Positions 1 to 64,000 of a DNA stretch of 64,000 nucleotides are shown one piece after another. The notes beneath the pieces are model-generated. The model did not search any database, was not told where the DNA came from, and worked only from the letters and a program-made list of their open reading frames with translations. Position numbers and translations under genes: made by a program. The DNA is from Elusimicrobiota bacterium (GTDB lineage: Bacteria; Elusimicrobiota; Elusimicrobia; Elusimicrobiales; UBA9959), in assembly GCA_019135865.1 (NCBI GenBank), contig JAGVVD010000052.1:201011-265010 (forward strand), in the 5' to 3' direction. Numbering within the stretch: the first letter of the stretch is position 1; every line of letters begins with the position of its first letter.

Positions 1-283
1 CCTTTGTTTTGAAGAAGGTTCCGTCCTCTATCATGTCCTTGATGCGCTTGAGCTCCTGCACGACTATGCGGCCGGCGCCGATATTGAGGTGTCCGACCTC
101 GGAGGAGCCCATGTAGCCTTTGGGGAGGCCCACGGCTTCGCCGGCGGGTTCGAGGACGGTGTTGGGCCAGGTCTTGAGGTAGTGGCGCATGTTGGGGGTC
201 TTGGCATTGTCCACGGCATTGTACTTGTCGGGCTTGTACATGCCCCAGCCGTCCCTGATGATGAGGAGTACTTTCTTGGCCAT
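1..283 (-). CDS. gpmI: 2,3-bisphosphoglycerate-independent phosphoglycerate mutase, N-terminal part (runs off the window)
   Basis: Interconverts 3- and 2-phosphoglycerate in cytoplasmic glycolysis. Only about the first 94 residues are present; the rest lies beyond base 1. The translation opens MAKKVLLIIRDGWGMYKP, the metal-binding DGWG start of the alkaline-phosphatase-superfamily mutases. It continues to MGSSEVGHLNIGAGR, which contains the serine that is phosphorylated during catalysis. The ATG at 283 follows AAGGAT at a normal distance. Pyruvate kinase lies 10 kb away, so glycolysis genes are scattered. Family assignment is secure; the gene is partial only because the window ends. Confidence 0.93.
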   Translation of the reverse strand, partial: MAKKVLLIIRDGWGMYKPDKYNAVDNAKTPNMRHYLKTWPNTVLEPAGEAVGLPKGYMGSSEVGHLNIGAGRIVVQELKRIKDMIEDGTFFKTK

Positions 284-459
284 AGGAGATCCTTATTCTA
301 CCCGAAAGAGGTGTCCCGCCCCTATATTTTAGGATATATGGAGTCCCTTATATAGGGGTTCGTCTCTGGCTCCCCGCCGGCCCGCTTGGTCCTCTATATG
401 CTTCACCGCACCCCCGGCGGTTTTGTTTGATAGAATGGGTGGAGGGGGAGAGGAGAAAT

Positions 460-906
460 ATGCGGATATTCATGTCTTTGATGTCGGGGTTGATAGTTTT
501 CGCCGGGACCGGCGGCGTGCTTACCGCCTGGTTCGCGGCTCTTATTCTCACGCCGGGGTTGGCCGATGCCCCGGGTAGTTTCCTGGCGAAGAACTTCGGG
601 ATAGTGTATGTCGTGTCGATCTGTTTCTTTTCCTGGCTGACCTAGCTTTCCGCTCGGGGGGTTTTCCGGGCCTATGACTTGCGAGTGGCGGGCGGCGTAA
701 CCGTCGGCAATATCCTGGCCGCGCTGTTCGTCCTGCCTCTTGTTATCGCGGGGTACTTCTATTCCGCGTTGGAATCCGGCGGGGCCATTTTAGTCGTGGC
801 CGTATCCCTGGTGCCTGTGGCCGTCATTCTTATCGTTCTCGGAGTGGTCGTGCGTTTGATCGACCTGATGGCGCCGCGGCGGCCCGTAACGGACCCGGAG
901 CGCTAG
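460..906 (+). pseudogene. small multi-pass membrane protein interrupted by an in-frame TAG
   Basis: A strong Shine-Dalgarno (aggaga) precedes ATG 460. The frame encodes two hydrophobic segments up to FFSWLT, then TAG at 643-645. The same frame continues without another stop to TAG 904-906 and encodes two more hydrophobic segments (around VGNILAALFVLPLVIAGYFY and ILVVAVSLVPVAVILIVLGV) and an Arg/Pro-rich tail. The unshifted frame and four-helix topology suggest one protein of about 148 codons cut by a single nonsense change. Alternatives are two separate small proteins (the second from TTG 679), amber readthrough or a base-call error. No family was recognised. Confidence 0.5.
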
Positions 907-1077
907 CTTCGCCGCGCTCATGTGCCGCCGGGGGTAAAATCTTCGACGGTTTTTTATGGTGGTCAGAGGGGGGCGGAGATTCCGGCTCCAACCGCCCCAG
1001 CCGAGGGCCAGTTGTAAGGTCAGGGAGTCCAGCGCGCGCTCCACGCCGTGGAACTTTGATTAGGAGGGTATTTGGGG

Positions 1078-1083
1078 TATAAT
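1078..1083 (+). promoter_or_regulatory. -10 hexamer TATAAT for the acetate transporter
   Basis: A perfect TATAAT lies 32 nt before ATG 1116, leaving a short leader that contains AAGGAG at 1105-1110. No clear -35 hexamer is visible. This gene follows the conventional SD-led layout, unlike the leaderless genes elsewhere in the window. Confidence 0.5.
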
Positions 1084-1115
1084 TTCTGGCCATTTTGAAC
1101 TTCCAAGGAGAACGC

Positions 1116-1682
1116 ATGAACGAGAACGTAAGGACTATCGCCGACACCACCGCCAATCCCGCGCCGCTGGGCCTGCTTGGTTTCGGCATGACGACGGTGC
1201 TGCTGAACCTGCACAACGCGGGGCTTTTCGGCATGGACACGATGATAATGGGCATGGGCATCTTCATAGGCGGCCTGGCGCAGGTCATGGCCGGGGCGAT
1301 GGAGTGGAGGAAGAAGAACACCTTCGGGACCACGGCCTTCACGCTCTACGGTTTCTTCTGGCTGTCCCTGGTGGCGCTGCTGGCGCTGCCCAGGCTCGGC
1401 CTGGGGGAGGCGCCGTCGGCGGTCTCGATGGGCTGGTACCTTTCCGTCTGGGGCCTTTTCACGGCCTGCATGTTCGTCGGCACGCTGCGCCTGAACCGCG
1501 CGCTGCAGGTGGTGTTCCTGTCGCTGGCCGTGCTGTTCTTCCTGCTGGCCTACGCGGACTTCACCGTCGGCTCCAAGACGCTGGCCGGCTGGGAGGGAGT
1601 GTTCTGCGGCCTGTCCGCCGTCTATGCCGCGATAGCGCAGGTGCTCAACGAGGTGTACGGCCGGCCCGTGCTGCCGCTGTAA
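1116..1682 (+). CDS. satP: acetate/succinate uptake transporter, GPR1/FUN34/YaaH (SatP) family
   Basis: Inner-membrane carrier of 188 residues, the usual bacterial length, with six hydrophobic segments. The family signature follows a short polar N-terminus as [14 protein letters not shown]. The first helix carries the NLHNAG stretch typical of YaaH-like carriers, which move acetate or succinate with protons. ATG 1116 was chosen because AAGGAG ends 5 nt before it; the TTG at 1095 has no such site. It is a single-gene unit with its own -10 and a downstream terminator. The family is clear; the exact substrate is inferred. Confidence 0.88.
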
Positions 1683-1700
1683 AGCGTCCGCCGGTACATG

Positions 1701-1734
1701 AAGCCGCCGGGGAAGTTCCCCGGCGGCTTTTTTT
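1701..1734 (+). terminator. intrinsic terminator after the acetate transporter
   Basis: A GC-rich stem (aagccgccggggaa / ttccccggcggctt) with a minimal loop is followed by a run of T, 18 nt after the stop codon. Confidence 0.9.
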
Positions 1735-1791
1735 CCGCCCGGCGGCGCGCTCTGTATCCTCCCGGGGTTTTGTTTTGTAGAATCGTGCCTT

Positions 1792-3018
1792 ATGCGGTTT
1801 TTCCCGCTCCTGCTGATATCGCTGACGCTCCGGCCGGCGCCCGGGCCGGCCCTCGCCGCGGAAGTCCCCGCGGCGGGTCCGCCGTTCACGGTCTGCTACC
1901 GGGCCACGTCCCGGATGTGGGGCCCGGAAGGAAAAGACCCGGCGCCGACCTCGCCGGAGATGCTGGCGCGCCTGCGCGCCGCTTTCCGGCTCTGGGAGGA
2001 GGCCTCGGGCGGCGCGCTCGCGCTTACCGACGCCGGGCTCTCCGCTCCCTCCTACGCCGGCACGGGGAAGATCCCCTACGACGGCTGCGTCCACGCCGTG
2101 CTCTACGGCAGGAGGAACTTTCACGGCGAGCTGGCCCACGGGAGTTTCAACGGGGAGATCCCCGGCGGCTATAAGCGCGGCTATTTCTTCGTTTCCGCCT
2201 CCCCCGGGGCCTCTTCCCTGGAGGTGCTCGCTCACGAGATCGGTCATACGCTCGGACTGCCCCATTCCGCCTCGCCGGCCTCCATCATGTACAGCGGCCC
2301 GCGGCGGGGCGGCGCCGCCCTCTCGGAGCAGGACCGCGCCGACCTGCGCGCGCGCTGGGCTCCCGGCGCGGAACCGCCCTATGTCCTCTCCGGCAAGTTA
2401 AGCACGGGGCACGAACACCCGGTGGCCTTCGTTCTCGCGGTGAACGCGCGCAACGGCAGGACTTTCTCGGCCAGGTCCGACCATATGGGGAACTTCTCCA
2501 TAGCCGTGCCGGAACCCGGCGAGTACCGGCTGGCCGCCAAGGCGGCGGAGGTCTCGTCCGACCTGCTGCCCAAGGCGCGCTCCGGGATAGGGCCGGGCTG
2601 GTACGTCTCCGACGGCGTGAGCGAAGCGGGTCCGGAGCGGGCGGCCCTTTTCCGCTTCCCTTCCGGGGCGAAGACCGACGGGATAGGGTTTCGCGCGGTG
2701 GACAACGGGCCTCCTTTCAGGCTTAACCGGGCCGAGACGGAAAAGGGCGCGGCTCTCGCCGCGCTGCGTCCCGGCGGCGAGGCCGTGCTGACCTTTCCCG
2801 AAGCCGGTACCGCGCTGGTTTCCGTGGAGGCGCACGGCAGCGAACCGGACTATTCTTTCAGCCGCCTGCCGGCGGCGTCCCCCGGCGGGTTCCCGCGCTT
2901 CCTGCTCAAAATAGCCGCTTCCGCCGAGCCCGGCGAGCGTTTGGTCGTCGCGCGCGGCCGCGGCGGCCGCGGGGTGATAGGCCTGGTCGGGATAAACATA
3001 GTGAGGGAGGAAAAATGA
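1792..3018 (+). CDS. secreted matrixin-like zinc metalloprotease (M10)
   Basis: 408 residues with an N-terminal signal-like segment (about 1-22). The catalytic motif is HEIGHTLGLPH at 148-158 (zinc ligands H148, H152, H158; E149 the base), followed by the Met-turn SIMYSG (M166). This is a metzincin of the matrixin type without the propeptide cysteine switch of animal MMPs. From about 196 there is a beta-sandwich region (PYVLSGKLSTGHEHPVAF...) resembling carboxypeptidase-regulatory-like domains. TAGAAT lies 8 nt before ATG 1792 and there is no Shine-Dalgarno, so the message is probably leaderless. It overlaps the next gene by 4 nt (ATGA), indicating co-translation. Confidence 0.85.
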   Translation: MRFFPLLLISLTLRPAPGPALAAEVPAAGPPFTVCYRATSRMWGPEGKDPAPTSPEMLARLRAAFRLWEEASGGALALTDAGLSAPSYAGTGKIPYDGCVHAVLYGRRNFHGELAHGSFNGEIPGGYKRGYFFVSASPGASSLEVLAHEIGHTLGLPHSASPASIMYSGPRRGGAALSEQDRADLRARWAPGAEPPYVLSGKLSTGHEHPVAFVLAVNARNGRTFSARSDHMGNFSIAVPEPGEYRLAAKAAEVSSDLLPKARSGIGPGWYVSDGVSEAGPERAALFRFPSGAKTDGIGFRAVDNGPPFRLNRAETEKGAALAALRPGGEAVLTFPEAGTALVSVEAHGSEPDYSFSRLPAASPGGFPRFLLKIAASAEPGERLVVARGRGGRGVIGLVGINIVREEK

Positions 3019-3755
3019 GGACTCTTTTCCTGGCGGCGTTCTGGCTGTCCGCGCCGTGCGCGGCCGCGGCGCAGGAACCGCCGTTCATGAAATTCTCTTT
3101 CGATTCTGGCTTCGACGACGAGGGGCCGTACCGGTCGAAAGCGGAGCGCCACGGCGACGGCGTGAAGCTGGTCCCCGGCTACAGCGGGCAGGCGCTTTAT
3201 GTGGACGGCACGGAGGACTGGCTGGACTTCCACTACAGCACTTCGGTCTCTTTTTCCCGGGGGTATACGCTGGAGCTGCGCTTCAGGCGGGCGGACTGGA
3301 CCAATCCTTACAAGGGCGGCTCCGGCTGGCAGACCATAGCGGCCCTCGGGATCAACGGATCATTGTCCATAACGGCGCCGGGCTGCCCGCTGCACAAGCC
3401 CTGGGCGCTGGAAGGCTCGGCCCTGTACTACCCGCCGGGCGCCGAGGACAGCGACATTTCCCGGGTCCTTTCCCGGCCCGGCGGCATAACCCCGGGGAAG
3501 TGGAGGCACGCCGCGCTGGTCTACGACGCCGCGGCCGAGGAGCTTTCCCTCTACCTCGACGGGGAGCTGGCGGACCGGGCCGCGGACGTACTTCCGCCGC
3601 GGTTCTCGCTGCGGCAGTTCCGCCTGGGCACCTGGCACAAGAGGAACCAGGCCTTCCGCGGCGAGATAGACGAGGTCGCCGTATACAATTATCCCAGGCC
3701 GCCGGCCGCCGTGAAAAAGGCGGACCGGCCTGGATCCGGTAGCGGCGATCAGTAG
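3015..3755 (+). CDS. secreted LamG/concanavalin-A-like lectin-domain protein
   Basis: 246 residues with a signal peptide ending near AAAAQ. The rest is a single LamG-like jelly roll: FSFDSGFDDEG..., a GQALYVDGTEDWLDF strand and the characteristic later segment GKWRHAALVYDAAAEELSLYLDGELA. It ends RGEIDEVAVYNYP, the usual closing strand of LamG_3 domains. Such domains bind glycans or proteins outside the cell. ATGA overlap with the matrixin gene suggests the two exported proteins are made together. The last 7 bp overlap the convergent papain-like gene. Ligand unknown. Confidence 0.8.
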   Translation: MRTLFLAAFWLSAPCAAAAQEPPFMKFSFDSGFDDEGPYRSKAERHGDGVKLVPGYSGQALYVDGTEDWLDFHYSTSVSFSRGYTLELRFRRADWTNPYKGGSGWQTIAALGINGSLSITAPGCPLHKPWALEGSALYYPPGAEDSDISRVLSRPGGITPGKWRHAALVYDAAAEELSLYLDGELADRAADVLPPRFSLRQFRLGTWHKRNQAFRGEIDEVAVYNYPRPPAAVKKADRPGSGSGDQ

Positions 3756-4648
3756 TAGGCGACGGTGGTGAGGCCGAAGATGACGCGGGAGTGCATCTCG
3801 GAATAGTCTATGCGGAAGAAGCCGTCCTCTCCCCAGCCGGTTCCCCAGCTGTTCTTGACGATGAAGTATTCCTCGGCGTCGTTGTAGCCCACCAGCAGGA
3901 CGGCGTGGGCGCCCACGCGCTTGCCGCCGACGCGGGAATAGATCCCGCCCTTGTAGTGCAGGAGATCCTCGTAGACCATCATCGAAGTGGGCAGCGGGCC
4001 GTAATGGGCCAGCGCGGCCTTTATCTTGTTCACGGTCGGGAGCACCATGCCCCAGCCGCCGATCTTATGCGCGCCGCGCTCCCAGCCGGAGGCGGCGTTG
4101 GAGCAGGAGCCGTTCGCCTCGGCGTAGGGGTAGGCCGACTCCGCGGGGAGGCCTTTGCGCACCAGGAAGAGGGGGAAGAGTACCCCGCCCTTGCAGCTGC
4201 CCACGCTGCTGCAGGAGACATAGACCTGTTCGGAAAGATCGATGGCCGCGCCCGGCTCGCCGCGCTTGCGCATGACATAGGATTCCAGCGCGCCGGTCAT
4301 GGCGAAGGACCAGCAGGAGCCGCAGCCGCCCTGCTGTTTCGGGGCGGTGACGAAATCGCCGCCGTTGTCGCGCCAGTCGAGGGACGCGCGCAGGCGCGTC
4401 TCGGGCGGCTCCGGGGCCAGGGGCCCGGAAGGCGGATTGTCGTCGAGCCCCGTCAGCGAGGCCCACTGGTCCTCGGTGAGATGGGAGACGGAGGTTTCGC
4501 CGGCGGTCCACCGGGCGGAGCGCGACTCGAGCGTTTTCCGCAGTTCGGCTATTTTGGCCCCGGTTTCAGGGGACGGTTCGGCCGCGGCCGGGCCGGCCAG
4601 CAGGCAGGCGAGCGCGGTCATCGCTATTCCGGCGGAACGTATCGTCAT
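3749..4648 (-). CDS. secreted papain-like cysteine protease (C1A)
   Basis: 299 residues with a signal peptide (about 1-23). After a short pro-region the mature domain starts near LRASLDWRDNGG. All catalytic elements are present: oxyanion Q106 and nucleophile C112 in QQGGCGSCWSF, H248 in GAHAVLLVGY, and N266 in KNSWGTGWGEDGFFRI. Paired cysteines (SCSSVGSCKGG) match papain disulfides. The pro-region is much shorter than in plant or animal cathepsins. It is convergent with the LamG gene, in a neighbourhood rich in exported hydrolases (M10, C1, S1, M16), consistent with protein degradation outside the cytoplasm. Confidence 0.92.
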   Translation of the reverse strand: MTIRSAGIAMTALACLLAGPAAAEPSPETGAKIAELRKTLESRSARWTAGETSVSHLTEDQWASLTGLDDNPPSGPLAPEPPETRLRASLDWRDNGGDFVTAPKQQGGCGSCWSFAMTGALESYVMRKRGEPGAAIDLSEQVYVSCSSVGSCKGGVLFPLFLVRKGLPAESAYPYAEANGSCSNAASGWERGAHKIGGWGMVLPTVNKIKAALAHYGPLPTSMMVYEDLLHYKGGIYSRVGGKRVGAHAVLLVGYNDAEEYFIVKNSWGTGWGEDGFFRIDYSEMHSRVIFGLTTVAYY

Positions 4649-4749
4649 ATGTATAGGTTAGCTTCACCGCGGCCGGGCTTCAAGGCCATAAGGCCCAGGC
4701 CGCGCCGGACCGTGAGGGTATGGGGGGCGACGCGCCGCCGGGGCCCGGT

Positions 4750-5358
4750 TCAGACTATCTTTATGTCCATGCTGTAGAGCAGGGACATGGCCTCGGGCAG
4801 GGAGAACTTCGTCCCTTTGAGCCTGTTGGACGAGGGGTTTATCGCGTAGTTGCGGGCCGCGGAGAGGTCGGCCCCGGAGAGGTCGGTGTCGTTGAAGAGC
4901 GCGCCGGCCAGGTCCGTGCCGGAGAGATCGGCGCCTTTGAGGTCCGCCTCCCGGAGATCGGCCTCTTTCGCCAGGCAGTTCCTGATGACCGCGCCCGCCA
5001 GCGGCAGCCCCATGAAAACGCAGTCGGTCAGCACGCAGTCCAGGAAGGCCGGCGGGCCGGAGATGTTTATCTTCGGCCAGGCGGCCTCGGTCCAGTTGCA
5101 GCCGGCGAGCTTGCAGCTTTTGAAGGCCGCGCCCTGGAACGAAGTGGCGGGCATTTTCAGCAGGCTGAGATTGCAGCTCTCGAAGCGGCAGTCGCGGAAC
5201 TTGCAGAAGCGCAGGACCGCCCCCGTGAGATCGCAGTTGCGGAAAGAGCAGGCGACGAAGGTCCTCGACTCGATACGGGCGCCCTTGAGGTCCAGGCCCT
5301 CGAAGGCGCGGTCCGCGTATTCTTTCTCCCCGTCGTCGGGGAATCCTTTCCGGGTCAT
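4750..5358 (-). CDS. pentapeptide-repeat protein
   Basis: About 202 residues built of A(D/N)LXX repeats (ADLREADLKGADLSGTDLAGAL, CNLSLLKM, CKLAGCNW), which fold as a right-handed quadrilateral beta-helix. Many repeats carry Cys at the second position. There is no signal peptide, so it is probably cytoplasmic; some family members mimic DNA and bind gyrase, but nothing here shows that. ATG 5364 and ATG 5358 are both in frame. 5358 is preferred because TAGAAT on this strand (5370-5365) lies exactly 6 nt upstream, the leaderless spacing recurring in this window. Divergent from the small membrane gene at 5401. Confidence 0.82.
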   Translation of the reverse strand: MTRKGFPDDGEKEYADRAFEGLDLKGARIESRTFVACSFRNCDLTGAVLRFCKFRDCRFESCNLSLLKMPATSFQGAAFKSCKLAGCNWTEAAWPKINISGPPAFLDCVLTDCVFMGLPLAGAVIRNCLAKEADLREADLKGADLSGTDLAGALFNDTDLSGADLSAARNYAINPSSNRLKGTKFSLPEAMSLLYSMDIKIV

Positions 5359-5388
5359 ACGCATATTCTAACAATTGACGGGGTTTTG

Positions 5389-5394
5389 TAGAAT
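5389..5394 (+). promoter_or_regulatory. TTTTG-TAGAAT leaderless promoter
   Basis: TTTTGTAGAAT ends 6 nt before ATG 5401 and no ribosome-binding site lies between. The divergent gene has TAGAAT at the same 6-nt spacing, so this small intergenic region holds two back-to-back leaderless promoters. Confidence 0.6.
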
Positions 5395-5400
5395 TTCCCC

Positions 5401-5622
5401 ATGCCCGCTTTCCTGCTCTGGCTGATACTGCTGGTGCTGTGCTGGCCGCTGGCGCTGGCGGCGCTGCTGCTCTATCCCCTTGTCTGGCTCGTCCTGCTGC
5501 CCTTCCGGCTCCTGGGGATAGCCGTGGGAGGAGCGCTCTCGCTGCTCTGGGCGGTGGTGACGCTGCCGGCGAACGTACTGCGCCGCCTTTCGCGCGGCCC
5601 GCTCAGAAATCCCGTATCTTAG
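5401..5622 (+). CDS. small two-helix membrane protein
   Basis: 73 residues, almost entirely hydrophobic: two long Leu/Ala/Trp-rich segments (about 3-32 and 36-58) and a basic tail (NVLRRLSRGPLRNPVS). Family not recognised; no catalytic residues are evident. The promoter with 6-nt spacing and lack of SD support transcription and the start at 5401. Its last 20 bp overlap the end of the convergent regulator gene. Confidence 0.6.
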   Translation: MPAFLLWLILLVLCWPLALAALLLYPLVWLVLLPFRLLGIAVGGALSLLWAVVTLPANVLRRLSRGPLRNPVS

Positions 5623-6454
5623 TGACCCGCCCGCCTATGAAGAAGAGGGCGGAGTCGGCGCTTTTCTCCGTGACGGCGTAGGTCTGCGCCGTGGAGATGT
5701 TGAGCCCCATCACGGGCAGGAAATCCCGGAAAGCGCCCGCGTCGGCCCGGATTATCCCGCTGCGCAGCCAGACGGGCCGGCCGGAACGCTCCAGGCGGTC
5801 CTCCAGTTCGTCCATCCTGCGGTGCATGTCGCGGGGCAGGGTGGCCAGGTGCGGGAACTCTATCATCATGCCCGCGAAAGGGCAGCGGAACACGCCTTTG
5901 CGCGTTTCCCTGACCACCTTTTCCCGCTTCAGCGCGGCCAGCGCTTTCGCCGCCCGCGCCTCCGGCATTTTCAGCGCGCCGGCCAGCTCGCGGACCTTCC
6001 AGGCGCCGGTGTCGTTGGACAGGGCCACATAGCAGAGGTAGGTGTCGTCGTCCGCGGTTATGACCCTGGTCTGCCCGGCGTTGAGGTAGTACTTGCGCGA
6101 GTCCAGGGCCTTCTTGGCGGCCTTGTGCATGGGGGAGACGCCGATGACGTCCTTCCTGGGCGCCAGCAGAGGGGAGATCAGTTCCTCGAAAGGTTCGTCG
6201 CCGGCCATGGTCCTCAGCCAGGCCAGCACCAGTCCGGCGGCTTCCGAGCTCCTGTGCACCAGCCGCAGCGGGTAGAGCAGCAGCCGCAGGCGCGAGAACA
6301 CCGGCAGCAGTTTCCCCTGTTCCATGTGCAGGTAATTGCGGTAGGAGATCTTGAGAGCGGGCGCGCCGCCGTTGTCGTGGAAGAAGGAGTAGGCGGTCCC
6401 GAAGCCGGCCTCTTTTCTGAGCTTGACCAAAGTCTGGGAGAAGGGGGTAGCCAT
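5603..6454 (-). CDS. putative DNA-binding regulator, helix-turn-helix plus winged-helix type
   Basis: 283 residues. The N-terminus (FSQTLVKLRKEAGFGTAYSFFHDNGG...ISYRNYLHMEQGKLLP) looks like a variant XRE helix-turn-helix with a long insertion. The middle (GAWKVRELAGALKMPEARAAKALAALKREKVVRETRKGVF) reads as a winged helix. The arrangement recalls TIGR02147/DUF4423-type proteins, but I cannot confirm membership. ATG 6454 was chosen because AGAGGTG precedes it and TAGAAT lies further upstream; the open frame beyond it is not convincing. Targets unknown. Confidence 0.6.
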   Translation of the reverse strand: MATPFSQTLVKLRKEAGFGTAYSFFHDNGGAPALKISYRNYLHMEQGKLLPVFSRLRLLLYPLRLVHRSSEAAGLVLAWLRTMAGDEPFEELISPLLAPRKDVIGVSPMHKAAKKALDSRKYYLNAGQTRVITADDDTYLCYVALSNDTGAWKVRELAGALKMPEARAAKALAALKREKVVRETRKGVFRCPFAGMMIEFPHLATLPRDMHRRMDELEDRLERSGRPVWLRSGIIRADAGAFRDFLPVMGLNISTAQTYAVTEKSADSALFFIGGRVTKIRDF

Positions 6455-6462
6455 AGAGCACC

Positions 6463-6484
6463 TCTTGTGGTGATATTCTACAAG
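6463..6484. promoter_or_regulatory. inverted repeat upstream of the putative regulator
   Basis: CTTGT...ACAAG arms flank the regulator's TAGAAT -10 hexamer in the leader region. It would suit an auto-operator, but the arms are only 5 bp and could be chance. Confidence 0.25.
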
Positions 6485-6698
6485 TAGGGCCGTTGCGAAA
6501 CAAGCGCGGTGACGCCGGACGTCACCAATTCCGCGCCGCGGGGAATGCGCGGCGTCGTGGGCCGGGCGGGAAAAACGCGTAGGCTGAAAAACGACGGCGC
6601 CGGGGCCCGCCGCCTCATGCGGCGGCCTCCGGAGGCGGCTAGAATATCTCCATAACCGCGGCGGGGCCGCGGAGCTGGAAAGTTCAAGGAGGATCAGA

Positions 6699-7607
6699 AT
6701 GGGCATGGTAAAGTCTTGTATGGCGGTGCTGGCGGGCCTGGCGTTCGCCGGTCCCGCGAGCGGAGAGGGTTTCGAAGCGCGGATAGCCTCGGTCTCGGCC
6801 GAACTGTCGGCCGCCGCGGCGGCGCCGGAGACGAAGGACCTCAACCAGAGGGAACTGCTGGACCTCATGAGGGACCCCGACCCGGCGGTCAGGAAGGCCG
6901 CGCTCAGGAGCGCGCGCTACATGATAAGTTCGCGGACCCTGCAGGAGCGGGCTATCTGGATGCTCAACGACGGCGGCGAGCCGGAGGACGTGCGGGTGGA
7001 GGCCGCCAGGGCCCTTTCCTACGCTTCGCAGGACGGCCGGATCCAGAACGCGCTGATGGACGCGTCGTTCCGGGACGGTACTCCCGCGGCGGTGCGCGCC
7101 ATGTCGCTCAAGGCGCTCTGGTTCGCGGCCGGAAGTTCGCGGGAACCCCGCGAGTTCCTCATGGCCATGGTGCGGCGCGCGGAGGAGCCCGCGCTCAGGA
7201 ACGCGGCGGTCTGGGGCCTTTTCGACGCCGCGCGCAACCGCGAGGCGCGGGAGTTCCTGACGGACCTGCTGGACGTTCCCGGCGAGCCCGCCTTCCGCCT
7301 GGAATGCGTGAAGAGCCTCTACAACGGCGCGCAGGACCGGCGCGCGCAGGAGGCCCTGTTCCGCGTGATAAACGACGTTAAGGAAACCGCGGAGGTCCGC
7401 GAGGCCGCCATGCTGGCGCTTTCCGGCGCCAACGGCGATCCGCGGGTGCGCCGCTTCCTGGCCGACGCCGCGGCCGACAGCGCGGAGACTTTCCTTAAAG
7501 TGGCCGCTATAGAGGCGCAGTCGCCGAACCCGGCGAAGATGCGCAAGTTCTTCCACCTCGGGTTCAGGCCGGTGTACGGGGGTTTCGTCAGCCCGCTCGA
7601 GGATTGA
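6699..7607 (+). CDS. exported HEAT-repeat protein
   Basis: 302 residues with a signal peptide (about 1-22, ending GPASG). The body is alpha-helical repeats of roughly 35-40 residues: DPDPAVRKAALRSARYM, PEDVRVEAARALSYAS, EPALRNAAVWGLFDAA, TAEVREAAMLALSGA. These match the HEAT/PBS-lyase pattern and form a protein-binding solenoid, probably periplasmic. AAGGAGG sits 7 nt before ATG 6699. Monocistronic, with a hairpin after the stop. Partner unknown. Confidence 0.78.
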   Translation: MGMVKSCMAVLAGLAFAGPASGEGFEARIASVSAELSAAAAAPETKDLNQRELLDLMRDPDPAVRKAALRSARYMISSRTLQERAIWMLNDGGEPEDVRVEAARALSYASQDGRIQNALMDASFRDGTPAAVRAMSLKALWFAAGSSREPREFLMAMVRRAEEPALRNAAVWGLFDAARNREAREFLTDLLDVPGEPAFRLECVKSLYNGAQDRRAQEALFRVINDVKETAEVREAAMLALSGANGDPRVRRFLADAAADSAETFLKVAAIEAQSPNPAKMRKFFHLGFRPVYGGFVSPLED

Positions 7608-7628
7608 GCGCGGCAAACCGGTCCTGCC

Positions 7629-7665
7629 GGCCGCCGGGGGAGCGCTCCCCGGCGGCCGCGCTTTT
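7629..7665 (+). terminator. hairpin after the HEAT-repeat gene
   Basis: A long GC stem (gccggccgccgggg / ccccggcggccgc) is followed by only four T. Probably a terminator, though the T tract is weak. Confidence 0.55.
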
Positions 7666-7716
7666 GCGGGTCCGGCGGGATTTATTGTTAAATCCGGTGT
7701 AGGTCAGGGAGGCTGA

Positions 7717-8243
7717 ATGAAGATATCCGTCTGCGCGGTGCTGCTGTCGATGTTCTTCTGTCCGCCGGCGTGCCGGGCCGGCGACGGTCCGTCCGCCGCG
7801 GCGGCGCCCCGCACGGGTATGGTGCTGATACCGCCGGGCTCTTCTCCTTCGGGGACGACGCCTCGCAACTCGGCGACTACGCCTGGTTCTGGGGCAATTC
7901 CGGCAAGACGATACATCCGGTCGGTCTCAAGAACCCCAACGCTTACGGGCTCTACGACATGCACGGCAACGTGCTCGAGTGGACCGCGGACTGGTACGAC
8001 GCCGGCTATTACGCTTCCGCCCCCGCCGCCGACCCGCCCGGTCCCGCCTCGGGAAAGGAGAAGTCCGTCCGCGGCGGCTCGGCCTTCGTCAGCGCGGACC
8101 TCTGCCGTTCTTCCGCGCGTATGAAGAGCGAGCCCTCCAACCGCTACAGCGTCAGGGGCTTCCGCTGCGCGGTCCCCTTCCGGTCCGCCGGGGGAGGGCT
8201 GCTTGATGACGGCGGGTTCAGGGAAGAGGCCGGGGAGATATAG
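7717..8243 (+). pseudogene. formylglycine-generating-enzyme (SUMF1/FGE) domain remnant with internal deletion and frameshift
   Basis: The gene starts with a good SD (agggagg) and a signal peptide, then GMVLIPPGS, the usual opening of an FGE-sulfatase domain. At about 7838-7842 the frame jumps directly to LFSFGDDASQLGDYAWFWGNSG, a segment that normally lies well over 100 residues later. It continues with the conserved YGLYDMHGNVLEWTADWY, SVRGGSAF and YSVRGFRCA blocks to TAG 8243. The central part of the domain is missing and the two halves are in different frames, so no full enzyme can be made. It could also reflect a mis-assembly. Confidence 0.8.
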
Positions 8244-8372
8244 CCGCCGACCTGATCCGCTATATTTCCTGCCGATATACCGGGTCCCGCCGCGCTCTGG
8301 TACGCGGTGAACCGCCGCGGCCTTTACCACCGGGCGGTCAAGGCCTTCGAACTGGTCCCTTGACCCGGTTTA

Positions 8373-8416
8373 AAAAAGAGGACGGCGGGCCGCGAAGCCC
8401 GCCGTTCTCTTTTTAG
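8373..8416. terminator. bidirectional terminator downstream of glnA
   Basis: A stem (gaggacggcggg-ccgcgaag-cccgccgttctc) is flanked by A6 on the left and T5 on the right, so it can end transcripts on both strands. It lies 9 nt beyond the glnA stop. Confidence 0.85.
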
Positions 8417-8425
8417 CGTCGGGCG

Positions 8426-9877
8426 TCAGAACTTGTGCCAGAGCATCTGCGTCGTGACGTCGTGGTGGAACAGCACCTCGGAGGTCTTGACGATGGTGCC
8501 GAGCTCCTTGGGGCTGCGGTCCGCGGCGGCCTGTTTGTGGGCGGCGTACTTCTCGTGCGGCGCCGCGCCCAGCGCGTCCTTGAGGAAGTCGCTGCCGCGG
8601 TAGAGGCGTATCGCGTCGTGTATGTTGCCCGGGAGGTGCCGCACCCGGTCGCGCTTGCCCTCCTCCTTCGTCAGCGGCCTGCCGTCGAGCGCGGTGCTCA
8701 GCAGGGCGTACAGCGCCAGGTAGGGGTTGGCGTCGGGGCCGACCGAGCGTATCTCCAGCCTGGCCGAGCGCTCGTTGCCGGCGGGGATGCGTATCATCGC
8801 GCTGCGGTCCACGCCGGAGACCTTTATCTGGTTCGGGGCCTCGAAACGCGGGTCCAGCCGGCGGTAGGCGTTCACGCTGGAGTTGAGTATCAGCGAGAGC
8901 TCCTGGGCGTGGTTCAGTATGCGCGCGACGGCGTCCCAGCCCGCTTTCGAGATGCCCTCCTCCCCTTTCCCGTCGTAGAAGAGGTTCCTGCCGTCCTTGG
9001 AGAACGAGAGGTTGAGATGCATGCCGCTGCCGTTGACGCCGCTGACCGGCTTGGGCAGGAACGTCGCGGTCAGGCCCATGTTGGCGGCCACCTGCCGGCA
9101 GACCAGCTTGTAGAGCTGTATCAGGTCGCAGGCGCGGACCGCGTGGGCGTGCGAGAAGTTGAGCTCGAACTGCGACGGGGCCACCTCCGGGTGGTCCTTC
9201 TCGTTGCGGAAGCCCATCGCGCGCTGCGCCTCGGCGGCGGTGTCTATGAACTTCTTGAGCGGGTCCAGCGGCAGCGAATGGTAGTACCCGCCGGTGGAGA
9301 TCAGTTCGAAGCCCTGCCTCTCGTCGTAATTCTGCTCGGCGTTGAGGCCTTTCATCACGAAACCCTCGACCTCGGCGGCGACATCGGCCGTCAGGCCGCG
9401 CTTCTTCTTCAGGTCGGATGTTAAGCGGACCAGCCGCGCCCGGAAGTCGGAGTCGTAGAGCGACTTGTCCCGGTTGAGGACGGTGCCGAAGATCATCACC
9501 TTGCCGGGGCCGAACACGTCGGAGGGCAGCCAGAACACGCTGCCCCAGTCTATCCCCAGCCGCAGGTCGCTCTCGCGCTGCGCGGAGAAGCCGCGGATGG
9601 AGGAGCCGTCGAAGGTCAGGTTGTCGTTGGCCGAGAGGAAGAACTGCTTGTCGTAGTCCAGCATGTGGAAGCGGCCCTCGATGTCCGTGAAGCAGACCGT
9701 CACGGCCTTGAGGTGCTTCTCTTTGCGCAGGTAGTCCGTGTACTTCTTTTCCAGCGCGGCCGGGGAGTGCCGCTCCGCCGCTTCGGCGGCCTCTATGTTG
9801 AGCGCCTCCAGTTCGTCGTAAGGTATCTCCAGGAACTTCTTGAGCCCGGAACACTCGCCGCCGGCGGTCCTGTTCAT
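8426..9877 (-). CDS. glnA: glutamine synthetase, type I
   Basis: Makes glutamine from glutamate, ammonia and ATP in the cytoplasm. 483 residues. Recognisable blocks are LTFDGSSIRGFS, the metal-ligand region VAPSQFELNFSHAHAV, NGSGMHLNLSF (active-site histidine loop), and the Glu/ATP loop IPAGNERSARLEIRSVGPDANPYLA. The usual adenylylation tyrosine motif (NLYDLPPEE) is not found, as in the non-adenylylated GSI-alpha class. A GGAGGA site precedes ATG 9877. The upstream region is A+T-rich and shared with the divergent pyruvate kinase gene. Confidence 0.95.
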   Translation of the reverse strand: MNRTAGGECSGLKKFLEIPYDELEALNIEAAEAAERHSPAALEKKYTDYLRKEKHLKAVTVCFTDIEGRFHMLDYDKQFFLSANDNLTFDGSSIRGFSAQRESDLRLGIDWGSVFWLPSDVFGPGKVMIFGTVLNRDKSLYDSDFRARLVRLTSDLKKKRGLTADVAAEVEGFVMKGLNAEQNYDERQGFELISTGGYYHSLPLDPLKKFIDTAAEAQRAMGFRNEKDHPEVAPSQFELNFSHAHAVRACDLIQLYKLVCRQVAANMGLTATFLPKPVSGVNGSGMHLNLSFSKDGRNLFYDGKGEEGISKAGWDAVARILNHAQELSLILNSSVNAYRRLDPRFEAPNQIKVSGVDRSAMIRIPAGNERSARLEIRSVGPDANPYLALYALLSTALDGRPLTKEEGKRDRVRHLPGNIHDAIRLYRGSDFLKDALGAAPHEKYAAHKQAAADRSPKELGTIVKTSEVLFHHDVTTQMLWHKF

Positions 9878-10089
9878 AATCCTCCGTAGTTATAGTAAAA
9901 AATAGGAAAGTTAATATAAATATAGCACAAATTAAGCTAAAGTCAATAGGGGTTGTCCTAAATCAAGGTATATTTTTGCGAATCCGGCCGCGAATGAACT
10001 ATAATATAAGGAAAGATGACCGCTCATACCGCCGGCTGAAGCTTTCCCCTTCACAATTCCGACCATCTAAAGAGCCCATAAGGAGCCCT
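9878..10089. promoter_or_regulatory. divergent glnA / pyk control region
   Basis: About 210 bp, with an A+T-rich left half (taaaaaataggaaagtta...) serving glnA. TATAAT at 10000-10005 is on the plus strand, towards pyk. Between that hexamer and the pyk start is a tiny frame, ATG 10016 to TGA (MTAHTAG), with a purine-rich site before it; whether it is translated is unknown. Confidence 0.45.
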
Positions 10090-11610
10090 ATGATACAAGT
10101 GTCTACGCCGCCCGTCGCCCAGGCCTTCCGCAGGACCAAGATGATCTGCACGATAGGCCCGGCCTCCGAGAACCCCGACTGCATACGCGGCCTCATCCGC
10201 GAGGGGATGAACGTCGCCCGGATAAATTTCTCGCATTGCAAGTACGACGAGGCGCTGGCCCGTCTTAAGATGCTGCGGGAGGCCCGCGCCGAGCTGGGCG
10301 TGCCGCTGGCCGTCATGCTCGACACCAAGGGCCCCGAGGTCAGGATGTTCGGCTACAGCCGCCCGGTCATGCTGGCCAGGGGCGACACCCTCTACATAGA
10401 GAGCACCGACAAACAGCCCGACCAGGTGGCCGAGCTGCCCCCGGAGGATAAGCGCTTCTACACCAACCTGCCGCGCATAAACAAGCTCTGCCGCGTCGGT
10501 TCGCGCGTGCTGCTGCAGGACGGCTTCATCGAGGCCGAGGTCACGCGGCTGCACGAGGATTTCCCCGGGGCCGTGACGGTGCGCGTGCTCAACGAGGGCC
10601 GCCTCAAGGACAAGGCCCACCTGGCCGTGCCCGGCGCGGACTACCCGATACCGTTCATGTCGGAGAAGGACAAGGCCGACATCCGCTTCGCGGTCGAGAA
10701 CGATTTCGAGTACATCGCGCTCTCGTTCGTGCGCACCTCGCGCGACATAGAGGACGTGCGCGAGCTCATAAAGTCGGTCGACCCGGCCTCCGGCATACGC
10801 CTCATCGCCAAGATAGAGGACAAGCAGGCCCTGGCCAATATCTACGACATCATCCGCGATTCCGACGGCATAATGATAGCGCGCGGCGACCTGGGCATAG
10901 AGGTGCCGATAGAGGAGCTGCCGGGACTCCAGAAGAACATCATCAAGCGCTGCTACCTGGCCGGCAAGCCGGTGATAGTCGCGACGCAGATGCTCGAATC
11001 GATGACCGAGAAGCCCTACCCCACCCGCGCCGAGGTGACCGACATCGCCAACGCCGTGCTGGAGCTCTCGTCGGCGGTCATGCTCTCGGGCGAGACGGCC
11101 AACGGCGCGCACCCCGAGCGCGTCGCCAACATGATGGGCCGCATCGTCGACCGCGCGGAGGCGGGCATAGACTACCGCACGCTGGCCCGCATCACGCACG
11201 ACTACGTCGAGCGCGACAATATCACCAATATCATGGCCTACGGCTCGGTGGAGACCGCGCACGACTGGAACGCCAAGGCCATAGCCGTGGTGACCGCCAG
11301 CGGCATAGGCGCGCGGGCGCTGTCCAAGTTCCGTCCCATAATACCGATCTACGCCTTCACCCACAACGAGCAGGTCTATCACCAGATGTCGCTCAACTGG
11401 GGCGTCGTGCCGTTCCTGATGGAGAAGCCCGACGGCCAGCGCTTCAGCGACGTGGCCAAACGCATCATGGACCTGCTCAGGAAGCGCGGCCTCATCGCCA
11501 ACGGCGAGAAGCTCGTGTTCATGGCGTCGAGCCCCTTCGGCAAGGGGCGCCCGACCAACACGATGCGCTGCGAAGTCGTCGGCGACGACGCCTTCCACGA
11601 CGAGACCTGA
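10090..11610 (+). CDS. pyk: pyruvate kinase
   Basis: Final glycolytic step, phosphoenolpyruvate plus ADP to pyruvate plus ATP. 506 residues from ATG 10090, chosen because AAGGAG ends 4 nt before it and homology starts at RRTKMICTIGPASE; the longer open frame from 9976 has no SD. Motifs: MNVARINFSH, the active-site block MIARGDLGIEVPIEELPGLQK, and MLSGETANGAHP. The C-terminal alpha/beta domain ends VVGDDAFHDET, slightly longer than short bacterial forms but with no extra PEP-utiliser domain. Confidence 0.95.
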   Translation: MIQVSTPPVAQAFRRTKMICTIGPASENPDCIRGLIREGMNVARINFSHCKYDEALARLKMLREARAELGVPLAVMLDTKGPEVRMFGYSRPVMLARGDTLYIESTDKQPDQVAELPPEDKRFYTNLPRINKLCRVGSRVLLQDGFIEAEVTRLHEDFPGAVTVRVLNEGRLKDKAHLAVPGADYPIPFMSEKDKADIRFAVENDFEYIALSFVRTSRDIEDVRELIKSVDPASGIRLIAKIEDKQALANIYDIIRDSDGIMIARGDLGIEVPIEELPGLQKNIIKRCYLAGKPVIVATQMLESMTEKPYPTRAEVTDIANAVLELSSAVMLSGETANGAHPERVANMMGRIVDRAEAGIDYRTLARITHDYVERDNITNIMAYGSVETAHDWNAKAIAVVTASGIGARALSKFRPIIPIYAFTHNEQVYHQMSLNWGVVPFLMEKPDGQRFSDVAKRIMDLLRKRGLIANGEKLVFMASSPFGKGRPTNTMRCEVVGDDAFHDET

Positions 11611-11673
11611 GCGCCCCCGCTGTCCCGGCGAGGGTTAAATGTTAGAATCGAACGGTAGGGCGCGGCGCTTCCC

Positions 11674-12519
11674 ATGTCCGGACCTGGCTACTCTCTTCAC
11701 TTGATACCCGCGGCGGCCGCCGTCCAGCCGCCGTCGTCCGGCGCCCTGTCGTCCTGGGCCGCGCTCTTCGCTTTCCTGGTCCTGAGGTCCCTGCTGGCGC
11801 GTTCGCCGCTGGCCGCGAGCCGGACCGCCATGAACCTGCTCGCGGTATTTTCTGTAGCGGCGCTGCTCGCGGCTCAGTTCGTCCTGCTCACGCATTTCCT
11901 GGACCTGCCGCGGTCCGCGCCCTTCTGGGCGGGCCTGCCGCAGGGTCTCTTTTTGCTCGCGGCCGGAGCGTACGGCGCGTGGTACTCGGTCCGCTACCGC
12001 CGCAACGCGGAACTGGAGGAAGCCGCGCTGAAGCTGCCGGGCTTCGCCCCGGCAGACAGCGGCCCCGCCAGGCCCGACGGGAAATATTCCGTGAAAGGCC
12101 GGGCCGCCGGCACCGACGTCTGGCTGTGCGCGACCGCCGTCTCCCAGCGCCGCGGTCCGAGCAGGCTGGACCTGGAGATAGCCTGCCGCGCCGATAATCC
12201 GGGGGGAGTGCGGCTGGCCGCCTATCCCGAGGGGGTCCTCAACAGGCCGCTGCGGCGCCTCCCCCCGAAGTCCGGCCCGGTGCCCTACTGGGACTGGTAC
12301 ACGGTGCGCTCCGAGCCTCCCGGCGCGGCGGAAAAATACCTGCCCGCGGCGAAGAAGGACGGCTGCCGCTCCGTTTTCGGAGAACCGCGCGGTTTCAGGT
12401 TCCTGGTCCTGGAGGCGGACAGGCTGGTCTGCTCCTTCAGGATAGAGGGCGGGCTGTCGAAGGGGCTGCTCTCGGAGATCGTGGACCAGACGGCGCGCCT
12501 GGCCGCTTCGATACGGTGA
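11674..12519 (+). CDS. membrane-anchored protein of unknown function
   Basis: 281 residues. Three hydrophobic segments lie in the first 110 residues (about 25-40, 48-68 and 80-100). A soluble region of about 170 residues follows with beta-rich character and a WYTVRSEPPGAAEKYLP stretch. No family recognised. TAGAAT lies about 26 nt upstream of the start. It is followed 4 nt later by an MFS transporter, so the two are probably co-transcribed and the protein may assist that carrier; this is only context. Confidence 0.55.
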   Translation: MSGPGYSLHLIPAAAAVQPPSSGALSSWAALFAFLVLRSLLARSPLAASRTAMNLLAVFSVAALLAAQFVLLTHFLDLPRSAPFWAGLPQGLFLLAAGAYGAWYSVRYRRNAELEEAALKLPGFAPADSGPARPDGKYSVKGRAAGTDVWLCATAVSQRRGPSRLDLEIACRADNPGGVRLAAYPEGVLNRPLRRLPPKSGPVPYWDWYTVRSEPPGAAEKYLPAAKKDGCRSVFGEPRGFRFLVLEADRLVCSFRIEGGLSKGLLSEIVDQTARLAASIR

Positions 12520-12523
12520 CGCG

Positions 12524-13813
12524 ATGAGAAAGAAGGACGGCCGGGTCAGGCGCAGCGTTAGGGCGTCCGTAAAGGACGGCGTGGCCTGGGCCGGCATGAC
12601 CGGCTTCGTGGAGCCGTACCTGATCCCTTTCGCCCTGGCCCTGGGCGCCTCCAATCCCGCCATCGGCTTCCTGCGCGCCGCGCCGCCCCTGGCGGCGTCG
12701 CTGGCGCAGCTCCTCAACGAAAAAATGATACTGGCCCTGGGCAGCTGCCGCCGCGCCGTGCGGCTGGACGTGCTGGCGCAGGCGCTTTCGCTCTTCGCCG
12801 CCGCCGCCGCCGGCCTGCTGCCCGCGCGCTGGGCCGTGCCCTGCCTGGCGCTGGCGATGGTGGTCTACACGGTCTCCGGCAATCTCGCGGGCCCGCCCTG
12901 GGCGGCGCTGATGGGGGAATACGTCCCCGCCTCGCGGCGCGGGGCCTTCTTCGGCTTCCGCAACCAGGTGGTCGGGGTCAGCTTCTTCGCCGCCAGCCTG
13001 GCGGCCGCCAAGTTCCTCAAGTTCTATCCCGGCGTCGCCGCTTTCTCCGCGCTGTTCGCGGCCGCCGGGGTCCTCCGGCTGCTCTCTTTCCGCTTCATCG
13101 GCGGCATGTACGAGCGCCCTTCGGGCTGCCATATGCCGAGGCCCGCTTCGGCCGCGCCGGCCGTCCCGCTCGACCCGTCGCTGACGCCTTTCCTGCTCAC
13201 CATCTTCGCCGCGATGTTCTCGGTTTTCCTCGCCGCCCCCTATTTCAGCGTCTACCTGCTCCGGGACCTGGAGTACGGCTATGTGCGCTACATGATGGTG
13301 ATGACCTCCGGGCAGATAGTGACCTACCTGGTGATGAGGCGCTGGGGGTGGCTGGCGGATTCCTTCGGCAGCGTGCGGGTGCTGCGCTTCGCTTTCCTCT
13401 CCATACCGCTGGTCCCGCTGCTGTGGGCGCTGGCGCCGTCCTTCCACTGGCTGCTGGCGGCGGAGCTCTTCTCGGGGATAGTCTGGGCCGCCTACGGCAT
13501 GGGCACCAATAACTTCATCTACGAGCTGGGGGGGATCTCGCTGAGGGCGCGCTACAACGCGCTGTTCGGTTTCACCGCCTGCCTGGGACAGTTCGCGGGC
13601 GCGCTGGCCGGCGGCTACCTCTACGGCTCGCTGCCGGGCGAGGCTTTCGTCACGCTGCTCTACATCAGCGCCGGCCTCAGGCTGGCGGCGGTGGTCCCTT
13701 TCTTCCGCGGCGTGCGGGAGCGCGACGTGCCCGGCGGGCACAAGCCGGGCTTCCTGCTGGCGGCCATCGGCTTCCGCTCCGTGGACGTGTACCCGGTCCC
13801 TCCGGGGAAGTGA
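12524..13813 (+). CDS. major facilitator superfamily transporter
   Basis: 429 residues with about 12 hydrophobic segments split by a central loop (MYERPSGCHMPRPASAAP, around residue 200). The cytoplasmic loop motif after helix 2 is weakly conserved (LNEKMILALGSCRRAV), and the RRGAFFGFRNQVVG segment is typical of MFS drug/metabolite carriers. Substrate cannot be told. A second MFS gene of similar size lies at 37984-39246, but the two are not obviously close paralogues. Confidence 0.8.
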   Translation: MRKKDGRVRRSVRASVKDGVAWAGMTGFVEPYLIPFALALGASNPAIGFLRAAPPLAASLAQLLNEKMILALGSCRRAVRLDVLAQALSLFAAAAAGLLPARWAVPCLALAMVVYTVSGNLAGPPWAALMGEYVPASRRGAFFGFRNQVVGVSFFAASLAAAKFLKFYPGVAAFSALFAAAGVLRLLSFRFIGGMYERPSGCHMPRPASAAPAVPLDPSLTPFLLTIFAAMFSVFLAAPYFSVYLLRDLEYGYVRYMMVMTSGQIVTYLVMRRWGWLADSFGSVRVLRFAFLSIPLVPLLWALAPSFHWLLAAELFSGIVWAAYGMGTNNFIYELGGISLRARYNALFGFTACLGQFAGALAGGYLYGSLPGEAFVTLLYISAGLRLAAVVPFFRGVRERDVPGGHKPGFLLAAIGFRSVDVYPVPPGK

Positions 13814-13844
13814 CGGGTCCGGTTTTAGCGGGGTTCGGGGGAGG

Positions 13845-15143
13845 TCAGGCGTCCCAGTACGCTTCTTCCAGGCTGGCTTCGCGCTCCGGAAGTCCGCGCG
13901 CGAGGCGCGGCGAGTTCTGGGCCAGCACCTCGTAACTGACGCGGTTGGCGTACTTGGCTATCTGCGAGAGAGAGGAGTAGGTGAGCGAGTTCTCCAGGTT
14001 CTTGGTGGAGTTCGGCACCTTGGTCCTGTGGTACTTGCGGGCGCCCATATCGTGCAGCAGGGCGGCCAGCGCGCCGTCGCCGGCGCCGTTGGTGTTGCGT
14101 ATCAGGCCGGGCCCGCCCATGAAAGGGTTGATGTGGGTGTAGATCTTGAGCGGTCCGGCGCAGTCGGCCCTGCGCATGGGCCGGCTGAACTCGAACTTAT
14201 TGTACCCGGCTATCGCCTTGCTGTGCAGCTCGTAGCTCGTCCGCCGGGCGAACTTCTCGTCCACCCAGCCGGCCAGGTAGAGGCCGTGCTCCCCGACGGT
14301 AAGCAGCGCCAGGTCGGTCAGTTCCAGCGCCTTGTCGGCCGCCAGCAGCGGGTCCTGCTCTCCGGTCAGCGCCAGCGCCTCCTGGTCGTTCATCGCCACC
14401 ACGGAGACGTGCTTCCCTATGAAACCGCGGAAGAAATCCTTCTTCGAAGCTATCAGCGACGAGGTGCCCAGCGTCATGACGACGGGTACCCTCGCCTTCA
14501 GTGCTATCTCGCAGGCGCGGACCGTGGCGGCGAAGATGGGGTCGCTCTCCTCCCGCAGCAGGTAGGCGGAGATCAGCAGCGCCGAAGCCTTCTCCACCAC
14601 TTCGGCCGGCACCGACTCCGGCCGGAGATCGTTCATGCAGCCCTTGCTGATGCCGAAGGTCCGCTCGCCGTCGGGGGTGACGAAGCACATCGCGCGGCCC
14701 ATCGGGTTGTCGGAGGGCTGCAGCCAGGCCAGGTCCACCTTGGAGCTGGTGTCGCGTATGTACTTGAAGGCGTAGTCGCCCAGCGTGATATTGCGCTTGA
14801 TGGCGCCGAGCGCTATGGAACGCTCGTCCGAGAGCACGGAATAGTTATGCAGCGTGTTGCCGACCGAGCCGCCGGCGAATTCGCCGCGGATGCGGCCCGC
14901 GGACTTGAGCTCGGCGTAGATCCTCTCCGCGGTCTCGTCCGGGAGTATCCTCGATTCGCCTTTTTTCAGGCCGTGGCGCGCCAGGAACTCCGGCTCCACG
15001 CCGCATTCTATGTCGACGAGCAGCTGGTCTATGCCTACCAGGTAGAAGGGTTCGTCCTGCACATGGTACGGGTCGACGCTCTCCCGGCCCTTCTCGGTGA
15101 CGGGGAAGTAATGCTTGTTCTTTCTTTTGCCGGGGAATTTCAT
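13845..15143 (-). CDS. gsk: inosine/guanosine kinase (PfkB family)
   Basis: Phosphorylates inosine and guanosine to IMP and GMP in purine salvage. 432 residues, against 434 for the E. coli enzyme as I recall it. Similarity is striking end to end: the N-terminal MKFPGKRK.KHYFPV, FAGGSVGNTLHNYSVL, GTSS, MGGPGLIRNTNGAGDGALAALLHD (catalytic Asp of the GAGD motif) and the C-terminal SPRLARGLPEREASLEEAYWD. The N-terminal match fixes the start at 15143, although no good SD is seen. The frame is open further upstream but without homology. Confidence 0.95.
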   Translation of the reverse strand: MKFPGKRKNKHYFPVTEKGRESVDPYHVQDEPFYLVGIDQLLVDIECGVEPEFLARHGLKKGESRILPDETAERIYAELKSAGRIRGEFAGGSVGNTLHNYSVLSDERSIALGAIKRNITLGDYAFKYIRDTSSKVDLAWLQPSDNPMGRAMCFVTPDGERTFGISKGCMNDLRPESVPAEVVEKASALLISAYLLREESDPIFAATVRACEIALKARVPVVMTLGTSSLIASKKDFFRGFIGKHVSVVAMNDQEALALTGEQDPLLAADKALELTDLALLTVGEHGLYLAGWVDEKFARRTSYELHSKAIAGYNKFEFSRPMRRADCAGPLKIYTHINPFMGGPGLIRNTNGAGDGALAALLHDMGARKYHRTKVPNSTKNLENSLTYSSLSQIAKYANRVSYEVLAQNSPRLARGLPEREASLEEAYWDA

Positions 15144-15215
15144 CGTCGTAGGGGCGTCCCGTATATGATACAAAGTTGCGGGCGCCGGGGTTAAGCCGCG
15201 CCGGCGCCTATTTTG

Positions 15216-15221
15216 TATCAT
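15216..15221 (+). promoter_or_regulatory. TTTTG-TATCAT leaderless promoter
   Basis: TTTTGTATCAT ends exactly 6 nt before ATG 15228. It has the same extended -10 pattern as at 5389 and 57083. No SD lies between. Confidence 0.55.
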
Positions 15222-15227
15222 AGCCGG

Positions 15228-15815
15228 ATGGACCACGACCTCAAGCTGTTCTTCGGCTGGCTTTCCGTGGCCATGATGCTGCTTTCGCGCGCCGGCTATA
15301 TCCGGGATATCCTGCGCGGCCGGACGCGGCCCCACATGTTCTCCTGGTTCATCTGGGGGACCATCTCCGTGATAGGTTTCGCCGCGCAGGCGGCCGAGGG
15401 CGCCGGGCCGGGTTCCTGGGCCCGCGGCATAGGGGCCGCCACCTGTTTCCTGCTGGCCTGGGCCGGCTGGGCCGTGGGGGAGCGCGACATAAAGAGGGCG
15501 GACTGGGTCACCCTGGCCGTGGCCATGTCCTCGCTGCCGCTCTGGGCCCTTACCAGGACCCCGCTCTGGTCGGTGCTGATAGTCTGTTTCATAGATACGA
15601 TAGGCTATATCCCCACCGTGCGTAAATCCTGGCACAGGCCGGGCACCGAGCAGGCGGTCAGCTACCTTTTATCGTGCCTGGCCGCCGGTTTTTCGCTCGG
15701 CGCGATAGTCGAATACACCCCGTCGACCTGGCTCTACCCGCTGGTGCTGTTCTTCAGCAACGGGTCGATGTGGGCGCTGCTGCTGGCCCGCCGCCGCGCC
15801 GCGGCGCCGGCCTGA
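15228..15815 (+). CDS. multi-pass membrane protein of unknown function
   Basis: 195 residues with about six or seven hydrophobic helices (LFFGWLSVAMMLLS, HMFSWFIWGTISVIGF, ...). Pro-, Trp- and Gly-containing helices such as SRAGYIRDILRGRTRPHMFSW and DTIGYIPTVRKSW give a two-fold repeated look reminiscent of PQ-loop/SWEET-type carriers, but I cannot claim that family. ATG 15228 is supported by the leaderless promoter. The next gene follows after 22 nt. Confidence 0.6.
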   Translation: MDHDLKLFFGWLSVAMMLLSRAGYIRDILRGRTRPHMFSWFIWGTISVIGFAAQAAEGAGPGSWARGIGAATCFLLAWAGWAVGERDIKRADWVTLAVAMSSLPLWALTRTPLWSVLIVCFIDTIGYIPTVRKSWHRPGTEQAVSYLLSCLAAGFSLGAIVEYTPSTWLYPLVLFFSNGSMWALLLARRRAAAPA

Positions 15816-15837
15816 CGGGAAGGGACGGAGGTTCGGC

Positions 15838-16614
15838 ATGGATCCTGCGGACGAACTGTTTATCGGGCTGGGCGGCCTGGCGCTGGGGGCGCTGCTGGCG
15901 GTTTTCGGCTACCTTAAGGAAAAGAAAGCGGCCTCCTTGGCTTCGGCCCCGCAGCGTCCCTGCTGCGGTCTGCAACCGGGCGTGCCGCAGGTGATATGCG
16001 GGCGGGTCGAGGCCCCGCTCGAGCTCAAGGCCCCCGTCAGCGGCCGCCCCTGCGCCTTTTTCCTGGCCGAGATCGAAGTGGCGCGCTTCGTCCAGTCCGG
16101 GCGTTCCGGCGGGTTGCGCTGGACCCGGGCCGAGACCAGGCCCTACGGCTTCTTTTTCGTGGACGATTCTTTCGGCCGCGCGCTGGTGTTCCCGACCCGG
16201 GCCAGCCTGGACCTCGTCAGGTCCACGGAAAGCGACGGACCCCTTTTCCCGGCCGAGGGGGACAAGCGGACCACCGAGAGCGTCGTCCTGCAGGGGGAGA
16301 CGGTCACGGTACTCGGCTCTCCGCGGCCGCTTTCCGCTTTCCTGGACTATCTCAGGGCCGCGCCGGAGATCTCGCTGCCGGCCGAGGGCCTGGAGCGGCT
16401 GCTGGAGCTTTCGAAGGACGGGGCCGGGGCGGCTTTGCCCTGCTTCTTCGGCGAAGGCGTCTCCGTGGTCGCGGACCAGCCCTGCTCCGAGTACGTTTCC
16501 TCCAAAAGAGGCTCCGCTTCTTCCTATATATGGAGCGGGCTGGCCCTGGCCCTGCTTTCGGCCTGGTTCTTCATCCGGCCTTTCTTCTTCGCCGCCCAAA
16601 GGACCGTCCAGTAG
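15838..16614 (+). CDS. GIDE/MULAN-like membrane protein
   Basis: 258 residues: one transmembrane helix near the N-terminus (about 9-24), a central soluble domain and a C-terminal helix (about 230-250). The central domain has the pattern seen in the intermembrane part of MULAN/GIDE proteins and their bacterial relatives: GRVEAPLELKAPVSGRPCAFFLAEIE, then RPYGFFFVDDSFGRALVFP, then a LQGETVTVLGS strand. No RING finger is present, as in the other prokaryotic forms. Function in bacteria is unknown. Probably co-transcribed with the preceding membrane protein. Confidence 0.6.
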   Translation: MDPADELFIGLGGLALGALLAVFGYLKEKKAASLASAPQRPCCGLQPGVPQVICGRVEAPLELKAPVSGRPCAFFLAEIEVARFVQSGRSGGLRWTRAETRPYGFFFVDDSFGRALVFPTRASLDLVRSTESDGPLFPAEGDKRTTESVVLQGETVTVLGSPRPLSAFLDYLRAAPEISLPAEGLERLLELSKDGAGAALPCFFGEGVSVVADQPCSEYVSSKRGSASSYIWSGLALALLSAWFFIRPFFFAAQRTVQ

Positions 16615-16631
16615 AAAGGTCTTTGGACCTA

Positions 16632-16660
16632 TTGACTAAAGTCAGTAAAAAATATGCTAT
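16632..16660 (+). promoter_or_regulatory. sigma-70-type promoter of the trypsin gene
   Basis: TTGACT at 16632-16637 and TGCTAT at 16655-16660 are separated by 17 bp, close to consensus. The start codon is about 50 nt downstream with a good SD. Confidence 0.75.
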
Positions 16661-16711
16661 GCTTCCGTAAAGGTCCCGCGGGGGTCCTGAGACAAGCGTA
16701 AGGAGATGCGT

Positions 16712-17533
16712 ATGCTTAAAGCGTTGGCAATAGCGTTCTTCGTTCCCTCGGTCGCGGTCGCGGCCGAACTTCCCGACCTCAGCGCCGTCCGCGGCGTTGA
16801 CATCCCGGCCCTGACCGAAGCGGTCGAGCTGCCGGTCCCCGGCTCCTTCGTCGGCGGCAAGATCGTCGGCGGCGTCGAGGCCCAGAAGGGCGAGTTCCCC
16901 TTCATCGTCTCCCTGCGCAGCTCCTGGGGCAGCCACTTCTGCGGCGGCTCGCTGATCAAGAAGAACTGGGTCCTGACCGCGGCGCACTGCGTCGAGGGCG
17001 GCTACCTCAAGGGCATCAGCATCGGCCTGCATAACCAGTACGACACCGAGGGCGTGGAGAAGTTCACCCCCGTCAAGATCATCACCCACCCCGGCTGGGA
17101 CAGCAACACCATGGTCAACGACTTCGCGCTGGTCCAGCTCTCCGGCGATTCCAGCTTCGCGCCGATAAAGCTCAATTCCCGCGAGGTCGCCGGCAGCGTC
17201 GACTTCGTCACCGCCGGCTGGGGCACCACCAGCGAGAGCGGCAGCCTGGCCAAGAACCTGATGAAGGTCACGGTCCCGTTCATCGACCATGCCTCCTGCG
17301 ACGCGGCCTACCCGGGCCAGGTCGCCGAGAGCATGATCTGCGCCGGCTACAAGGAAGGCGGCAAGGATTCCTGCCAGGGCGACAGCGGCGGCCCGCTGAT
17401 GATGGGCTACGGCTCGTCCCGCGTGCTGACCGGCGTCGTCAGCTGGGGTTACGGCTGCGCCCGCCCCAACCAGCCCGGCGTCTACGCCAAGGTCAATTAC
17501 GCGCTCAGCTGGATAGAGTCCAACACGAAGTAA
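16712..17533 (+). CDS. secreted trypsin-like serine protease (S1A)
   Basis: 273 residues: signal peptide (about 1-18), a pro-segment, then the zymogen-activation site GGK-IVGG (Ile51). The triad is H92 (LTAAHC), D137 (NDFALVQL) and S225 (GDSGGPL). D219 sits six residues before the serine, as in the trypsin S1 pocket, predicting cleavage after Lys/Arg. Cysteine positions match classical disulfides. AAGGAG at 16700-16705 directly abuts ATG 16706 but is 6 nt from ATG 16712, so the latter is the better start. Codons are strongly C-ending, suggesting high expression. Confidence 0.95.
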
Positions 17534-17552
17534 GGACCCGTCCGAGCGAGAC

Positions 17553-17588
17553 GACCGCCGGCCCGCCTCACCGCGGGCCGGTCTTTTT
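17553..17588 (+). terminator. intrinsic terminator after the trypsin gene
   Basis: Stem gaccgccggcccgc / gcgggccggtc with a short loop, then T5, about 20 nt after the stop codon. Confidence 0.88.
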
Positions 17589-17625
17589 GGTAATATTGCC
17601 GGTATCCGCCGGACGGAGGGGAGAC

Positions 17626-17973
17626 ATGAGCGAAGAGATAACTTTGAAGTCGGGGCTTAAATACAAGGACCTGGAGGAGGGAGCCGGGCCGGCCGCGGTC
17701 AGCGGCAGGAGCGTCACGGTGCATTATACCGGGACACTGGCCAACGGCAGGAAATTCGACAGTTCCAGGGACCGGGACGAGCCTTTCGAGTTCAGGCTCG
17801 GCGCCGGCATGGTGATAAAAGGCTGGGACGAGGGCGTGGCGGGGATGCGCATCGGCGGCCGCCGCCTGCTGGTGATCCCGCCGGACCTGGGCTACGGCCA
17901 GCGCGGCGCCGGAAGCGTCATACCTCCCGGGGCCACGCTTTATTTCGAAGTGGAACTGCTGAAAGTGGATTGA
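17626..17973 (+). CDS. FKBP-type peptidyl-prolyl cis-trans isomerase
   Basis: 115 residues with no signal peptide, so cytoplasmic. It is a single minimal FKBP domain: [76 protein letters not shown]. The active-site aromatic and hydrophobic residues are all conserved. ATG 17626 has a ggaggggag SD. The next gene begins 9 nt after its stop, so a two-gene operon with the YceH homologue is likely. Confidence 0.93.
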
Positions 17974-17982
17974 GGAGGGGGC

Positions 17983-18636
17983 ATGCCCGTACTGCTTGAC
18001 GATATCGAGGCCAGGGTCCTGGGCTCGCTGGCCGAGAAGGCCCTCACGGTCAGGGAACAGTATCCGCTGACCTTCAACTCCCTGCTCGCGGCCTGCAACC
18101 AGAAAAGCAGCCGCGAGCCGGTGATGGACCTGGACCTGGGCTCGCTGGGCCGCGCGGTGCAGTCGCTGATAGACAAGGGGCTGGCCGAGCGCGTGCAGGC
18201 GCCGGGCGACCGGGTGCCCAAGTTCCGCCACCGCATAAGCGCCCTGCTCGGCACCGACGACCCCAAGCTCACCGGGCTGTTCATAGTCCTGCTGCTGCGG
18301 GGTTTCCAGACCCCCGGCGAGATAAAGGGCCGCAGCGAGCGGCTCTGCCGGTTCGAAAGCACCGCCGAGGTGGAAGGCCTGCTGCAGGAACTCTCCGCCA
18401 GGCCCGAACCGCTGGTCGCGCGCCTGCCCAGGCAGGCCGGCCAGAAGGAGACCCGGTACCGCCACCTTTTCTCCTCTCCGGCCTCCGCGGCCGGCCCGGA
18501 GCCGGAGGCGGGGCCGGCGGCGACGGCGGCGGAGCCCGCCGCCGCGGGCGACAGGCTGGCCGCTCTCGAGCGGAGGGTGGAGGCGCTGGAGGCGGCGCTC
18601 GGAGAACTGAAAGAAGGCCGGGCCGGCCGGTCCTGA
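17983..18636 (+). CDS. YceH/DUF480 family protein
   Basis: 217 residues. The N-terminus LDDIEARVLGSLAEKALTVREQYPLTFNSLLAACNQKSSREPVMDL is the DUF480/YceH signature, a tandem winged-helix protein. The second winged helix is seen at TGLFIVLLLRGFQTPGEIKGRSERLCRF. After a Pro/Ala linker the C-terminus is a short coiled coil (ERRVEALEAALGELKEG), also found in family members. Molecular function is unknown. Translationally close to the FKBP gene. Confidence 0.88.
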   Translation: MPVLLDDIEARVLGSLAEKALTVREQYPLTFNSLLAACNQKSSREPVMDLDLGSLGRAVQSLIDKGLAERVQAPGDRVPKFRHRISALLGTDDPKLTGLFIVLLLRGFQTPGEIKGRSERLCRFESTAEVEGLLQELSARPEPLVARLPRQAGQKETRYRHLFSSPASAAGPEPEAGPAATAAEPAAAGDRLAALERRVEALEAALGELKEGRAGRS

Positions 18637-18761
18637 GGACGCGCCGGGGAACGGGCCCAAAGGGGCATGGGCAGTAAGTCCCTTGTCTTTTTTCCGCCCG
18701 CGGGCTACAATCTATCATGCCCCCGCGCCAGGGGCGCATTCGTTTTAGGGGGGGGATTCCG

Positions 18762-19265
18762 ATGAGCAGGGCATTCGTGAAGAACGAGGGCGAGAGCGCG
18801 CCTCTCGAACCGGTCGAGCGCCGTCCGAGCGGCCGGCCCAACTACGTCACGGCCGGCGGGCTCAGGGCGCTGGAGGTCAAAGTGGCCGGGCTCGCCCGGC
18901 GGCGCGACGAACTGATAGCCGAGAGGGGCGACGCGGAGAAGGCGCTGGAACTGAGGCAGGCCGAACTGGACCTGCTCTATTACGAGGGCCAGGTCAAGCG
19001 CGCGATACTCGTGGACAACCGCGGCGCCTCTTTTCCGGACGTGCGCTTCGGCGCGCGCGTAAAGGTGAGGGAAGAGAACGGGACGCTGTCGGATTACGGC
19101 ATAGTCGGCGAGGACGAGGCCGACGCCCCGGCGGGTCTCATAAACTGGGCTTCGCCGCTGGCCGCGGCGCTGCTGGGTTCGAAGGCCGGCGACAGGGTCA
19201 CCTGGAAGCGCCGCGCCGGGGACGTGACGCTGGAAGTGGTCTCGGTGGGGTATCCCGGGAACTGA
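18762..19265 (+). CDS. GreA/GreB-like elongation factor or nucleoside-diphosphate-kinase regulator
   Basis: 167 residues from ATG 18762, whose opening MSRAFVKNEG resembles GreB-type proteins. An N-terminal coiled coil (RALEVKVAGLARRRDELIAERGDAEKALELRQAEL) is followed by a globular C-terminal domain (GARVKVREENGTLSDYGIVGEDEADAPAGLINWASPLAAALLG...GDRVTW) with the Gre fold. Gre factors enter the RNA polymerase secondary channel and trigger transcript cleavage. The acidic tip residues are not obvious, so an Rnk-like role is possible. TACAAT at 18706 lies 5 nt before an alternative ATG at 18717, which would add 15 residues. Confidence 0.75.
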   Translation: MSRAFVKNEGESAPLEPVERRPSGRPNYVTAGGLRALEVKVAGLARRRDELIAERGDAEKALELRQAELDLLYYEGQVKRAILVDNRGASFPDVRFGARVKVREENGTLSDYGIVGEDEADAPAGLINWASPLAAALLGSKAGDRVTWKRRAGDVTLEVVSVGYPGN

Positions 19266-19267
19266 AC

Positions 19268-19684
19268 TTATTCGTCGAAGCCGCCGCGCCGCTCCCGCTT
19301 AAGGCCGGAGCGGCGCTTCTTTTCGTCCAGCCTGCGCAGCTTCGACCCGTAGCTCGGCCTGGTCGCGCGGCGTTTTTTAGGCGGGCGCAGGGCGGCCGCT
19401 ATCAGCGAGTCGAGGCGGGCGCGCGCCGCGCGGCGGTTCTGCTCCTGGTTGCGGTGCTCGCTGGCCTCGATGAGCACCTCTCCCTCGCCGGTGAGGCGCG
19501 AGCCCGCCAGCGCCTTGAGCCTCTCCGCCGCCCAGTGCGGCAGGCCGGAGAGCGCCGGCGAGAAGCGCAGCTGCACGGCCGTGGCCACCTTGTTGACGTT
19601 CTGGCCGCCGTGCCCGCCGCTGCGTATGAAGCGTTCCTCGATGGAGCCCGGGTTCGGCCGGAAACCGCGCTTTCCGCCTTCCAT
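19268..19684 (-). CDS. arfB: ArfB/YaeJ-type ribosome-rescue peptidyl-tRNA hydrolase
   Basis: 138 residues: a catalytic domain with the GGQ loop (RSGGHGGQNVNKVATAVQLRF, GGQ at 26-28), then a Lys/Arg-rich C-terminal tail (PPKKRRATRPSYGSKLRRLDEKKRRSGLKRERRGG). The tail enters the empty mRNA channel of stalled ribosomes. It lacks the stop-codon recognition domain of RF1/RF2. TAATAT lies 6 nt upstream of ATG 19684 on this strand with no SD, so the message is probably leaderless. Its start codon region overlaps that of the divergent membrane gene. Confidence 0.92.
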   Translation of the reverse strand: MEGGKRGFRPNPGSIEERFIRSGGHGGQNVNKVATAVQLRFSPALSGLPHWAAERLKALAGSRLTGEGEVLIEASEHRNQEQNRRAARARLDSLIAAALRPPKKRRATRPSYGSKLRRLDEKKRRSGLKRERRGGFDE

Positions 19685-19706
19685 GCCAAAATATTATCAT
19701 ATAGCC
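19685..19706. promoter_or_regulatory. overlapping divergent leaderless promoters
   Basis: The core ATATTATCAT (19691-19700) contains TAATAT on the minus strand, 6 nt from the arfB ATG. It also contains TATCAT on the plus strand, 6 nt from GTG 19707. The two -10 hexamers overlap by 2 bp, so only one direction can be open at a time. Confidence 0.55.
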
Positions 19707-19997
19707 GTGGACATTGAGAGGGCCTTCAACCTGGCCGAGGCGGTCCTGTGGTTCGCGGCGGGCCTGACGCTGGCCGGGGCGCGGAACGGCGAGCCGTTCT
19801 CGCGGATGAAGGGCCTTACGGCCGCGGCGGCCGCGCTCTTCGTCCTGTTCGGTCTCAGCGACCTGGCCGAGCTGCGGACCGGGGCCTGGTGGGCGCCGGC
19901 CTGGCTGCTGGCCTGGAAGACCGCGAACGGACTGGCGCTGCTTTTCTGCGCGGTGCGGATGCACCGCCTTTTCAAACGAGGACGGGAGGGAAAATGA
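19707..19997 (+). CDS. small membrane protein of unknown function
   Basis: 96 residues from GTG 19707, with three hydrophobic helices (LAEAVLWFAAGLTLAG, LTAAAAALFVLFGLSDLAE, WLLAWKTANGLALLFCAV) and a basic tail. An ATG at 19683 is also in frame, but GTG is preferred because TATCAT lies 6 nt before it. No family recognised. Its stop overlaps the start of the next gene (ATGA), so the two are co-translated. Confidence 0.6.
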   Translation: MDIERAFNLAEAVLWFAAGLTLAGARNGEPFSRMKGLTAAAAALFVLFGLSDLAELRTGAWWAPAWLLAWKTANGLALLFCAVRMHRLFKRGREGK

Positions 19998-20326
19998 TAA
20001 AGGACACTCTGGCGAGGATAGAATCCGCGATAGCGAAGATCGAGGCGGGGAACTCGAAGAACAAGGCGGAGCTGGTGGCGCTGCTCAACAAGCTCAAGTC
20101 GGAGCTCTCCGCGCTCCCCCCGGAGCGCATCGACGAGGCCCGCAGCATAGGTCATTTCACCGAGGCCGCCGCCCACGAGGCCACCCGCGAAAAGTCCAGC
20201 GAGCGGCTCAGGGAACTTTCGATAGAGGGAGCGGAGCAGGCCGTGAAGGGCTTCGAGGCCACCCACCCGACGCTGGTCGGCGTGGTCAACGAGATCTGCC
20301 TGATACTGGCCCGGATGGGGATATGA
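19994..20326 (+). CDS. small helical protein, possibly DUF4404 family
   Basis: 110 residues, soluble and mostly helical: TLARIESAIAKIEAGNSKNKAELVALLNKLKSEL, then a C-terminal FEATHPTLVGVVNEICLILARMGI. The closing His-Pro...Gly-Ile pattern reminds me of DUF4404 proteins, but this is from memory. An SD-like gggaggg lies before ATG 19994. It overlaps both neighbours by 4 nt, so it sits in a tight three-gene operon with the membrane protein and the lipocalin. Function unknown. Confidence 0.6.
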   Translation: MIKDTLARIESAIAKIEAGNSKNKAELVALLNKLKSELSALPPERIDEARSIGHFTEAAAHEATREKSSERLRELSIEGAEQAVKGFEATHPTLVGVVNEICLILARMGI

Positions 20327-20832
20327 GGCTGCTGACGGCCGCGCCGGCCCTGGCGCTCTGCGGCTGCGCGGTGAAGGTCCCGGCGGGGATAAAACCCGTC
20401 GAGGGCTTCGAGCTGGACCGTTATCTCGGCGAATGGCACGAGATCGCCCGGCTGGACCACCGGTTCGAGAGGGGGCTTTCGAAAGTGACCGCCGAGTATT
20501 CCATGCGGGAGGACGGCGGCGTGCGCGTGCTCAACCGGGGCTACGACGCCGCGAAGGACGAGTGGAAGGAGGCCGAGGGCCGCGCTTATTTTACCGGCGA
20601 ACCTTCCGTCGGCAGCCTCAAGGTCTCTTTCTTCGGCCCTTTTTACGGCGGCTACAATATCATAGAACTGGACCGGGAGAATTACGCCTGGGCACTGGTC
20701 TGCGGCCCGGACCGCTCCTATCTCTGGATACTCGCCCGGACCCCGGAACTGGCCCCGGGGACGCTGGAAAAGCTCAAGGACCGCGCCGCGGAGCTGGGCT
20801 TTCCCGTCCCGGAGCTGATCTTTCCGGGCTGA
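20323..20832 (+). CDS. blc: Blc-like bacterial lipocalin lipoprotein
   Basis: 169 residues. A short export signal ends in LALCGC, an acceptable lipobox (Cys15). The lipocalin signature follows as VEGFELDRYLGEWHEIARLDHRFERG, with later strands KVSFFGPFYGGYNIIELD and YAWALVCGPDRSYLWILAR. The end of the domain (LKDRAAELGFPVPELIF) matches Blc. These outer-membrane lipocalins bind fatty acids or lysophospholipids. Last gene of the operon and followed by a strong terminator. Confidence 0.9.
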   Translation: MRLLTAAPALALCGCAVKVPAGIKPVEGFELDRYLGEWHEIARLDHRFERGLSKVTAEYSMREDGGVRVLNRGYDAAKDEWKEAEGRAYFTGEPSVGSLKVSFFGPFYGGYNIIELDRENYAWALVCGPDRSYLWILARTPELAPGTLEKLKDRAAELGFPVPELIFPG

Positions 20833-20841
20833 GGTCCGGCG

Positions 20842-20882
20842 TAAAAAAAAGACGGCCGGGTCTCCCCGGCCGTCTTTTTTTC
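20842..20882. terminator. bidirectional terminator
   Basis: A perfect stem gacggccggg / cccggccgtc is flanked by A8 and T8. It serves the lipocalin operon and the convergent small gene at 20898. Confidence 0.92.
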
Positions 20883-20897
20883 CGGCGGCGCGCGGCC

Positions 20898-21215
20898 TTA
20901 TTTGAGCGCGGCTTTGCCGATATGCTTCCAGGCGTCCTTCAGTTCGCCCTTCATATGCCTGAGTTCGGAGGCGCTGGCCCGTCCCACGCGTTCGTAGCGG
21001 CGGGTCACGTCGTCGACGATCTTCTCGTAGGCCTCCTTGTTGAGTTCCTTGAGCTTCTCGGCCTTCTCCAGCACTTCGCCCTTCATCTTCAGCGTCCAGC
21101 CGGCGATGAGCCTGCGGTTCTTCTCGCCGCGCTTGCCGGTGAGAAAGTAGGCGCCGAGCGCGGCCAGGGCCGCTATGCCCACTCCGGTGGTTATAGCTTT
21201 GGTCGATCTTTTCAT
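20898..21215 (-). CDS. small membrane-anchored helical protein, YtxH-like
   Basis: 105 residues. One transmembrane helix near the N-terminus (AITTGVGIAALAALGAYFLTG) is followed by a charged helical tail (KNRRLIAGWTLKMKGEVLEKAEKLKELNKEAYEKIVDDVTRRYERV). The architecture matches YtxH-type envelope proteins of unknown role. An SD (aagaggggt) precedes ATG 21215. It is a single gene ending at the shared terminator. Confidence 0.65.
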   Translation of the reverse strand: MKRSTKAITTGVGIAALAALGAYFLTGKRGEKNRRLIAGWTLKMKGEVLEKAEKLKELNKEAYEKIVDDVTRRYERVGRASASELRHMKGELKDAWKHIGKAALK

Positions 21216-21310
21216 GTCAGTACCCCTCTTCTTTCCTTTTATCCTTTTCGCCGCGCAGGAATGGTACTAAATCGGCGCCGGGCCTGTCATCCCGCGCGCC
21301 GTTCAAAAGG

Positions 21311-21316
21311 TATAAT
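21311..21316 (+). promoter_or_regulatory. TATAAT leaderless promoter of nfeD
   Basis: A consensus TATAAT ends 6 nt before ATG 21323, with no Shine-Dalgarno between. Confidence 0.6.
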
Positions 21317-21322
21317 TACCGT

Positions 21323-22669
21323 ATGATGAAAAAGACGGCGTTCATACTGGCGGTAGCGCTTTTCTCCCCGCTGCACGCGGCCCGGACCGGCGGGCCGGAC
21401 GCGGCGAAGGGCTACAAGGTCTCTTCCGTGACCGTGGCCCCCTATTCCGGCCCGATAACCCCGGTGGCCGCGGAGTTCCTGGGCGACGCGGTGCGGCGCC
21501 TCAACGCCGAGGGCGGCGCAGACATGCTGGTCATAGCGCTCGACACGCCCGGCGGACTGGACGCCTCGATGCGCGAGATAATAAAGGAGATGCTGGCCTC
21601 GAAGAAACCGGTCGCCGTCTACGTTTCGCCGCAGGGCGCGCGCGCGGCCTCCGCCGGCGTCTTCATCGCAATGGCCTCGCCGCTGGTGGCGATGGCGCCC
21701 GGCACCAATATCGGCGCGGCCCACCCGGTCATGCTGGGGTCCGTGCCCTCGCCCGCCGATCTGCAGGACAAGGAAGGCAAAAAGAAGAAGAGCAGCCCGA
21801 TGGAGGACAAGGTCCTCAACGACGCCTCCGCCTACATCAAATCCATCACGCAGAAGACCGGCCGCAACGTGAAGTGGTCCGTGGACGCGGTCAAGAAGAG
21901 CGACTCCATCTCCGCCGAGGAGGCCGTCAAGGCCGGCGTGGCCGACTTCATGGCGAAGGACCTCGACGAACTCCTGGCGAAGGCGGACGGCTTCAAGGCC
22001 GGCGACTTCGGTAAACTGTCGGTGAAAAAGCCGGCCGTCTCCCGCTTCGAGCCGACCAGGCGGCAGACTTTCCTGGCCGCGGTCACCGATCCCAATATCG
22101 CGATGATACTCATGAGCCTTGGCGCCGCGGGCCTCTTCATCGAGCTTTACAACCCGGGCCTGCTGCTGCCGGGCGTCGTCGGCGGCATCTCGATGCTGCT
22201 GGCCTTCTACTCGTTCCAGACGCTGTCGGCCAGTTTCGCCGGCGTGGCGCTGATCCTGCTGGCTTTCGTCTTCTTCGTCGCGGAGATAAAGGTGATGAGC
22301 TACGGCCTGCTCACCGTCGGCGGCGTCATTTCCATGACGCTGGGTTCGCTGATGCTGTTCAGGCAGCCGTCGCTGGGAGGTCTGTCGATATCCATGGAAA
22401 CCATACTCGCCAACGTGATAGGCGTCGTCGCGGTGACCGCGCTGCTCGCCTGGATAGTGATAAAGGCCCAGATGCGCAGGGTCGTCACCGGCATAGAGAG
22501 CCTGGAGGGCAGGAAGGCGCTGGCCAAAACGGCGCTCGCGCCCAAGGGCAAGGTGCTGGTCGAAGGCGAGCTCTGGGACGCCGAACTGGCGTCCGGCTCC
22601 GCCGAAGCGGGGGAGGAGCTCGTCGTGGAGAAGGTCGACGGCTTCCACATCACGGTCCGCAGGCCCTGA
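21323..22669 (+). CDS. long-form NfeD membrane-bound serine protease
   Basis: 448 residues: signal/anchor (about 1-20), a ClpP-class protease domain (SGPITPVAAEFLGDAV, IALDTPGGLDASMREII, ARAASAGVFIAMAS with nucleophile S110, and a later Lys in SVDAVKKSDSISAEEAVKAGVAD), then five membrane helices and an OB-fold C-terminal domain (KGKVLVEGELWDAELASG). These proteases act with stomatin-like SPFH partners in membrane quality control; no SPFH gene is nearby. ATG 21323 is supported by TATAAT at 6-nt spacing. Confidence 0.93.
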   Translation: MMKKTAFILAVALFSPLHAARTGGPDAAKGYKVSSVTVAPYSGPITPVAAEFLGDAVRRLNAEGGADMLVIALDTPGGLDASMREIIKEMLASKKPVAVYVSPQGARAASAGVFIAMASPLVAMAPGTNIGAAHPVMLGSVPSPADLQDKEGKKKKSSPMEDKVLNDASAYIKSITQKTGRNVKWSVDAVKKSDSISAEEAVKAGVADFMAKDLDELLAKADGFKAGDFGKLSVKKPAVSRFEPTRRQTFLAAVTDPNIAMILMSLGAAGLFIELYNPGLLLPGVVGGISMLLAFYSFQTLSASFAGVALILLAFVFFVAEIKVMSYGLLTVGGVISMTLGSLMLFRQPSLGGLSISMETILANVIGVVAVTALLAWIVIKAQMRRVVTGIESLEGRKALAKTALAPKGKVLVEGELWDAELASGSAEAGEELVVEKVDGFHITVRRP

Positions 22670-22697
22670 CGCCTCCGACGGGGAGCGCGGCGGGAAA

Positions 22698-22777
22698 TTG
22701 AAAACCCCGCCCCCGTTGTGTCATAATATCATATAGATTCAATCCCGGCCCCCTGTTCGCGGGGCGGCCGGGTTTTT
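22698..22777 (+). promoter_or_regulatory. clpC promoter with a terminator-like hairpin in the leader
   Basis: TTGAAA (22698-22703) and CATAAT (22722-22727) are 18 bp apart. About 20 nt after the -10 comes cccggcc...ggccggg (22744-22772) followed by T5, a terminator-shaped hairpin. Then the AAGGAG of clpC follows. A hairpin with a U tract between promoter and gene could act as an attenuator, or could simply end nfeD read-through if clpC transcription starts elsewhere. Confidence 0.5.
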
Positions 22778-22814
22778 ACGGATTTCGCTTTTCATCCGAC
22801 GAAGGAGACCGCCC

Positions 22815-25225
22815 ATGGGAACCAGGTTCACTGAACGCGCGCAGAGGGTCATACTCATCGCCCAGGAGGAGGCCAAGCGCCTCAACCACGATTACGTAGG
22901 GACCGAGCATATCCTGCTCGGCCTCATAGCGCTCGGCGAGGGCGTCGCGGCCCAGGTCCTGTCCAACATTGGCGTCGACCTGCGCAAGGTGCGCGCCGAG
23001 ATAGAGAAGATCGTCGGCATCGGCGACAACATGATGCTGCTCGGCGAGATCCCCTTCACGCCGCGCGCCAAGAAGGTGCTGGAGTTCGCGGTCTCCGAGG
23101 CCTCGGACATGAAGCATACCTATATCGGCACCGAGCATATCCTGCTCGGCCTCATCCGCGAGGAGGAGGGCGTGGCCGCCCGCGTGCTGCAGAACCTGGA
23201 GCTCAAGCTGGACGCCGTGCGCGAGGAGGTGCTCAGCACGCTGGGCGAGAGCGAACAGGGCGGCGCCGAGGGCGGCGGCAAAGGCGAGAAGGGTGAGCCG
23301 CGCGAGCAGGCCCAGCCCCGTTCCCACGCCGCGCCCAAGGGCAAGACCAAGACCCCGACGCTCGACGAGTTCGCGCGCGACATGACGCAGCTGGCCCGCG
23401 AGGGCAAGCTGGACCCGGTCATCGGCCGCATCAACGAGATAGACCGCCTGGTGCAGGTGCTCGGACGCCGCACCAAGAACAACCCGACACGCTGGCCGGC
23501 AAGCGCCTGCTCTCGCTCGACCTCGCGTCCATCGTGGCGGGCACCAAGTATCGCGGCGAGTTCGAGCAGCGGCTCAAGAGCATCATCGAGGAGATACGCA
23601 AGGCCAGGAACTCCATCATCGCCTTCATAGACGAACTGCACACCGTCATCGGCGCCGGCGCCGCCGAGGGCGCCATAGACGCCTCAAACATGCTCAAGCC
23701 CGCGCTGGCGCGCGGCGAGCTGCAGTGCATAGGCGCGACGACTTTCGACGAGTACCGCAAGCACATAGAGCACGACCCGGCGCTGGAGCGCCGCTTCCAG
23801 CCCGTGGTGGTGGACCCGCCGTCGGTGGAAGAGACCGTCGAGATACTCAAAGGGCTGCAGGAGAAATACGAGTCCCATCACAAGTGCAAGTACACCGACC
23901 CGGCCATCTTCGCCGCGGTGGTGCTGTCGGACAAATATATCACCGACCGGGCCCTTCCGGATAAGGCCATCGACCTGCTCGACGAGGCCGGCAGCCGCGC
24001 GCGGCTGACGATCTCCGTCGTCCCGCCCGAGTTCAAGCAGAAGGAGATGGAGCTCGAGGAGGTCACCAAGGAGAAGAACGCGGCCTCCTACGCGCAGGAG
24101 TTCGAGAAGGCCTCCAAGCTGCGCGACAAGGAGAAGGAGCTCAAGAAGGCCATCGAGGACGCGCGCAAGAAGTGGCGCGAGGCCCGCGACAAGCAGACCC
24201 CCGAAGTGACCGAGGAGGACATCGCCTCCATAGCCTCCAAGTGGACCGGCATCCCGGTCACGCGCATGACCGAGAGCGAGGTGGACAAGCTCAAGAACAT
24301 GGAGTCGGAGATCCACAAGCGCCTCATCGGCCAGGACGAGGCGGTCAGGATCATAGCGCAGGCCATCAAGCGCAGCCGCACCGGCATGAAGGACCCCAAG
24401 CGCCCGATCGGCAATTTCATCTTCCTCGGTCCGACGGGCGTCGGCAAGACCGAGCTGGCCCGCGTGCTGGCGGACTTCCTCTTCGGCAACGAGGAGGCCA
24501 TGGTCCGCATCGATATGTCGGAGTACATGGAGAAGTTCTCCGTGAGCCGCCTCATCGGCGCGCCCCCCGGCTACGTCGGCTACGAGGAGGGCGGCAAGCT
24601 GACCGAGCTCGTGCGCCGCAAGCCCTACTCCGTCGTCGTGCTCGACGAGATAGAGAAGGCCCATCCCGACGTCTTCAACATCCTGCTGCAGATCATGGAC
24701 GAGGGCACTCTGACCGACAGCCTCGGCCACAAGGTCAGTTTCAAGAACTGCATTCTCATCATGACCTCCAACGTCGGCGCCCGCATGATCTCGAAGGGCA
24801 AGTCGCTGGGCTTCGTGCCGGCAGAGGACAAGGAGAAGGATTACCGCGAGATGAAGGACACCGTGATGGACGAGGTGAAGCGCGTCTTCAACCCCGAGTT
24901 CATCAACCGCATCGACGAGATCATCGTCTTCCGCCCGCTGACGGAAGGCGACATGGAGCACATCCTGGAGCTCAACCTGCGCAAGGTGGACAAGAAGCTC
25001 GCGGACCGCGGCCTGAAGCTGGAGATCACCTCCGCGGCGAAGAAATTCCTGATCAAGACCGGCTTCGACCCGAACTACGGCGCGCGGCCCATCCTGCGCA
25101 CCGTGCAGCGCCTGCTGGAGGACCCGATAGCGGAGTTCATCCTCAACGCCAACGCCAAGGCCGGCGCTACGATCAAGGCCGATTACAAGGGCGAGGGCGA
25201 GAGCCTTACGCTGGCCGCCGACTGA
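22815..25225 (+). pseudogene. clpC: ClpC-type AAA+ chaperone subunit with the first Walker A deleted and the frame shifted
   Basis: The first part (22815 to about 23490) has the double Clp-N repeats ([35 protein letters not shown]), a linker and the start of NBD1 up to LGRRTKNNP. The normal continuation (VLIGEPGVGKTAIVEGLA...) is absent. Instead the next bases encode [19 protein letters not shown] in another frame, which then runs intact to 25225. That part includes [12 protein letters not shown] (Walker B), the UVR-type middle domain, the NBD2 Walker A GPTGVGKTEL and the D2 domain. About 82 nt are missing between two CCCG tetranucleotides. As read, no functional ClpC is made; mis-assembly is the main alternative. 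Confidence 0.85.
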
Positions 25226-25235
25226 TGCGCGCGGG

Positions 25236-26225
25236 ATGAACAAGAGGGCAGCCGCCTCCCTTGTATTCCTGGCCGCCGCCCTGTGCGGGTTCTACCGCCT
25301 GGGGAGCCTGGCCGCGGCCAGGGTCTCCGCGGCGGTCTCCGCGCCGCCCGAGGCCTCGCAGGCCGACAGCCCCGAAACGCCGCTGAGCGACCTGGAATGG
25401 GACGCGATGGTGCTGGCCCTCTCCAAGGCCTCGCTGTCCTACCCGGGCCGCGTCGGCATCTACCTCAAGGACCTGCGCACCGGCCGTACCTGGTCGTATC
25501 AGCCGGACCGCCTGTTCCCGGCCGCCAGCCTCATAAAAGTCCCCATCATGGTCGCGGTCTTCGACAAGATCGCGCGCGGCGAGCTGTCGCTGGAGACCCG
25601 CATACGCCTGACGGGCAAGGACCGCCGCGGCGGCTCCGGCTCGCTGAAATGGGCCCGCGAGGGGACGGCTCTCAGCGTCATGGAGCTCCTTTACAAGATG
25701 ATCACGGAGAGCGACAATACCGCGGCGCAGATGATCATCGACCACATCGGCTATTCCTACCTCGAACTCGCTTTCCGCAGGATAGGGCTGGTCTACACGA
25801 ACATAACGCCCGAAGGCATGAGTCTGAGCTCCGGGCGCGTGGCGAGGGAAAATTACACCACGCCACGCGAAATGGCGCTGCTGGTGGACAGGCTTTACGC
25901 CGGGGCGATGGTGGACCGCGATTCCAGCCAGCTGATGCTGGACCTGATGAAGCACAACAAGGGCCGCACCCGCCTGCGCAAAGGCCTGCCGATAGGCTGG
26001 GAGATAGGGCACAAGACCGGCCTGCTGCGCCGCTCCTGCCACGACGTGGGGGTGGTCTTCTCTCCGAGAGGGGATTATATAATCGCGGTGCTGACCGGCG
26101 ACGTGCCCAGTTACGCCAGCGCCAAGCGCTTCATCGCCCGGATGGCCAGGCTGACCTACGGCTACTATAACATCGACGCGGCCTACGCCCAGGCCGGCCG
26201 CTCGCGCAATTCGAACTCGATCTGA
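25236..26225 (+). CDS. exported serine hydrolase of class A beta-lactamase fold
   Basis: 329 residues with an N-terminal membrane/signal segment. The three penicillin-binding motifs are present: S98-L-I-K101, S159-D-N and K260-T-G. A possible general-base Glu lies in ENYTTPREMALL. The order and spacing fit class A beta-lactamases and related beta-lactamase2 peptidoglycan hydrolases. The native substrate may be peptidoglycan rather than a drug; the sequence cannot decide. It starts 10 nt after the clpC frame ends. Confidence 0.85.
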   Translation: MNKRAAASLVFLAAALCGFYRLGSLAAARVSAAVSAPPEASQADSPETPLSDLEWDAMVLALSKASLSYPGRVGIYLKDLRTGRTWSYQPDRLFPAASLIKVPIMVAVFDKIARGELSLETRIRLTGKDRRGGSGSLKWAREGTALSVMELLYKMITESDNTAAQMIIDHIGYSYLELAFRRIGLVYTNITPEGMSLSSGRVARENYTTPREMALLVDRLYAGAMVDRDSSQLMLDLMKHNKGRTRLRKGLPIGWEIGHKTGLLRRSCHDVGVVFSPRGDYIIAVLTGDVPSYASAKRFIARMARLTYGYYNIDAAYAQAGRSRNSNSI

Positions 26226-26269
26226 AAAGTCGTTTCGGCGTATAGGGTGAGTTGATCAAGGAGAAAACA

Positions 26270-26740
26270 ATGAAAACCATGACGTTCGCGGTCGCGCTGC
26301 TGCTCTCGTTCGGGGCATCGGCCTTCGCCCAGCAGGAAAAAGGCAAGGGCGAGGCGAAGAAAGAGACGAAGCAGGAGCAGAAGCAGGAAAAGAAACAGGA
26401 GAAGCTCAGGACCCTCACGGGCCTGGTCGAATCGGTGGACGCGGAGAAGGGCACGGTCACGGCCCGCTCGATGAAGTTCAAGGACGAGGTCATGACCTTC
26501 GCCGTCGCCGGCCTGAAGCTCAAGGACGGGGACAAGGAAGTCGACGCCGCCGCGCTCAAGCCGGGCGACAGGATCAAGCTGCGCTACGCGGGCGAGATAA
26601 CCGCCCCCGTGATAAAGCAGGGCATGATGCTCAAGGAAGACGAGGGCAAGGAAGAGAAGAAAGAGGGCGAAAAGAAAGAGAAGAAGGAAAAGAAAGAGAA
26701 AAAAGAGAAGAAAGAAAAGAAGGAAGGCGGCAAGAAGTAA
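26270..26740 (+). CDS. secreted protein with Lys/Glu-rich low-complexity arms
   Basis: 156 residues. Signal peptide (about 1-20, ASAFA cleavage region), a charged arm (EKGKGEAKKETKQEQKQEKKQEK), a small beta domain of about 75 residues (LTGLVESVDAEKGTVTARSM...LKPGDRIKLRYAGE) and a long C-terminal EKKEKK-type tail. The middle resembles an OB-like fold such as DUF5666, but this is tentative. AAGGAG is 8 nt before ATG 26270. Followed by a strong terminator. Confidence 0.65.
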   Translation: MKTMTFAVALLLSFGASAFAQQEKGKGEAKKETKQEQKQEKKQEKLRTLTGLVESVDAEKGTVTARSMKFKDEVMTFAVAGLKLKDGDKEVDAAALKPGDRIKLRYAGEITAPVIKQGMMLKEDEGKEEKKEGEKKEKKEKKEKKEKKEKKEGGKK

Positions 26741-26757
26741 TCGCCCCGTCTCCAGAT

Positions 26758-26796
26758 AAAAAGGCCGCCCGCTCCCCGCGGGCGGCCTTTTTTTAT
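26758..26796 (+). terminator. intrinsic terminator
   Basis: Stem aaggccgcccgc / gcgggcggcctt with a tight loop and T8; it may also serve the convergent XRE gene. Confidence 0.9.
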
Positions 26797-26803
26797 ATTA
26801 CAT

Positions 26804-27166
26804 TTAAATTCCGCGCAATCGCCGGTTCTGCCGGAGCAGATGGCGTATGGTCTGGTAGACCAGTAACTGCTCGGCGGTGGAGCGCCCTTTCAGCAGGCCA
26901 AGTATCTTTTTTTCGATAGGAATCGGGCGGTAGCCGGCTTCCGCCGCCTTTCCCGCCGCCAGGAATTGCCCCAGGTCCATTCCAAGCACCGCGCCGAGCC
27001 GCCGCAGGGTGTCGAGGCTGGCGTTTTTGAGCCCGCGTTCCAGCTGGCCGATGAAAGACGGATGCACTTCCGCTTTCTCGGCCAGGTCTTCCTGCGACCA
27101 GCCGTGGCGAAGCCGGGCCTCCCTCACTTTCTGCCCTATCCTTAGGCGGAGATCGTCCGTTTTCAT
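26804..27166 (-). CDS. XRE-family transcriptional regulator
   Basis: 120 residues with a Cro/CI-type helix-turn-helix at about 8-62 (IGQKVREARLRHGWSQEDLAEKAEVHPSFIGQLERGLKNASLDTLRRLGAVLG), followed by a short C-terminal helical region that may dimerise. TAGAAT lies 7 nt upstream of ATG 27166 with no SD, a leaderless arrangement. It is divergent from the DUF4384 lipoprotein gene, so local or self regulation is plausible. Confidence 0.88.
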   Translation of the reverse strand: MKTDDLRLRIGQKVREARLRHGWSQEDLAEKAEVHPSFIGQLERGLKNASLDTLRRLGAVLGMDLGQFLAAGKAAEAGYRPIPIEKKILGLLKGRSTAEQLLVYQTIRHLLRQNRRLRGI

Positions 27167-27240
27167 TAAAAAAATTCTATAACCTTTGCCGGGAACTGAC
27201 TACACACCTGCGGTATCAAGTAATATAAATACTTATAGTG

Positions 27241-27269
27241 TTGACAAAGCGGGGGTATGGGGCTATACT
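27241..27269 (+). promoter_or_regulatory. near-consensus sigma-70 promoter of the DUF4384/LPP20 operon
   Basis: TTGACA (27241-27246), a 17-bp spacer, and TATACT (27264-27269). This is the closest match to the sigma-70 consensus in the window. Transcription would start about 2-3 nt before ATG 27279, leaving almost no leader. Confidence 0.8.
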
Positions 27270-27278
27270 ATGGGCGTT

Positions 27279-28277
27279 ATGCGGGGGGATTTTGCACTCA
27301 AAACCGGAATCGGAGCGCGCTGGGTGTGGCCGGGACTTCTGCTAATGGCCGGCCTGGCGTCCTGTTCCGCCGCCCCAGAACGCCGTTCCGCGAATAGCGC
27401 GGGCGCCGGCGATATACGAACCAAATCCGATAGTATAGGCCGGGACCTCCCATCCGGGTCCGCCTTGCCCGCTTCCGCTTCTCCACTCCCGGTGACCATC
27501 CTTTCCAGGACCGCCGAGTTTCTAGAATTCGAGGCCGAAGGCGAGGGCCTGGCCGCCAAGTACGAGCGCGTCATAGACGCCGAGAAGCGCGCCGAAGAGG
27601 ACGCCCTCGCCCGCGCCGTCAAGGAGGCGGGCGTCAACGTATACTCCGGTTTCCAGGACATCATGCAGGAAAGCGCCGGGACCAGCTACCAGTTCGTGGG
27701 CAGGTATCTCAATGTCTGGTCCGATTCGCTGGTCTCTTACGAGCGCGCCGGGCGGCCCGTCTGCGCTTACGCCGCCGACGTCCACCGCTGCGCGGTCAAA
27801 ATACGCGGCAAGGTCTATTTCAAAGGCGCCCCGGACCCCAATTTCGAGCTGCGCGCGGCGCTGGGCAAGCCGGCCTATTTCGCCGGCGACGACGTCACCC
27901 TGCGCGTGCGCCTGACCAGGGACGCTTATGTCACCGTCCTGAACTGCGACGAGGACGGCAATGTCACTCTGATCTACCCCAACCGCCACGCCCGGGACAA
28001 CTTTCTGCCGGCCGGCAGGGATCTGGACATCCCCGGCGAGCTCTTCCGCCTTACGGCCCTGCTGCCGCCCGGCCGCGCCGAGACCGGCGAACTTATGCAC
28101 GTGATAGCCACCAAAAAACGGCCGCTGGTGCCGCTGGACGCGGTGAAAGAGGAAAAGAGCGGCGCGTTCATCACCTATTCGCTGGGCGGCGTCAAGGAAC
28201 TGGTGACAAAACTGTCGCGCTTCGACCGCGCCGACTGGACCGCCCAGGCGATGATCTACGCAGTGAAAGCAAAATGA
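27279..28277 (+). CDS. DUF4384-domain lipoprotein
   Basis: 332 residues from ATG 27279, with a lipoprotein signal ending LMAGLASC. Residues about 80-190 are helical and LPP20-like (YERVIDAEKRAEEDALARAVKEAGVNVYSGFQDIM). The C-terminal part (LGKPAYFAGDDVTLRVRLTRDAYVTVLNCDEDGNVTLIYPN...FRLTALLPPGRAETGELMHVIATKKR) is a recognisable DUF4384 beta-sandwich, a domain often fused to or encoded near caspase-fold proteins. A caspase fusion lies 6.6 kb downstream. No SD is seen. It precedes the LPP20 gene by 11 nt. Confidence 0.8.
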   Translation: MRGDFALKTGIGARWVWPGLLLMAGLASCSAAPERRSANSAGAGDIRTKSDSIGRDLPSGSALPASASPLPVTILSRTAEFLEFEAEGEGLAAKYERVIDAEKRAEEDALARAVKEAGVNVYSGFQDIMQESAGTSYQFVGRYLNVWSDSLVSYERAGRPVCAYAADVHRCAVKIRGKVYFKGAPDPNFELRAALGKPAYFAGDDVTLRVRLTRDAYVTVLNCDEDGNVTLIYPNRHARDNFLPAGRDLDIPGELFRLTALLPPGRAETGELMHVIATKKRPLVPLDAVKEEKSGAFITYSLGGVKELVTKLSRFDRADWTAQAMIYAVKAK

Positions 28278-28288
28278 CCGGAGGGAAC

Positions 28289-28834
28289 ATGAAAAAAGAA
28301 ATATTCGCGGTAATATTCGCGGCGGTGCTGGCCGGATGCGCCGGCAACAAGGTCGCCAGCGGAGCCCCGGACTGGGTGAACAAGGGCCAGGGCGCGTTCA
28401 AAGACAATAATCTCTACGGCGTGGGGATGGTGACCGGGATGCAGAACCGCGCGCTGGCCGTGGATACGGCCGATAACCGCGCCCGCGCCAAGATAGCCGA
28501 GGTCCTCAACAACAACGTGGAAAAGATGACCCGCGACTACATGGCCAGCACCGCCGCCGGCGACATGAAGCGCTCCAGCGAGGAGCAGGATATCCGCGCG
28601 GGGTTAAAGACCTTCGTGCAGACAAATCTCACCGGCGTGGTCATAGTGGACCACTGGCGCGACACTTCCGACGGCACCATGTTCGCCCTGGCCAAGCTGG
28701 ACCCCAAGTCCTTCAAGTCCTGGGTGGAGGATAGCAGGGAGCTCAACGCGCAGGTCCGCGACTTCGTCCGCGCCAATGCCGACAAGTATTTCCAGGAGAT
28801 GGCGCAGGAATCCGAAAAACGCGCCGGGAAGTAG
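28289..28834 (+). CDS. LPP20-family outer-membrane lipoprotein
   Basis: 181 residues. Lipobox LAGC (AAVLAGCAGN), then APDWVNKGQGAFKDNNLYGVGMVTG and NRARAKIAEVLNNNVEKMTRDYM, the standard LPP20/LPP-repeat opening. A conserved last third follows (MFALAKLDPKSFKSWVEDSRELNAQVRDFVRANADKYFQEM). A gaggga SD precedes ATG 28289. The last 156 bp (28679-28834) recur twice downstream as truncated copies bounding A+T-rich cargo genes. Role probably structural in the outer membrane. Confidence 0.87.
   Translation: MKKEIFAVIFAAVLAGCAGNKVASGAPDWVNKGQGAFKDNNLYGVGMVTGMQNRALAVDTADNRARAKIAEVLNNNVEKMTRDYMASTAAGDMKRSSEEQDIRAGLKTFVQTNLTGVVIVDHWRDTSDGTMFALAKLDPKSFKSWVEDSRELNAQVRDFVRANADKYFQEMAQESEKRAGK
28679..28834 (+). 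repeat. LPP20 gene-end repeat, copy 1 (intact gene end)
   Basis: The last 156 nt of the LPP20 gene, starting at an internal in-frame ATG (MFALAKLDPK...). It is the reference for the two downstream partial copies. Confidence 0.8.
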
Positions 28835-28897
28835 CCGGCACGGATCTCCTGTCTTTGTTGGTTGAAGGCGACGGATTTTGGTTCCACTTTGTCCTTA

Positions 28898-29161
28898 ATG
28901 GTTAATGGGAGTAGATTGCTTCTTGACGAAGCGTTGGGCGAGCATGACGCTGTGGGCGTCTGTTCGATGTTCTGGAATCAGAAATGGATGAATATCGTGT
29001 ATTGTCTGGCATGTGGCGGGTTTTTTGAATTGTCATCCGGCGGCTATAAAAGAATCCAAGGGAACGACGCGTTATTGCTAAGGGCAATACGTTCTAAAAT
29101 GCCGAAAAAACACAAATCGATGCTGGATGAATATATCCAGTATTTAAGAAAGGAGCGATAA
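28898..29161 (+). CDS. island cargo protein of unknown function (cassette A, first gene)
   Basis: 87 residues, opening MVNGSRLLLDEALGEHDAVG. It has three cysteines, aromatic beta-like middle strands (MNIVYCLACGGFFELSSGGYKRI) and a helical, basic C-terminus (KKHKSMLDEYIQYLRKER). Size and layout resemble small immunity-type partners, but nothing proves it. The DNA is much poorer in GC than the host genes. Its stop TAA overlaps the ATG of the next gene at 29161 (taATG), so the two are translationally coupled. An in-frame open stretch extends upstream to 28862. Confidence 0.5.
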   Translation: MVNGSRLLLDEALGEHDAVGVCSMFWNQKWMNIVYCLACGGFFELSSGGYKRIQGNDALLLRAIRSKMPKKHKSMLDEYIQYLRKER

Positions 29162-29841
29162 TGAAAATTTTTGACATATTTAAAAGTTCACCACCCCCAT
29201 GCCAATTTTGTGGGCAACGGCCCGAATATAAAACTTCCATGTCCAATATCGCCAGATTTATTTTCTTTGATGACGGCACCGGCCTTGCTGACGGGAACAG
29301 GACGGTTTATGAGGAGTACGCCGATCCAAAATATTACAGTAAAACTAATCCGCTGGTTTTTCCGGAGCTTGAATTATCTGAGTTTGTTAATCAAGACGAC
29401 CTTGTCCTCTATATGGAAGCCAAAAGCCGCGTCAGGCGTCATAAATGCGTGATTTACTCGTCTTCCAGGCGTTGCGCGGCATGCAACAGGAACGCTGAAG
29501 AACTACTGCATATCGAAGATGATGTGGAGGTTTTTTCCGGCATTGACGCTGTCGCCGCGTATGCGTATAAACGGGATTTCTGTTTGCAGCCTGACTTCTT
29601 AAAACAGTTTCGAGATTTTTCAGATACGAACATTACGGAGATTGATGCGCTGGATGAAGAGGCTAGATCGCTTGCCGGGGAATTGATGTTGGCGCCCCGA
29701 CAGCATTATTTAGCCCCTTTGCTATATTGGATCACCATTATGAGTGGGGATGAGGGCGATTTGACCGACGTCGAAATTTCTGAAAGGCTCCGTTCTGAAA
29801 AGCGAAAAAAATCTGGATGGTCCCTGGCAAGAAGAGATTAG
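29161..29841 (+). CDS. island cargo protein with two CxxC knuckles (cassette A, second gene)
   Basis: 226 residues. Two zinc-knuckle-like pairs are present, CQFC near residue 14 and CAAC near 101, and may form one bipartite metal site. The rest is mixed with acidic stretches (HIEDDVEVFSGIDAV) and a helical C-terminus. No family recognised. A first-line count gives 23 G+C in 60 bases (29161-29220), against 37 in 60 for 28681-28740 in the neighbouring host gene. Followed 28 nt later by repeat copy 2. Confidence 0.55.
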   Translation: MKIFDIFKSSPPPCQFCGQRPEYKTSMSNIARFIFFDDGTGLADGNRTVYEEYADPKYYSKTNPLVFPELELSEFVNQDDLVLYMEAKSRVRRHKCVIYSSSRRCAACNRNAEELLHIEDDVEVFSGIDAVAAYAYKRDFCLQPDFLKQFRDFSDTNITEIDALDEEARSLAGELMLAPRQHYLAPLLYWITIMSGDEGDLTDVEISERLRSEKRKKSGWSLARRD

Positions 29842-29869
29842 GATGGATTATAGGTGTGGCGTAGGGGTT

Positions 29870-30025
29870 ATGTCTGCACTGGTCGAGCTGGACCCGGCGG
29901 CCTTCAGATTCTGGATGGAGATTCGCAGGACTCTCAACGCGCAGGTTCGCGACTTCGTCCGCGCCAACGCCGACAAGTATTTCCAGGAGATGGCGCAGGA
30001 ATCCGAAAAACGCGCCGCGAAGTAG
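29870..30025 (+). repeat. LPP20 gene-end repeat, copy 2 (frame intact)
   Basis: Exactly 156 nt, like copy 1, beginning at the corresponding ATG and ending at the same TAG. The first 63 nt match copy 1 at 44 positions, but the last 93 nt at 90 positions by direct comparison. This abrupt jump suggests recombination or gene conversion of the 3' part. The frame is open from ATG 29843 and could encode a 60-residue orphan tail, but no SD or signal peptide is present. Confidence 0.8.
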
Positions 30026-30099
30026 AGAATAAAGTATCTCTTCCGTTCTGGTTATCCCGGGCGGAAAAGGTCCTGCATAGAGGAGCAAAAGGCAAGTGT

Positions 30100-30381
30100 A
30101 TGAATGAGAAGAGCTATATCGAAATTGAAGTATGTGTGCCAAATCATTCCCCTGTTAAGATTGCCGGCACCCCTTCCGAGGTTGTTGATCGATTGCGCAA
30201 TTATATCTTGGAACCTCGGTCTCGGAAAAAGTCCCTGGCAGAATACTGTGAGTTCGTGAACAAGACCACCGGTAGTCCAACATCAGATCCGATTCCTGTA
30301 TTGGAGAAATGGTTGAAGCAGTGTCAGCCAGGAGAGGCTCGCCATCCAGGCTTTAAAATCCGGGTGATAAATATCACCTAA
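30100..30381 (+). CDS. island cargo small protein (cassette B, first gene)
   Basis: 93 residues, starting MNEKSYIEIEVCVPNHSPVKIAGTPSEVVDRL. It is predicted mixed alpha/beta with a basic patch (EPRSRKKSLAEYCEF). AGGAGC lies about 14 nt before ATG 30100, rather far. No family recognised. It is followed after 73 nt by the larger cargo gene, repeating the small-then-large order of cassette A. Confidence 0.5.
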   Translation: MNEKSYIEIEVCVPNHSPVKIAGTPSEVVDRLRNYILEPRSRKKSLAEYCEFVNKTTGSPTSDPIPVLEKWLKQCQPGEARHPGFKIRVINIT

Positions 30382-30454
30382 CGATATAACGATGTCGTCG
30401 GACTATCTTGTCTATGGCTAAAATATTGAGAAGTGAGCAGCTACCCTTTCAAAT

Positions 30455-31513
30455 ATGAACGCATATAGGAAATTACATGAGTTGCAAAGAACCGCCGGTT
30501 TTGTGGCTTTTGAAAAAGAGTTCGCCAATGCTATTGCCGCTGGTTTGTCCGCGTCGTATGGTGGTAGAGAGGAAAAACTGGTGGAGCGGCTGTGTGGAGA
30601 AATAAGTGGACTGCCTCAAACGCGAAATGTTAATGGCGTTACAATTGCGAATAATGCGGTTTTTTTGCACGGGGGGAAGTCACAGGTAAAATTTCAATAC
30701 TATGATGAGTCTGCTCGATGCGAATTGTGCGACTTGCTCTATATCATAACAGTGGTTTACAAAGGAGAAATAGTTTTACAAAAACTGACCCTGTCTCAAT
30801 TTAAGAAAGCTTCAAGCGGAAGCTGGAAGTGGGATATCAGGAATAAATCTGGCAACAAGCCGCGGAAAACTCAATTGTATTTGCTATCGCGGTTCCCGGA
30901 ATTCGAGACGGTTTCTAGGGCATCTCTAGGGTCAGGGAAATATTCATTGCCTAACCACACAGGCTGTTTGGGCTCATATTGTTTATTACATGCACCCGGC
31001 GATTTTGTTTTTATCGCGGCCACGTCCCTGGCTGAAATCGTGGGCCCCCGCGACAATGTTTGTGCTACGGACTTTGTGGCGCTTGGTCGTAACGGTGATG
31101 CGATCTCACGGTTGCGTGGGCCCTGCGCTTTATGTTGTCCGGCGGAATCCCTCTGTGGTCCGGATTGTTACTTTGAGGATTTTCCGAGGGGGCGCCTTTT
31201 TAAAAAATCCACTTATCCCTACGCTACAAATGTTTATGACTTTTCCCATAAATATTTGAGGCTGGGGATTGGTGAACCGGTATATGCGCTCTCGACTAAT
31301 TATAACGAGCAGCTTTTTAACTGGTGGCAGAATTTCCTTGCCGCCACCGAGCAGTCTAATAAAAAAGGGGTGGGCGCAAAAAAATTTATAGAGGATATGC
31401 CAAGGAAATATTTAAATAGGGCATCCAATGAGTCCAGGAGGCATAACGATGCGAACTTGGGTTATGCTGGCATGGGCGTGATTTATACTGTTGTCAATCT
31501 CGGAGCAGAGTGA
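30455..31513 (+). CDS. island cargo protein with possible PD-(D/E)xK-like nuclease motif (cassette B, second gene)
   Basis: 352 residues. The segment from about 80 to 115 (SARCELCDLLYIITVVYKGEIVLQ...LSQFKK) has an Asp followed by a hydrophobic strand and then Q-x-K. This resembles the core of some restriction-like nucleases (D...QxK) and bacterial proteins that read ELADLL...LQAK. The rest is Cys-rich (CALCCPAESLCGPDCYF) with an aromatic C-terminus. No helicase, methylase or toxin signature. A+T-rich DNA with foreign codon use. Function is unproven; the nuclease idea is a pattern match by eye. Confidence 0.45.
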   Translation: MNAYRKLHELQRTAGFVAFEKEFANAIAAGLSASYGGREEKLVERLCGEISGLPQTRNVNGVTIANNAVFLHGGKSQVKFQYYDESARCELCDLLYIITVVYKGEIVLQKLTLSQFKKASSGSWKWDIRNKSGNKPRKTQLYLLSRFPEFETVSRASLGSGKYSLPNHTGCLGSYCLLHAPGDFVFIAATSLAEIVGPRDNVCATDFVALGRNGDAISRLRGPCALCCPAESLCGPDCYFEDFPRGRLFKKSTYPYATNVYDFSHKYLRLGIGEPVYALSTNYNEQLFNWWQNFLAATEQSNKKGVGAKKFIEDMPRKYLNRASNESRRHNDANLGYAGMGVIYTVVNLGAE

Positions 31514-31874
31514 GAGGCGCCAATGCGGTTTCGAACTTAGTGAGGAGAGGCGTGTTTAGGAGAAAAGATCGCTGGCGCCGGTTTCTCTCCATGTTCGCCC
31601 TGGCCAAGCTAGACCCCCAAGTCCTTCAAGTCTTGGGCGGAGAATAACAAAGAACTTAATACGCAGGTCCGGGATTTCGTCCGCGCCAACGCCGACAAAT
31701 ACTTCCAGGAGATGGGCAGGAATTCGAACAGTGCGCGGCGAAGTGGTAGAAGACGATCGCACTTGGGCGTAGGAACTTAATTCAAGAACATGCGGCTGCG
31801 GGGATTTAACGGTGTATTTTTGCGGGAAAAATGTGGGTATAAAACAAAAACAATAAATTTAAAAGGCGGCAAAT
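31514..31874. other. gene-poor stretch containing degenerate repeat copy 3
   Basis: 361 bp without a convincing gene. It holds the decayed LPP20 gene-end copy at 31591-31749, flanked by short unassigned sequence. The last 120 bp become A+T-rich (aaaacaaaaacaataaatttaaaagg) and probably contain the promoter and SD (AAAGGCGG) of the gene at 31875. Confidence 0.6.
31591..31749 (+). repeat. LPP20 gene-end repeat, copy 3 (decayed)
   Basis: Starts at the same ATGTTCGCCCTGGCC boundary as copy 1, with an extra C in the CCCCC run that shifts the frame. It ends near AAGTGGTAG with further small indels. It shares a 20-nt run (CGTCCGCGCCAACGCCGACA) with copy 2. It cannot encode the LPP20 tail. Confidence 0.75.
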
Positions 31875-32180
31875 ATGTGGCTGACGAGTAAAGAGCAAAA
31901 ATTGTTTAAACGAGTGCGTGAAAAGCTCAATAAAATTGAGCGGAAGATCGAGGCGGAAGATGCTCATGATGGCCTACCAAACGACCTGGCTGAGTGCGCA
32001 AGGTTGGCAAGACGATTACATGATTCGCTGGTCGCTCGCGGAGAATCTCCGCGATATTCAAGGAGATTTGTTTGTAATCGTGGTTCAGATCCGGATTCCG
32101 AAACATTTTACAACCATGTTGATGCGATAAGGAAATTATTGGGGTTTATTGACGCAATCAAGAAGGATGGGAGAGGATGA
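31875..32180 (+). CDS. island cargo helical protein (cassette C)
   Basis: 101 residues, highly charged and helical: LTSKEQKLFKRVREKLNKIERKIEAED, then LAECARLARRLHDSL and a C-terminal AIRKLLGFIDAIKKDGRG. No family recognised. It may be a small antitoxin, immunity or regulatory protein, but there is no direct evidence. Its TGA overlaps the ATG of a 41-codon frame (ATGA), suggesting coupled translation. Confidence 0.5.
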   Translation: MWLTSKEQKLFKRVREKLNKIERKIEAEDAHDGLPNDLAECARLARRLHDSLVARGESPRYSRRFVCNRGSDPDSETFYNHVDAIRKLLGFIDAIKKDGRG

Positions 32181-32302
32181 TGAAAAGCTGTTGTCGAGAG
32201 CTCTACAGAAGGGACGGTCCCTGTTGTAAACAGGCTAGATTCGTTCGCATCAAGCTGGAAGTCGATGATGCAAGGTTTTCGATGGATGCTGTTGTGCGCT
32301 GA
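32177..32302 (+). CDS. 41-residue cysteine-containing micropeptide
   Basis: Starts MMKSCCRELYRRDGPCCKQ and ends FSMDAVVR. Two adjacent-cysteine pairs (CC...CC) lie within 13 residues, with a basic surround. The only support is the 4-nt ATGA overlap with the preceding gene; no homologue is known to me. Confidence 0.3.
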   Translation: MMKSCCRELYRRDGPCCKQARFVRIKLEVDDARFSMDAVVR

Positions 32303-32340
32303 AGCTTATGGTGCAAGGTTTATATCGCCCCCGGGCATGA

Positions 32341-32454
32341 TTGGCGTACATTGTCCCCGCGCTTTCTGTATTTGATGATTCCCCGAGAGCAAAATATACA
32401 GGAGCGCATCTAATTGAAAAACTTGAGAAAGGCGCTAAGTGGGTTGTGCGATAA
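32341..32454 (+). other. possible gene-end remnant before the propeller/Ig gene
   Basis: A 37-codon open stretch (FDDSPRAKYTGAHLIEKL...GAKWVVR then TAA) reads like the C-terminus of a protein, but it has no proper start or SD. It may be the tail of a gene lost when the island formed. The interval 32303-32469 holds nothing else I can assign. Confidence 0.2.
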
Positions 32455-32469
32455 TGAGCACATGTTATT

Positions 32470-34893
32470 ATGAAGAATGGCATGATAATTTTTTTAGCGT
32501 TAGGATTCCATTCGGTGACGGCATCTGCGGGTTGGATGGTTCAAGAACCGGATCCGGCATTTTCGGGGCTTTATGATACGGCATTGCATCTTGATGATAT
32601 TGGAAATGCGCATATTGTCTATTTGGCTGATAGCCTCCCGACATTGAGATATGTGTACTGGAATGGGAATGTTGGCACGAAGAGCGTGGTCGATACATAT
32701 AAGAACGGACTAAAGCCTACTAAAATATCGCTCGACCTTGCGGGTGATGGCAATCCGGGGGTTTCGTACCCGGGAGTGAGGTCGGGCGGGGGAAATAATC
32801 TGAAGTATGCCAAATGGACCGGAGTCTCTTGGTCTACGGAAACAGTAGATGATACAAATGGTGTCGGCCCCGTCTCGTCGTTGAAATTTGACACGATTAC
32901 TGGGTTTCCTGTTATCGCATATTCTGGCGGGGACGACGTAGGATTAAGGTGCGCTAAATGGGATGGGAGTGCGTGGGATATTCAAACGATTGAAAGTTTT
33001 ACGCTTAACGGAAGCCAACCGAGACACCCGGTATTAGTATTGGATTCAGATGGACATCCACGTATTGTATACAATGATGCCAATGGATTTCTCTTGAAAT
33101 ATGCTGAGTGGAGCGGAACCGAGTGGTCAACGCAGACAATAGCCAACGTTCTGCCACTCGATTCAGTAGCAGTGGCATTGGATGCGAATGGGGCCGCGCA
33201 CATCTCATATGCAGATGGCAGCGTAATGCCGAATCTAGTGAAGTATTCCTATTGGACTGGAGCAGCATGGCAGTCTGAAACTATAGATTTTGGTTTACAA
33301 AATTCAATAGTTGTTTCTGGGAACAGCGTGGCTGTCGCATATCGTCATGGGGTCGAGATTAAAGTGGGACGTAAATATGGCGCAGGCTGGTCAACGCATA
33401 CAGTAACCACGCAAGGGTATCGCCAGGTCTCCCTGGGTATAATTGCCCCAGATTCTTTGAGGATTTCCGCAGGGAGTAGTCCATCAGGCGGGTTGCGTTA
33501 TCATCTTCTCGACAATATTGCGCCATCCATTGCTTGGACCGGAGAGGCCGGTTATAACGCAAGCGGCGTGAGCCCGGGGTCTGGAGACTCAAGCACTGGT
33601 TTTGTGTTTAAAGTGAAATACTCCGACCCGAATGGGGATGCTCCATTGAATGGGTATCCAAAGGTGTGGATAGACAAGGGGGGTGTCGCTATTAGTGGCA
33701 GTCCTTTCATCATGACTTATCTTTCTGGCGCCTATAGCTCGGGGGCGATATACGCGCTAACAAAAACACTCTCTCCGGGGGATGATTACACCTATGGTTT
33801 TGAGTCGCAGGATTCATATGGTTCGGCTGCTAGTGGCGCCCCGACCATGTTGTTGTCTGGTCCTCTGGTTTCAAGTTATTCCCCGGTGTTAAGTTGGAGC
33901 GGTGAAATAAACTACACAATTGATGGTCTTAATCCGGAAACCGGAAATCGTACGACAAACTATATCTTCCGCGTTAAGTATTCGGACGCGGATAATGAGG
34001 CGCCGCTCGCGGGATACCCGAGGGTGCGTATCTTCAGGAGCGGCGCCGAGATCGCCGGCAGCCCATTCCCTATGAATTATGTTTCCGGCGCCAGCCTTGC
34101 CGGAGCTGTATATAGTTATGCCGCCACGCTGGTGCCTGGCGGCTATACCTATTATTTCGAGGCCAAGGACGCCAGCGGCGTGGACGCGGGCGGGACGCCA
34201 ACTGATGAATCATCCGGCCCGACGGTCGGTAATCAGGCCCCAGCACTTGCCTGGACCGGTGAGGCGAACTACGCTTCGGACGGCGTATATCCCAAAGCCG
34301 GCAACGCGTCCACGAATTACGTGTTCCGGGCAAAATATTCGGATCCGGATAACGACGCGCCGGGGGCGGGTTTTCCGCGAGTGCATATAAAACGCGGCGG
34401 CGCGGAGATCGCCGGGAGCCCGTTCGCCATGAGCTATGCTTCCGGGGCGAATGATACCGGCGCTATATACACGCTTACGAAGAACCTTGCCGCCGGGGAT
34501 TACAGTTATTCCTTCGAGGCACTGGACCTTTACTCCGGCGCCGCGACCGGAGCGCCGACCGTCGAGAGGTCCGGGCTTGTGGTGATCGGCGACGCCGCCG
34601 CGCCTCCGGCGCAGGAGGTCAAGGTTTATCACGGGGTGTTCAAGCCGGGGCAAAGCGAGAGGGCCAGCGTGGCGTTCAACACCCCGGCGGCCGTCGCGAT
34701 CACCGTCACCGCTTATAACAGCCTGGGAGGAAAAGTTAAGGAGCTTTACCGCGGCACTTCTTCCCCTGGTTTGAATTCGGTCCAATGGGACGGCCGCGAC
34801 GAAAGCGGCCAGCGCGTCTCCAGCGGCGTCTACACCATCAAGATCGAAGGCGGCGGCATAAACCAAAGCAAACGCGTGGTGGTGGTGAGGTAA
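32470..34893 (+). CDS. large secreted protein: beta-propeller-like repeats, three Ig-like repeats, FlgD/sorting-like C-terminus
   Basis: 807 residues with a signal peptide (about 1-20). Residues about 25-320 are repeats of the type LKYAKWTGVSWSTETV / LKYAEWSGTEWSTQTI, a propeller-like pattern of about 55 residues. From about 350 to 700 there are three copies of an Ig-like domain (AWTGEANYASDGVYP...KYSDPDNDAP...SGSPF-type). The C-terminus (about 720-807: VKVYHGVFKPGQSE...VQWDGRDESGQRVSSGVYTIKIEG...KRVVVVR) matches FlgD-Ig/type A sorting-like domains. The 5' half is A+T-rich (25 of 60 G+C at 33061-33120) but the 3' end is host-like (36 of 60 at 34741-34800), so the gene looks chimaeric. It lies 6 nt before the caspase fusion gene. 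Confidence 0.75.
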   Translation: MKNGMIIFLALGFHSVTASAGWMVQEPDPAFSGLYDTALHLDDIGNAHIVYLADSLPTLRYVYWNGNVGTKSVVDTYKNGLKPTKISLDLAGDGNPGVSYPGVRSGGGNNLKYAKWTGVSWSTETVDDTNGVGPVSSLKFDTITGFPVIAYSGGDDVGLRCAKWDGSAWDIQTIESFTLNGSQPRHPVLVLDSDGHPRIVYNDANGFLLKYAEWSGTEWSTQTIANVLPLDSVAVALDANGAAHISYADGSVMPNLVKYSYWTGAAWQSETIDFGLQNSIVVSGNSVAVAYRHGVEIKVGRKYGAGWSTHTVTTQGYRQVSLGIIAPDSLRISAGSSPSGGLRYHLLDNIAPSIAWTGEAGYNASGVSPGSGDSSTGFVFKVKYSDPNGDAPLNGYPKVWIDKGGVAISGSPFIMTYLSGAYSSGAIYALTKTLSPGDDYTYGFESQDSYGSAASGAPTMLLSGPLVSSYSPVLSWSGEINYTIDGLNPETGNRTTNYIFRVKYSDADNEAPLAGYPRVRIFRSGAEIAGSPFPMNYVSGASLAGAVYSYAATLVPGGYTYYFEAKDASGVDAGGTPTDESSGPTVGNQAPALAWTGEANYASDGVYPKAGNASTNYVFRAKYSDPDNDAPGAGFPRVHIKRGGAEIAGSPFAMSYASGANDTGAIYTLTKNLAAGDYSYSFEALDLYSGAATGAPTVERSGLVVIGDAAAPPAQEVKVYHGVFKPGQSERASVAFNTPAAVAITVTAYNSLGGKVKELYRGTSSPGLNSVQWDGRDESGQRVSSGVYTIKIEGGGINQSKRVVVVR

Positions 34894-34899
34894 AGGCGG

Positions 34900-37800
34900 A
34901 TGAAACGTGAGTTCGCATTGTCCGCGCTCGCCTTCGCCCTGGCGCATACGGTCCATGCCGCCGGGCAGCCGACGGCGCTGTTCCTGCTGGACGCGCAGCC
35001 CAATGTCCGCGCCTATTCGATGGGAGGGGCTTTCTCCTCGCTGGCGCGGGCCGACGCCGCCTACGATCCCTGGGGGCTCGGCTACGCCGTCAGCCCTTCC
35101 GTCTCGCTGGCTCATTGGCCCGGCTCCGTGCTGGACAGCAATTATAATTTCGTCTCGCTCGTCGCCCCGCACGACAAACTGGGGGCCTTCAGTCTCTCCT
35201 ATCTGAGCTACACCACCGGTTCCGAGACCATCGAGGAGTTGGACGGCACCGCGCGCAGCATAACGCTTGAGGACAATAAGCTCATCTCGCTGGGCTACGG
35301 CCGCGGCCTTACCCGGAACCTTTTCGCCGGCGCGGCCGTTAAGAGCCTGACCAGCGCGCTGGCCGACGATTACAAGGCCAGCGCCATGCTGCTGGACCTC
35401 GGCCTGGTATACCGCACTTTGGACGACAGGCACAGTCTCGGCGCGGCTATGACTAATCTCGGCGGCGGTCTTAAATATTATGAGACGGAGGAGCCGCTCC
35501 CGACCGAGGTGAAGTTCGGCTATACCCGCGAAACCCGTCCCTGGGCCGGGCAGAAGGTGGTCTGGGGCCTGGGCTATTCCCGGTCCGAGGTCTCAAGCGG
35601 CTACTCCCTGGGCGCGGAGTACTTCCCCGGCATTCCCTTCGTTTCGCTGCGCGCCGGCGTCAACAGGGGCGGCGAGCGGACAAGGCTTATGGCCGGGCTG
35701 GGGCTCAATTACAGCGCTTTCGACCTGGACTTCGGCTACGACCTTTCCGCGGATAATGTCGAGGAGGACCGGAGCCCGCTGCGCTTCGCCCTCACCTGGA
35801 CCTTCGGCGAGCGCGGGGCCTACTTCGCCGGGGAAAAATATATGGCCCGCGGCATGAAAGAGAGGGGCGTGGCGGTATGGGAGGGGATCGGGCCGGGGGA
35901 GCCGGACCATGCCCGGGCGCGGGAGGCCATCCGGCAGTACGCGAACCCGCCGCGGCTGCTGGCCGGCGCGGTCCTGGAGGACGCCAATGGCGACGGCGTG
36001 CTGTCGCCGGGAGAGGCGGGAAGTCTTGTGGTGACGCTGACCAACGGCGGGCGAGGCCGCGCTCTGCTGCCGCGCGTGACGGTGGAGCCGGCGGACCGGG
36101 GCGTGGCGATGCGAAATATAGAAACGGGGCTTTACGACGGCCTTGTGCAGGAACTGGAGCCCGGGCGGAGCGCTTCTTTCAGGGTGCCGGTCAAGGCGCT
36201 GGAAGAGTCCGAACGGACCGGCGTCGCTTTCAATGTGAGCGTCAAAGAAGCCCGGGGTTTCAACCCCGAGCCGGTCTTGTTCACGCTGCCGCTTAAAGGC
36301 TTTTCGCCTCCGCGGCTCGCCCTGGCGCGCTATACTTTCCGCGAGGATAATACGGGCAATTCCTCCGGCAACGGCAACGGGATAATAGAGAAGGGCGAGC
36401 AGGTGGAGCTGACCGGCTACCTGGTGAACGCCGGCCTTACCGAGGCGCGCGGGGTTAAATTCGAGGCCGTCTCCGGCGATCCGCGCCTGGCGCTTATCGG
36501 TCAGCCTTCCGCCGACATCGGTACGCTGAAGCCCGGAGAACACCGGAAGGTCCTGCTGGCCTTCCGGGTGGCGGCGGATTATTCCGGCCCGGCGCAACTG
36601 CCGCTGGTCTTCAGGATGACAGAAGCCCGGCCGCGCTTTTCAAGGGAGCAGCCGGCGCGCCTGGCGCTGGGCGGCTTCTACAAGGACCCTGTCGAACCGG
36701 TCTTCGGCGATCTCGACGCCTCGGCGGCGCTGGCTTCGGTGCCTGCGCTGGCCGGTCCCATTTCCGACTCGCGCGCGGCCGAGGTGGTGACGCTTATCGC
36801 CGGCGCGCCGCCCGTCCTGGAGTTCGACGTGACCCGCCTGCCGGACGACAACGGCAACGGCGTCTATGAGCCGGGCGAGACGCTGCGCTTCAAGGTGGGC
36901 ATACGCAACACAGGCGGCAAGACGGCGCGTGGGGTAGTGGTGGCGCTGGACGGCGATAGCATGGTGAAGACCCTGCTGGAGGACCGCCGCGTGGGGGATA
37001 TAGCGCCCGGCAGATACCAGCCGGTGCTGCTGGAGGCGCGCATTCCCGAGACCGTGCCGCGTAAAGAGGCGTCGTTCAGGATCAGAGTGACGGAAAGCAG
37101 CGGCTTCGGCGCCAGCAAGATAGAGGAGGCCCGCGCGGCCTTCCAGGCGAAAGAGGTCAAAGTCGTCAGGCAGCTCGCCAGCCTCATGCCCGTGCCCGGG
37201 ACGCGGCCCGGCTGGCGCGGCCGTTCAGGCGCTATCGTGGTGGGGATCGGGGCCTATGGCCCGGCGGTCGGCGCGCTGAAATACGCCGCGCGCGACGCCG
37301 AGCTGGCCGCTAAATATTTCAGCGGCGCGCTGGGCGTCCCCGAGGGCAACATAAAGGTCGTTCTCGACGGTAAAGCCACCAAGTCCCGCATAGAGGCGGA
37401 AGTCGCCAGTATGGCCGACAAGGGGCTGGACTTCGTCGCCCTGTATTACTCCGGCCACGGCGTGCCGGACCCGGACAACCCGCGCACCGGCGACCCCTAC
37501 ATCGTGCCGGTGGACGCGGACCTGGAACTGGGCGGCCGCATGCTGATACGGCTCAACGAGATCGTCACCGCGCTCGAGCGCGGGACAAAGGACGTCGTGG
37601 TGCTGCTGGACGCCTGCTTTTCCGGCAATATCGAGAGCGCGCCCAGGGTTTATGCATCGGCGCAGAAGGGCCTGGGTATAGCGCCGCGCTTCGCGCAGGA
37701 GAAAGCCGTGGTGATGACCGGCTCCAGCGCCGCGCAGCCCAGCCTGGAATACGACAGGGCCGGGCACGGCTATTTCAGCTATTATTTCATGCTCGGTCTT

Positions 37801-37956
37801 AAGGGCGAGGCTGACAAGGATAATGACGGCGTCGTGACCGAATCGGAACTTTGCCGATACACCGCCGCCGCCATGGCCGCCGACGAGAGCCTCAACGGGC
37901 GCCAGACCCCGCAGTGTTCCAACGCCGGCGACAGAGTGCTCGGCCGGTACAGGTAA
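34900..37956 (+). CDS. PorV-like outer-membrane barrel fused to Ig-like domains and a caspase-family peptidase
   Basis: 1018 residues. Signal peptide about 1-20. The barrel-type region runs from about 25 to 310, opening ALFLLDAQPNVRAYSMGGAFSSLARADAAYDPWGLGY as in PorV/UPF0164 proteins and closing PLRFALTWTFG. About 345-760 are three CARDB/Ig-like domains, each opening with a Ca-binding-like loop (DANGDGVLSPGE, NGNGIIEKGE, DDNGNGVYEPGE). About 775-1018 is a C14 caspase-like domain with AIVVGIGAYG, AARDAELAAKYF, YYSGHG (H853) and LLDACFSG (C906), so the catalytic dyad is intact; a DKDNDGVVTESE loop is near the end. Probably co-transcribed with the sorting-tail protein upstream. The fusion is unusual. 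Confidence 0.82.
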   Translation: MKREFALSALAFALAHTVHAAGQPTALFLLDAQPNVRAYSMGGAFSSLARADAAYDPWGLGYAVSPSVSLAHWPGSVLDSNYNFVSLVAPHDKLGAFSLSYLSYTTGSETIEELDGTARSITLEDNKLISLGYGRGLTRNLFAGAAVKSLTSALADDYKASAMLLDLGLVYRTLDDRHSLGAAMTNLGGGLKYYETEEPLPTEVKFGYTRETRPWAGQKVVWGLGYSRSEVSSGYSLGAEYFPGIPFVSLRAGVNRGGERTRLMAGLGLNYSAFDLDFGYDLSADNVEEDRSPLRFALTWTFGERGAYFAGEKYMARGMKERGVAVWEGIGPGEPDHARAREAIRQYANPPRLLAGAVLEDANGDGVLSPGEAGSLVVTLTNGGRGRALLPRVTVEPADRGVAMRNIETGLYDGLVQELEPGRSASFRVPVKALEESERTGVAFNVSVKEARGFNPEPVLFTLPLKGFSPPRLALARYTFREDNTGNSSGNGNGIIEKGEQVELTGYLVNAGLTEARGVKFEAVSGDPRLALIGQPSADIGTLKPGEHRKVLLAFRVAADYSGPAQLPLVFRMTEARPRFSREQPARLALGGFYKDPVEPVFGDLDASAALASVPALAGPISDSRAAEVVTLIAGAPPVLEFDVTRLPDDNGNGVYEPGETLRFKVGIRNTGGKTARGVVVALDGDSMVKTLLEDRRVGDIAPGRYQPVLLEARIPETVPRKEASFRIRVTESSGFGASKIEEARAAFQAKEVKVVRQLASLMPVPGTRPGWRGRSGAIVVGIGAYGPAVGALKYAARDAELAAKYFSGALGVPEGNIKVVLDGKATKSRIEAEVASMADKGLDFVALYYSGHGVPDPDNPRTGDPYIVPVDADLELGGRMLIRLNEIVTALERGTKDVVVLLDACFSGNIESAPRVYASAQKGLGIAPRFAQEKAVVMTGSSAAQPSLEYDRAGHGYFSYYFMLGLKGEADKDNDGVVTESELCRYTAAAMAADESLNGRQTPQCSNAGDRVLGRYR

Positions 37957-37983
37957 GCGGGGACGTTGTTAAGTTCTTAAGTT

Positions 37984-39246
37984 TTACGCCGCGGGGGCGC
38001 CGGCGGCGGCGACTGGCGGTGCCGCGTGCGGCTGCCCGGCCCTCAGGAACTTCCGCGAGAGTATCAGCGTGGCGGCCGAGTAGCAGACGATGGTGCAGAG
38101 AAAGGGCATGTTCCAGCCGAACTCCATCTGCATGGTGCCGCTCAGGCGGGCCCCCAGCGACCAGAGCAGGTTCCAGGCCGAGGCGTAGAGCGCGCTGACC
38201 AGGGCGTGATGGCGCTTCTCAAAATGGCCCAGCATGAAGACCGGGTAGATGGGCCAGCTGGCGTTCATCAGCAGCGTGCGCGCGAAGGCGGCGGCCACCG
38301 TGGCCCAGAGCACGCCGGAGAACCCGACGGTGGCCAGGAACGGGATGGACAGGGCCTGGAACATTATCATCGCCCTAACCTGCCCGAGCCGCCTGACCGC
38401 GCCCGGCCCCAGCATGCCGCCGAAGGCCATGGAGAGCGGCATCAGCGCCATGATGAGGCCCAGCCGCGAGATGTCCATCGGGAATTCGTTCTTGAAGAAG
38501 ATGTTCAGGTAGGGTATGACCATCCCGGCTCCCAGCCCTATCGTGACCTGCGGGGCCAGTACCCAGCCGAGCTTCCTGAGGTCCAGGCCGGCCAGGTCGG
38601 CCCGCTGTCGCCCCTTGGTTTCCGCCTGGGCGCCGATGCCGGACAGTGGTATGAAGGTCAGCGCCATCAGCGCCGCGCCGGCCAGCAGCGTGACCCGGTA
38701 GGCGCCGGCCGTCTCCGCTCCGCCGTAGAGCAGGGCGGCGGCCAGGCGGGTCAGCTGGCCGCCCAGCAGGCTGCCGCCGAAAGAGGCCAGCATGGAGGCG
38801 CTGAACTGGAAGGAGAAGAGCCGGTTGCGCTCTTCGCCGGGGCCGGAGCAGGCCGCCATCAGCGGCAGGGCCGCCGTGGAGTAGAGAGCTGTGGCCACGC
38901 CGCCGACGAACTTGAAGAAGATCAGCGCGGGCTTGACCGGCATAAGGACGGCGCCGAAGGCGGCCGCCGTGCCCAGCGCGGCCGAGGCCAGCAGCGTGCG
39001 CCGCGCGGGGGCGCCGGACCAGAGCAGCGCCAGCGGCACGGCCAGGGCCGCGGTCACGAAGGCGGGGATGGATTCCAGCGTGCCTACGAACTCGCGCGTG
39101 TAGCCGAGCTCGAGCACGAAGAGGTTGAAGACCAGGCCGTAAATGCCGCCGGCGAAGGTGGATATCAGCGTGTAGGACAGGAAGCGCCGGGCGTCCGGCT
39201 GGAAGCCGGCGAACTGGCCGAAGTATCCTGAGACCAGGCGGCGCAT
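37984..39246 (-). CDS. major facilitator superfamily transporter
   Basis: 420 residues with about 12 hydrophobic helices. Features include GGIYGLVFNLFVLELGYTREFVGTLESIPAF (helices 1-2), SFGGSLLGGQLTRLA, and a central charged loop (GIGAQAETKGRQRADLAGLDLRKLGW). The end is Ala/Pro-rich. Substrate unknown. It is convergent with the caspase fusion gene (27 nt apart) and is the second gene of a possible unit after chaN (21 nt gap). Confidence 0.8.
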   Translation of the reverse strand: MRRLVSGYFGQFAGFQPDARRFLSYTLISTFAGGIYGLVFNLFVLELGYTREFVGTLESIPAFVTAALAVPLALLWSGAPARRTLLASAALGTAAAFGAVLMPVKPALIFFKFVGGVATALYSTAALPLMAACSGPGEERNRLFSFQFSASMLASFGGSLLGGQLTRLAAALLYGGAETAGAYRVTLLAGAALMALTFIPLSGIGAQAETKGRQRADLAGLDLRKLGWVLAPQVTIGLGAGMVIPYLNIFFKNEFPMDISRLGLIMALMPLSMAFGGMLGPGAVRRLGQVRAMIMFQALSIPFLATVGFSGVLWATVAAAFARTLLMNASWPIYPVFMLGHFEKRHHALVSALYASAWNLLWSLGARLSGTMQMEFGWNMPFLCTIVCYSAATLILSRKFLRAGQPHAAPPVAAAGAPAA

Positions 39247-39267
39247 CCGTGCGGCGGCCGTTGCCGC

Positions 39268-40254
39268 TCAGTTCCCCGCGGCCGACGGCGCCGCGGAGCT
39301 GACCGGCACGGCGGGGGAGGGCTCCGGCTTTTTCTCGTGGGTCACGAACCAGACCAGGTCGGCCAGCGGCCGGGGGTCCTTCATGAACTCTTCGGCCGCG
39401 TCGGAATCCTCGGTGTAGACCGAAAGATGCTTTAACCCCTTCGTCCTGGCCCTTACCGACCAGGGAATGCCGGCGTTGTGCTGGACGTGCCCGTTGCCGG
39501 CGATGACAAGCACGGCGTGGCCCTTGTTCTTTTTGAGCGCCTTCACCGCCGCGTCGGCCATGCCCTCGTTCCAGGCCGCCATGGAGAGCAGGTAATTGTC
39601 CCAGGTTATCAGCTTCGCCATCGGGTTGTCCCCGTGGCCGCCGTAGGTGGAGCGCAGGTAGGCGAGATAGAGCGGGTCCCGGTTGACCTCCACCTTCTCC
39701 GGCAGGAACTTCCTCTCCTCCGGGGAAAGCGCGGCCATCCCCCCGCGGGCGATCTTCTTTATCGTCGCGCGAGGGACATTCAGCGCCGCCGCCTTTAATT
39801 TATTATTCCTTATATAATCGAACAGCGGTTTGTAGAGGCCGAAGTCGAAGCCCCATTCCTTCTCCCAGCCGGCGGCGGCGAGGAATTCCTCCTCCGTCGT
39901 TTCCCCGGCGGCGTAACGGTCCAGGACCGGCTGCAGCCCGGAGTTGAGCATCTCGAAACCCACTATCACTTTGTTCTTTTTCGCGGAGGCGAGTATTTTC
40001 AGCGCCTCCAGCTGCGCCAGGTGCGCGAATTCCTGGTCGTGGGATTCGCCGACGTAGACCGCGTCGCTTCCCGCGATCCTGCCGGCGAAGACCTCGGGCT
40101 TCAGCCGCGCGCGCGAGGCGGGGTCCATGACGAGGAAGCCCGGACCCTCGTCGGAGGCCGCCGGCCCGTCCGGCGAAAAATGGCCGGCTCCCAGGGCGCC
40201 CGGCGGCGCCGCGGCGAGGAATAAAGAGAGGAAAAACGCGGAGTTCGTGGTCAT
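39268..40254 (-). CDS. ChaN/TIKI-fold protein, exported
   Basis: 328 residues with a signal peptide (about 1-22). The ChaN domain is clear: DAVYVGESHDQEFAHLAQLEAL, VIVGFEMLNSGLQPVLDRYAAGETTEEEFLAA, WGFDFGLYKPLFDYIRNNKLKAAALNVPRATIKKIARGG, and the His-containing HAVLVIAGNGHVQHNAGIP near the end. The Glu/His residues fit the metal or haem site of ChaN/EreA-like folds. There is no lipobox cysteine at the signal end. TATAAT lies exactly 6 nt before ATG 40254 with no SD. Confidence 0.87.
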   Translation of the reverse strand: MTTNSAFFLSLFLAAAPPGALGAGHFSPDGPAASDEGPGFLVMDPASRARLKPEVFAGRIAGSDAVYVGESHDQEFAHLAQLEALKILASAKKNKVIVGFEMLNSGLQPVLDRYAAGETTEEEFLAAAGWEKEWGFDFGLYKPLFDYIRNNKLKAAALNVPRATIKKIARGGMAALSPEERKFLPEKVEVNRDPLYLAYLRSTYGGHGDNPMAKLITWDNYLLSMAAWNEGMADAAVKALKKNKGHAVLVIAGNGHVQHNAGIPWSVRARTKGLKHLSVYTEDSDAAEEFMKDPRPLADLVWFVTHEKKPEPSPAVPVSSAAPSAAGN

Positions 40255-40313
40255 TTAAGGATTATATAAAATGCTTCCCCGAAAAATATTTTCCGGAATT
40301 CGCCGAAAAGGTA

Positions 40314-40342
40314 TTGCATTTTCCATTTCCATCATCTACAAT
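40314..40342 (+). promoter_or_regulatory. sigma-70-type promoter for the lysine-rich micropeptide
   Basis: TTGCAT (40314-40319) and TACAAT (40337-40342) with a 17-bp spacer. AAGGAG follows at 40364-40369 before ATG 40381. Confidence 0.7.
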
Positions 40343-40380
40343 CTATGCGAGCCCTGACGGGCCAAGGAGACAACTGAACA

Positions 40381-40473
40381 ATGCCTAAAAAGAAGAAGGC
40401 CAAGAAAGTGGCCAAGAAGAAGACCGCGAAGAAGGTCGCCAAGAAAAAGGCGAAGAAAGGGAAGCGGAAGTAA
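40381..40473 (+). CDS. 30-residue lysine-rich basic peptide
   Basis: MPKKKKAKKVAKKKTAKKVA... to KGKRK then TAA. It is composed almost only of Lys, Ala, Val, Gly, Arg and Thr, like the tail of histone H1-like or KAKK-repeat nucleoid proteins. It has its own promoter, a good SD and a terminator, so it is a real single-gene unit. It probably binds DNA or RNA by charge. Confidence 0.75.
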   Translation: MPKKKKAKKVAKKKTAKKVAKKKAKKGKRK

Positions 40474-40495
40474 TTTCCGGTCCCGGAAAAATCAG

Positions 40496-40531
40496 TAAGA
40501 CGGCGCCCGTGAGGGCGCCGTCCTTGTTTTA
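40496..40531 (+). terminator. terminator after the lysine-rich peptide gene
   Basis: Perfect stem gacggcgccc / gggcgccgtc with a 4-nt loop, then CTTGTTTT, 26 nt after the stop. Confidence 0.85.
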
Positions 40532-40551
40532 TCCGTCGTTTTGCCCGCCGC

Positions 40552-40580
40552 TTTACCTGTGATTCCCCATATACTATAAT
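40552..40580 (+). promoter_or_regulatory. recA promoter
   Basis: TTTACC (40552-40557), 17 bp, TATAAT (40575-40580). Transcription would begin near 40587, giving a leader of about 90 nt that contains the hairpin at 40607. Confidence 0.75.
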
Positions 40581-40606
40581 CTCGGTTAACATAATATTTC
40601 AAGGGG

Positions 40607-40630
40607 GGTGCGACACTACGTTGTCGCACC
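40607..40630. promoter_or_regulatory. perfect 9-bp inverted repeat in the recA leader
   Basis: GGTGCGACA - 6 nt - TGTCGCACC. As DNA it is a good candidate operator for a damage-response repressor, just downstream of the transcription start. As RNA it is a stable hairpin. It lacks a T tract, so it is not a terminator. Confidence 0.6.
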
Positions 40631-40678
40631 GGTCCCGTAGGATATTCATGACGGTAAACAAGGTTCAACGGAGGTAAC

Positions 40679-41745
<1,067 letters not shown>

Positions 41746-41746
<1 letters not shown>

Positions 41747-42642
41747 TGGCGAAGCGCCACCCGCTGGCCGCCTCCTTCTTCCGCCATCTTTCGGCGGAGA
41801 GGGGGCTGGCCGGCAACACCTGCAAGTCCTACGCCGGCGACGTATCGGCCTGGCTGGCCTGGCTGGAGGGCCGCAAGGCCGACCCGCTGTCCGCCGGCGC
41901 CGACGCCGTGGAGGCGTACCTCTGGCGTCTTAAGTCCCGGCTGGGGCTGAAGGCTTCCAGCATATTCCGCAAGACCGAGGCCATCAGGTCCTTCTACCGC
42001 TTCCTGCTGCTCGAGGGCAGGATAAAGAAGGACCCGACGGCCAATTTCCGCTCGCCGCGCATAGAGCGGCGCATCCCCCCGTCGGTGAGCCGCGAGGACA
42101 TGGAGAGGCTTCTTGAATATCCCCCGGGAGAGGATTTCGCGCTCAACCGCGCGCTGGCCGCGACGGAGCTGCTCTACGCCTGCGGGCTGCGCGTCTCCGA
42201 GCTGCTGTCGCTGCGTCTGGAGTCGGTCAACCTCGACCAGGGCTGGGTGCGCGTCTTCGGCAAGGGCGGCAAAGAGCGCATAGTCCCGGTTCACGCGCGG
42301 GCGCTGGACGCGCTGCGCTCCTACATGGAGCTGCGCCAGCTCAAGTTCGGCGGCCTTTCTCCGGCGGGAGAGCTGTTCCTCAACAAGTCGGGGGGAAAGC
42401 TGAGCCGGGTGCAGATGTGGAAGGACCTGCTGGCTCTGGGCCGCAGGGCCGGGGTGGAGGCCCCGCTGCACCCGCACCTGCTGCGTCATACCTTCGCCTC
42501 GCACCTGCTGCAATCGGGCGCCGACCTGCGCTCGATACAGGAGATGCTGGGGCACGCCAGCCTGAACACCACGCAGATCTACACGCACATAGAACGCTCG
42601 GGGCTGAAGAAGGCGCATAAGCGCTTCCATCCCGAGGGATAA
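41746..42642 (+). CDS. xerD: XerC/XerD-type tyrosine recombinase
   Basis: 298 residues, the usual Xer length. N-terminal SAM-like core-binding domain (about 5-95) and catalytic domain with R149 (CGLRVSELL), the beta-hairpin Lys around K173 (GKGGKERIVPV), H244-xx-R247 (HPHLLRHTFASHLL), H270 (LGHASL) and nucleophile Y279 (TQIYTH). Resolves chromosome dimers at dif; no dif site was recognised here. Directly coupled to recA. XerC versus XerD cannot be settled from this alone. Confidence 0.93.
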
Positions 42643-42682
42643 ACTTGATAATAAATAGGTAAAATATAGCACTGGACGGGAA

Positions 42683-44230
42683 ATGATAGAGGATTCCGAC
42701 GATATATTCGACGCCAGCGTAAAGTTCCACGACCGGCACCGGTTCGAGATAAAGCTGGACATGGACCTGGCCGATACCTCCAGGGCCGAGTTCGACATGG
42801 AGGCCTATTTTTTCGTACCCAAGGCCCTCAACATATCCCCCCAGACGTATTCCAAGGAACAGTTCTACGGCGACCTGCAGCGCTACGTGCGTTTCCGGAT
42901 ACCGCGCATGTCGCTGGCCAAGATCGCGGACAATTCCAACACGCTCTCCCCGCTCTACCGCATAAGGGCCGCCCTTTCCCGGCTGCGGGCGGGGGAGCGC
43001 GGCCAGGGGCTGGTCGCGCTGATCTACGATGAATTCAAACTGCTCGGCTGCATAATACGCGGCGAGCTGCGCGACGGGGCCAGGCTCTTCATCTCCGTGC
43101 TGGGCAGGGGGGAGAACCCGCGGCCCGGCGTTTTCCTCGCCGAAGGCCTGGAGAGTTTCGTCGTCGACCTGAGCGCGCTCTCCTCTTCCCTCGCCTCCCT
43201 TAAGCGCGAGGTGACGGACTCGTCGGTGCCGGCCAGTATACGCGAAACGGCCTCGTATTTCGACGAGTACCGCAGCCTTATGCTGGAAGAGTACCTGACG
43301 GCGCTGGTCTCCGCGCTGCGCGGGGCCGGCGTGGGCGGGCCGTCGGGGGACCCGCGGCTGGCCGCCGCGGAGAAGAAGCTTTCCGGGCTGGCTTCCGAGC
43401 AGGAAGGTTACCGCCGGGCTATGGGATACCCTTCGGTCTATAACAAGGAGGACGGCGGAGAGGCGCTGATCTACCGCCGCGGCGTGCTCAAGAAGTTCAT
43501 CTCCAGCGCGCTGTACCTGAAGGCCGAGGTGGAGGAATGGACCACGATGGCCCAGCTCGCGCCCGGTATAGCGGCCGGCGTCGCCATGCTCTTCGCGGTG
43601 GCCGCCACCATCTACGCGCAGAGCCGCTACGCGCTCAACAGCGCCGCCTTCGTCATGATCGTGGTGGTCAGCTACATCTTTAAGGACCGCATCAAGGACT
43701 GGCTGAAGGTCTTCTTCTCGCGCAGCATGGCCAAGTGGCTTTACGACCGCAGCAGCGAGATCCTGACCCCGCGCGACGATATCAGGATAGGCGAGATGCG
43801 CGAGGCTTTCACTTTCCTCAAGCCGGGCGGCGTGCCGGCGGACATACTGGACCTGCGCAACATCGACAATATCACCTCCATCGACGAGGACGGCAAGCCG
43901 GAGAGGGTGTTCAAATACAAGAAGGAGATGATCCTCCGGCCCAGGCTGATCAACAGGCTGCACGACCGCCGCAAGGACCTCAACGACATCATACGGTTCA
44001 GCGTGGCCGATTTCATCAGGCAGGCCGACGACCCCCGCGCGGATTATGTCCGCGTGGACCGGGAGGGGCGCATCGTCTCCTCCTCGTGCCCGCGGGTGTA
44101 CCGCCTGAACCTGGTCCTGCGCTACTCCTATAAGGGCCGGGACGGCGCGCCGCGGGTCAACAGGGAGCGGATACGGGTGGTCCTGAACAAGGAAGGCATA
44201 GTGCGGATGGAGGAAGTGCGGGCGCTCTGA
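42683..44230 (+). CDS. large protein of unknown function with two central membrane helices
   Basis: 515 residues. The soluble N-terminal half includes FDMEAYFFVPKALNISPQTYSKEQFYGDLQRYVRFR. Then two hydrophobic helices about 20 residues each (LAPGIAAGVAMLFAVAATIYA and SAAFVMIVVVSYIF) are followed by a basic cytosolic half (DRIKDWLKVFFSRSMAKWLYDR...). No enzyme motif recognised. It is transcribed after recA-xerD with a 40-nt gap containing TAAAAT, and 18 nt before the dehydrogenase gene. Confidence 0.6.
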   Translation: MIEDSDDIFDASVKFHDRHRFEIKLDMDLADTSRAEFDMEAYFFVPKALNISPQTYSKEQFYGDLQRYVRFRIPRMSLAKIADNSNTLSPLYRIRAALSRLRAGERGQGLVALIYDEFKLLGCIIRGELRDGARLFISVLGRGENPRPGVFLAEGLESFVVDLSALSSSLASLKREVTDSSVPASIRETASYFDEYRSLMLEEYLTALVSALRGAGVGGPSGDPRLAAAEKKLSGLASEQEGYRRAMGYPSVYNKEDGGEALIYRRGVLKKFISSALYLKAEVEEWTTMAQLAPGIAAGVAMLFAVAATIYAQSRYALNSAAFVMIVVVSYIFKDRIKDWLKVFFSRSMAKWLYDRSSEILTPRDDIRIGEMREAFTFLKPGGVPADILDLRNIDNITSIDEDGKPERVFKYKKEMILRPRLINRLHDRRKDLNDIIRFSVADFIRQADDPRADYVRVDREGRIVSSSCPRVYRLNLVLRYSYKGRDGAPRVNRERIRVVLNKEGIVRMEEVRAL

Positions 44231-44248
44231 CCGGCGTCCGCGGTTCGT

Positions 44249-45358
44249 ATGGAGATAAAAGCGGTGGGGATCATGGGGGCCGACAGGACCGGCGCGGAAG
44301 CGGCCGAGCTGCTGGCGCTGGCGGGCCTGCAGGTGAGGCTTTACGACGATTTCAAGGACGCGCTGGAGCAGGCCATGGCCAGGATAGCGTGGTCCCTGGC
44401 CGGAGCCGGGCGCTCCGATGCGCTGGCCGGCATAGAGGCCGTGCAGGACTATTCCATGTTCAAGGGCGCCGACCTGGTGATAGAGGGGCCCGACCGGGAC
44501 ATGGAGTACCGCAGGACCGCTTTCGCCCGGCTGCTCAAGGAAGCGGGACCGCCGCGGCTGACGGCCGTCCACACCTCGGTCTCCACCATAAAGGAACTCC
44601 TGGCCGGGGTCGGGCTGCCGCCCTCCTCCGTGGTGGGGCTCCGCCTGGGCCGGCCGGTGCGCGAGAACCTGCTGGCCGAGGTCGTGCGCGGCGAGGCGAC
44701 GTCCGACGAGTCCGTAGAGGCCTGCGCGGCGCTGCTGCGCAGGCTGGGCCGCACGCCGGTGATAATGAAGGACAATCCCGGGCAGATACTGGAGCGCCTT
44801 TGGCGCCCTTTCGTGCTGGCCGCGCTCGGCGCGCTGGAAAAAGGCAAAGGCCGTCCGTACGAGCTGGACGCCGCTTTTCGCGGGGTTTCCGGCGCTCCCC
44901 GGGGGCCGTTCGAGTCGCTGGACGCCAGGGGACTCGACGTCGACCTGCGCTCCGCCCACGCCGTTTACGAGGCGCTTGGCAGGCCTCTTCGCCTGGTTCC
45001 CTCCACCGTGGAGACGCGCCTGGTGCAGTACGGCCAGCTCGGCCGCAAGTCCACCATCGGCTTCTACATTTACGATGACGGCGTCATAGCCGGAGAGAAT
45101 CCTATATTCGGGAACATCCTGAAATACCTCGGCCTGCGGAAAGTGGAGAAGGGGGAGATATTCAGGGAGCTCATGTCCCCGGTGATAGAGGAGGCCAGGC
45201 TGCTGGCGTCCGAGATCATGGCTTCCGAATACGACATAGAGACGGTCGTAAAGCTGGGATTGGGCTGGCCCAAGGGGCCTTTCGGTTATCTGCGCGACAT
45301 GCCGGACCTTTTCGTCAGAAAAGAGGGTTCCGAATTCGACCGCCTCGACACTTTTTGA
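44249..45358 (+). CDS. divergent 3-hydroxyacyl-CoA dehydrogenase-like protein
   Basis: 369 residues laid out like FadB-type dehydrogenases: N-terminal Rossmann domain, then two helical 3HCDH C-terminal units (NPGQILERLWRPFVLAALGALEKG..., and EVRLLA-type repeat with GLGWPKGPFGYL). The nucleotide loop is VGIMGADRTG instead of GxGxMG. The expected catalytic block (GxHFFNP) reads GLRLGRPVRENLL, so the key His is missing. It may be an inactive or repurposed relative. Sits before fhs. Confidence 0.7.
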   Translation: MEIKAVGIMGADRTGAEAAELLALAGLQVRLYDDFKDALEQAMARIAWSLAGAGRSDALAGIEAVQDYSMFKGADLVIEGPDRDMEYRRTAFARLLKEAGPPRLTAVHTSVSTIKELLAGVGLPPSSVVGLRLGRPVRENLLAEVVRGEATSDESVEACAALLRRLGRTPVIMKDNPGQILERLWRPFVLAALGALEKGKGRPYELDAAFRGVSGAPRGPFESLDARGLDVDLRSAHAVYEALGRPLRLVPSTVETRLVQYGQLGRKSTIGFYIYDDGVIAGENPIFGNILKYLGLRKVEKGEIFRELMSPVIEEARLLASEIMASEYDIETVVKLGLGWPKGPFGYLRDMPDLFVRKEGSEFDRLDTF

Positions 45359-45389
45359 CGGCGGCCTTCGGCCGCTCACAGGGGAAAAA

Positions 45390-47057
45390 ATGCCTACCGA
45401 TATCGAGATAGCCAGGAAGATAAACCTCAGGCACATACGCGAGATAGCCGCCGGACTGGGCGTGCCGGAGGACGACCTTTACTATTACGGCAAGTACAAG
45501 GCCAAGCTGCCGCTGAAGCTCATCGACCGGGAAAAAGCGAAAAGCAGCAGGCTGATACTGGTCTCGGCCATCTCGCCCACGCCCGCGGGCGAAGGCAAGA
45601 CCACGGTGTCCATCGGTCTCTCGCTGGGACTCAACAGGATAGGCAGGAAGACGACCGTGGTGCTGCGCGAACCTTCGCTGGGCCCCGTCTTCGGCGTGAA
45701 GGGCGGCGCCACCGGCGGCGGCTGGTCTCAGGTGCTGCCGATGGAGGACATCAACCTGCACTTCACCGGCGATTTCGCCGCCATAGAGAAGGCCCACAAC
45801 CTGCTCGCGGCGATGATCGACAACAATATCCAGAACAAGAAGGAAAATCTCGGCATCGATCCGCGCACGGTGGCCTGGCGGCGGGTGATGGACATGAACG
45901 ACAGGTCGCTGCGCAAGATCATCGTCGGCCTGGGCGGCACGATGAGCGGGGTGCCGCGCGAGACCGGCTTCGACATCGTGGCCGCGTCGGAAGTGATGGC
46001 GATACTCTGCCTCTCGGAGAACTTCACCCACCTCAAGGAGAAGCTGGGCAACATCTTCGTGGGCTACACCTACGGCCGCAAGCCGGTCTACGCCCGCGAT
46101 CTCAAGGCCAGCGGCGCCATGGCCGCGCTGCTCAAGGACGCGCTGAGGCCCAACCTGGTGCAGACCAGCGAGGGCACCCCGGCCATCATACACGGCGGAC
46201 CTTTCGCCAATATCGCCCACGGCTGCAATTCCATCGTAGCCACGCGCATGGGGATGAGCCTTTCCGATTACGTCGTGACCGAGGCCGGCTTCGCCTTCGA
46301 ACTGGGGGCCGAGAAGTTCCTCGACATCAAATGCCGCTACGCCGGCATAGCCCCGTCCGCGGCGGTGCTGGTGGCCACGGTGCGCGCGCTGAAGTATCAC
46401 GGCGGCGCCGACCTGAAGGAGATAAAGAAGCCGGACCCCGCGCGGGTGGCCAAAGGCCTGGAGAACCTGGAGAAGCACGTCGAGAACATGAAGCAGTTCA
46501 AGGTCTCGCCGGTCGTGGCCGTAAATAAGTTCGCGGACGATACCGACGAGGAGATAGCGGTCATCCGGGACCGCTGCGCGGCGCTGGGCGTGCCCGTCGC
46601 GGTGGCCGACGTCTGGGAGCAGGGCGGCCGCGGCGCCGAGGACCTGGCGCGGATAGTGGTAAAGGCCGCCGACTGCTGCCCAGGTTTCGAGCCCATCTAC
46701 GACTGGAACTGGCCGGTGGAAAGGAAGATAGAGGCTATAGCCGGCAAGATGTACGGCGCGAAGCACATAGATTACACCCCGCGCGCGAAGAAGGACCTGG
46801 AGAAGATCGCGGGCCTGGGACTGGACAAGCTACCGGTCTGCATAGCCAAGACGCAGAAGTCGCTTTCCGACAACCCGGAGCTCATAGGGCGGCCCAAGGA
46901 CTTCGTGGTGACGGTGCGCGAGATAGAGGTGGCGGCGGGCGCCGGCTTCCTCATCCCGATAACCGGCGACATCATGCGGATGCCCGGCCTGCCGGAGCAT
47001 CCGGCGTCGGAGAGGATGGACATAGACGCCGAGGGCAACGTCACGGGGTTGTTCTGA
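45390..47057 (+). CDS. fhs: formate--tetrahydrofolate ligase
   Basis: Makes 10-formyl-THF from formate, THF and ATP. 555 residues, the standard bacterial size. P-loop PTPAGEGKTT at about 64-73, LREPSLGPVFGVKGGATGGGWSQVLPMEDINLHFTGDFAAI, and FANIAHGCNSIVATRMG. The C-terminus ends AGAGFLIPITGDIMRMPGLPEHPA. An SD-like aggggaa precedes ATG 45390 after a small UUCG-type hairpin (gcggccttcggccgc). Confidence 0.97.
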   Translation: MPTDIEIARKINLRHIREIAAGLGVPEDDLYYYGKYKAKLPLKLIDREKAKSSRLILVSAISPTPAGEGKTTVSIGLSLGLNRIGRKTTVVLREPSLGPVFGVKGGATGGGWSQVLPMEDINLHFTGDFAAIEKAHNLLAAMIDNNIQNKKENLGIDPRTVAWRRVMDMNDRSLRKIIVGLGGTMSGVPRETGFDIVAASEVMAILCLSENFTHLKEKLGNIFVGYTYGRKPVYARDLKASGAMAALLKDALRPNLVQTSEGTPAIIHGGPFANIAHGCNSIVATRMGMSLSDYVVTEAGFAFELGAEKFLDIKCRYAGIAPSAAVLVATVRALKYHGGADLKEIKKPDPARVAKGLENLEKHVENMKQFKVSPVVAVNKFADDTDEEIAVIRDRCAALGVPVAVADVWEQGGRGAEDLARIVVKAADCCPGFEPIYDWNWPVERKIEAIAGKMYGAKHIDYTPRAKKDLEKIAGLGLDKLPVCIAKTQKSLSDNPELIGRPKDFVVTVREIEVAAGAGFLIPITGDIMRMPGLPEHPASERMDIDAEGNVTGLF

Positions 47058-47079
47058 CAGGAGAACCATTTCGGGCGCT

Positions 47080-47248
47080 GGCGGGGCATCACTACGCAAA
47101 GACGCGCTCGTACACCGTACTCGCGCTCCGACCTCGGCCCTCGCGCTCGTATGCGCCTCCGCTCCGCGGGAAGCCAAGCACCGTCAGCTGCGGCGCATAC
47201 TCCGTAAGCTCGGGCCTTCGGACGGCTTTGCTTAAGTGATGCCCCGCC
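47080..47248. repeat. 169-bp element with long terminal inverted repeats
   Basis: GGCGGGGCATCACT (47080-47093) and AGTGATGCCCCGCC (47235-47248) are perfect inverse repeats, extended inward by GCAAAG/CTTTGC (47096-47101 and 47226-47231). Inside is a second perfect 9-bp pair, GTATGCGCC/GGCGCATAC (47149-47157 and 47192-47200). No reading frame is credible. It may be a non-autonomous MITE-like element, a structured RNA or a strong terminator region. Confidence 0.65.
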
Positions 47249-47282
47249 GGCACCCGGCTGTCTCCTTGTTAGAAGATTTTTT

Positions 47283-48464
47283 ATGACCGGCGAAGCTATA
47301 TTCGGCGAATACCTGAAGATACGGGACGGGGTGCGGTACCTGTCGGGAGGGCGGGAGTATTCGTACGCGGAGGCGGAGGAACTGCTCCGTTCCCCGGACC
47401 CTTTCGAGCGGGTGCGCGCCTGGGATATGATCCGCGGCGGCTGGGAGGGTCTGGAAGGCGCGCTGGCCGGGCTGCTCGGCCGCGCTTTGGCCGCCAAAGC
47501 CCGCGCCGCAGCGGAAGCGTCCGGCGAAGGCAGCGGCCCCCTCCTGGCGGCGGCCGCCTCCCTGCGGGCGCCGCTGATGCGGGCCCTGGAAGCCAAGGCG
47601 GGCCGGGTCGGAGCCTCCGGTTTCAGCTGCCGCGATCTCTGGGCGCGGCTGCCGGCTCCCGCCGACGCGCAGATGCCGCTGGCCGAGGGTCTGCGCCGGC
47701 TGGGCCGGATCTTCGACGGGGCCGTGGAGGGCGGGCGCGGCCTGATAATGGAGTTCTTTCCCGGGAACCGGCTGCTGCTGGAGGGGGACCGTCCCCGCTG
47801 CCTGCGCCTCGATCCCTCCTCTCCGGCCGTGGTCCGTCTGCCGGAGACTTTCAGGGGCGTCTATCCGTCGGACCTGCCGGTGATAGCGCGCGAGCTCGGC
47901 CGCGCCGTACATTCCGATATCGCGTCCCGGCTCGGCGCCGGCGCGGAGCCCCGCCCGGTCTTCGCCGGGCTGCTCGGCCATTTTTTCGAGGAACTGGCCT
48001 GGTCCGGCCTCAGGGCGGAGGCCGGGCCCCATACCGCGGCCGAACTGGCCTTCAACAGGCTGCCCCAGCTGACGGCCGATTTCCTGCTCGTCCCGGCGAC
48101 GCTCGAATTCGAGGAGGCGGCCGCCGCGGCGGCCGCGGGAGGGACGCTTACCGCCGACGCCGTGAGGGACATGGAGAAAAGGATATTCACCGTGTGGCTG
48201 GGCGCGGAGGCGGAGGGGGCCGGGTTCTGGATGCGGTCCGGTACGCTTTTCAGGCCGGAGCCCGCCGGCTGTTCCGCCCGGCTGGCGGGGCGTTTCCTGT
48301 CGCTGGGCCTGGCCCGCGGCGGGCGTCTGGCGGCGGCGGACCTGGAGAAGGCGGTCGCGGACGCGGCGGCGCTGGACCTCGGCGCCTGGCTGGCCGGGCG
48401 CGTCCCCGGAGGCTGGCCGGCCCTGTCGGCCGGAGCCCTGGATACTTTGTCCGGCCTGGAATGA
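47283..48464 (+). CDS. M3-like (oligoendopeptidase F type) pseudopeptidase
   Basis: 393 residues, all helical. The N-terminal half (GEYLKIRDGVRYLSGGREYSYAEAEELLRSPDPFERVRAWDMI) has the PepF/M3 pattern. Where M3 enzymes have the zinc motif HELGHAxH, this protein reads ARELGRAVHSDIASRL, so both zinc-binding His are replaced while the Glu is kept. The following GLLGHFFEELAWSGL aligns with the third-ligand helix. It is probably catalytically dead. The size is about two-thirds of PepF. Confidence 0.6.
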   Translation: MTGEAIFGEYLKIRDGVRYLSGGREYSYAEAEELLRSPDPFERVRAWDMIRGGWEGLEGALAGLLGRALAAKARAAAEASGEGSGPLLAAAASLRAPLMRALEAKAGRVGASGFSCRDLWARLPAPADAQMPLAEGLRRLGRIFDGAVEGGRGLIMEFFPGNRLLLEGDRPRCLRLDPSSPAVVRLPETFRGVYPSDLPVIARELGRAVHSDIASRLGAGAEPRPVFAGLLGHFFEELAWSGLRAEAGPHTAAELAFNRLPQLTADFLLVPATLEFEEAAAAAAAGGTLTADAVRDMEKRIFTVWLGAEAEGAGFWMRSGTLFRPEPAGCSARLAGRFLSLGLARGGRLAAADLEKAVADAAALDLGAWLAGRVPGGWPALSAGALDTLSGLE

Positions 48465-48477
48465 GCCCCGCCCGCGC

Positions 48478-49035
48478 TTATTCCGTTCCGGGGAGCGGCT
48501 TCATCGCTTCCACCCGGCGGAAGTAGTTTTCCCTTGAAACTTTCTTCAGCTCTTCCCTGACCAGCATGGGCCTGTCCGGCCGGTCTAATTTCTTTTCCGT
48601 GAGCAGGGCGCCGTCCCGTATTTCTCCTGCGCCGGTGAGATAGCCGCCGCCTTCCGGGCGGAGGTCGTACTTCCACTTGTCCAGGGCCCGGCCGGAAAAG
48701 GTCACCGTGCCGCTCAGCGCGCTCCCGTACCCGGATACGCTGTAGGAGAGGGAGCGGCCGATCCGCGTGAGGGTGGTTATGCGTTCCTCGGGCGGCATGC
48801 CGGGCGAAACGCCGGGCTGGGTGAAGGTCTCTATTATCATCCCGCCGCCGTCCAGTACCTCCCTTTTGAGCGCGGAATCCGCGCCGCCGTAAGGCAGGCG
48901 TCCGTCCGGCGAGAAGAAGCGGGTCTCCCCGTGGTAATACTCGATCCCCGCCGCGTTCTTGATGAAGGCGGGCGCGGCGCAGGCGGAGAGAAGGGCGGCG
49001 GCGCAGGCCAGGGCCAGCGCGCGGGCCGGGCTCAC
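48478..49035 (-). CDS. outer-membrane-type lipoprotein of unknown function
   Basis: 185 residues starting at GTG 49035, with a lipoprotein signal ending LLSAC. The body (GIEYYHGETRFFSPDGRLPYGGADSALKREVLDGGGMIIETFTQPG...) looks like a single beta-barrel or lipocalin-like domain with FSGRALDKWKYDL near the end. No family name can be given. The GTGA overlap with the agmatinase stop makes it part of the polyamine operon. Confidence 0.6.
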   Translation of the reverse strand: MSPARALALACAAALLSACAAPAFIKNAAGIEYYHGETRFFSPDGRLPYGGADSALKREVLDGGGMIIETFTQPGVSPGMPPEERITTLTRIGRSLSYSVSGYGSALSGTVTFSGRALDKWKYDLRPEGGGYLTGAGEIRDGALLTEKKLDRPDRPMLVREELKKVSRENYFRRVEAMKPLPGTE

Positions 49036-49910
49036 TTCCGCCGGCCTCCGGCGGAAAGGTAGCCCATGAGGCGGTAGGCCAGTTTGGCCGCGTTGAACTC
49101 GGTGACGGCGTCGGCCTTGCGCGGCGCCACCTCGACTATGTCCGCCCCCACGATCCTCTTGCGCGAGCAGACGGCGCGGAACAGTTCCAGCGCCTCGTAC
49201 CAGCCGAAGCCGCCGGGCTGGGGGGTCCCCGTCGCCGGCATGACGTGCGGGTCGAAGCCGTCCACGTCTATGGTCATATAGACCGTGTCCGTCAGCGAAG
49301 CCAGGACCTTGCGTATGAGCGCCCGGTTGTCGCGGTGCGCGTGCGCCAGGAAGGTCCTGACCTTGCCGGCGTTCATGTATTCCTTCTCGTCGTGCGAGAC
49401 GCTGCGTATGCCGACCTGCACGGTCGGCGTGGCGCGGGAGGCGGGGTAAAGCGCGGAGGCGTGGCTGCGCGGGTTGCCCTCGTATTCGGGGCGCAGATCG
49501 GCGTGGGCGTCGAAATGCAGTATCGAAAGGTCCTTGTGACGCCGCTGGAAAGGGGGCAGCAGCCCCTGCGTGACGCTGTGCTCGCCCCCGATGAAGAAAG
49601 GCACCGCCCGGGTACTCCGCAGCAGCCGTTCCGTGTAGTCCTCGAGATAGGGGAAGAACTTCTTTTCGCTCAGCGAACAGTCGACCGGCGCCGCGGTGAA
49701 GATGCCTTCCTTCCAGGTCTCCGTTCCCGTCTCCTCGTCCCAGAACTCCAGCTGCCAGGACGCGTCTATGACGGCGGCCGGGCCTTTGGACGTGCCGTGG
49801 CCGTAGGAAGTGGTCTTTTCCCACGGGACGGGGATCACGGCGAAGCGGGCCTTCTCCAGCGGCGCGCTGTCCGAAGTTACGAACTGCACTTTATTGGGTC
49901 TGATTTTCAT
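49032..49910 (-). CDS. speB: agmatinase (ureohydrolase family)
   Basis: 292 residues. Manganese-binding ureohydrolase motifs: FFIGGEHSVTQGLL, ILHFDAHADLRPEYEGN, and TIDVDGFDPHVMPATGTPQPGGFGWYEAL (second-shell metal Asp and Glu). C-terminal DIVEVAPRKADAVTEFNAAKLAYRLMGYL is typical of agmatinase. GGAG lies 5 nt before ATG 49910, so that start is preferred over the one 15 nt upstream. Hydrolyses agmatine to putrescine and urea. The pyruvoyl arginine decarboxylase immediately upstream supplies agmatine. Confidence 0.92.
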   Translation of the reverse strand: MKIRPNKVQFVTSDSAPLEKARFAVIPVPWEKTTSYGHGTSKGPAAVIDASWQLEFWDEETGTETWKEGIFTAAPVDCSLSEKKFFPYLEDYTERLLRSTRAVPFFIGGEHSVTQGLLPPFQRRHKDLSILHFDAHADLRPEYEGNPRSHASALYPASRATPTVQVGIRSVSHDEKEYMNAGKVRTFLAHAHRDNRALIRKVLASLTDTVYMTIDVDGFDPHVMPATGTPQPGGFGWYEALELFRAVCSRKRIVGADIVEVAPRKADAVTEFNAAKLAYRLMGYLSAGGRRK

Positions 49911-49984
49911 CTCGGCTCCGTTCATCCCCGGTCGTTCCGGGGCCGTAAAAAGGGGGAGGCCGCGGGACCGCGGCCGGTCGCCCG

Positions 49985-50533
49985 TCAGAACAGGAAAACG
50001 GCCGCCGCCACCGTGGTGGTCCAGACGTCTTCCAGGCCTATGGCGGACTGGGTGATGTTGGTGGTCTTGACTATCTTGCCGCTGAGCTTCCAGATCTCTT
50101 CCTTCTGGTTCCAGGTCGTCTCGCTGCCGAACTCTATGCCCTGTATGGTGGAGAGCATGAGCGCCGCCAGGTCCTCGGCGTATTCCCCGCTCTGTTCGTC
50201 GGTCTCCCCGAACGAATGATGCTCCGAGATATAGCCGTAATGGGCCCGGTCCTTGGGCAGCGCCAGGCCGATGGAAGCGGAGAGCAGCCTGTGGTTCTCG
50301 TTCACCGTATTGCGGCTCAGCACGCAGTGCAGTATCTGGCCGGGCTTGAGCTTCTCGATCCCCTTGTGCCGGGGAACGATCCTGCATTGGGGGGGGAAGA
50401 TGCTGGAGACGTGCACAAGATTGTACTTGGCTATCCTGGCGTCCCGGAGGGCCTCCTCGAAACTGGCGAGCTTCTCTTTGTGGCGGCCCAGGCCTTTGGT
50501 GAGGAACACTTCTTTGGGGACCAGCGTCGACAT
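49985..50533 (-). CDS. pdaD: pyruvoyl-dependent arginine decarboxylase
   Basis: 182 residues. The self-cleavage site is NLVHVSSIFPPQC, where S44 becomes the pyruvoyl cofactor. Other conserved stretches are VLSRNTVNENHRLLSASIGLALP, YGYISEHHSFGETDEQSGEYAEDLAALML and a C-terminal helix. It decarboxylates arginine to agmatine without PLP. Together with SpeB it gives a complete arginine-to-putrescine route. The pathway is common in archaea, Chlamydia and some Bacteroidetes. The intergenic region to speB is 74 nt. Confidence 0.95.
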   Translation of the reverse strand: MSTLVPKEVFLTKGLGRHKEKLASFEEALRDARIAKYNLVHVSSIFPPQCRIVPRHKGIEKLKPGQILHCVLSRNTVNENHRLLSASIGLALPKDRAHYGYISEHHSFGETDEQSGEYAEDLAALMLSTIQGIEFGSETTWNQKEEIWKLSGKIVKTTNITQSAIGLEDVWTTTVAAAVFLF

Positions 50534-50593
50534 GGGGACATTATTTGAAATTTAACATGGGGAGTCAAGGAACCGCCCGCCTTCGCGGCCGGC

Positions 50594-53506
50594 TTACGCG
50601 CCGTCCCCGCTCTTTCCGCCGGACCTTCCCCGGTATTCCTTTTCGAGCCGTTCGCGGGTCTCGCGGAACCGCCTGGCCAGTTCCTCCTCCTTCCTGGCGT
50701 AGGAATCCTGCAGCGACACTTCCCTCTTCTGCAGGTCGGCCACTATCTGGCGCTCCTGCTCCAGCAGCGCCTTGAGCTTGGCCCTGTCGTTCTCCAGCTG
50801 GGAGGCCTTCAGCCGCAGGGAGGTCTCGAGGTCCTTTTCCTTTTCGGCGAAGGCCGCTTCCAGGCGTCCGGTCAGGGCCCGGAGCTTGTCGTCCTGCGCG
50901 CTTATCTTCCCGGCCAGTTCGCGGTTCTTTTCCTCCAGTTCGGCCTGCAGCCTGGCGACGTTCTCGGCCGCCTCGCGGTCTTTCTCTATCTCGGTAAGGT
51001 TGCCGGACATGAGGGACTGGTAACTGCGTTCCAGCTGCTCGTAGCGCGCTCTCAGCGCTTTCTCCTTGAGGGTGAAAGTCTCCTCCAGGGAGGCCGTAAG
51101 TTTCTTCTCGCGCTCGAGATAGGCCTTCTCCAGCCCGGCGGCCTGTTCCTGGTAGCGGGCCGCCAGTTCCCCGCGTATGAAATCCATTTTACTGAAGAAC
51201 TCCTCCTGCCTGGACCTTTCCGTCATCCCGGAATTCTTCGCCATTTCCGCCATCTGCCCGAGGTAGTTCCGTTCCACTTTTTCGAGCTTCTCCAGATAGT
51301 CCTTTTCCATGACCTGGCGGAGATCGCGGGACTTGTTTATGTTCTCCTGGATCAGCAGCTGTTTCTCGTGCTCCAGCTCTTCGAGGCGCACGTTCACGGC
51401 CTCCAGTTCCTGTTTGGCGGAATTGGCCTCCTGGAGGGCCTGTTCGCGGCCCTTCGAGGCGAGGCGGACCTGCTCTTCCAGCGCTTTGACCCGGTAAAGG
51501 GCTTCTTCGATCCTGGCGCCCATGGCGCCCTGCATCGTCTGGGCCTCTATCGCGTGGCGCTCCGCGGCGCGCTTCTCCGCCTCTTCCCTGGACCGCCGTA
51601 TCGCGGCGGCCTGGGCGGCGGCCCTTTCCTCCAGCAGCGACTCGTAACGGGCGCGCAGCGTTTCCAGTTCGGCCCTGGCCGCGGCGCGTTCGGCGGCCAG
51701 CGCGCGGTCGGCCGCTTCCGCGCTTTCCCGGAGCTTGCGGTTGAGGTCCTCCAGCGCTCCTTTGAAGCCGGCCTCGATCCTGGCTTCGCGCTCCTTGAGC
51801 TCGTCCATGAACCGCTTCTCGTAGCCGGCTTCGCGCGCCAGCAGTTCCTCCTGGCGGGCCCGGAAAGCCTGTTCGCGCGCGAGGTCCCGGGCCTCTAAAC
51901 GGGCCAGTTCCGCCGCCAGTCTGCGGGCCGCTTCCTCTTCCAGCGTCCTCTCCCTGGCGGCGAAAGCCGTCTCCAGTTCGGCGGCCCGGGCCTTGTGGGC
52001 GGCCTCCAGTTTTTTCCCGGCCTCTTCCAGCCTCGCCTTCTCGGCGGCGGCGAAGGACCCGAAAGCTTTTTCCCGTTCGGCGGCCTGCGCCGAAAGGAAG
52101 AGGTTATCGCCGCGCAGTTTCTCGTTCTCGGCCAGGCGTTCCTCGAGCTCCTTCCTGACGGAGGAGCTCCTTTTCTCTATCTCGGCGTATTTCGCGGCCA
52201 GGGCTTTTTCCTTTATCGCCAGGCCCTCCTCCATGGAGGCCTTGTGAAGGGCCAGCTGCTCTTCGAAGGCCGCCGCGAGTTCCGCTTCCCGCCTGCGCAG
52301 CTGGGAGGCCAGGTCCTCGCGGTGCGACTGCAGACGGGCCTGCTCGGCGGCCAGTTCGCGCTTCCTTTCGGCGGCTTCGGCCTCGGCCCTGGCCGTTTCA
52401 CCGCGCAGTTCCTCGCGGCGGGCCTCTATGTTCCTGTAAAGCCGTTTCTCCTTGGCCTCCAGCTCGGCGCGGGCCGCCGCGATCTCCCGCCTGGCCTGTT
52501 CTTCCAGCCCGGCCGCTTTCCCGGCGGCGGCCGCTTCGGCGGCGCGCGCCTCCTCTTCCAGTTCTTTCCGGCGGGCGAGAAGTTCCGCTTCCCGCTCTTC
52601 CAGGCGCCGCCTGAGCTGTTCCTTCTCGGAGGCCCACTCCTGCTGTCTGCGGGCGAGTTCCCCGGCCGCTTCGGCCAGCCTCTCCTCCATCTTCGACAGC
52701 CGGGCCGAAAAATCGGCCGCGGTCTGTGCGAGACGCTCTGCCAGCGTCTTCTCGGAAAGTTTCCTGTTCTCTTCCAGCCAGTCCGAATAGGTGGCGTAGA
52801 GTCGCTTCTCCCTTTCGGCGGTTTCGGCGGACATTTTTTCGGAGAGTTCCCTGATCTCCGCGAGGCGCTTCTCCTCCAGTCCCCTGGCCGCCGTCTCCAG
52901 TTCCAGCCGGTGCCTCGCGTCGCGCTCCTCCACGGCCTGCCGGAGACGCTGTTCCCAGATCGCCTCCATCTTCTTCAGCTGCCCGGCGGCCTCCTTCCTG
53001 GCCAGTTCCCTGCCGAGCTTCATCTGCTCTACGAAGGTCTCCCTCTCGGTCTTGAACTCGCTTTCGCGCTCCTCCTGCCACTGCCTGAAGATCTGTTCCA
53101 TTTCGGAGCGCAGGCGCCGCTTCTGTTCCGAGATCTCCTCTTCCTTGCGGGCGATCTCCGCCTTGAGACGCTCGCGCTCCTCTTCCAGTTCCCCGCGGTG
53201 CAGCGCCACGGCCTCGTCGAGCATTTTCTGGTATTTCTGCCAGAGCGCCGATTCCTTCTCGACCAGCAGCTGCGCGACCTCCTGCTCCCGTTTCTTGATG
53301 CGCTCCTCGTGGCCGCGCAGCAGGGCCTCGTACTCGGCGTCCTTGGCCTTGTTGCTGCGCTGGATCTCCTCGAAAGAACGGGCGCGGAGCGTGGAAAGCT
53401 CCGCCTCCTTCTCCCTGAGCTCGGAGGTCAGGCTGAGGATCATCTTGGCCGAGTCGAGCTCGGTCTCTTTCAGGATATCCTCGTAATCTCCGCCGGTCAT
53501 GCGCAA
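50594..53506 (-). CDS. giant coiled-coil protein 2
   Basis: 970 residues, almost continuous heptad-pattern coiled coil rich in Glu, Ala, Lys and Arg from about 10 to 950. No signal peptide, membrane segment or globular domain is visible. It opens with the short MRMTGGDYEDILKETELDSAKMILSLTSELREKEAEL. It ends KEEELARRFRETRERLEKEYRGRSGG, close in pattern to the end of protein 1 (KEEELMAFWGKKQKELEERYGNRLGG), so the two are probably paralogues. Separated by 6 nt from the upstream partner. Could form filaments or a scaffold; function unknown. Confidence 0.7.
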   Translation of the reverse strand: MRMTGGDYEDILKETELDSAKMILSLTSELREKEAELSTLRARSFEEIQRSNKAKDAEYEALLRGHEERIKKREQEVAQLLVEKESALWQKYQKMLDEAVALHRGELEEERERLKAEIARKEEEISEQKRRLRSEMEQIFRQWQEERESEFKTERETFVEQMKLGRELARKEAAGQLKKMEAIWEQRLRQAVEERDARHRLELETAARGLEEKRLAEIRELSEKMSAETAEREKRLYATYSDWLEENRKLSEKTLAERLAQTAADFSARLSKMEERLAEAAGELARRQQEWASEKEQLRRRLEEREAELLARRKELEEEARAAEAAAAGKAAGLEEQARREIAAARAELEAKEKRLYRNIEARREELRGETARAEAEAAERKRELAAEQARLQSHREDLASQLRRREAELAAAFEEQLALHKASMEEGLAIKEKALAAKYAEIEKRSSSVRKELEERLAENEKLRGDNLFLSAQAAEREKAFGSFAAAEKARLEEAGKKLEAAHKARAAELETAFAARERTLEEEAARRLAAELARLEARDLAREQAFRARQEELLAREAGYEKRFMDELKEREARIEAGFKGALEDLNRKLRESAEAADRALAAERAAARAELETLRARYESLLEERAAAQAAAIRRSREEAEKRAAERHAIEAQTMQGAMGARIEEALYRVKALEEQVRLASKGREQALQEANSAKQELEAVNVRLEELEHEKQLLIQENINKSRDLRQVMEKDYLEKLEKVERNYLGQMAEMAKNSGMTERSRQEEFFSKMDFIRGELAARYQEQAAGLEKAYLEREKKLTASLEETFTLKEKALRARYEQLERSYQSLMSGNLTEIEKDREAAENVARLQAELEEKNRELAGKISAQDDKLRALTGRLEAAFAEKEKDLETSLRLKASQLENDRAKLKALLEQERQIVADLQKREVSLQDSYARKEEELARRFRETRERLEKEYRGRSGGKSGDGA

Positions 53507-53512
53507 CGGGTC

Positions 53513-56500
53513 CTATTTCCCGTCCTCCGTTCCACCGAGCCGATTTCCGTAGCGCTCCTCGAGCTCTTTCTGTTTCTTTCCCCAGAAGGCCATCAGCTCT
53601 TCTTCCTTTTTCTGGTAACGGTCGAGGTATTCCTCTTCCTTCTGGCAGGTCAGCAGGGTCAGGCGGTTCCTCTCTTCCTCCGCTTCCCTGAGCCGGGCCC
53701 GCAGGGAGTCCTCGAGTTCCTTGCGCAGCTTGTCCATGGCGGCGCGGGTCTTCTCCAGTTCCGAATGATAGTGCCGCTCCAGTTCGTCCTTGCGCTTGGA
53801 GAAGTCCTCCTCCAGTTTGAGGCGCGCCTGCTTGGAACGGGAGAGTTCCTCGTCGAGCCGCTGGCCGAAGAGGGCCTCCTTCTTCTCGAATTCCGCGCGC
53901 AGCGCCTGACGTTCCCGGTTCAGGACCTCCGATTTCTGGGCCTCCCAGGCGGTCCGGGCCTTCTCCCCGTCCTCCGATATCTTTCTGGCCAGTTCCAGGT
54001 GGCGGCGTTCCAGGTCCAGCTCCTTCTGCCTCGCCCCGGCCTCCAGCTCCTCCCGCCTGCGGTCGAGCGCCTCCTCCTGGGCCGCCAGGTGTTCCCTGGT
54101 CCTGGCGTCCAGCGCGGATTCCAGCCGGGCCGCCCTGTCGGCGAACTCGGTCTCCAGTTTCTTGAGCCTCTCCTGGTAGGCCCCCTCGAGCCCGGCCCGG
54201 CGGGCCTCGTCGTCCAGCAGGGACCTTTCCCGTTCCTCCTCGCGCTGCCGTCTGGCGTCGGCGGCCAGTTCCGCGGCCTTTTCCTCGAAATGCTTCTGCA
54301 GCGCCGCTTCCTTGCCGCGCAGTTCCTCGAGCCGCTTGTCGTGCTCCTGCTCCAGGGCCGCGCGGTGCGCGTCGAGGGCGCGGTACATCTCCTCGCGGGC
54401 CCGCGCGAGCTTCTCGAAATTCTCGTGGTCCTTGCCCTGGGCGTCCTGCAGCAGCCTGATCCTGGTCTCTCCCAGTTCCTGCTCCAGGCGGGCTTTCGCC
54501 GCGTCTATCTCCGCTTCCCGGCCCTTGACGGCCAGTTCGCGGGCCTTGAGGGCGTCCTCGAAGCGGCGTTTCTCTTCGGCCAGGCGTAGGGAGTATTCCT
54601 CCCTGGTCTGCTCCAGGCGGGTCTCCAGGTCCTTCTCCCGGCCGGCCAGCTCGCGCAGCAGGGAGGCTTTCTCGTCCTCCAGCCTGGCGGCCTTGTCGGA
54701 GTGCTCGTTCCGGAGCAGTTCCTCGCGCTGCCGCAGTTTTTCGTCGAGCAGCGCGGCCTGCTCCTCCTTCCAGGTCCGCAGCTTCTCCGCGGCGGCCTTC
54801 TCGGCGGCCAGCAGTTCCTGGTGATGTGTGCGGCGCACCTCTTTGAGGGTCTCTTCCAGTCTGGCCTCGCGGTCCCGCAGGGCCTGGCGCTGGGCCTCCA
54901 GTTCGGCCTTTATCTTGTCGTGCTCCTGCCGGGCCTGCGCTTCCAGCGCGGCCGACTTGGCGGCGAGCTGCTCCTTGAGCACGGCCGCGGCTTCCAGTTC
55001 CTGCTGGGCGTATTTGAGGCGCAGCTCGTCCTCGAAATGGGAGTATTTCTTCTTGAGGACCTCGCGGTATTTGCGGAACTCCTCCTTGAGGCGCTCCTTT
55101 TCGGAGAGCCCGGCGCGTTCCTTCTCCAGGATCCATTCCTCTTCGCGGGCCTGCCAGGCCGCCGAGGTCCGGCGGGCTTCGGCCGCGGCGCGCTCTTCGA
55201 GGGCCTTTTCCTTGGCTTTATAGGAGTCCTCCAGGGAACGGCGCGCGGCCTGGAGCCGCTCCTCGTAATGCAGTTCCAGCTCGCGGCGCGAATCCTCCTG
55301 GACCTGCGCCTGCTGCTGCAGCCAGTCGTTCTGTTCGCGAAGGAGCGACGCTCGCAGGGATTCCTCCTTGAGCCTGTTCTCCTGCCGCAGCTTGTCGGCC
55401 TCGGCCCTGAGCCTGGCCTCGGCGGCCTCTTCCACGGCCTTCTCGCGTTTGCGCCAGTCCGTCTCCCAGCGGCGGTTGTTCTCCTCGACGGCTTCCTCCA
55501 GTTCCTTGCGCTGGGCCAGGGCCGTCTCGCGCCACTTCTCCCGGCTTTCCTCCACGGCCTTCTCGTAGGCGGCGTTGGTCTCCTCGTCGTGCTTCTTGAC
55601 GAGCTCCACCACCTGCCGCTCCATCTCGAGCCGCATCTCCACGTATTCCTGCTCGCGCTGGCGGATATACCCCTGCAGGCGGTCGCGGATCTCGGAGAGT
55701 TCGCGCTGATGGGCGGCCTTCATCGCCTCCATCTCGGCTTCCTTCTCCAGCTTCAGGTCCGTTTCGCGCTCTTCCAGCCGCTTCAGCGCTTCCCCGTGGC
55801 GGCCGGCGAAGAGGTCCTCGATCTTCTTCAGGCGGGCGTCGTGGTCCTTCTCGAGCTCGCCGAGGAGGCGGGTCCGCTCTTCTTCCAGTTTGAGCCGGGA
55901 CTCCCGCCCCGCGACGGCCTCCCGCTCCGACAGCTCGGCCATCTTCGCCAGGTGCTCGTCCTCCAGCTGACGTCGGAACTTCTCGAGCTGCTCCTCCTTG
56001 GCCGTGTGCAGCGCGGAAAGTTCGCGCTCGCGCAGTTCCAGGCGCCCGCGCGCCTCCAGGTCGTTCCGCTCGGCCTCTATCCTGGACTTCTCCACCAGCT
56101 CTTTTTCCAGCGCCTCGTACTTGAGACGCAGGGCGTTCTCGCGCTCGGCGAAATTGTCCTCGTGGCGTTTAAGGAGGGCTTCCAGCTCCTCCTGCTTGAG
56201 CTCCTGCGTCCTGCGGGCTTCGTCGATCGCGGAGAGCTTTATCCGGCCTATCTCGGCCTCTTTCCCCGCGAGCTCCTGCTTGAGGGCCTGGATCTCCTTC
56301 TCCAGCTGCGCCCGGGCCTGCCGCCAGTTGGCGGTCTCCTCGTTGAGCAGCTGCTCGCGGATCTTGGCCTTGAGGTCGGCCTCCATGGCCGTCTGGGTCT
56401 TCCAGTTCTCTTCCCAGGTGCGTATGGTGCCCTGCCACTTCCTGAGCACCTCCTCTTTCTGTTCTATCCGGGAGGTCAGGGAGCGGACGGCGGAGGTCTT

Positions 56501-56635
56501 GTTCTTCGCGTCCTCTTTAAGGCGGGAATTGTCGTCCTGGAGGGAGTGGATCTTCTCCACCGCCCAGCGCAGTGCCAGTTTGGCGGTCTCGATGTCGTTT
56601 ATCGCCGCCGGGTCGAGCTTAGGCTCCTGTTCCAT
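53513..56635 (-). CDS. giant coiled-coil protein 1
   Basis: 1040 residues. The first 60 residues (KLDPAAINDIETAKLALRWAVEKIHSLQDDNSRL) may be a small conserved head; the rest is coiled coil to the C-terminal KEEEYLDRYQKKEEELMAFWGKK...ELEERYGNRLGG. An SD (ggagga) precedes ATG 56635. Total predicted coil length for the tandem pair approaches 2000 residues. No homology beyond generic coiled-coil can be claimed. Operon with protein 2; rpmB lies upstream as a separate unit. Confidence 0.7.
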   Translation of the reverse strand: MEQEPKLDPAAINDIETAKLALRWAVEKIHSLQDDNSRLKEDAKNKTSAVRSLTSRIEQKEEVLRKWQGTIRTWEENWKTQTAMEADLKAKIREQLLNEETANWRQARAQLEKEIQALKQELAGKEAEIGRIKLSAIDEARRTQELKQEELEALLKRHEDNFAERENALRLKYEALEKELVEKSRIEAERNDLEARGRLELRERELSALHTAKEEQLEKFRRQLEDEHLAKMAELSEREAVAGRESRLKLEEERTRLLGELEKDHDARLKKIEDLFAGRHGEALKRLEERETDLKLEKEAEMEAMKAAHQRELSEIRDRLQGYIRQREQEYVEMRLEMERQVVELVKKHDEETNAAYEKAVEESREKWRETALAQRKELEEAVEENNRRWETDWRKREKAVEEAAEARLRAEADKLRQENRLKEESLRASLLREQNDWLQQQAQVQEDSRRELELHYEERLQAARRSLEDSYKAKEKALEERAAAEARRTSAAWQAREEEWILEKERAGLSEKERLKEEFRKYREVLKKKYSHFEDELRLKYAQQELEAAAVLKEQLAAKSAALEAQARQEHDKIKAELEAQRQALRDREARLEETLKEVRRTHHQELLAAEKAAAEKLRTWKEEQAALLDEKLRQREELLRNEHSDKAARLEDEKASLLRELAGREKDLETRLEQTREEYSLRLAEEKRRFEDALKARELAVKGREAEIDAAKARLEQELGETRIRLLQDAQGKDHENFEKLARAREEMYRALDAHRAALEQEHDKRLEELRGKEAALQKHFEEKAAELAADARRQREEERERSLLDDEARRAGLEGAYQERLKKLETEFADRAARLESALDARTREHLAAQEEALDRRREELEAGARQKELDLERRHLELARKISEDGEKARTAWEAQKSEVLNRERQALRAEFEKKEALFGQRLDEELSRSKQARLKLEEDFSKRKDELERHYHSELEKTRAAMDKLRKELEDSLRARLREAEEERNRLTLLTCQKEEEYLDRYQKKEEELMAFWGKKQKELEERYGNRLGGTEDGK

Positions 56636-56797
56636 TTTTTAGCGTCCTCCGCTGACTTTGAAAACGAACGATAGGGCCCCTGGGGGCTCCAACGGATAAA
56701 ATAGCAGACTGCGCCGCCGGTTTCAAGGATAATTATACAGGCGGCGTATTGAGGAAATATTAAATAGTTGTTAATTAGGGGGCGGGGCGGAAAGGCG

Positions 56798-56824
56798 AAA
56801 AAAAAGCCGGCCTCGCGGCCGGCT
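56798..56824 (-). terminator. rpmB terminator
   Basis: Read on the minus strand, agccggcc-gcg-aggccggct is followed by T8, 27 nt after the rpmB stop. Confidence 0.9.
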
Positions 56825-56851
56825 TCGGCGCCAGGGGGCGCGGGGGGCTTT

Positions 56852-57046
56852 TCAGCGGGCCGGTCTTACCGCGCGGCCGCTCTTTATGCAGGTCGTGCAG
56901 ACGTACGCCGACCTGGGAGAGCCTTTTACCATGATCTTCTGTTTCTGAAGATTGGGCTTGAAAAGCCTCTTGGTCGCCACATGGGAGTGGCTGTAGGAAT
57001 TGCCGGACTTAGGGGCTTTACCGCAGATCTCGCATTTGAATGCCAT
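56852..57046 (-). CDS. rpmB: 50S ribosomal protein L28
   Basis: 64 residues. MAFKCEICGKAPKSGNSYSHSHVATKRLFKPNLQKQKI is the L28 signature, with two CxxC pairs (CEIC near the start, CTTC near the end) forming a zinc ribbon. So it is the C+ paralogue type. TATAAT lies 9 nt upstream with AGGAG between, so the leader is only a few nucleotides. Divergent from yjbQ. Confidence 0.96.
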   Translation of the reverse strand: MAFKCEICGKAPKSGNSYSHSHVATKRLFKPNLQKQKIMVKGSPRSAYVCTTCIKSGRAVRPAR

Positions 57047-57082
57047 AGTGCTCCTATTATAGCAAAAACCCCCGCCTCTTTG

Positions 57083-57088
57083 TAAAAT
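57083..57088 (+). promoter_or_regulatory. TTTG-TAAAAT leaderless promoter of yjbQ
   Basis: TTTGTAAAAT ends 6 nt before ATG 57095, with no strong SD (ggaagc only). Confidence 0.5.
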
Positions 57089-57094
57089 GGAAGC

Positions 57095-57511
57095 ATGAGA
57101 TCCCATACCGCCCACCTGTGGATGAATACCTCCGAACGCCGCGCCATGGTCGACATTACCGGCGAAGTCGAGGACGAACTGGCCAGGAGCGGCATAAAAG
57201 AGGGCCTGTGCCTGGTCAACGCCATGCATATCACCTCCAGCGTCTTCATAAACGACGCCGAGAGCGGACTGCACCGCGACTTCCTGGAATGGCTGGAGCG
57301 CCTGGCCCCGTATTCGAAGGAAGGATATGCCCATAACCGCACCGGCGAGGACAACGGCGACGCGCATCTCAAGCGCACCGTCATGGGGCGCGAGGTGGTG
57401 GTCGCCGTCACGAAAGGACGCCTGGATTTCGGCCCCTGGGAGCGGATCTTCTACGGCGAGTTCGACGGCCGCCGGAAGAAGCGGGTCATGGTCAAGATAA
57501 TAGGGGAATGA
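57095..57511 (+). CDS. yjbQ: YjbQ/UPF0047 family protein
   Basis: 138 residues, the usual family length. Characteristic blocks are [84 protein letters not shown] and the final [10 protein letters not shown]. His residues of the putative metal site (DAHLK and MHITSS) are present. The E. coli member shows weak thiamine-phosphate synthase activity; the physiological role is unclear. ATGA overlap with the thioesterase gene. Confidence 0.95.
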
Positions 57512-57891
57512 GCATGAAAAGACGCGTTTACTATCACGATACGGACTGCGCCGGCGTCGTCTATTACGGCAACTATCTTAAATTCCTGGAGGAGGCCCGC
57601 ACCGAGTACATGGAGGAGCGCGGCCTGTCGGTCAAGGCGCTGCTGGACGCGGGCTTCGGCTTCGTGGTCAAGCGGCAGGAGATCGACTACAAGTACCCCG
57701 CCCGCTACGGGGACACGGTGGAGATAGACACCCGCGTGACGGAGGTCACCCCGTTCCGGGCGCGCTTCGAGTACGACCTGAAGAACCAGGAAGGCCGCAT
57801 GCTGGCCAGGGCCGTGACCGATATGGTGTGCGTAGGGCCGGACCTCAGGATGAAGGAGATGGCCCCGGACCTGTCCGGCCGGCTGCGCTGA
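57508..57891 (+). CDS. ybgC: YbgC/4HBT-type acyl-CoA thioesterase
   Basis: 127 residues with a single hot-dog fold. The catalytic motif is [32 protein letters not shown] (Asp at position 11 in DTD, the 4-hydroxybenzoyl-CoA thioesterase type). It is followed by [24 protein letters not shown] and [10 protein letters not shown]. Hydrolyses short acyl-CoA thioesters; ybgC usually neighbours Tol-Pal genes but none is here. ATG 57514 is an alternative start. Translationally coupled to yjbQ. Confidence 0.92.
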
Positions 57892-57919
57892 GAGGCCGTG
57901 AGGGGCGGAGGCCCGCTCC

Positions 57920-59326
57920 TCAGTCCTCTTTCAGCTCGGTCACCGGGCCGAACTCCGACAGCGGCCGGTCGAACTTCGACTTGTCGCCGATGACGAAGAT
58001 CACGGCCTTCGAGGGGTCGAAATACTTTTTTCCCGCCTTCAGCGCGTCCGCCGCGGAGACGGCCGAGACGTCAGCCACGAAAGAGTCCAGATAGCCGGGT
58101 TTAAAGCCGTAAAGCTCCTCCAGCGCGCGCTCGGAGACCAGCTTGTGCGGGGTGGCGAACTTGAAGACGAAGGGGTTGACTATCGAGCCCTTGCTGCGCG
58201 ACACTTCGTCCGCGGCCGGCGCCGCCGAGCCGGCCAGCTCCAGCTGCCGCAGCATCTCCGAGAGCGCCTGCGAATAGGTCTCGGGCTTGGTGCCGCAGTA
58301 GCTGAACAGGAAGCCGCCGTTCCTGCGGCGGGCATTGGCCGAATACACCGAGTAGGCCAGGCCGCGGGCGGTCCGCACTTCCCTGAAAAGCCGCGACTGG
58401 AAGCCGCCGCCCAGTATGTCCGTCATGACGGCGAGGGGATAATTGTCCGGGTCCAGGTAATCCGTGCCTTTCTGCATGACCACGAGGAAGGCCTGCGGCA
58501 CCTTCTTGTCGATAAAGTACACCCTGCGGTCGGAGAGCTCCGGCGCCGGGGGGATGACGGCCGCGGCGATCTCCGCCTTTTTCCAGCCGCCGAACTTTTC
58601 CCGCAGCGTATCGAGCGTCTTCTCATCGGAAGGGAGATCCCCGCTCACCGCCAGTATCGCGTTGTTGGGGCGGTAGAAAGCGCCGTGAAAGGCCAGCAGG
58701 TCCGCGCGTGTTATCGAGCCCACGGTCTCCAGCTCCGTGCGGGTCCCGTAAGGGTGGGAGGGGCCGTAGAACACCCGCTTGGCCTCCCGCACCGCGCTCT
58801 CGTCGGGCTTGTCGTTGCGGCGCCGTATCACCTCCAGCTCCGAGTCGCGCGCGACCTTGACCTTTTCCTCCTCGAAGGCCGGGGAGATGAGCACGTCGGC
58901 GTAGATGTCCAGCACCTTGCCGAGGTCTTTCCTGAGCGCCGTCATGTCCAGGCGGGTCTCCTCGGAGAAGGCGTCGCCCGAGATGGAGGCTCCGAGGTAT
59001 TCGAGGGTCCTGTCTATTTCGTCAGCCTTGTAGCGGGCGCTGCCGCCGTCCTTGACCAGGTAGGAGGTCATCTGCGCTATGCCGGCCTTGCCCGGCAGGT
59101 CGGCGGCGTTGCCGGCCCTGATGAAGGCCGAGATATGCACGACGGGAAGGGTATTGTCCCGCAGCATATAGACGGTCAAGCCGTTCTCCAGGACGTAGCG
59201 TTCCGGCTTGCCGGGCCTGAAATCCAGCGGGCCGAACCTGGACAGCACGGGGTGATCGGCGAAAGAGAGGGCTGCGGTAGTCATAAGGGCTCCTGAAAGC
59301 AGGATCGTGGAAATGGTTTTTTTCAT
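57920..59326 (-). CDS. M16-family peptidase subunit lacking the zinc motif (beta-type)
   Basis: 468 residues with a signal peptide (about 1-23). The M16 fold is evident (RYVLENGLTVYMLRDNTLPVVHISAFIRAGNAADLPGKAGIAQMTSYLVKDGG; HPYGTRTELETVGSITRADLLAFHGAFYRPNNAILAVSGD). However the HxxEH motif is replaced by GIAQMTSYL. Such subunits pair with an active one. The active subunit gene ends 4 nt into this start, so the heterodimer is co-translated. Periplasmic or surface zinc protease complex. Confidence 0.88.
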   Translation of the reverse strand: MKKTISTILLSGALMTTAALSFADHPVLSRFGPLDFRPGKPERYVLENGLTVYMLRDNTLPVVHISAFIRAGNAADLPGKAGIAQMTSYLVKDGGSARYKADEIDRTLEYLGASISGDAFSEETRLDMTALRKDLGKVLDIYADVLISPAFEEEKVKVARDSELEVIRRRNDKPDESAVREAKRVFYGPSHPYGTRTELETVGSITRADLLAFHGAFYRPNNAILAVSGDLPSDEKTLDTLREKFGGWKKAEIAAAVIPPAPELSDRRVYFIDKKVPQAFLVVMQKGTDYLDPDNYPLAVMTDILGGGFQSRLFREVRTARGLAYSVYSANARRRNGGFLFSYCGTKPETYSQALSEMLRQLELAGSAAPAADEVSRSKGSIVNPFVFKFATPHKLVSERALEELYGFKPGYLDSFVADVSAVSAADALKAGKKYFDPSKAVIFVIGDKSKFDRPLSEFGPVTELKED

Positions 59327-60903
59327 TCGCCCGCCTTTCCGCCGGCCGGGGAGGGAGAGGCATGCGGCGCGCCGTCCCCGGCCGCCGCCGGGGCGAGCGA
59401 CACTATCGTGTAGTTGGAGCGCGTCAGGTACTTCCCGGCGGCCGCCGAAACGTCGGCCGGCTTCACGCGTTTGAGGCGCTCCAGCAGCGCCCAGTCGTAT
59501 TTCCAGTCGCCCATGATCCTGTCGTTGTGGGAGAGGTTCTTGGCGAAATTGAGGTCGTTCTCCAGCCCCCGGACCATCTCGGCTTCATAGTTGTTGATTA
59601 TCTTCTCCAGCTCCCATTCCGTGGGCGGGGTTTTTTTGACCGCGTCCAGTTCCTCCCAGACGGCGGCCTCCAGGGCGGCGGCTGTATGCGGGGCCCTGGG
59701 ATAGCCGACCACCAGGAAAAGCGAGGGGTAGCGGCTGCCCGGCAGCGAATGATGCGAGCCGGCGTAGAGAGCGAGGTTCTTGCCTTCGACCAGGTTCCGG
59801 TAGAAGCGCCCCGTCTTGCCGTTGGAGAGCACCTCGCTGAGCATGATCAGCGCCGGGGTGTCCGGGTGGGCTTCCCCCGGGTTGTGGAAGCCCATGTAGA
59901 AGGCGGGCTGGGCGTCGAAGAAGACGTTCACGCGCCTCTCGGCGTTCTGCTCCGGCTCCACCGTGTAAGCGTCGGAGGGGAGTTCGCCCTTTTTCCAGTC
60001 CCCGAAATATTTTTCCGTCATGCGCAGCATCTCGGCGGCGTCCACGTCGCCCACTATGGCCAGCGTCGCGTTATTGGGAACATAGAACCGGGCGTAGAAC
60101 TCCTCGGCGTCGGTGCGGGTCAGCTTCTTCAGGTCGTCCATCCAGCCTATCGTGGGGTTGTGATAGGGGTGGGCCTTGAAGGCGGCGGCCGAGAGGTTCT
60201 CGAAGAGGATATTGCCGGGCTTGCTCTCGCCCATGCGCAGCTCCTCCATTATCACGCTGCGCTCCTTGTAGAACTCTCGCAGTACCGGGTTCTTGAACCG
60301 GTCGGATTCCATTATCATCCAGGCCTCGGCCCGGTCGGCCGGCAGCGAGACCTGGTAGACCGTGTAGTCCACGGCGGTGGCCGCGTTCAGGCCGTTGGCG
60401 CCCAGTTTCTCGTAAGTGCCGAAGAATTCGCCCGAGACGGAGAGTTCGCCCGCCTCTTTTTCCAGGGCGGTCAGCCGTTTCGTCAGCTCGTCCACCCGGG
60501 CCTTGTCCGCCGCGTCGCCCCTGGCTTCCTCGCCTATCAGTTCCCGCGCCGTCCTCTCTATCCTGTCCAGGACCTTCTTCTCTTTGGCGTAGTTCCTGGT
60601 GTTCATCGTTTTGGTGCCCTTGAACGCCATGTGCTCGAAGACATGGGCCAGGCCGGTCTTGCCGGAGGGGCAGTCGACATTGCCGACCTTGAAGGTCATG
60701 GCGAACGAGACCGTCGGCGCGAACTTTTTTTCCAGGATCAGGACCTTGAGGCCGTTCTTGAGAGTATGAGAGACCACTGGCGGATATTTTGGGTCGGTCT
60801 CGACCGTCGCGCCCAGTTTTCCGAGAGCCCCGGCGTCGTGGGCTCCGGCCGACAGCGGCGCGGCCAGGAGCAGCAGCCCGGGCAGGAAGGCTGAAAGATT
60901 CAT
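59323..60903 (-). CDS. M16-family zinc peptidase, active subunit
   Basis: 526 residues with a signal peptide (about 1-20). The inverted zinc motif is HVFEHMAFKG (HxxEH), with the distal Glu in the VIMEELRM stretch. Later segments VDYTVYQVSLPADRAEAWMIMESDRFKNPVLREFYKE and GDVDAAEMLRMTEKYFGDWKKG match pitrilysin/PqqL-type enzymes. GGAGG precedes ATG 60903, favoured over ATG 60915. Acts with the inactive partner encoded downstream. Confidence 0.93.
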   Translation of the reverse strand: MNLSAFLPGLLLLAAPLSAGAHDAGALGKLGATVETDPKYPPVVSHTLKNGLKVLILEKKFAPTVSFAMTFKVGNVDCPSGKTGLAHVFEHMAFKGTKTMNTRNYAKEKKVLDRIERTARELIGEEARGDAADKARVDELTKRLTALEKEAGELSVSGEFFGTYEKLGANGLNAATAVDYTVYQVSLPADRAEAWMIMESDRFKNPVLREFYKERSVIMEELRMGESKPGNILFENLSAAAFKAHPYHNPTIGWMDDLKKLTRTDAEEFYARFYVPNNATLAIVGDVDAAEMLRMTEKYFGDWKKGELPSDAYTVEPEQNAERRVNVFFDAQPAFYMGFHNPGEAHPDTPALIMLSEVLSNGKTGRFYRNLVEGKNLALYAGSHHSLPGSRYPSLFLVVGYPRAPHTAAALEAAVWEELDAVKKTPPTEWELEKIINNYEAEMVRGLENDLNFAKNLSHNDRIMGDWKYDWALLERLKRVKPADVSAAAGKYLTRSNYTIVSLAPAAAGDGAPHASPSPAGGKAGE

Positions 60904-61074
60904 CGTTTCCTCCATAGAAAGGGGGACGGTCCGGTTCCCCGCCGTAATTATACCAAGTTAAATTTATCCGCTATCGGAGAGAAAAGGCCGCGCCGGCGGC
61001 GGGATCGTTCCGCCCTTTCAGGCGGAAAGCCGGCCGGGATGGACCGGCGTCCCGGAACTTTTTTCCCGGGGAAG

Positions 61075-61257
61075 TCAGGCGCCTGACTCCAACTTTTCCA
61101 GCGAGGCCGTTATCCCGGCGGCCGCCTGCTTCATCAGAGCCAGCATCTCTTTCTTTTCCGCCGGGGAGCAGTCCTTGTAAAGCTCGGCCGCGCTCCTGAG
61201 GCTGGCGCATTTGGAGCGCAGGTCGTGCAGCAGTTTAGAGGATCCCTCATCGGTCAT
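61075..61257 (-). CDS. 60-residue histidine-box (DHp-only) phosphotransfer-like protein
   Basis: MTDEGSSKLLHDLRSKCAS has an H-box-like HDLRS (H11) as in HisKA domains. Two amphipathic helices follow (RSAAELYKDCSPAEKKEMLALMK and AGITASLEKLES), the size of a kinase dimerisation/phosphotransfer hairpin. No ATP-binding domain follows. It overlaps the end of the response-regulator gene by 11 nt, so the two are co-expressed. It could relay phosphate or bind the receiver, but it could also be a coincidental helical protein. Confidence 0.5.
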   Translation of the reverse strand: MTDEGSSKLLHDLRSKCASLRSAAELYKDCSPAEKKEMLALMKQAAAGITASLEKLESGA

Positions 61258-62635
61258 CGTCGCCCCCGTCGTCGTTCTTCTTCAATACGGAATAAAGCAT
61301 CCTGGTCGATATTTTAAGGCCGGCCAGCGTTTTGGTGCGCTTGCCGCCGTTCTCCGCCAGGTTGCGCAGGATCATCTCTTCGGCCAGCTTGTCCAGCGCG
61401 GCCTGCAGGCCGTCCCTGAGCGCCAGCGCGTAGAGTTCGTCGTTCTCGCCTCCGGCCGGCCGCGGCGCGGCGGCCGGGACCGGGGCCTCCGGAGCTCCGG
61501 CGGCCGAGAAACCGCGCGGCTTGAGATGCCGCCCGGCGATGACGCCGTCTATCCGTCCCTCGGGACCGCAGCAGACCAGGTCCACGAATTTCTTGACCTC
61601 GCGCGCGTTGCCGGGCCATTTATACTCCTCCAGCATGGCCCGGGCCTCGGCCGTGAACGAGAGCCGCCGTCCGCCCCTGGTGAAATGCCGTATCAGCGGG
61701 AAAAGGTCGCCGGCCCGCTCGCTCAGCGGCTTGAGTTTGAGCGTATAGCCCTGCACGCGCTGGAAGAGGTCGAAGCGCATCCTGCCGCGCGCGACGAGGT
61801 CCTTCGGGTCCTCCAGCGTGGCGCTTATGATCCGGAAATCCGAGGTCTCGGGCCGCTCGGAGCCCAGCGGGTGGAAGGTCTTCTCCTCGATGGCCTTGAG
61901 CAGTTTCATCTGCATGTTCGGGCTCATCGTGCCTATCTCGTCGAGGAAAAGCGTGCCCTTATGCGCCTCCAGCAGCCGCCCGCGTCGCGCCTCGCCGGCG
62001 CCGGTGAAGGCGCCTTTCTTGTAGCCGAACAGCTCGGCCTCGAGCAGGTCCTCCGTATAGGCCGAGCAGTTTATCGCCACGAAGGCGCCGGGTCGGCCCG
62101 AGCGGTCGTGGATAATGCGCGCCAGCGAGGTCTTGCCGGTGCCCGACGGCCCGAGTATCATCACGGGCAGGTCGGTCGGCGCGTAGCGCAGCGCCTCGGT
62201 CACCGCCGCGCGCAGTTCCGGGTCTTCCGTCACGAAAGCTGACTCGAAGACGTCGGTGCCTGCGTCGAGCTTGCGGTTCTGCACGAACTTGCGGATGATA
62301 TCGGCGATATTGGACTCTTCGTTGCCCTTGGCGTAGAAGTCCCTGGCGCCCAGCTCATAGGCCCTGTCGATGATGTCCTCGGAGTCCGAGCTGGAGACCA
62401 CCACGGCATAAATGCCCTTCTCCGCGGCGGCTTTTATCGCCTTAAGTCCTGAATAGTCGTCGTCCGCGCCGAGCATCAGGTCGAAGAAGCCGATATCGTA
62501 TTTATCGCGGCCAAGGTACCCGAGAGCGCTTTTCAGGTCCCCGGCCATGTCCAGCTTGTGGCCGGTCAGCTGTGCGGCCATGATCTTCTGGGCCAGTTTA
62601 TCGTCCTCAAGGACGAGAATATTGAGTTTTTCCAT
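61247..62635 (-). CDS. NtrC-family sigma-54-dependent response regulator
   Basis: 462 residues. Receiver domain (about 1-120; acidic pocket LEDD and phospho-Asp in FFDLML), AAA+ domain with Walker A GPSGTGKTS and the sigma-54 contact loop GAFTGAGEARRGRL, and Walker B GTLFLDEIG. The C-terminal Fis-like helix-turn-helix is weak (LNLAENGGKRTKTLAGLKISTRMLYSVLKK). ATG 62635 with a gagaaat SD. Divergent from the micropeptide/sigma-54-like unit, whose promoter it probably activates. Confidence 0.92.
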   Translation of the reverse strand: MEKLNILVLEDDKLAQKIMAAQLTGHKLDMAGDLKSALGYLGRDKYDIGFFDLMLGADDDYSGLKAIKAAAEKGIYAVVVSSSDSEDIIDRAYELGARDFYAKGNEESNIADIIRKFVQNRKLDAGTDVFESAFVTEDPELRAAVTEALRYAPTDLPVMILGPSGTGKTSLARIIHDRSGRPGAFVAINCSAYTEDLLEAELFGYKKGAFTGAGEARRGRLLEAHKGTLFLDEIGTMSPNMQMKLLKAIEEKTFHPLGSERPETSDFRIISATLEDPKDLVARGRMRFDLFQRVQGYTLKLKPLSERAGDLFPLIRHFTRGGRRLSFTAEARAMLEEYKWPGNAREVKKFVDLVCCGPEGRIDGVIAGRHLKPRGFSAAGAPEAPVPAAAPRPAGGENDELYALALRDGLQAALDKLAEEMILRNLAENGGKRTKTLAGLKISTRMLYSVLKKNDDGGDDDR

Positions 62636-62660
62636 AATTTCTCGTATGAAAATAAATATT

Positions 62661-62675
62661 TTCTTTTGAAAAGAA
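62661..62675. promoter_or_regulatory. palindrome, candidate enhancer for the NtrC-type regulator
   Basis: TTCTTTTGAAAAGAA: perfect 7-bp arms around one central base. It is about 110 bp upstream of the expected start from the -24/-12 promoter, the classical enhancer position, and also sits in the regulator's own leader. Confidence 0.6.
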
Positions 62676-62751
62676 CCCCCGGATATTATACTTAAAACGC
62701 CTGTAAGCGGCATGAAAAATATGAAAAAGAACCTGTTTTAACTAAAGAATG

Positions 62752-62768
62752 TTGGCATTTAAATTGCT
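62752..62768 (+). promoter_or_regulatory. sigma-54 -24/-12 promoter
   Basis: TTGGCATTTAAATTGCT: GG (62754-62755) and GC (62766-62767) are exactly 10 bp apart, matching TTGGCAC-N5-TTGCT at all but one informative base. The -12 element overlaps a possible sigma-70 -35 (TTGCTC) that is 17 bp from TATAAT at 62787-62792. Confidence 0.75.
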
Positions 62769-62803
62769 CTATTCGTTTTGAAAGGCTATAATACGGAGGG
62801 GAC

Positions 62804-62899
62804 ATGCTTATCAATAATTTAACAATGCTGGTATCGTTCTTCGGAAGGTTCTTCAGCTTCGGCGGCTATACCGGTTATTACGGCGGCCGCTGCGTTTAA
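62804..62899 (+). CDS. 31-residue micropeptide behind the sigma-54 promoter
   Basis: MLINNLTMLVSFFGRFFSFGG, then a Gly/Tyr-rich tail ending GGRCV. GGAGGGG lies just before ATG 62804. It is the first frame of the sigma-54-controlled transcript, 23 nt upstream of the sigma-54-like gene. Hydrophobic front and Gly/Tyr/Cys tail suggest a membrane-active, signalling or modified peptide, or a leader peptide; no homologue known to me. Confidence 0.55.
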   Translation: MLINNLTMLVSFFGRFFSFGGYTGYYGGRCV

Positions 62900-62922
62900 C
62901 GGTTGCCTCCGGAGGGGAGCAT

Positions 62923-63978
62923 ATGGGAATAAGAGGAATGCGGGCGGGAATGCGCACAGGCGCCAGGACTTCGGCGGCCCTTATGGGGGCGCTGAAACTG
63001 GCGCAGCTGGCGGGTCTCAGCGAAGACGATTTCGAGAAACAACTGGCCGCGCTGGAGGGGAACCGCTTCTTCCAGCTGCTCAGGACCTCCGGCGCGCTGC
63101 GCGTTTCGGAGTACCCGGCCGCCCGCTATGCCGCCCTTCATAACGCCGGCCGCGGCATGAAGCTCTCCGCTGGGGAACTGCCGGAACTGGCCGACGGCAA
63201 AGGCGACCTGGTCGCACTGATACAGGGGATAGGGCAGGAGAACTTCGAGAATTACTTCCTCAAGGACGCCGCGCCGGGCGACGACGAACGCGCCCGCGCC
63301 TGCGGCATCAGCCGCGAGGACGCCGCCCGTCTGCGCGATTTCGTCAATCGCGTCTATATGCAGGCCGAATTTGAGGCCCCCGCCGAAGGCCCGGAGTCGG
63401 TCGTTTTCAGCGCGGTCGCCGGCATAGACATCGAGGACGGCATCCCGGCGCTGGCCTTCTTCCACCGCGAGATCTGGAAGGGCAGCTATAAAGTGGACAA
63501 CGACAAGCTGACCGAAATGATGCGCGACCTGCCGCTCTCCGAGCGCGACGGCGTGGAGAAAGTCCTCAAGCGCGTTGAGTTCGCCGAGAAGCGCAAGACC
63601 ACCCTCTACCGGGCGCTGGAGATACTCATCAGCATCCAGGCCGACTACCTGCGCACCGGCGAGCCCGGCCGCCGCCGCCCGCTCTCCCAGAAGACCCTGG
63701 CCAGGAACCTCGAGGTCCATCCCAGCGTGCTCAACCGCCTGGTCTCCAACAAGTCCATCCGCATGCCCTGGGGCCTGGAGGCGCCGATGGTCACGCTGCT
63801 GCCCACTTCCAAGCGCGTCAACCTGGAGCGGCTCTGCTCCATCGCCGAAGAGCATCCCGCCTTCAGCGACGAAAAGCTCCGCGCCGAGCTGCGCAGCCGC
63901 CACGGCGTGGACCTCTCGCGCCGCTCCATCGCCCAATACCGCAAGGACATGTCTATTGCCTGCTCCGGCGCGCGGTAG
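62923..63978 (+). CDS. divergent sigma-54-like factor
   Basis: 351 residues. N-terminal region I-like segment (MGALKLAQLAGLSEDDFEKQLAALEGNRFFQLL, without the Gln-rich stretch); a middle core-binding-like part. C-terminal homology is strong: FAEKRKTTLYRALEILISIQADYLRTG, then LSQKTLARNLEVHPSVLNRLVSNKSIRMPWG (HTH, 254-284) and a degenerate RpoN box SRRSIAQYRK (332-341; canonical ARRTVAKYRE). Shorter than typical RpoN (about 450-500). SD ggagggg before ATG 62923. Divergent from the NtrC-type regulator. Confidence 0.82.
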   Translation: MGIRGMRAGMRTGARTSAALMGALKLAQLAGLSEDDFEKQLAALEGNRFFQLLRTSGALRVSEYPAARYAALHNAGRGMKLSAGELPELADGKGDLVALIQGIGQENFENYFLKDAAPGDDERARACGISREDAARLRDFVNRVYMQAEFEAPAEGPESVVFSAVAGIDIEDGIPALAFFHREIWKGSYKVDNDKLTEMMRDLPLSERDGVEKVLKRVEFAEKRKTTLYRALEILISIQADYLRTGEPGRRRPLSQKTLARNLEVHPSVLNRLVSNKSIRMPWGLEAPMVTLLPTSKRVNLERLCSIAEEHPAFSDEKLRAELRSRHGVDLSRRSIAQYRKDMSIACSGAR

Positions 63979-64000
63979 GGAATTTTGGATCGAAAAAAAT

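Follow-up and report, generated by a model that had tools for sequence, protein, structure and literature searches.

A composition step within the Ig stalk of an Elusimicrobiota surface-protein gene suggests head replacement on a conserved export anchor

Substrates of the type IX secretion system (T9SS) that carry a C-terminal domain of type A or B and go with PorV/SprF-family shuttle genes combine a signal peptide, a large exposed part and an Ig-like C-terminal domain, and a PorV/PorQ-family barrel is encoded adjacent to them. Among propeller proteins, the PLL/PHL lectins of Photorhabdus are seven-bladed, and in other Elusimicrobiota Ig stalks bear propellers of the RCC1, Kelch and BNR classes. 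Rhs and CDI toxins join a constant delivery part to a variable C-terminal tip, and the relics displaced from this tip lie downstream; for CDI systems, tip exchange and displaced orphan modules are described in PMC4927057. Here, we compare with these systems a gene located at positions 32470-34893 of a stretch of 64,000 nucleotides of Elusimicrobiota DNA, which is called the window in this paper. In a partial literature collection, judged from titles and the openings of abstracts, no report on this gene arrangement was found. The gene is one open frame of 807 codons, and its features and those of its surroundings are as follows.

27186-28277, plus strand: DUF4384 gene, conserved upstream neighbour (PF14326, 8.5e-16)
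28274-28834, plus strand: lipoprotein gene, the 3' end of which is the upstream edge (PF08139, 0.0075, below cut-off)
28679-28834, plus strand: 3'-end copy R1 of the lipoprotein gene, native (repeat comparison)
28844-33982, no strand: low-G+C tract (0.471), which extends over the start of the hybrid gene (segment score versus block shuffles)
28862-29841, plus strand: cargo ORFs of 99 aa and 226 aa between R1 and R2 (ORF list)
29870-30025, plus strand: 3'-end copy R2, with 86% identity and a 51-codon frame that is open as far as the stop
30100-31513, plus strand: cargo ORFs of 93 aa and 352 aa between R2 and R3 (ORF list)
about 31589-31744, plus strand: 3'-end copy R3, 85% identical with gaps, frameshifted
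31875-32180, plus strand: 101-aa ORF between R3 and the hybrid gene (ORF list)
32470-34893, plus strand: hybrid head-stalk-anchor gene, 807 aa (ORF list, Pfam, change-point fit, model)
32470-32532, plus strand: likely signal peptide of about 21 residues, identified from the sequence by eye, without a predictor
32572-33519, plus strand: beta-propeller head, about residues 35-350 (predicted model and structural comparison)
33529-33888, plus strand: Ig-like repeat 1, low G+C (repeat split)
33889-34245, plus strand: Ig-like repeat 2, which contains the composition join (repeat split, step position)
33940-34006, plus strand: interval supported for the composition step, with the best point at 33964 (change-point fit)
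34246-34599, plus strand: Ig-like repeat 3, host-like G+C (repeat split)
34657-34848, plus strand: FlgD Ig-like/T9SS-type C-terminal domain, residues 730-793 (PF13860, 4.4e-11; weak TIGR04183 match below cut-off)
34900-37956, plus strand: PorV/PorQ-family barrel fused to a caspase domain, 1018 aa (NF033709, 2e-25; PF00656, 6.5e-15)

Most probably, the gene encodes a secreted surface protein, which consists of a signal peptide, a beta-propeller head, a stalk of three Ig-like repeats and an export and anchoring end of the FlgD/T9SS type. The FlgD Ig-like domain was the sole Pfam match above cut-off, and no solved structure was found at 0.01 when the protein was used for a sequence search. The predicted model of the 807-aa protein (four sequences, mean pLDDT 71.6, pTM 0.42) involves repeated beta strands at residues 37-312, which are followed by three Ig-like repeats and the tail. 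The head (pLDDT roughly 50-87) models as a beta-propeller like that of the Photorhabdus PLL lectins, which it matched with a Z score of 24.9 (rmsd 3.0 over 278 residues) at moderate model confidence; sialidase-like hydrolases and integrin alpha heads formed the rows beneath these lectins. Foldseek also returned the type IX proteins PorZ and PorU, but the alignments had very large rmsd values. In contrast to the PLL/PHL lectins, with which it shares 11% sequence identity, the window propeller is mounted on an Ig stalk. This stalk has the same Ig repeats as the RCC1, Kelch and BNR proteins of other Elusimicrobiota, which belong to other propeller classes. In some of these Ig-stalk proteins (G024, L062), the tail or the PorV-caspase neighbour is missing. 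On the metagenome contig L062, which shares two downstream genes with the window (49-52% identity), the Ig repeats are followed by RCC1 repeats, and tail and PorV-caspase gene were absent from the 17 kb examined. The predicted fold suggests that the window head may bind sugars, but a common fold is by itself no proof of sugar binding.

Unlike the tails of T9SS substrates, the window tail best matches FlgD_ig, and the T9SS tail model of NCBIfam (TIGR04183) reached 20.2 bits, which is below its cut-off of 23. A FlgD-type tail match is also present in another gene of the same genome (L008, G000:C54:24883-25125), which constitutes a giant surface-protein gene with an open frame of 16,223 codons, and a comparable giant open frame (17,613 codons) was seen in G011. 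The barrel encoded downstream of the hybrid gene matched NF033709 with 90.1 bits at a cut-off of 90 and belongs by this measure to the PorV/PorQ-family shuttles. Different from T9SS, however, this barrel is fused to a caspase domain, and the search for SprA in the same genome gave three partial matches within one divergent, SprA-like frame of 1813 aa (best 6.9e-23), all of which were below the curated cut-off. A peptidase C25 sortase gave no match in this genome, and the control queries were equally silent. Export of the hybrid protein would be T9SS-like, and the adjacent PorV-family barrel may, by analogy, function as shuttle for the window tail. The caspase part retains its His and Cys within the usual caspase motif context, and it could process the substrate or a target. 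According to PMC3482391, caspase-like domains serve as processing peptidases in polymorphic toxins. A defence island was rejected as explanation, since PADLOC matched nothing beyond the caspase domain and, weakly, AbiTi (0.05).

An earlier note had counted 25 G+C among the 60 bases at 33061-33120 and 36 of 60 at 34741-34800 and had located the change near 33950-34050, inside the second Ig repeat. Our recount gave identical values, and in a change-point fit the third-position G+C of the gene rose from 0.45 to 0.72 at nucleotide 33964 (support 33940-34006). The log-likelihood gain of this step (third codon positions) was 28.4, compared with a maximum of 8.2 over 1000 permutations, and further steps on either side were not strong (gains 0.6 and 3.1). 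By total G+C, which rose from 0.48 to 0.62 (gain 23.0), the gene ranked first among 212 ORFs of at least 300 codons; these ORFs were taken from the window, from 380 kb of sampled stretches of the same genome and from locus L099, and some of them are probably shadow frames. When third positions only and a cruder start calling were used, it ranked sixth of 204, but the five ORFs ahead of it look like mis-set starts and were absent from the top 15 by total G+C. The low-G+C tract (5139 bp, score 337 versus a maximum of 92 when 300-bp blocks were shuffled 200 times) opens 10 bp past the lipoprotein stop codon and ends at 33982 inside the hybrid gene, and the island boundary does fall within a gene, as had been claimed. 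The hybrid gene has the marks of a mosaic gene, which are an abrupt in-frame change of composition and relatives (G035, G036) with only one part in common.

A paralogue on contig C48 of the same genome, which has a propeller-like part, a tail and a PorV-like neighbour, showed a weaker step (gain 9.7, rank 4 of 212). At 5898-10159 of L099, an own-genome paralogue with a propeller-like part and a FlgD-type tail is paired with a PorV-like gene, and its 5' part is lower in G+C. Elsewhere in the window (22815-25225), a gene that we take to be ClpC-like is divided between the ORFs 22815-23630 and 23534-25225, which overlap and lie in different frames. The third-position G+C of the first ORF drops near codon 224, and the split represents a frameshift or a sequencing error.

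To find relatives of the hybrid gene, 61 genomes of the family and the order were surveyed, 41 of which contained a match at E 0.001, in many cases to the tail only. The genomes of the same genus (G001-G003) contained short tail matches only, so that they provide no recent before-and-after pair. The PorV-caspase gene had a strong match (E 1e-100 or better) in 6 of 294 genomes of the phylum, the window's genome included, and in five of these six it is adjoined by a head-Ig gene (window, G035, G020, G036, G249). G020 is a member of the same family as the window genome, and in G036 the order is PorV-caspase gene, 243-aa ORF, head-Ig gene. The sixth genome (G284) was left out of the five because its match to the PorV-caspase gene begins at residue 484 and the 18 kb examined contained no head-Ig ORF. 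In this genome (L136, 6258-9021), where the first 483 residues are missing from the match, the ORF just upstream of the break is presumably transposase-like. In G249, an ORF6N gene (phage antirepressor-like) lies between the head gene and the PorV-caspase gene (L135, 3966-4490), and the latter is split across two overlapping frames (L135, 4594-7667). An ORF 58% identical to this ORF6N gene occupies the same position in G020 (L096, 14545-15081).

When the relatives were aligned, as the earlier note had proposed, stalk and tail at the C-terminus turned out to be common to them and the N-terminal heads to differ. Over about 460 residues (last three Ig repeats and tail), the anchors share 58% (G035), 62% (G036), 61% (G020) and 62% (G249) identity with the window protein, and the tails alone share 71-77%. 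The head of G036 is an RCC1 propeller (Pfam, 1.4e-78) and that of G020 is BNR_4-like (Pfam, 8.5e-6, slightly below cut-off); Pfam gave no head family for G249 and for G035, the head of which is a 131-residue region. Global alignments with 50 shuffles each indicated that the window head is 36-38% identical to the heads of G020 and G249, which is far above the shuffles, and that the latter two are 50% identical to each other. For the pairs window-G036, window-G035, G020-G036 and G249-G035, the similarity was within about 1.3 SD of the shuffled mean. The five anchors carry two or three unrelated head types: related propellers in three of them, RCC1 in one and the 131-residue region in one. The head of G007 is closer to that of G020 (49%) than the window head is (36%), and it belongs to a gene with a more distant tail, for which no PorV-caspase gene was found in the 12 kb fetched. 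One neighbour gene is 88% identical between G035 and G249 and another one is 85% identical between G020 and G036, and given these shared neighbours, different heads seem to occupy the same chromosomal positions.

It had also been suggested that a new exposed domain was spliced onto a resident anchor. The hybrid nature of the gene and a join inside it are supported by our data, but a propeller on this anchor is no novelty: related heads sit on it in G020 and G249, and a change of head class at the window itself does not follow. Moreover, the join is located within homologous stalk repeats and not at a domain border. The composition suggests that the head half is the arriving half, and with a join inside the stalk repeats Ig1 and the start of Ig2 would have come along with the head.

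The best reading of these data, to which we assign a probability of about 0.7, is a repeated replacement of heads at a hot spot by recombination in the Ig stalk, during which the C-terminal export anchor and the neighbour gene are kept. AT-rich DNA would deliver the head together with Ig1 and the beginning of Ig2, and recombination between homologous Ig repeats would join the incoming head to the resident stalk and tail. The resident PorV-family barrel/caspase is probably a dedicated shuttle or surface anchor for whichever head is present. The 3' end of the lipoprotein gene would form the other edge of the replaceable segment, its extra copies would be marks of earlier insertions, and the replacement of a head would leave relics upstream. 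A donor with near-identical head DNA was not found. In a FastTree analysis of the Ig repeats, the last repeats of window, G035, G036 and G020 clustered (0.999); the second-last and third-last repeats clustered by position with weak support, and this grouping reached Ig1 at 0.69. Given the positional grouping, the gene probably recombined with another allele or with a close homologue, as homologous recombination in the stalk would require. Since the grouping reaches Ig1, the tree alone is no proof of a foreign Ig1; it fits an allelic donor, but equally a vertically inherited stalk.

Upstream of the hybrid gene, the terminal 156 bp of the lipoprotein gene are present in three copies and were found nowhere else in the same genome at E 0.001. 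The ORFs of this island (99, 226, 93, 352 and 101 aa) gave no convincing family in Pfam, NCBIfam, PHROGs and PADLOC, and no known toxin or immunity family was detected among the cargo ORFs in Pfam, PHROGs and PADLOC. The 352-aa protein matched 2 of 294 genomes (itself and one weak match at 8.3e-5) and the 226-aa protein matched itself only (1 of 294); by sequence, the two cargo genes are essentially ORFans among these genomes. A phage origin of head or cargo was rejected, since neither the head nor the 352-aa cargo protein had a confirmed relative in viral scans and PHROGs gave nothing convincing for window proteins. Three 3'-end copies with ORFan genes between them look as if insertions had recurred here. 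In G035, the lipoprotein homologue ends inside the 3' region and is followed by an AT-rich 114-aa ORF; the match in G036, where the gene order differs, also ends at residue 143. On the G020 contig, DUF4384 and lipoprotein genes are followed by AT-rich ORFs at the contig end. A caspase gene comes directly after the lipoprotein gene in G005 and within about 500 bp of it in G008, in both cases without a head-Ig gene between them.

For the island part, and compatible with head replacement, small integrative elements may have used the 3' end of the lipoprotein gene as a specific insertion site and restored the gene end each time, and the foreign 5' part of the hybrid gene would have come with the last one. 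The three direct copies have a sharp common start and end, and the outermost one is decayed, as might be expected from such elements. However, Pfam, NCBIfam and PHROGs gave no integrase or transposase match among the island ORFs tested, and the copies are 14-15% apart, which would require old insertions or foreign copies. We consider this scenario possible but rather doubtful.

Alternatively, the whole gene might have arrived AT-rich, and recombination with a resident anchor copy might later have converted its 3' part to host-like sequence. The gene would still be a hybrid, but its tail would be the newer part. Such a conversion would leave an identical-looking junction. AT-rich head-Ig genes are present in the lower-G+C relatives G020 and G249, and the last part of the G020 gene has a third-position G+C of 0.72 versus 0.60 in its PorV-caspase gene. 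On the other hand, the PorV-caspase gene directly downstream in the window is of uniform, host-like composition (gain 1.1), so that the window tail is continuous with resident DNA, and we regard this reversed direction as unlikely.

In all five genes beside PorV-caspase, the composition steps up in the same direction (gains 28.4 for the window and 15.2, 20.3, 31.0 and 25.0 for the others), and the best low-G+C segment of each locus lies across the 5' end of the head gene. Full-length orthologues of uniform composition, which the earlier note had named as counter-evidence, were not what we observed; the two nearest full-length homologues (G020, G249) are both stepped. The PorV-caspase genes of four of these five genomes have little step (gains 1.1, 1.4, 2.8 and 6.8). 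For homologues away from PorV-caspase (G024, G007, G014, G016), the gains were 2.7 to 4.8 at loci that are nearer to 50% G+C, where a step is harder to detect. The identical polarity might also be explained without recombination by an old gradient of codon use in one vertically inherited gene, for instance by weaker codon selection on exposed heads, and heads diverge faster than anchors even when they are related, as in the G020-G249 pair. However, the window step is sharp (66-bp support), and the step point differs from gene to gene (codon 498 of 807 in the window, 252 of 614 in G035, 924 of 1048 in G020, 489 of 960 in G036 and 710 of 1165 in G249). Furthermore, the low-G+C tract continues upstream across unrelated ORFs and spacers, and not all heads are homologous, which makes such a gradient very improbable. 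Although the genome is a 59-contig draft, it is hardly credible that two organisms were fused at an Ig repeat by the metagenome assembly. Of the exact words that touch the join, the longest one to recur in the own-genome sequence examined has 14 bases, the Ig repeats are just 55-65% identical in DNA, the frame remains open across the join and similar steps occur in four other assemblies. The lipoprotein edge, where the longest recurring exact word has 49 bases (R1 to R2), is less safe against misassembly than the join.

Under the preferred reading of repeated head replacement, the locus resembles the Rhs/CDI toxins (PMC4927057) in its constant delivery part, its variable functional end and the displaced relics beside the gene. 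Unlike these toxins, the window type varies its N-terminal head and has its relics upstream, and the C-terminus, where a variable toxin domain would be located in Rhs/CDI proteins, is the conserved part. Because of the N-terminal variation, the upstream relics and the lack of toxin or immunity families in the databases searched, we did not class it as a polymorphic toxin. By analogy, the hybrid locus may nevertheless work like the tip exchange of polymorphic toxins with reversed polarity. More tentatively, the segment from the lipoprotein 3' end to the Ig stalk might be a dedicated exchange site of Elusimicrobiota, at which AT-rich cassettes introduce an N-terminal head along with small accessory genes, leaving the locus with another copy of the lipoprotein 3' end. 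The 156-bp copies would then be a fossil record of successive insertions, and the process would mirror Rhs/CDI tip exchange with the export signal held constant.

By analogy, the fusion of a PorV-family barrel with a caspase beside a substrate of variable head suggests a specialised shuttle. With five genomes, one anchor and two or three unrelated heads, the idea can be tested by comparing further strains at the same position. The locus provides an example of how members of an uncultured phylum may alter surface binding while the export anchor stays constant, with the join visible within one reading frame.

What the first reader, a model, noticed from the sequence alone, without database searches (positions are those of the whole stretch)
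34900..37956. Outer-membrane PorV-like barrel fused to a caspase
One chain carries a PorV/UPF0164-like barrel, three Ig-like domains with Ca-type loops and an intact caspase domain (H853, C906). It is encoded 6 nt after a secreted protein with a FlgD/type A sorting-like tail. In type IX secretion, PorV shuttles cargo to PorU, a clan CD peptidase that cuts and attaches it. This fusion could be a single-chain version using a C14 rather than C25 domain. The analogy is inference.
Basis: partly seen in the sequence, partly recalled or inferred. Interest (0 to 1): 0.85.

Follow-up and report, generated by a model that had tools for sequence, protein, structure and literature searches.

The report
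Cargo-specific outer-membrane shuttle fused to caspase
An uncultured bacterium (phylum Elusimicrobiota) has a protein-docking barrel of its outer membrane joined in one chain to a caspase-type protease, encoded beside the secreted protein it probably docks; [quoted passage not shown]

Summary
ORF 34900-37956 (1018 aa) encodes a 14-strand PorV-type barrel, a short helical linker, three Ig-like domains and an intact C14 caspase domain (H853, D904, C906), 6 nt after a secreted protein with a type-A-like C-terminal tail. The setting is type-IX-like: a SprA/Sov homologue is present in this genome and in 250 of 290 sampled Elusimicrobiota; the genome has 22 tailed proteins and about 21 PorV-type genes, 17 of them directly downstream of a tailed gene and one directly upstream. 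Fusion and conserved-tail cargo co-occur in five genomes (caspase frame broken in one). No C25 (PorU-type) peptidase was found here and in only one of 290 genomes.

The 'single-chain PorV-PorU sortase' reading is not supported: the caspase follows the last strand of an even-stranded barrel, so it should be periplasmic; other barrels carry TPR or CsgG/LpoB-like domains there; about 17 other pairs have no peptidase. Best reading: a cargo-dedicated, non-recycled shuttle/anchor, like SprF/PorP for type B cargo, carrying a periplasmic metacaspase-like peptidase of unknown substrate. Published surveys restrict T9SS to FCB phyla; no paper found describes it in Elusimicrobiota. New variant of a known kind.

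The parts
32470..34893 (+). Secreted cargo, 807 aa: N-terminal repeat region that looks propeller-like by eye, Ig-like repeats, C-terminal type-A-like tail
   Evidence: ORF; FlgD_ig E 4e-11; relatives in four genomes share the tail (68-76% over 85 aa) with body length 614-1165 aa
34621..34890 (+). C-terminal tail, 90 aa, 7-strand Ig-like sandwich
   Evidence: A3 profile E 1.4e-29 in the genome; model with 7 strands, pLDDT 90.6; PDB sequence hits FlgD, PorZ and PorU C-termini; best Foldseek hit PorZ
34894..34899 (+). 6-nt gap between cargo stop and fusion ATG, in a purine-rich stretch; suggests coupled translation
   Evidence: sequence
34900..37956 (+). PorV-Ig3-caspase fusion, 1018 aa
34900..35097 (+). 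signal peptide and conserved N-terminal segment (73-75% identical among fusions), probably the barrel plug
   Evidence: plug assignment by analogy with FadL/PorV
35098..35802 (+). 14-strand PorV-type barrel (residues 67-301)
   Evidence: NF033709; model and Foldseek to 6h3i_F/8gl6_F
35812..35940 (+). helical, TPR-like linker (residues 305-347)
   Evidence: model; related barrels carry TPR
35941..37143 (+). three Ig-like domains (about 348-465, 466-590, 640-748), each with an NGxG...GE loop
37222..37953 (+). C14 caspase/metacaspase-like domain (775-1018)
   Evidence: PF00656 E 6.5e-15; profile hits metacaspase-1 7qp0 E 9e-10
37456..37458 (+). catalytic His853
   Evidence: conserved in all rows covering it
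37609..37617 (+). Asp904 (predicted S1 pocket, basic P1) and catalytic Cys906
   Evidence: conserved; S1 role from metacaspase knowledge, not tested
37813..37848 (+). EF-hand-like Ca loop inside the caspase domain (972-983)
   Evidence: sequence; PF00036 E 4.7e-4, below cut-off

Best explanation
This is a cargo-dedicated shuttle of a type-IX-like export system. The upstream protein enters the periplasm by Sec, leaves through the SprA-like translocon, and its tail binds the extracellular loops of the barrel encoded right behind it. No PorU-type peptidase is seen and most cargo has its own barrel, so the cargo probably stays docked on the barrel as its surface anchor, as type B cargo does on SprF/PorP. 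The part after the barrel (helices, three Ig domains, caspase) hangs in the periplasm as a tethered, possibly Ca-dependent, metacaspase-like peptidase, probably cutting after Arg/Lys. Its likeliest role is proteolysis in the periplasm under the docking site, perhaps linked to cargo docking. Shown: domains, gene pair, genome-wide pairing, SprA homologue, tails. Inferred: docking, anchoring, topology, peptidase activity and substrate.
For: Domains and model. 17 of 22 tails lie directly upstream of a PorV-type gene and one directly downstream; all six barrel relatives checked in other genomes also have a tailed neighbour. Tail and barrel divergence are correlated over 13 pairs (r 0.36; 63 of 20,000 permutations as high). 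The cargo tail beside the fusion is 68-76% identical across genera while bodies vary; the unfused G037 relative keeps a 44% identical tail on an unrelated body. SprA-like protein in 250/290 genomes; the profile's only PDB match is SprA, E 7.6e-32. C25 in 1/290. In the model the six turns that would face the periplasm total 25 residues against 59 for the seven other loops (from the strand list), and other barrels have TPR or CsgG/LpoB-like C-termini, both favouring a periplasmic C-terminus. Type B cargo with a cognate shuttle directly downstream is known (PMC12618676).
Against: No direct evidence of docking, anchoring or protease activity. GldM was not found in this genome and GldL only once, weakly, in 285 genomes, so the energy source is unknown; the named control genomes were silent, so absence is not proved. 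The tail also resembles FlgD and generic Ig domains. The other PorV-type barrels of the genome lack a caspase and the fusion is sporadic (6 of about 45 sampled genomes of the family). The caspase frame is broken in G243.
Confidence: 0.6

Rival explanations
1. Single-chain PorV-PorU: the caspase domain cuts off the cargo tail on the cell surface and perhaps attaches the cargo, replacing the C25 sortase.
For: PorU-type C25 peptidase is missing; both peptidases are clan CD; cargo and fusion form a tight gene pair.
Against: The caspase follows the last strand of an even-stranded barrel and should be periplasmic; the fusion has no secretion tail of its own; about 17 other cargo-barrel pairs have no peptidase; standalone caspases of this type are not linked to tails.
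Confidence: 0.1
2. Intimin-like display: the barrel passes its C-terminal Ig domains and caspase to the outside, as in type Ve autotransporters.
For: Same order of parts: N-terminal barrel, Ig-like domains, terminal effector domain.
Against: The barrel is 14-stranded and PorV/FadL-like, with a conserved N-terminal segment likely to plug it, not the 12-stranded type Ve barrel; sister barrels carry periplasmic-type domains in the same place.
Confidence: 0.08
3. The barrel is a FadL-like small-molecule transporter and the neighbour's FlgD-like tail has nothing to do with type IX export.
For: FadL is a weaker structural match (2r8a, target TM 0.49); FlgD is the best sequence hit of the tail profile.
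Against: PorV is the better match (target TM 0.64-0.67); the SprA homologue is nearly universal in the phylum; 18 of about 21 barrel genes sit beside a tailed gene; tail and barrel co-diverge.
Confidence: 0.08
4. Periplasmic quality control (a special case of the best explanation): the caspase degrades cargo that fails to leave through SprA, rather than acting on other targets.
For: Periplasmic placement next to a cargo-specific barrel; conserved catalytic residues.
Against: Other pairs manage without it; no substrate data.
Confidence: 0.12

Closest known systems
PorV (LptO), shuttle of the Bacteroidota type IX secretion system (6h3i_F, 8gl6_F)
   Same: 14-strand barrel fold, target TM 0.64-0.67; family model NF033709 reached
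   Different: One PorV serves all type A cargo in Bacteroidota (PMC12618676); here there are about 21 barrels, mostly cargo-paired, and this one carries Ig domains and a caspase; equivalog PorV model far below cut-off (34 vs 250 bits)
SprF/PorP cognate shuttles of type B cargo
   Same: Shuttle gene directly downstream of its cargo; dedicated pairs; likely anchor role
   Different: Barrel is nearer PorV than PorP/SprF, and the tails are type-A-like (7 strands)
PorU sortase (C25)
   Same: Clan CD cysteine peptidase in a type IX context
   Different: C14 rather than C25, no tail of its own, predicted periplasmic, linked to a single cargo
Bacterial metacaspase-like C14 peptidases (orthocaspases), including secreted-looking Ig-caspase proteins of Elusimicrobiota
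   Same: His-Cys dyad, D at C-2, DUF4384 neighbours in some genomes
   Different: Joined to an outer-membrane shuttle barrel

Membership tests
Type IX secretion system | SprA/Sov translocon | tested here: met
   1794-aa homologue, TIGR04189 E 1.2e-34 but below equivalog cut-off (118.9 vs 200 bits); profile's only PDB match is SprA, E 7.6e-32
[quoted passage not shown]
   7 strands; window cargo 20.2 bits against TIGR04183 cut-off 23, the G221 orthologue 31.4; PorZ and PorU tails among PDB hits
Type IX secretion system | PorU-type C25 sortase | tested here: not met
   none in this genome, 1 of 290 in the phylum
Type IX secretion system | GldL/GldM (PorL/PorM) motor | tested here: inconclusive
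   GldM none in own genome, GldL one weak hit in 285; control genomes also silent
Type IX secretion system | PorK/PorN ring, PorW, PorQ/PorZ | not tested
PorV/PorQ family barrel | family model score and 14-strand fold | tested here: met
   90.1 bits vs cut-off 90; fold match to PorV
PorV equivalog (NF033710) | equivalog score over 250 bits | tested here: not met
   34.1 bits
PorU sortase | C25 catalytic domain | tested here: not met
   peptidase is PF00656/C14
PorU sortase | cell-surface location | not testable with these tools
   topology inference says periplasmic
Caspase/metacaspase family C14 | His-Cys dyad in PF00656 | tested here: met
   H853, C906 conserved
Caspase/metacaspase family C14 | peptidase activity and specificity | not testable with these tools
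   needs an assay

The most novel reading that the evidence does not exclude
Elusimicrobiota run a pared-down, sortase-free relative of type IX secretion with a dedicated shuttle-anchor for most cargo, and in this family the anchor is a receptor-protease: the surface cargo bound to the barrel's loops controls a Ca-dependent caspase on the periplasmic side, passing a signal inward across the outer membrane.
Probability: 0.15. Interest if true: 0.9.

Novelty: new variant of a known kind. Interest (0 to 1): 0.75.

Why it matters
Published surveys describe the type IX system as limited to Bacteroidota or FCB phyla (PMC4793230, PMC11285876), and tails were reported in Poribacteria with no known export route (PMC3909097). 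A SprA homologue, tails and cognate PorV-type barrels across Elusimicrobiota suggest an older or wider system built from translocon, shuttle and tail without a detectable sortase. The fusion ties a caspase-type peptidase to one cargo's docking barrel, which gives a defined gene pair for testing what shuttles do after export and what bacterial caspases do in the envelope.

Tried and rejected
Single-sequence search of the fusion or of the SprA homologue against PDB found nothing; profiles were needed. GldM and C25 searches had silent controls, so absence is stated with that limit; a C25 hit in G006 shows the search can ring in this phylum, but it is only weakly PorU-like. Integrin matches at the top of the Foldseek list have TM about 0.1 and are multi-Ig artefacts. 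Of the 25 PorV-model hits, L022 looks like FadL, L025/L026 are partial and L021/L023 are one ORF, so about 21 genes are counted. Paper searches for PorV with caspase and for T9SS in Elusimicrobiota gave nothing relevant; the library holds open-access papers only.

Full report
Observation. The ORF at 34900-37956 is a single 1018-aa frame. It reaches the PorV/PorQ family model over residues 25-302 and the caspase model over 778-1008. An AlphaFold2 model built on 27 sequences from the window and related loci (mean pLDDT 83, pTM 0.48, so domains are reliable but their relative placement is not) shows 14 strands between 67 and 301, helices, three Ig-like domains and a caspase fold. Foldseek finds PorV of the type IX translocon as the best match of the barrel (target TM 0.64-0.67), with FadL weaker (0.49), and MALT1 for the caspase. 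H853, D904 and C906 are conserved in all rows that cover them.

Relatives of the fusion. In a sample of 295 genomes of the phylum, orthologous fusions occur in G212 (70% identity), G221, G243, G220 and, without its barrel, in G281, all in the window's own family. Two relatives with named records are Elusimicrobia MAGs. In G212, G221, G243 and G220 a tailed protein is encoded close to the fusion (upstream in the first three, downstream in G220), and its tail is 68-76% identical to the window's, on bodies of different length. In G221 and G243 a small gene that looks like an ORF6N protein by eye lies between; in G243 the caspase frame is broken; in G281 a transposase-like gene lies beside the remnant. 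An unfused barrel in G037 (42% identity) lies next to a cargo with an unrelated body and a 44% identical tail. Thus the tail, not the body, goes with the barrel.

Type IX setting in this genome. A profile of 13 tails finds 22 tails at E below 1e-8. Of about 21 PorV-type genes, 17 lie directly downstream of a tailed gene and one directly upstream of one. With roughly 2,700 genes (my estimate) random placement would give about 0.2 such neighbours. Six of six barrel relatives checked in other genomes are also beside a tailed gene. Over 13 pairs, tail and barrel distances correlate (r 0.36, 63 of 20,000 permutations as high; without one clade of three pairs r 0.32, 505 of 20,000). The tail model has seven strands (pLDDT 90.6), as published for type A tails (PMC12618676); its best Foldseek hit is PorZ, among generic Ig folds, and the tail profile hits FlgD first and then the C-termini of PorZ and PorU.

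Translocon, sortase, motor. A 1794-aa ORF on contig 43 matches SprA/Sov (E 1.2e-34, below the equivalog cut-off). A profile of 15 such proteins from the phylum has SprA as its only PDB match, E 7.6e-32, in collinear blocks. The homologue is found in 250 of 290 genomes and tails in 148 of 199. A C25 peptidase is found in 1 of 290, GldL once and weakly in 285, GldM not in this genome. The controls were silent for these, so a diverged motor or sortase is not excluded. PorK, PorN, PorW, PorQ and PorZ were not tested. I therefore do not file this as a complete type IX system; it works like its translocon-shuttle-tail part.

Topology. This step is inferred, not shown. An even number of strands puts both ends of a BAM-assembled barrel in the periplasm (established knowledge). 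In the model the seven inter-strand gaps that would then be extracellular add up to 59 residues and the six periplasmic turns to 25 (from the strand list). Sister barrels carry TPR (L014, L024) or a CsgG/LpoB-like domain (L041; L015, L019 and L043 look alike by eye) in the same place. In the known system the cargo tail binds the extracellular loops of PorV (PMC10994853). The caspase would therefore be on the other side of the membrane from the docked tail.

Mechanism. Known type A cargo shares one PorV that is thought to be recycled; type B cargo has a cognate SprF/PorP directly downstream that seems to stay with it (PMC12618676). The gene arrangement here matches the second pattern, and the missing C25 peptidase fits cargo that is not cut from its barrel. 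I infer a dedicated shuttle-anchor with a periplasmic metacaspase-like peptidase. D904, two residues before the catalytic Cys, is the position that gives metacaspases their basic P1 preference, and the EF-hand-like loop suggests calcium; both are from knowledge of the family and untested here. What the caspase cuts is not known: misdirected cargo, envelope proteins, or targets released by cargo docking are all open.

Confidence by step. Domain architecture and gene pair: near certain. Cognate shuttle in a SprA-based export system: about 0.85. Periplasmic caspase: about 0.8. Cargo stays docked rather than being cleaved: about 0.65. Caspase activity coupled to cargo docking: about 0.15-0.3.

Novelty. 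Published surveys place type IX genes only in Bacteroidota (PMC4793230) or FCB phyla (PMC11285876). Open-access searches found no description of the system in Elusimicrobiota and no PorV-caspase fusion. Subscription papers and preprints were not covered.

Noticed in passing
own genome C54:24853-25149 (-), L100/L014: The tail ends a 16,223-aa open frame directly upstream of a PorV-TPR gene; similar giant tailed frames in G028 (17,613 aa), G078 (7,312) and G111 (6,233).
   Followed up: no
L004, L005, L007, L008, L011 (own genome): Five near-identical cargo-barrel pairs, probably recent duplications.
   Followed up: no
phylum family f2 (small genomes): SprA homologue is kept although usually only zero to two tails are detected, so it may have other cargo or tails that the profile misses.
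   Followed up: no
L015, L019, L041, L043: PorV-type barrels with a CsgG/LpoB-like C-terminal domain (Pfam match in L041, look-alike in the others); a periplasmic partner fused to a shuttle, as with the caspase.
   Followed up: partly
L076:5906-8548, L077:3084-5654, L078:7334-10426: Secreted-looking Ig-caspase proteins without the barrel, with TIG or DUF6273 domains; DUF4384-type lipoprotein beside some caspase genes, including the fusion in G220.
   Followed up: partly
L073:4594-7667 (G243): Fusion orthologue with the caspase reading frame broken; real decay or assembly error not decided.
   Followed up: no
L070:7646-13027 (own genome C43): The SprA homologue lies beside two genes that look like LptF/LptG permeases by eye, with no other type IX gene recognised nearby.
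   Followed up: no
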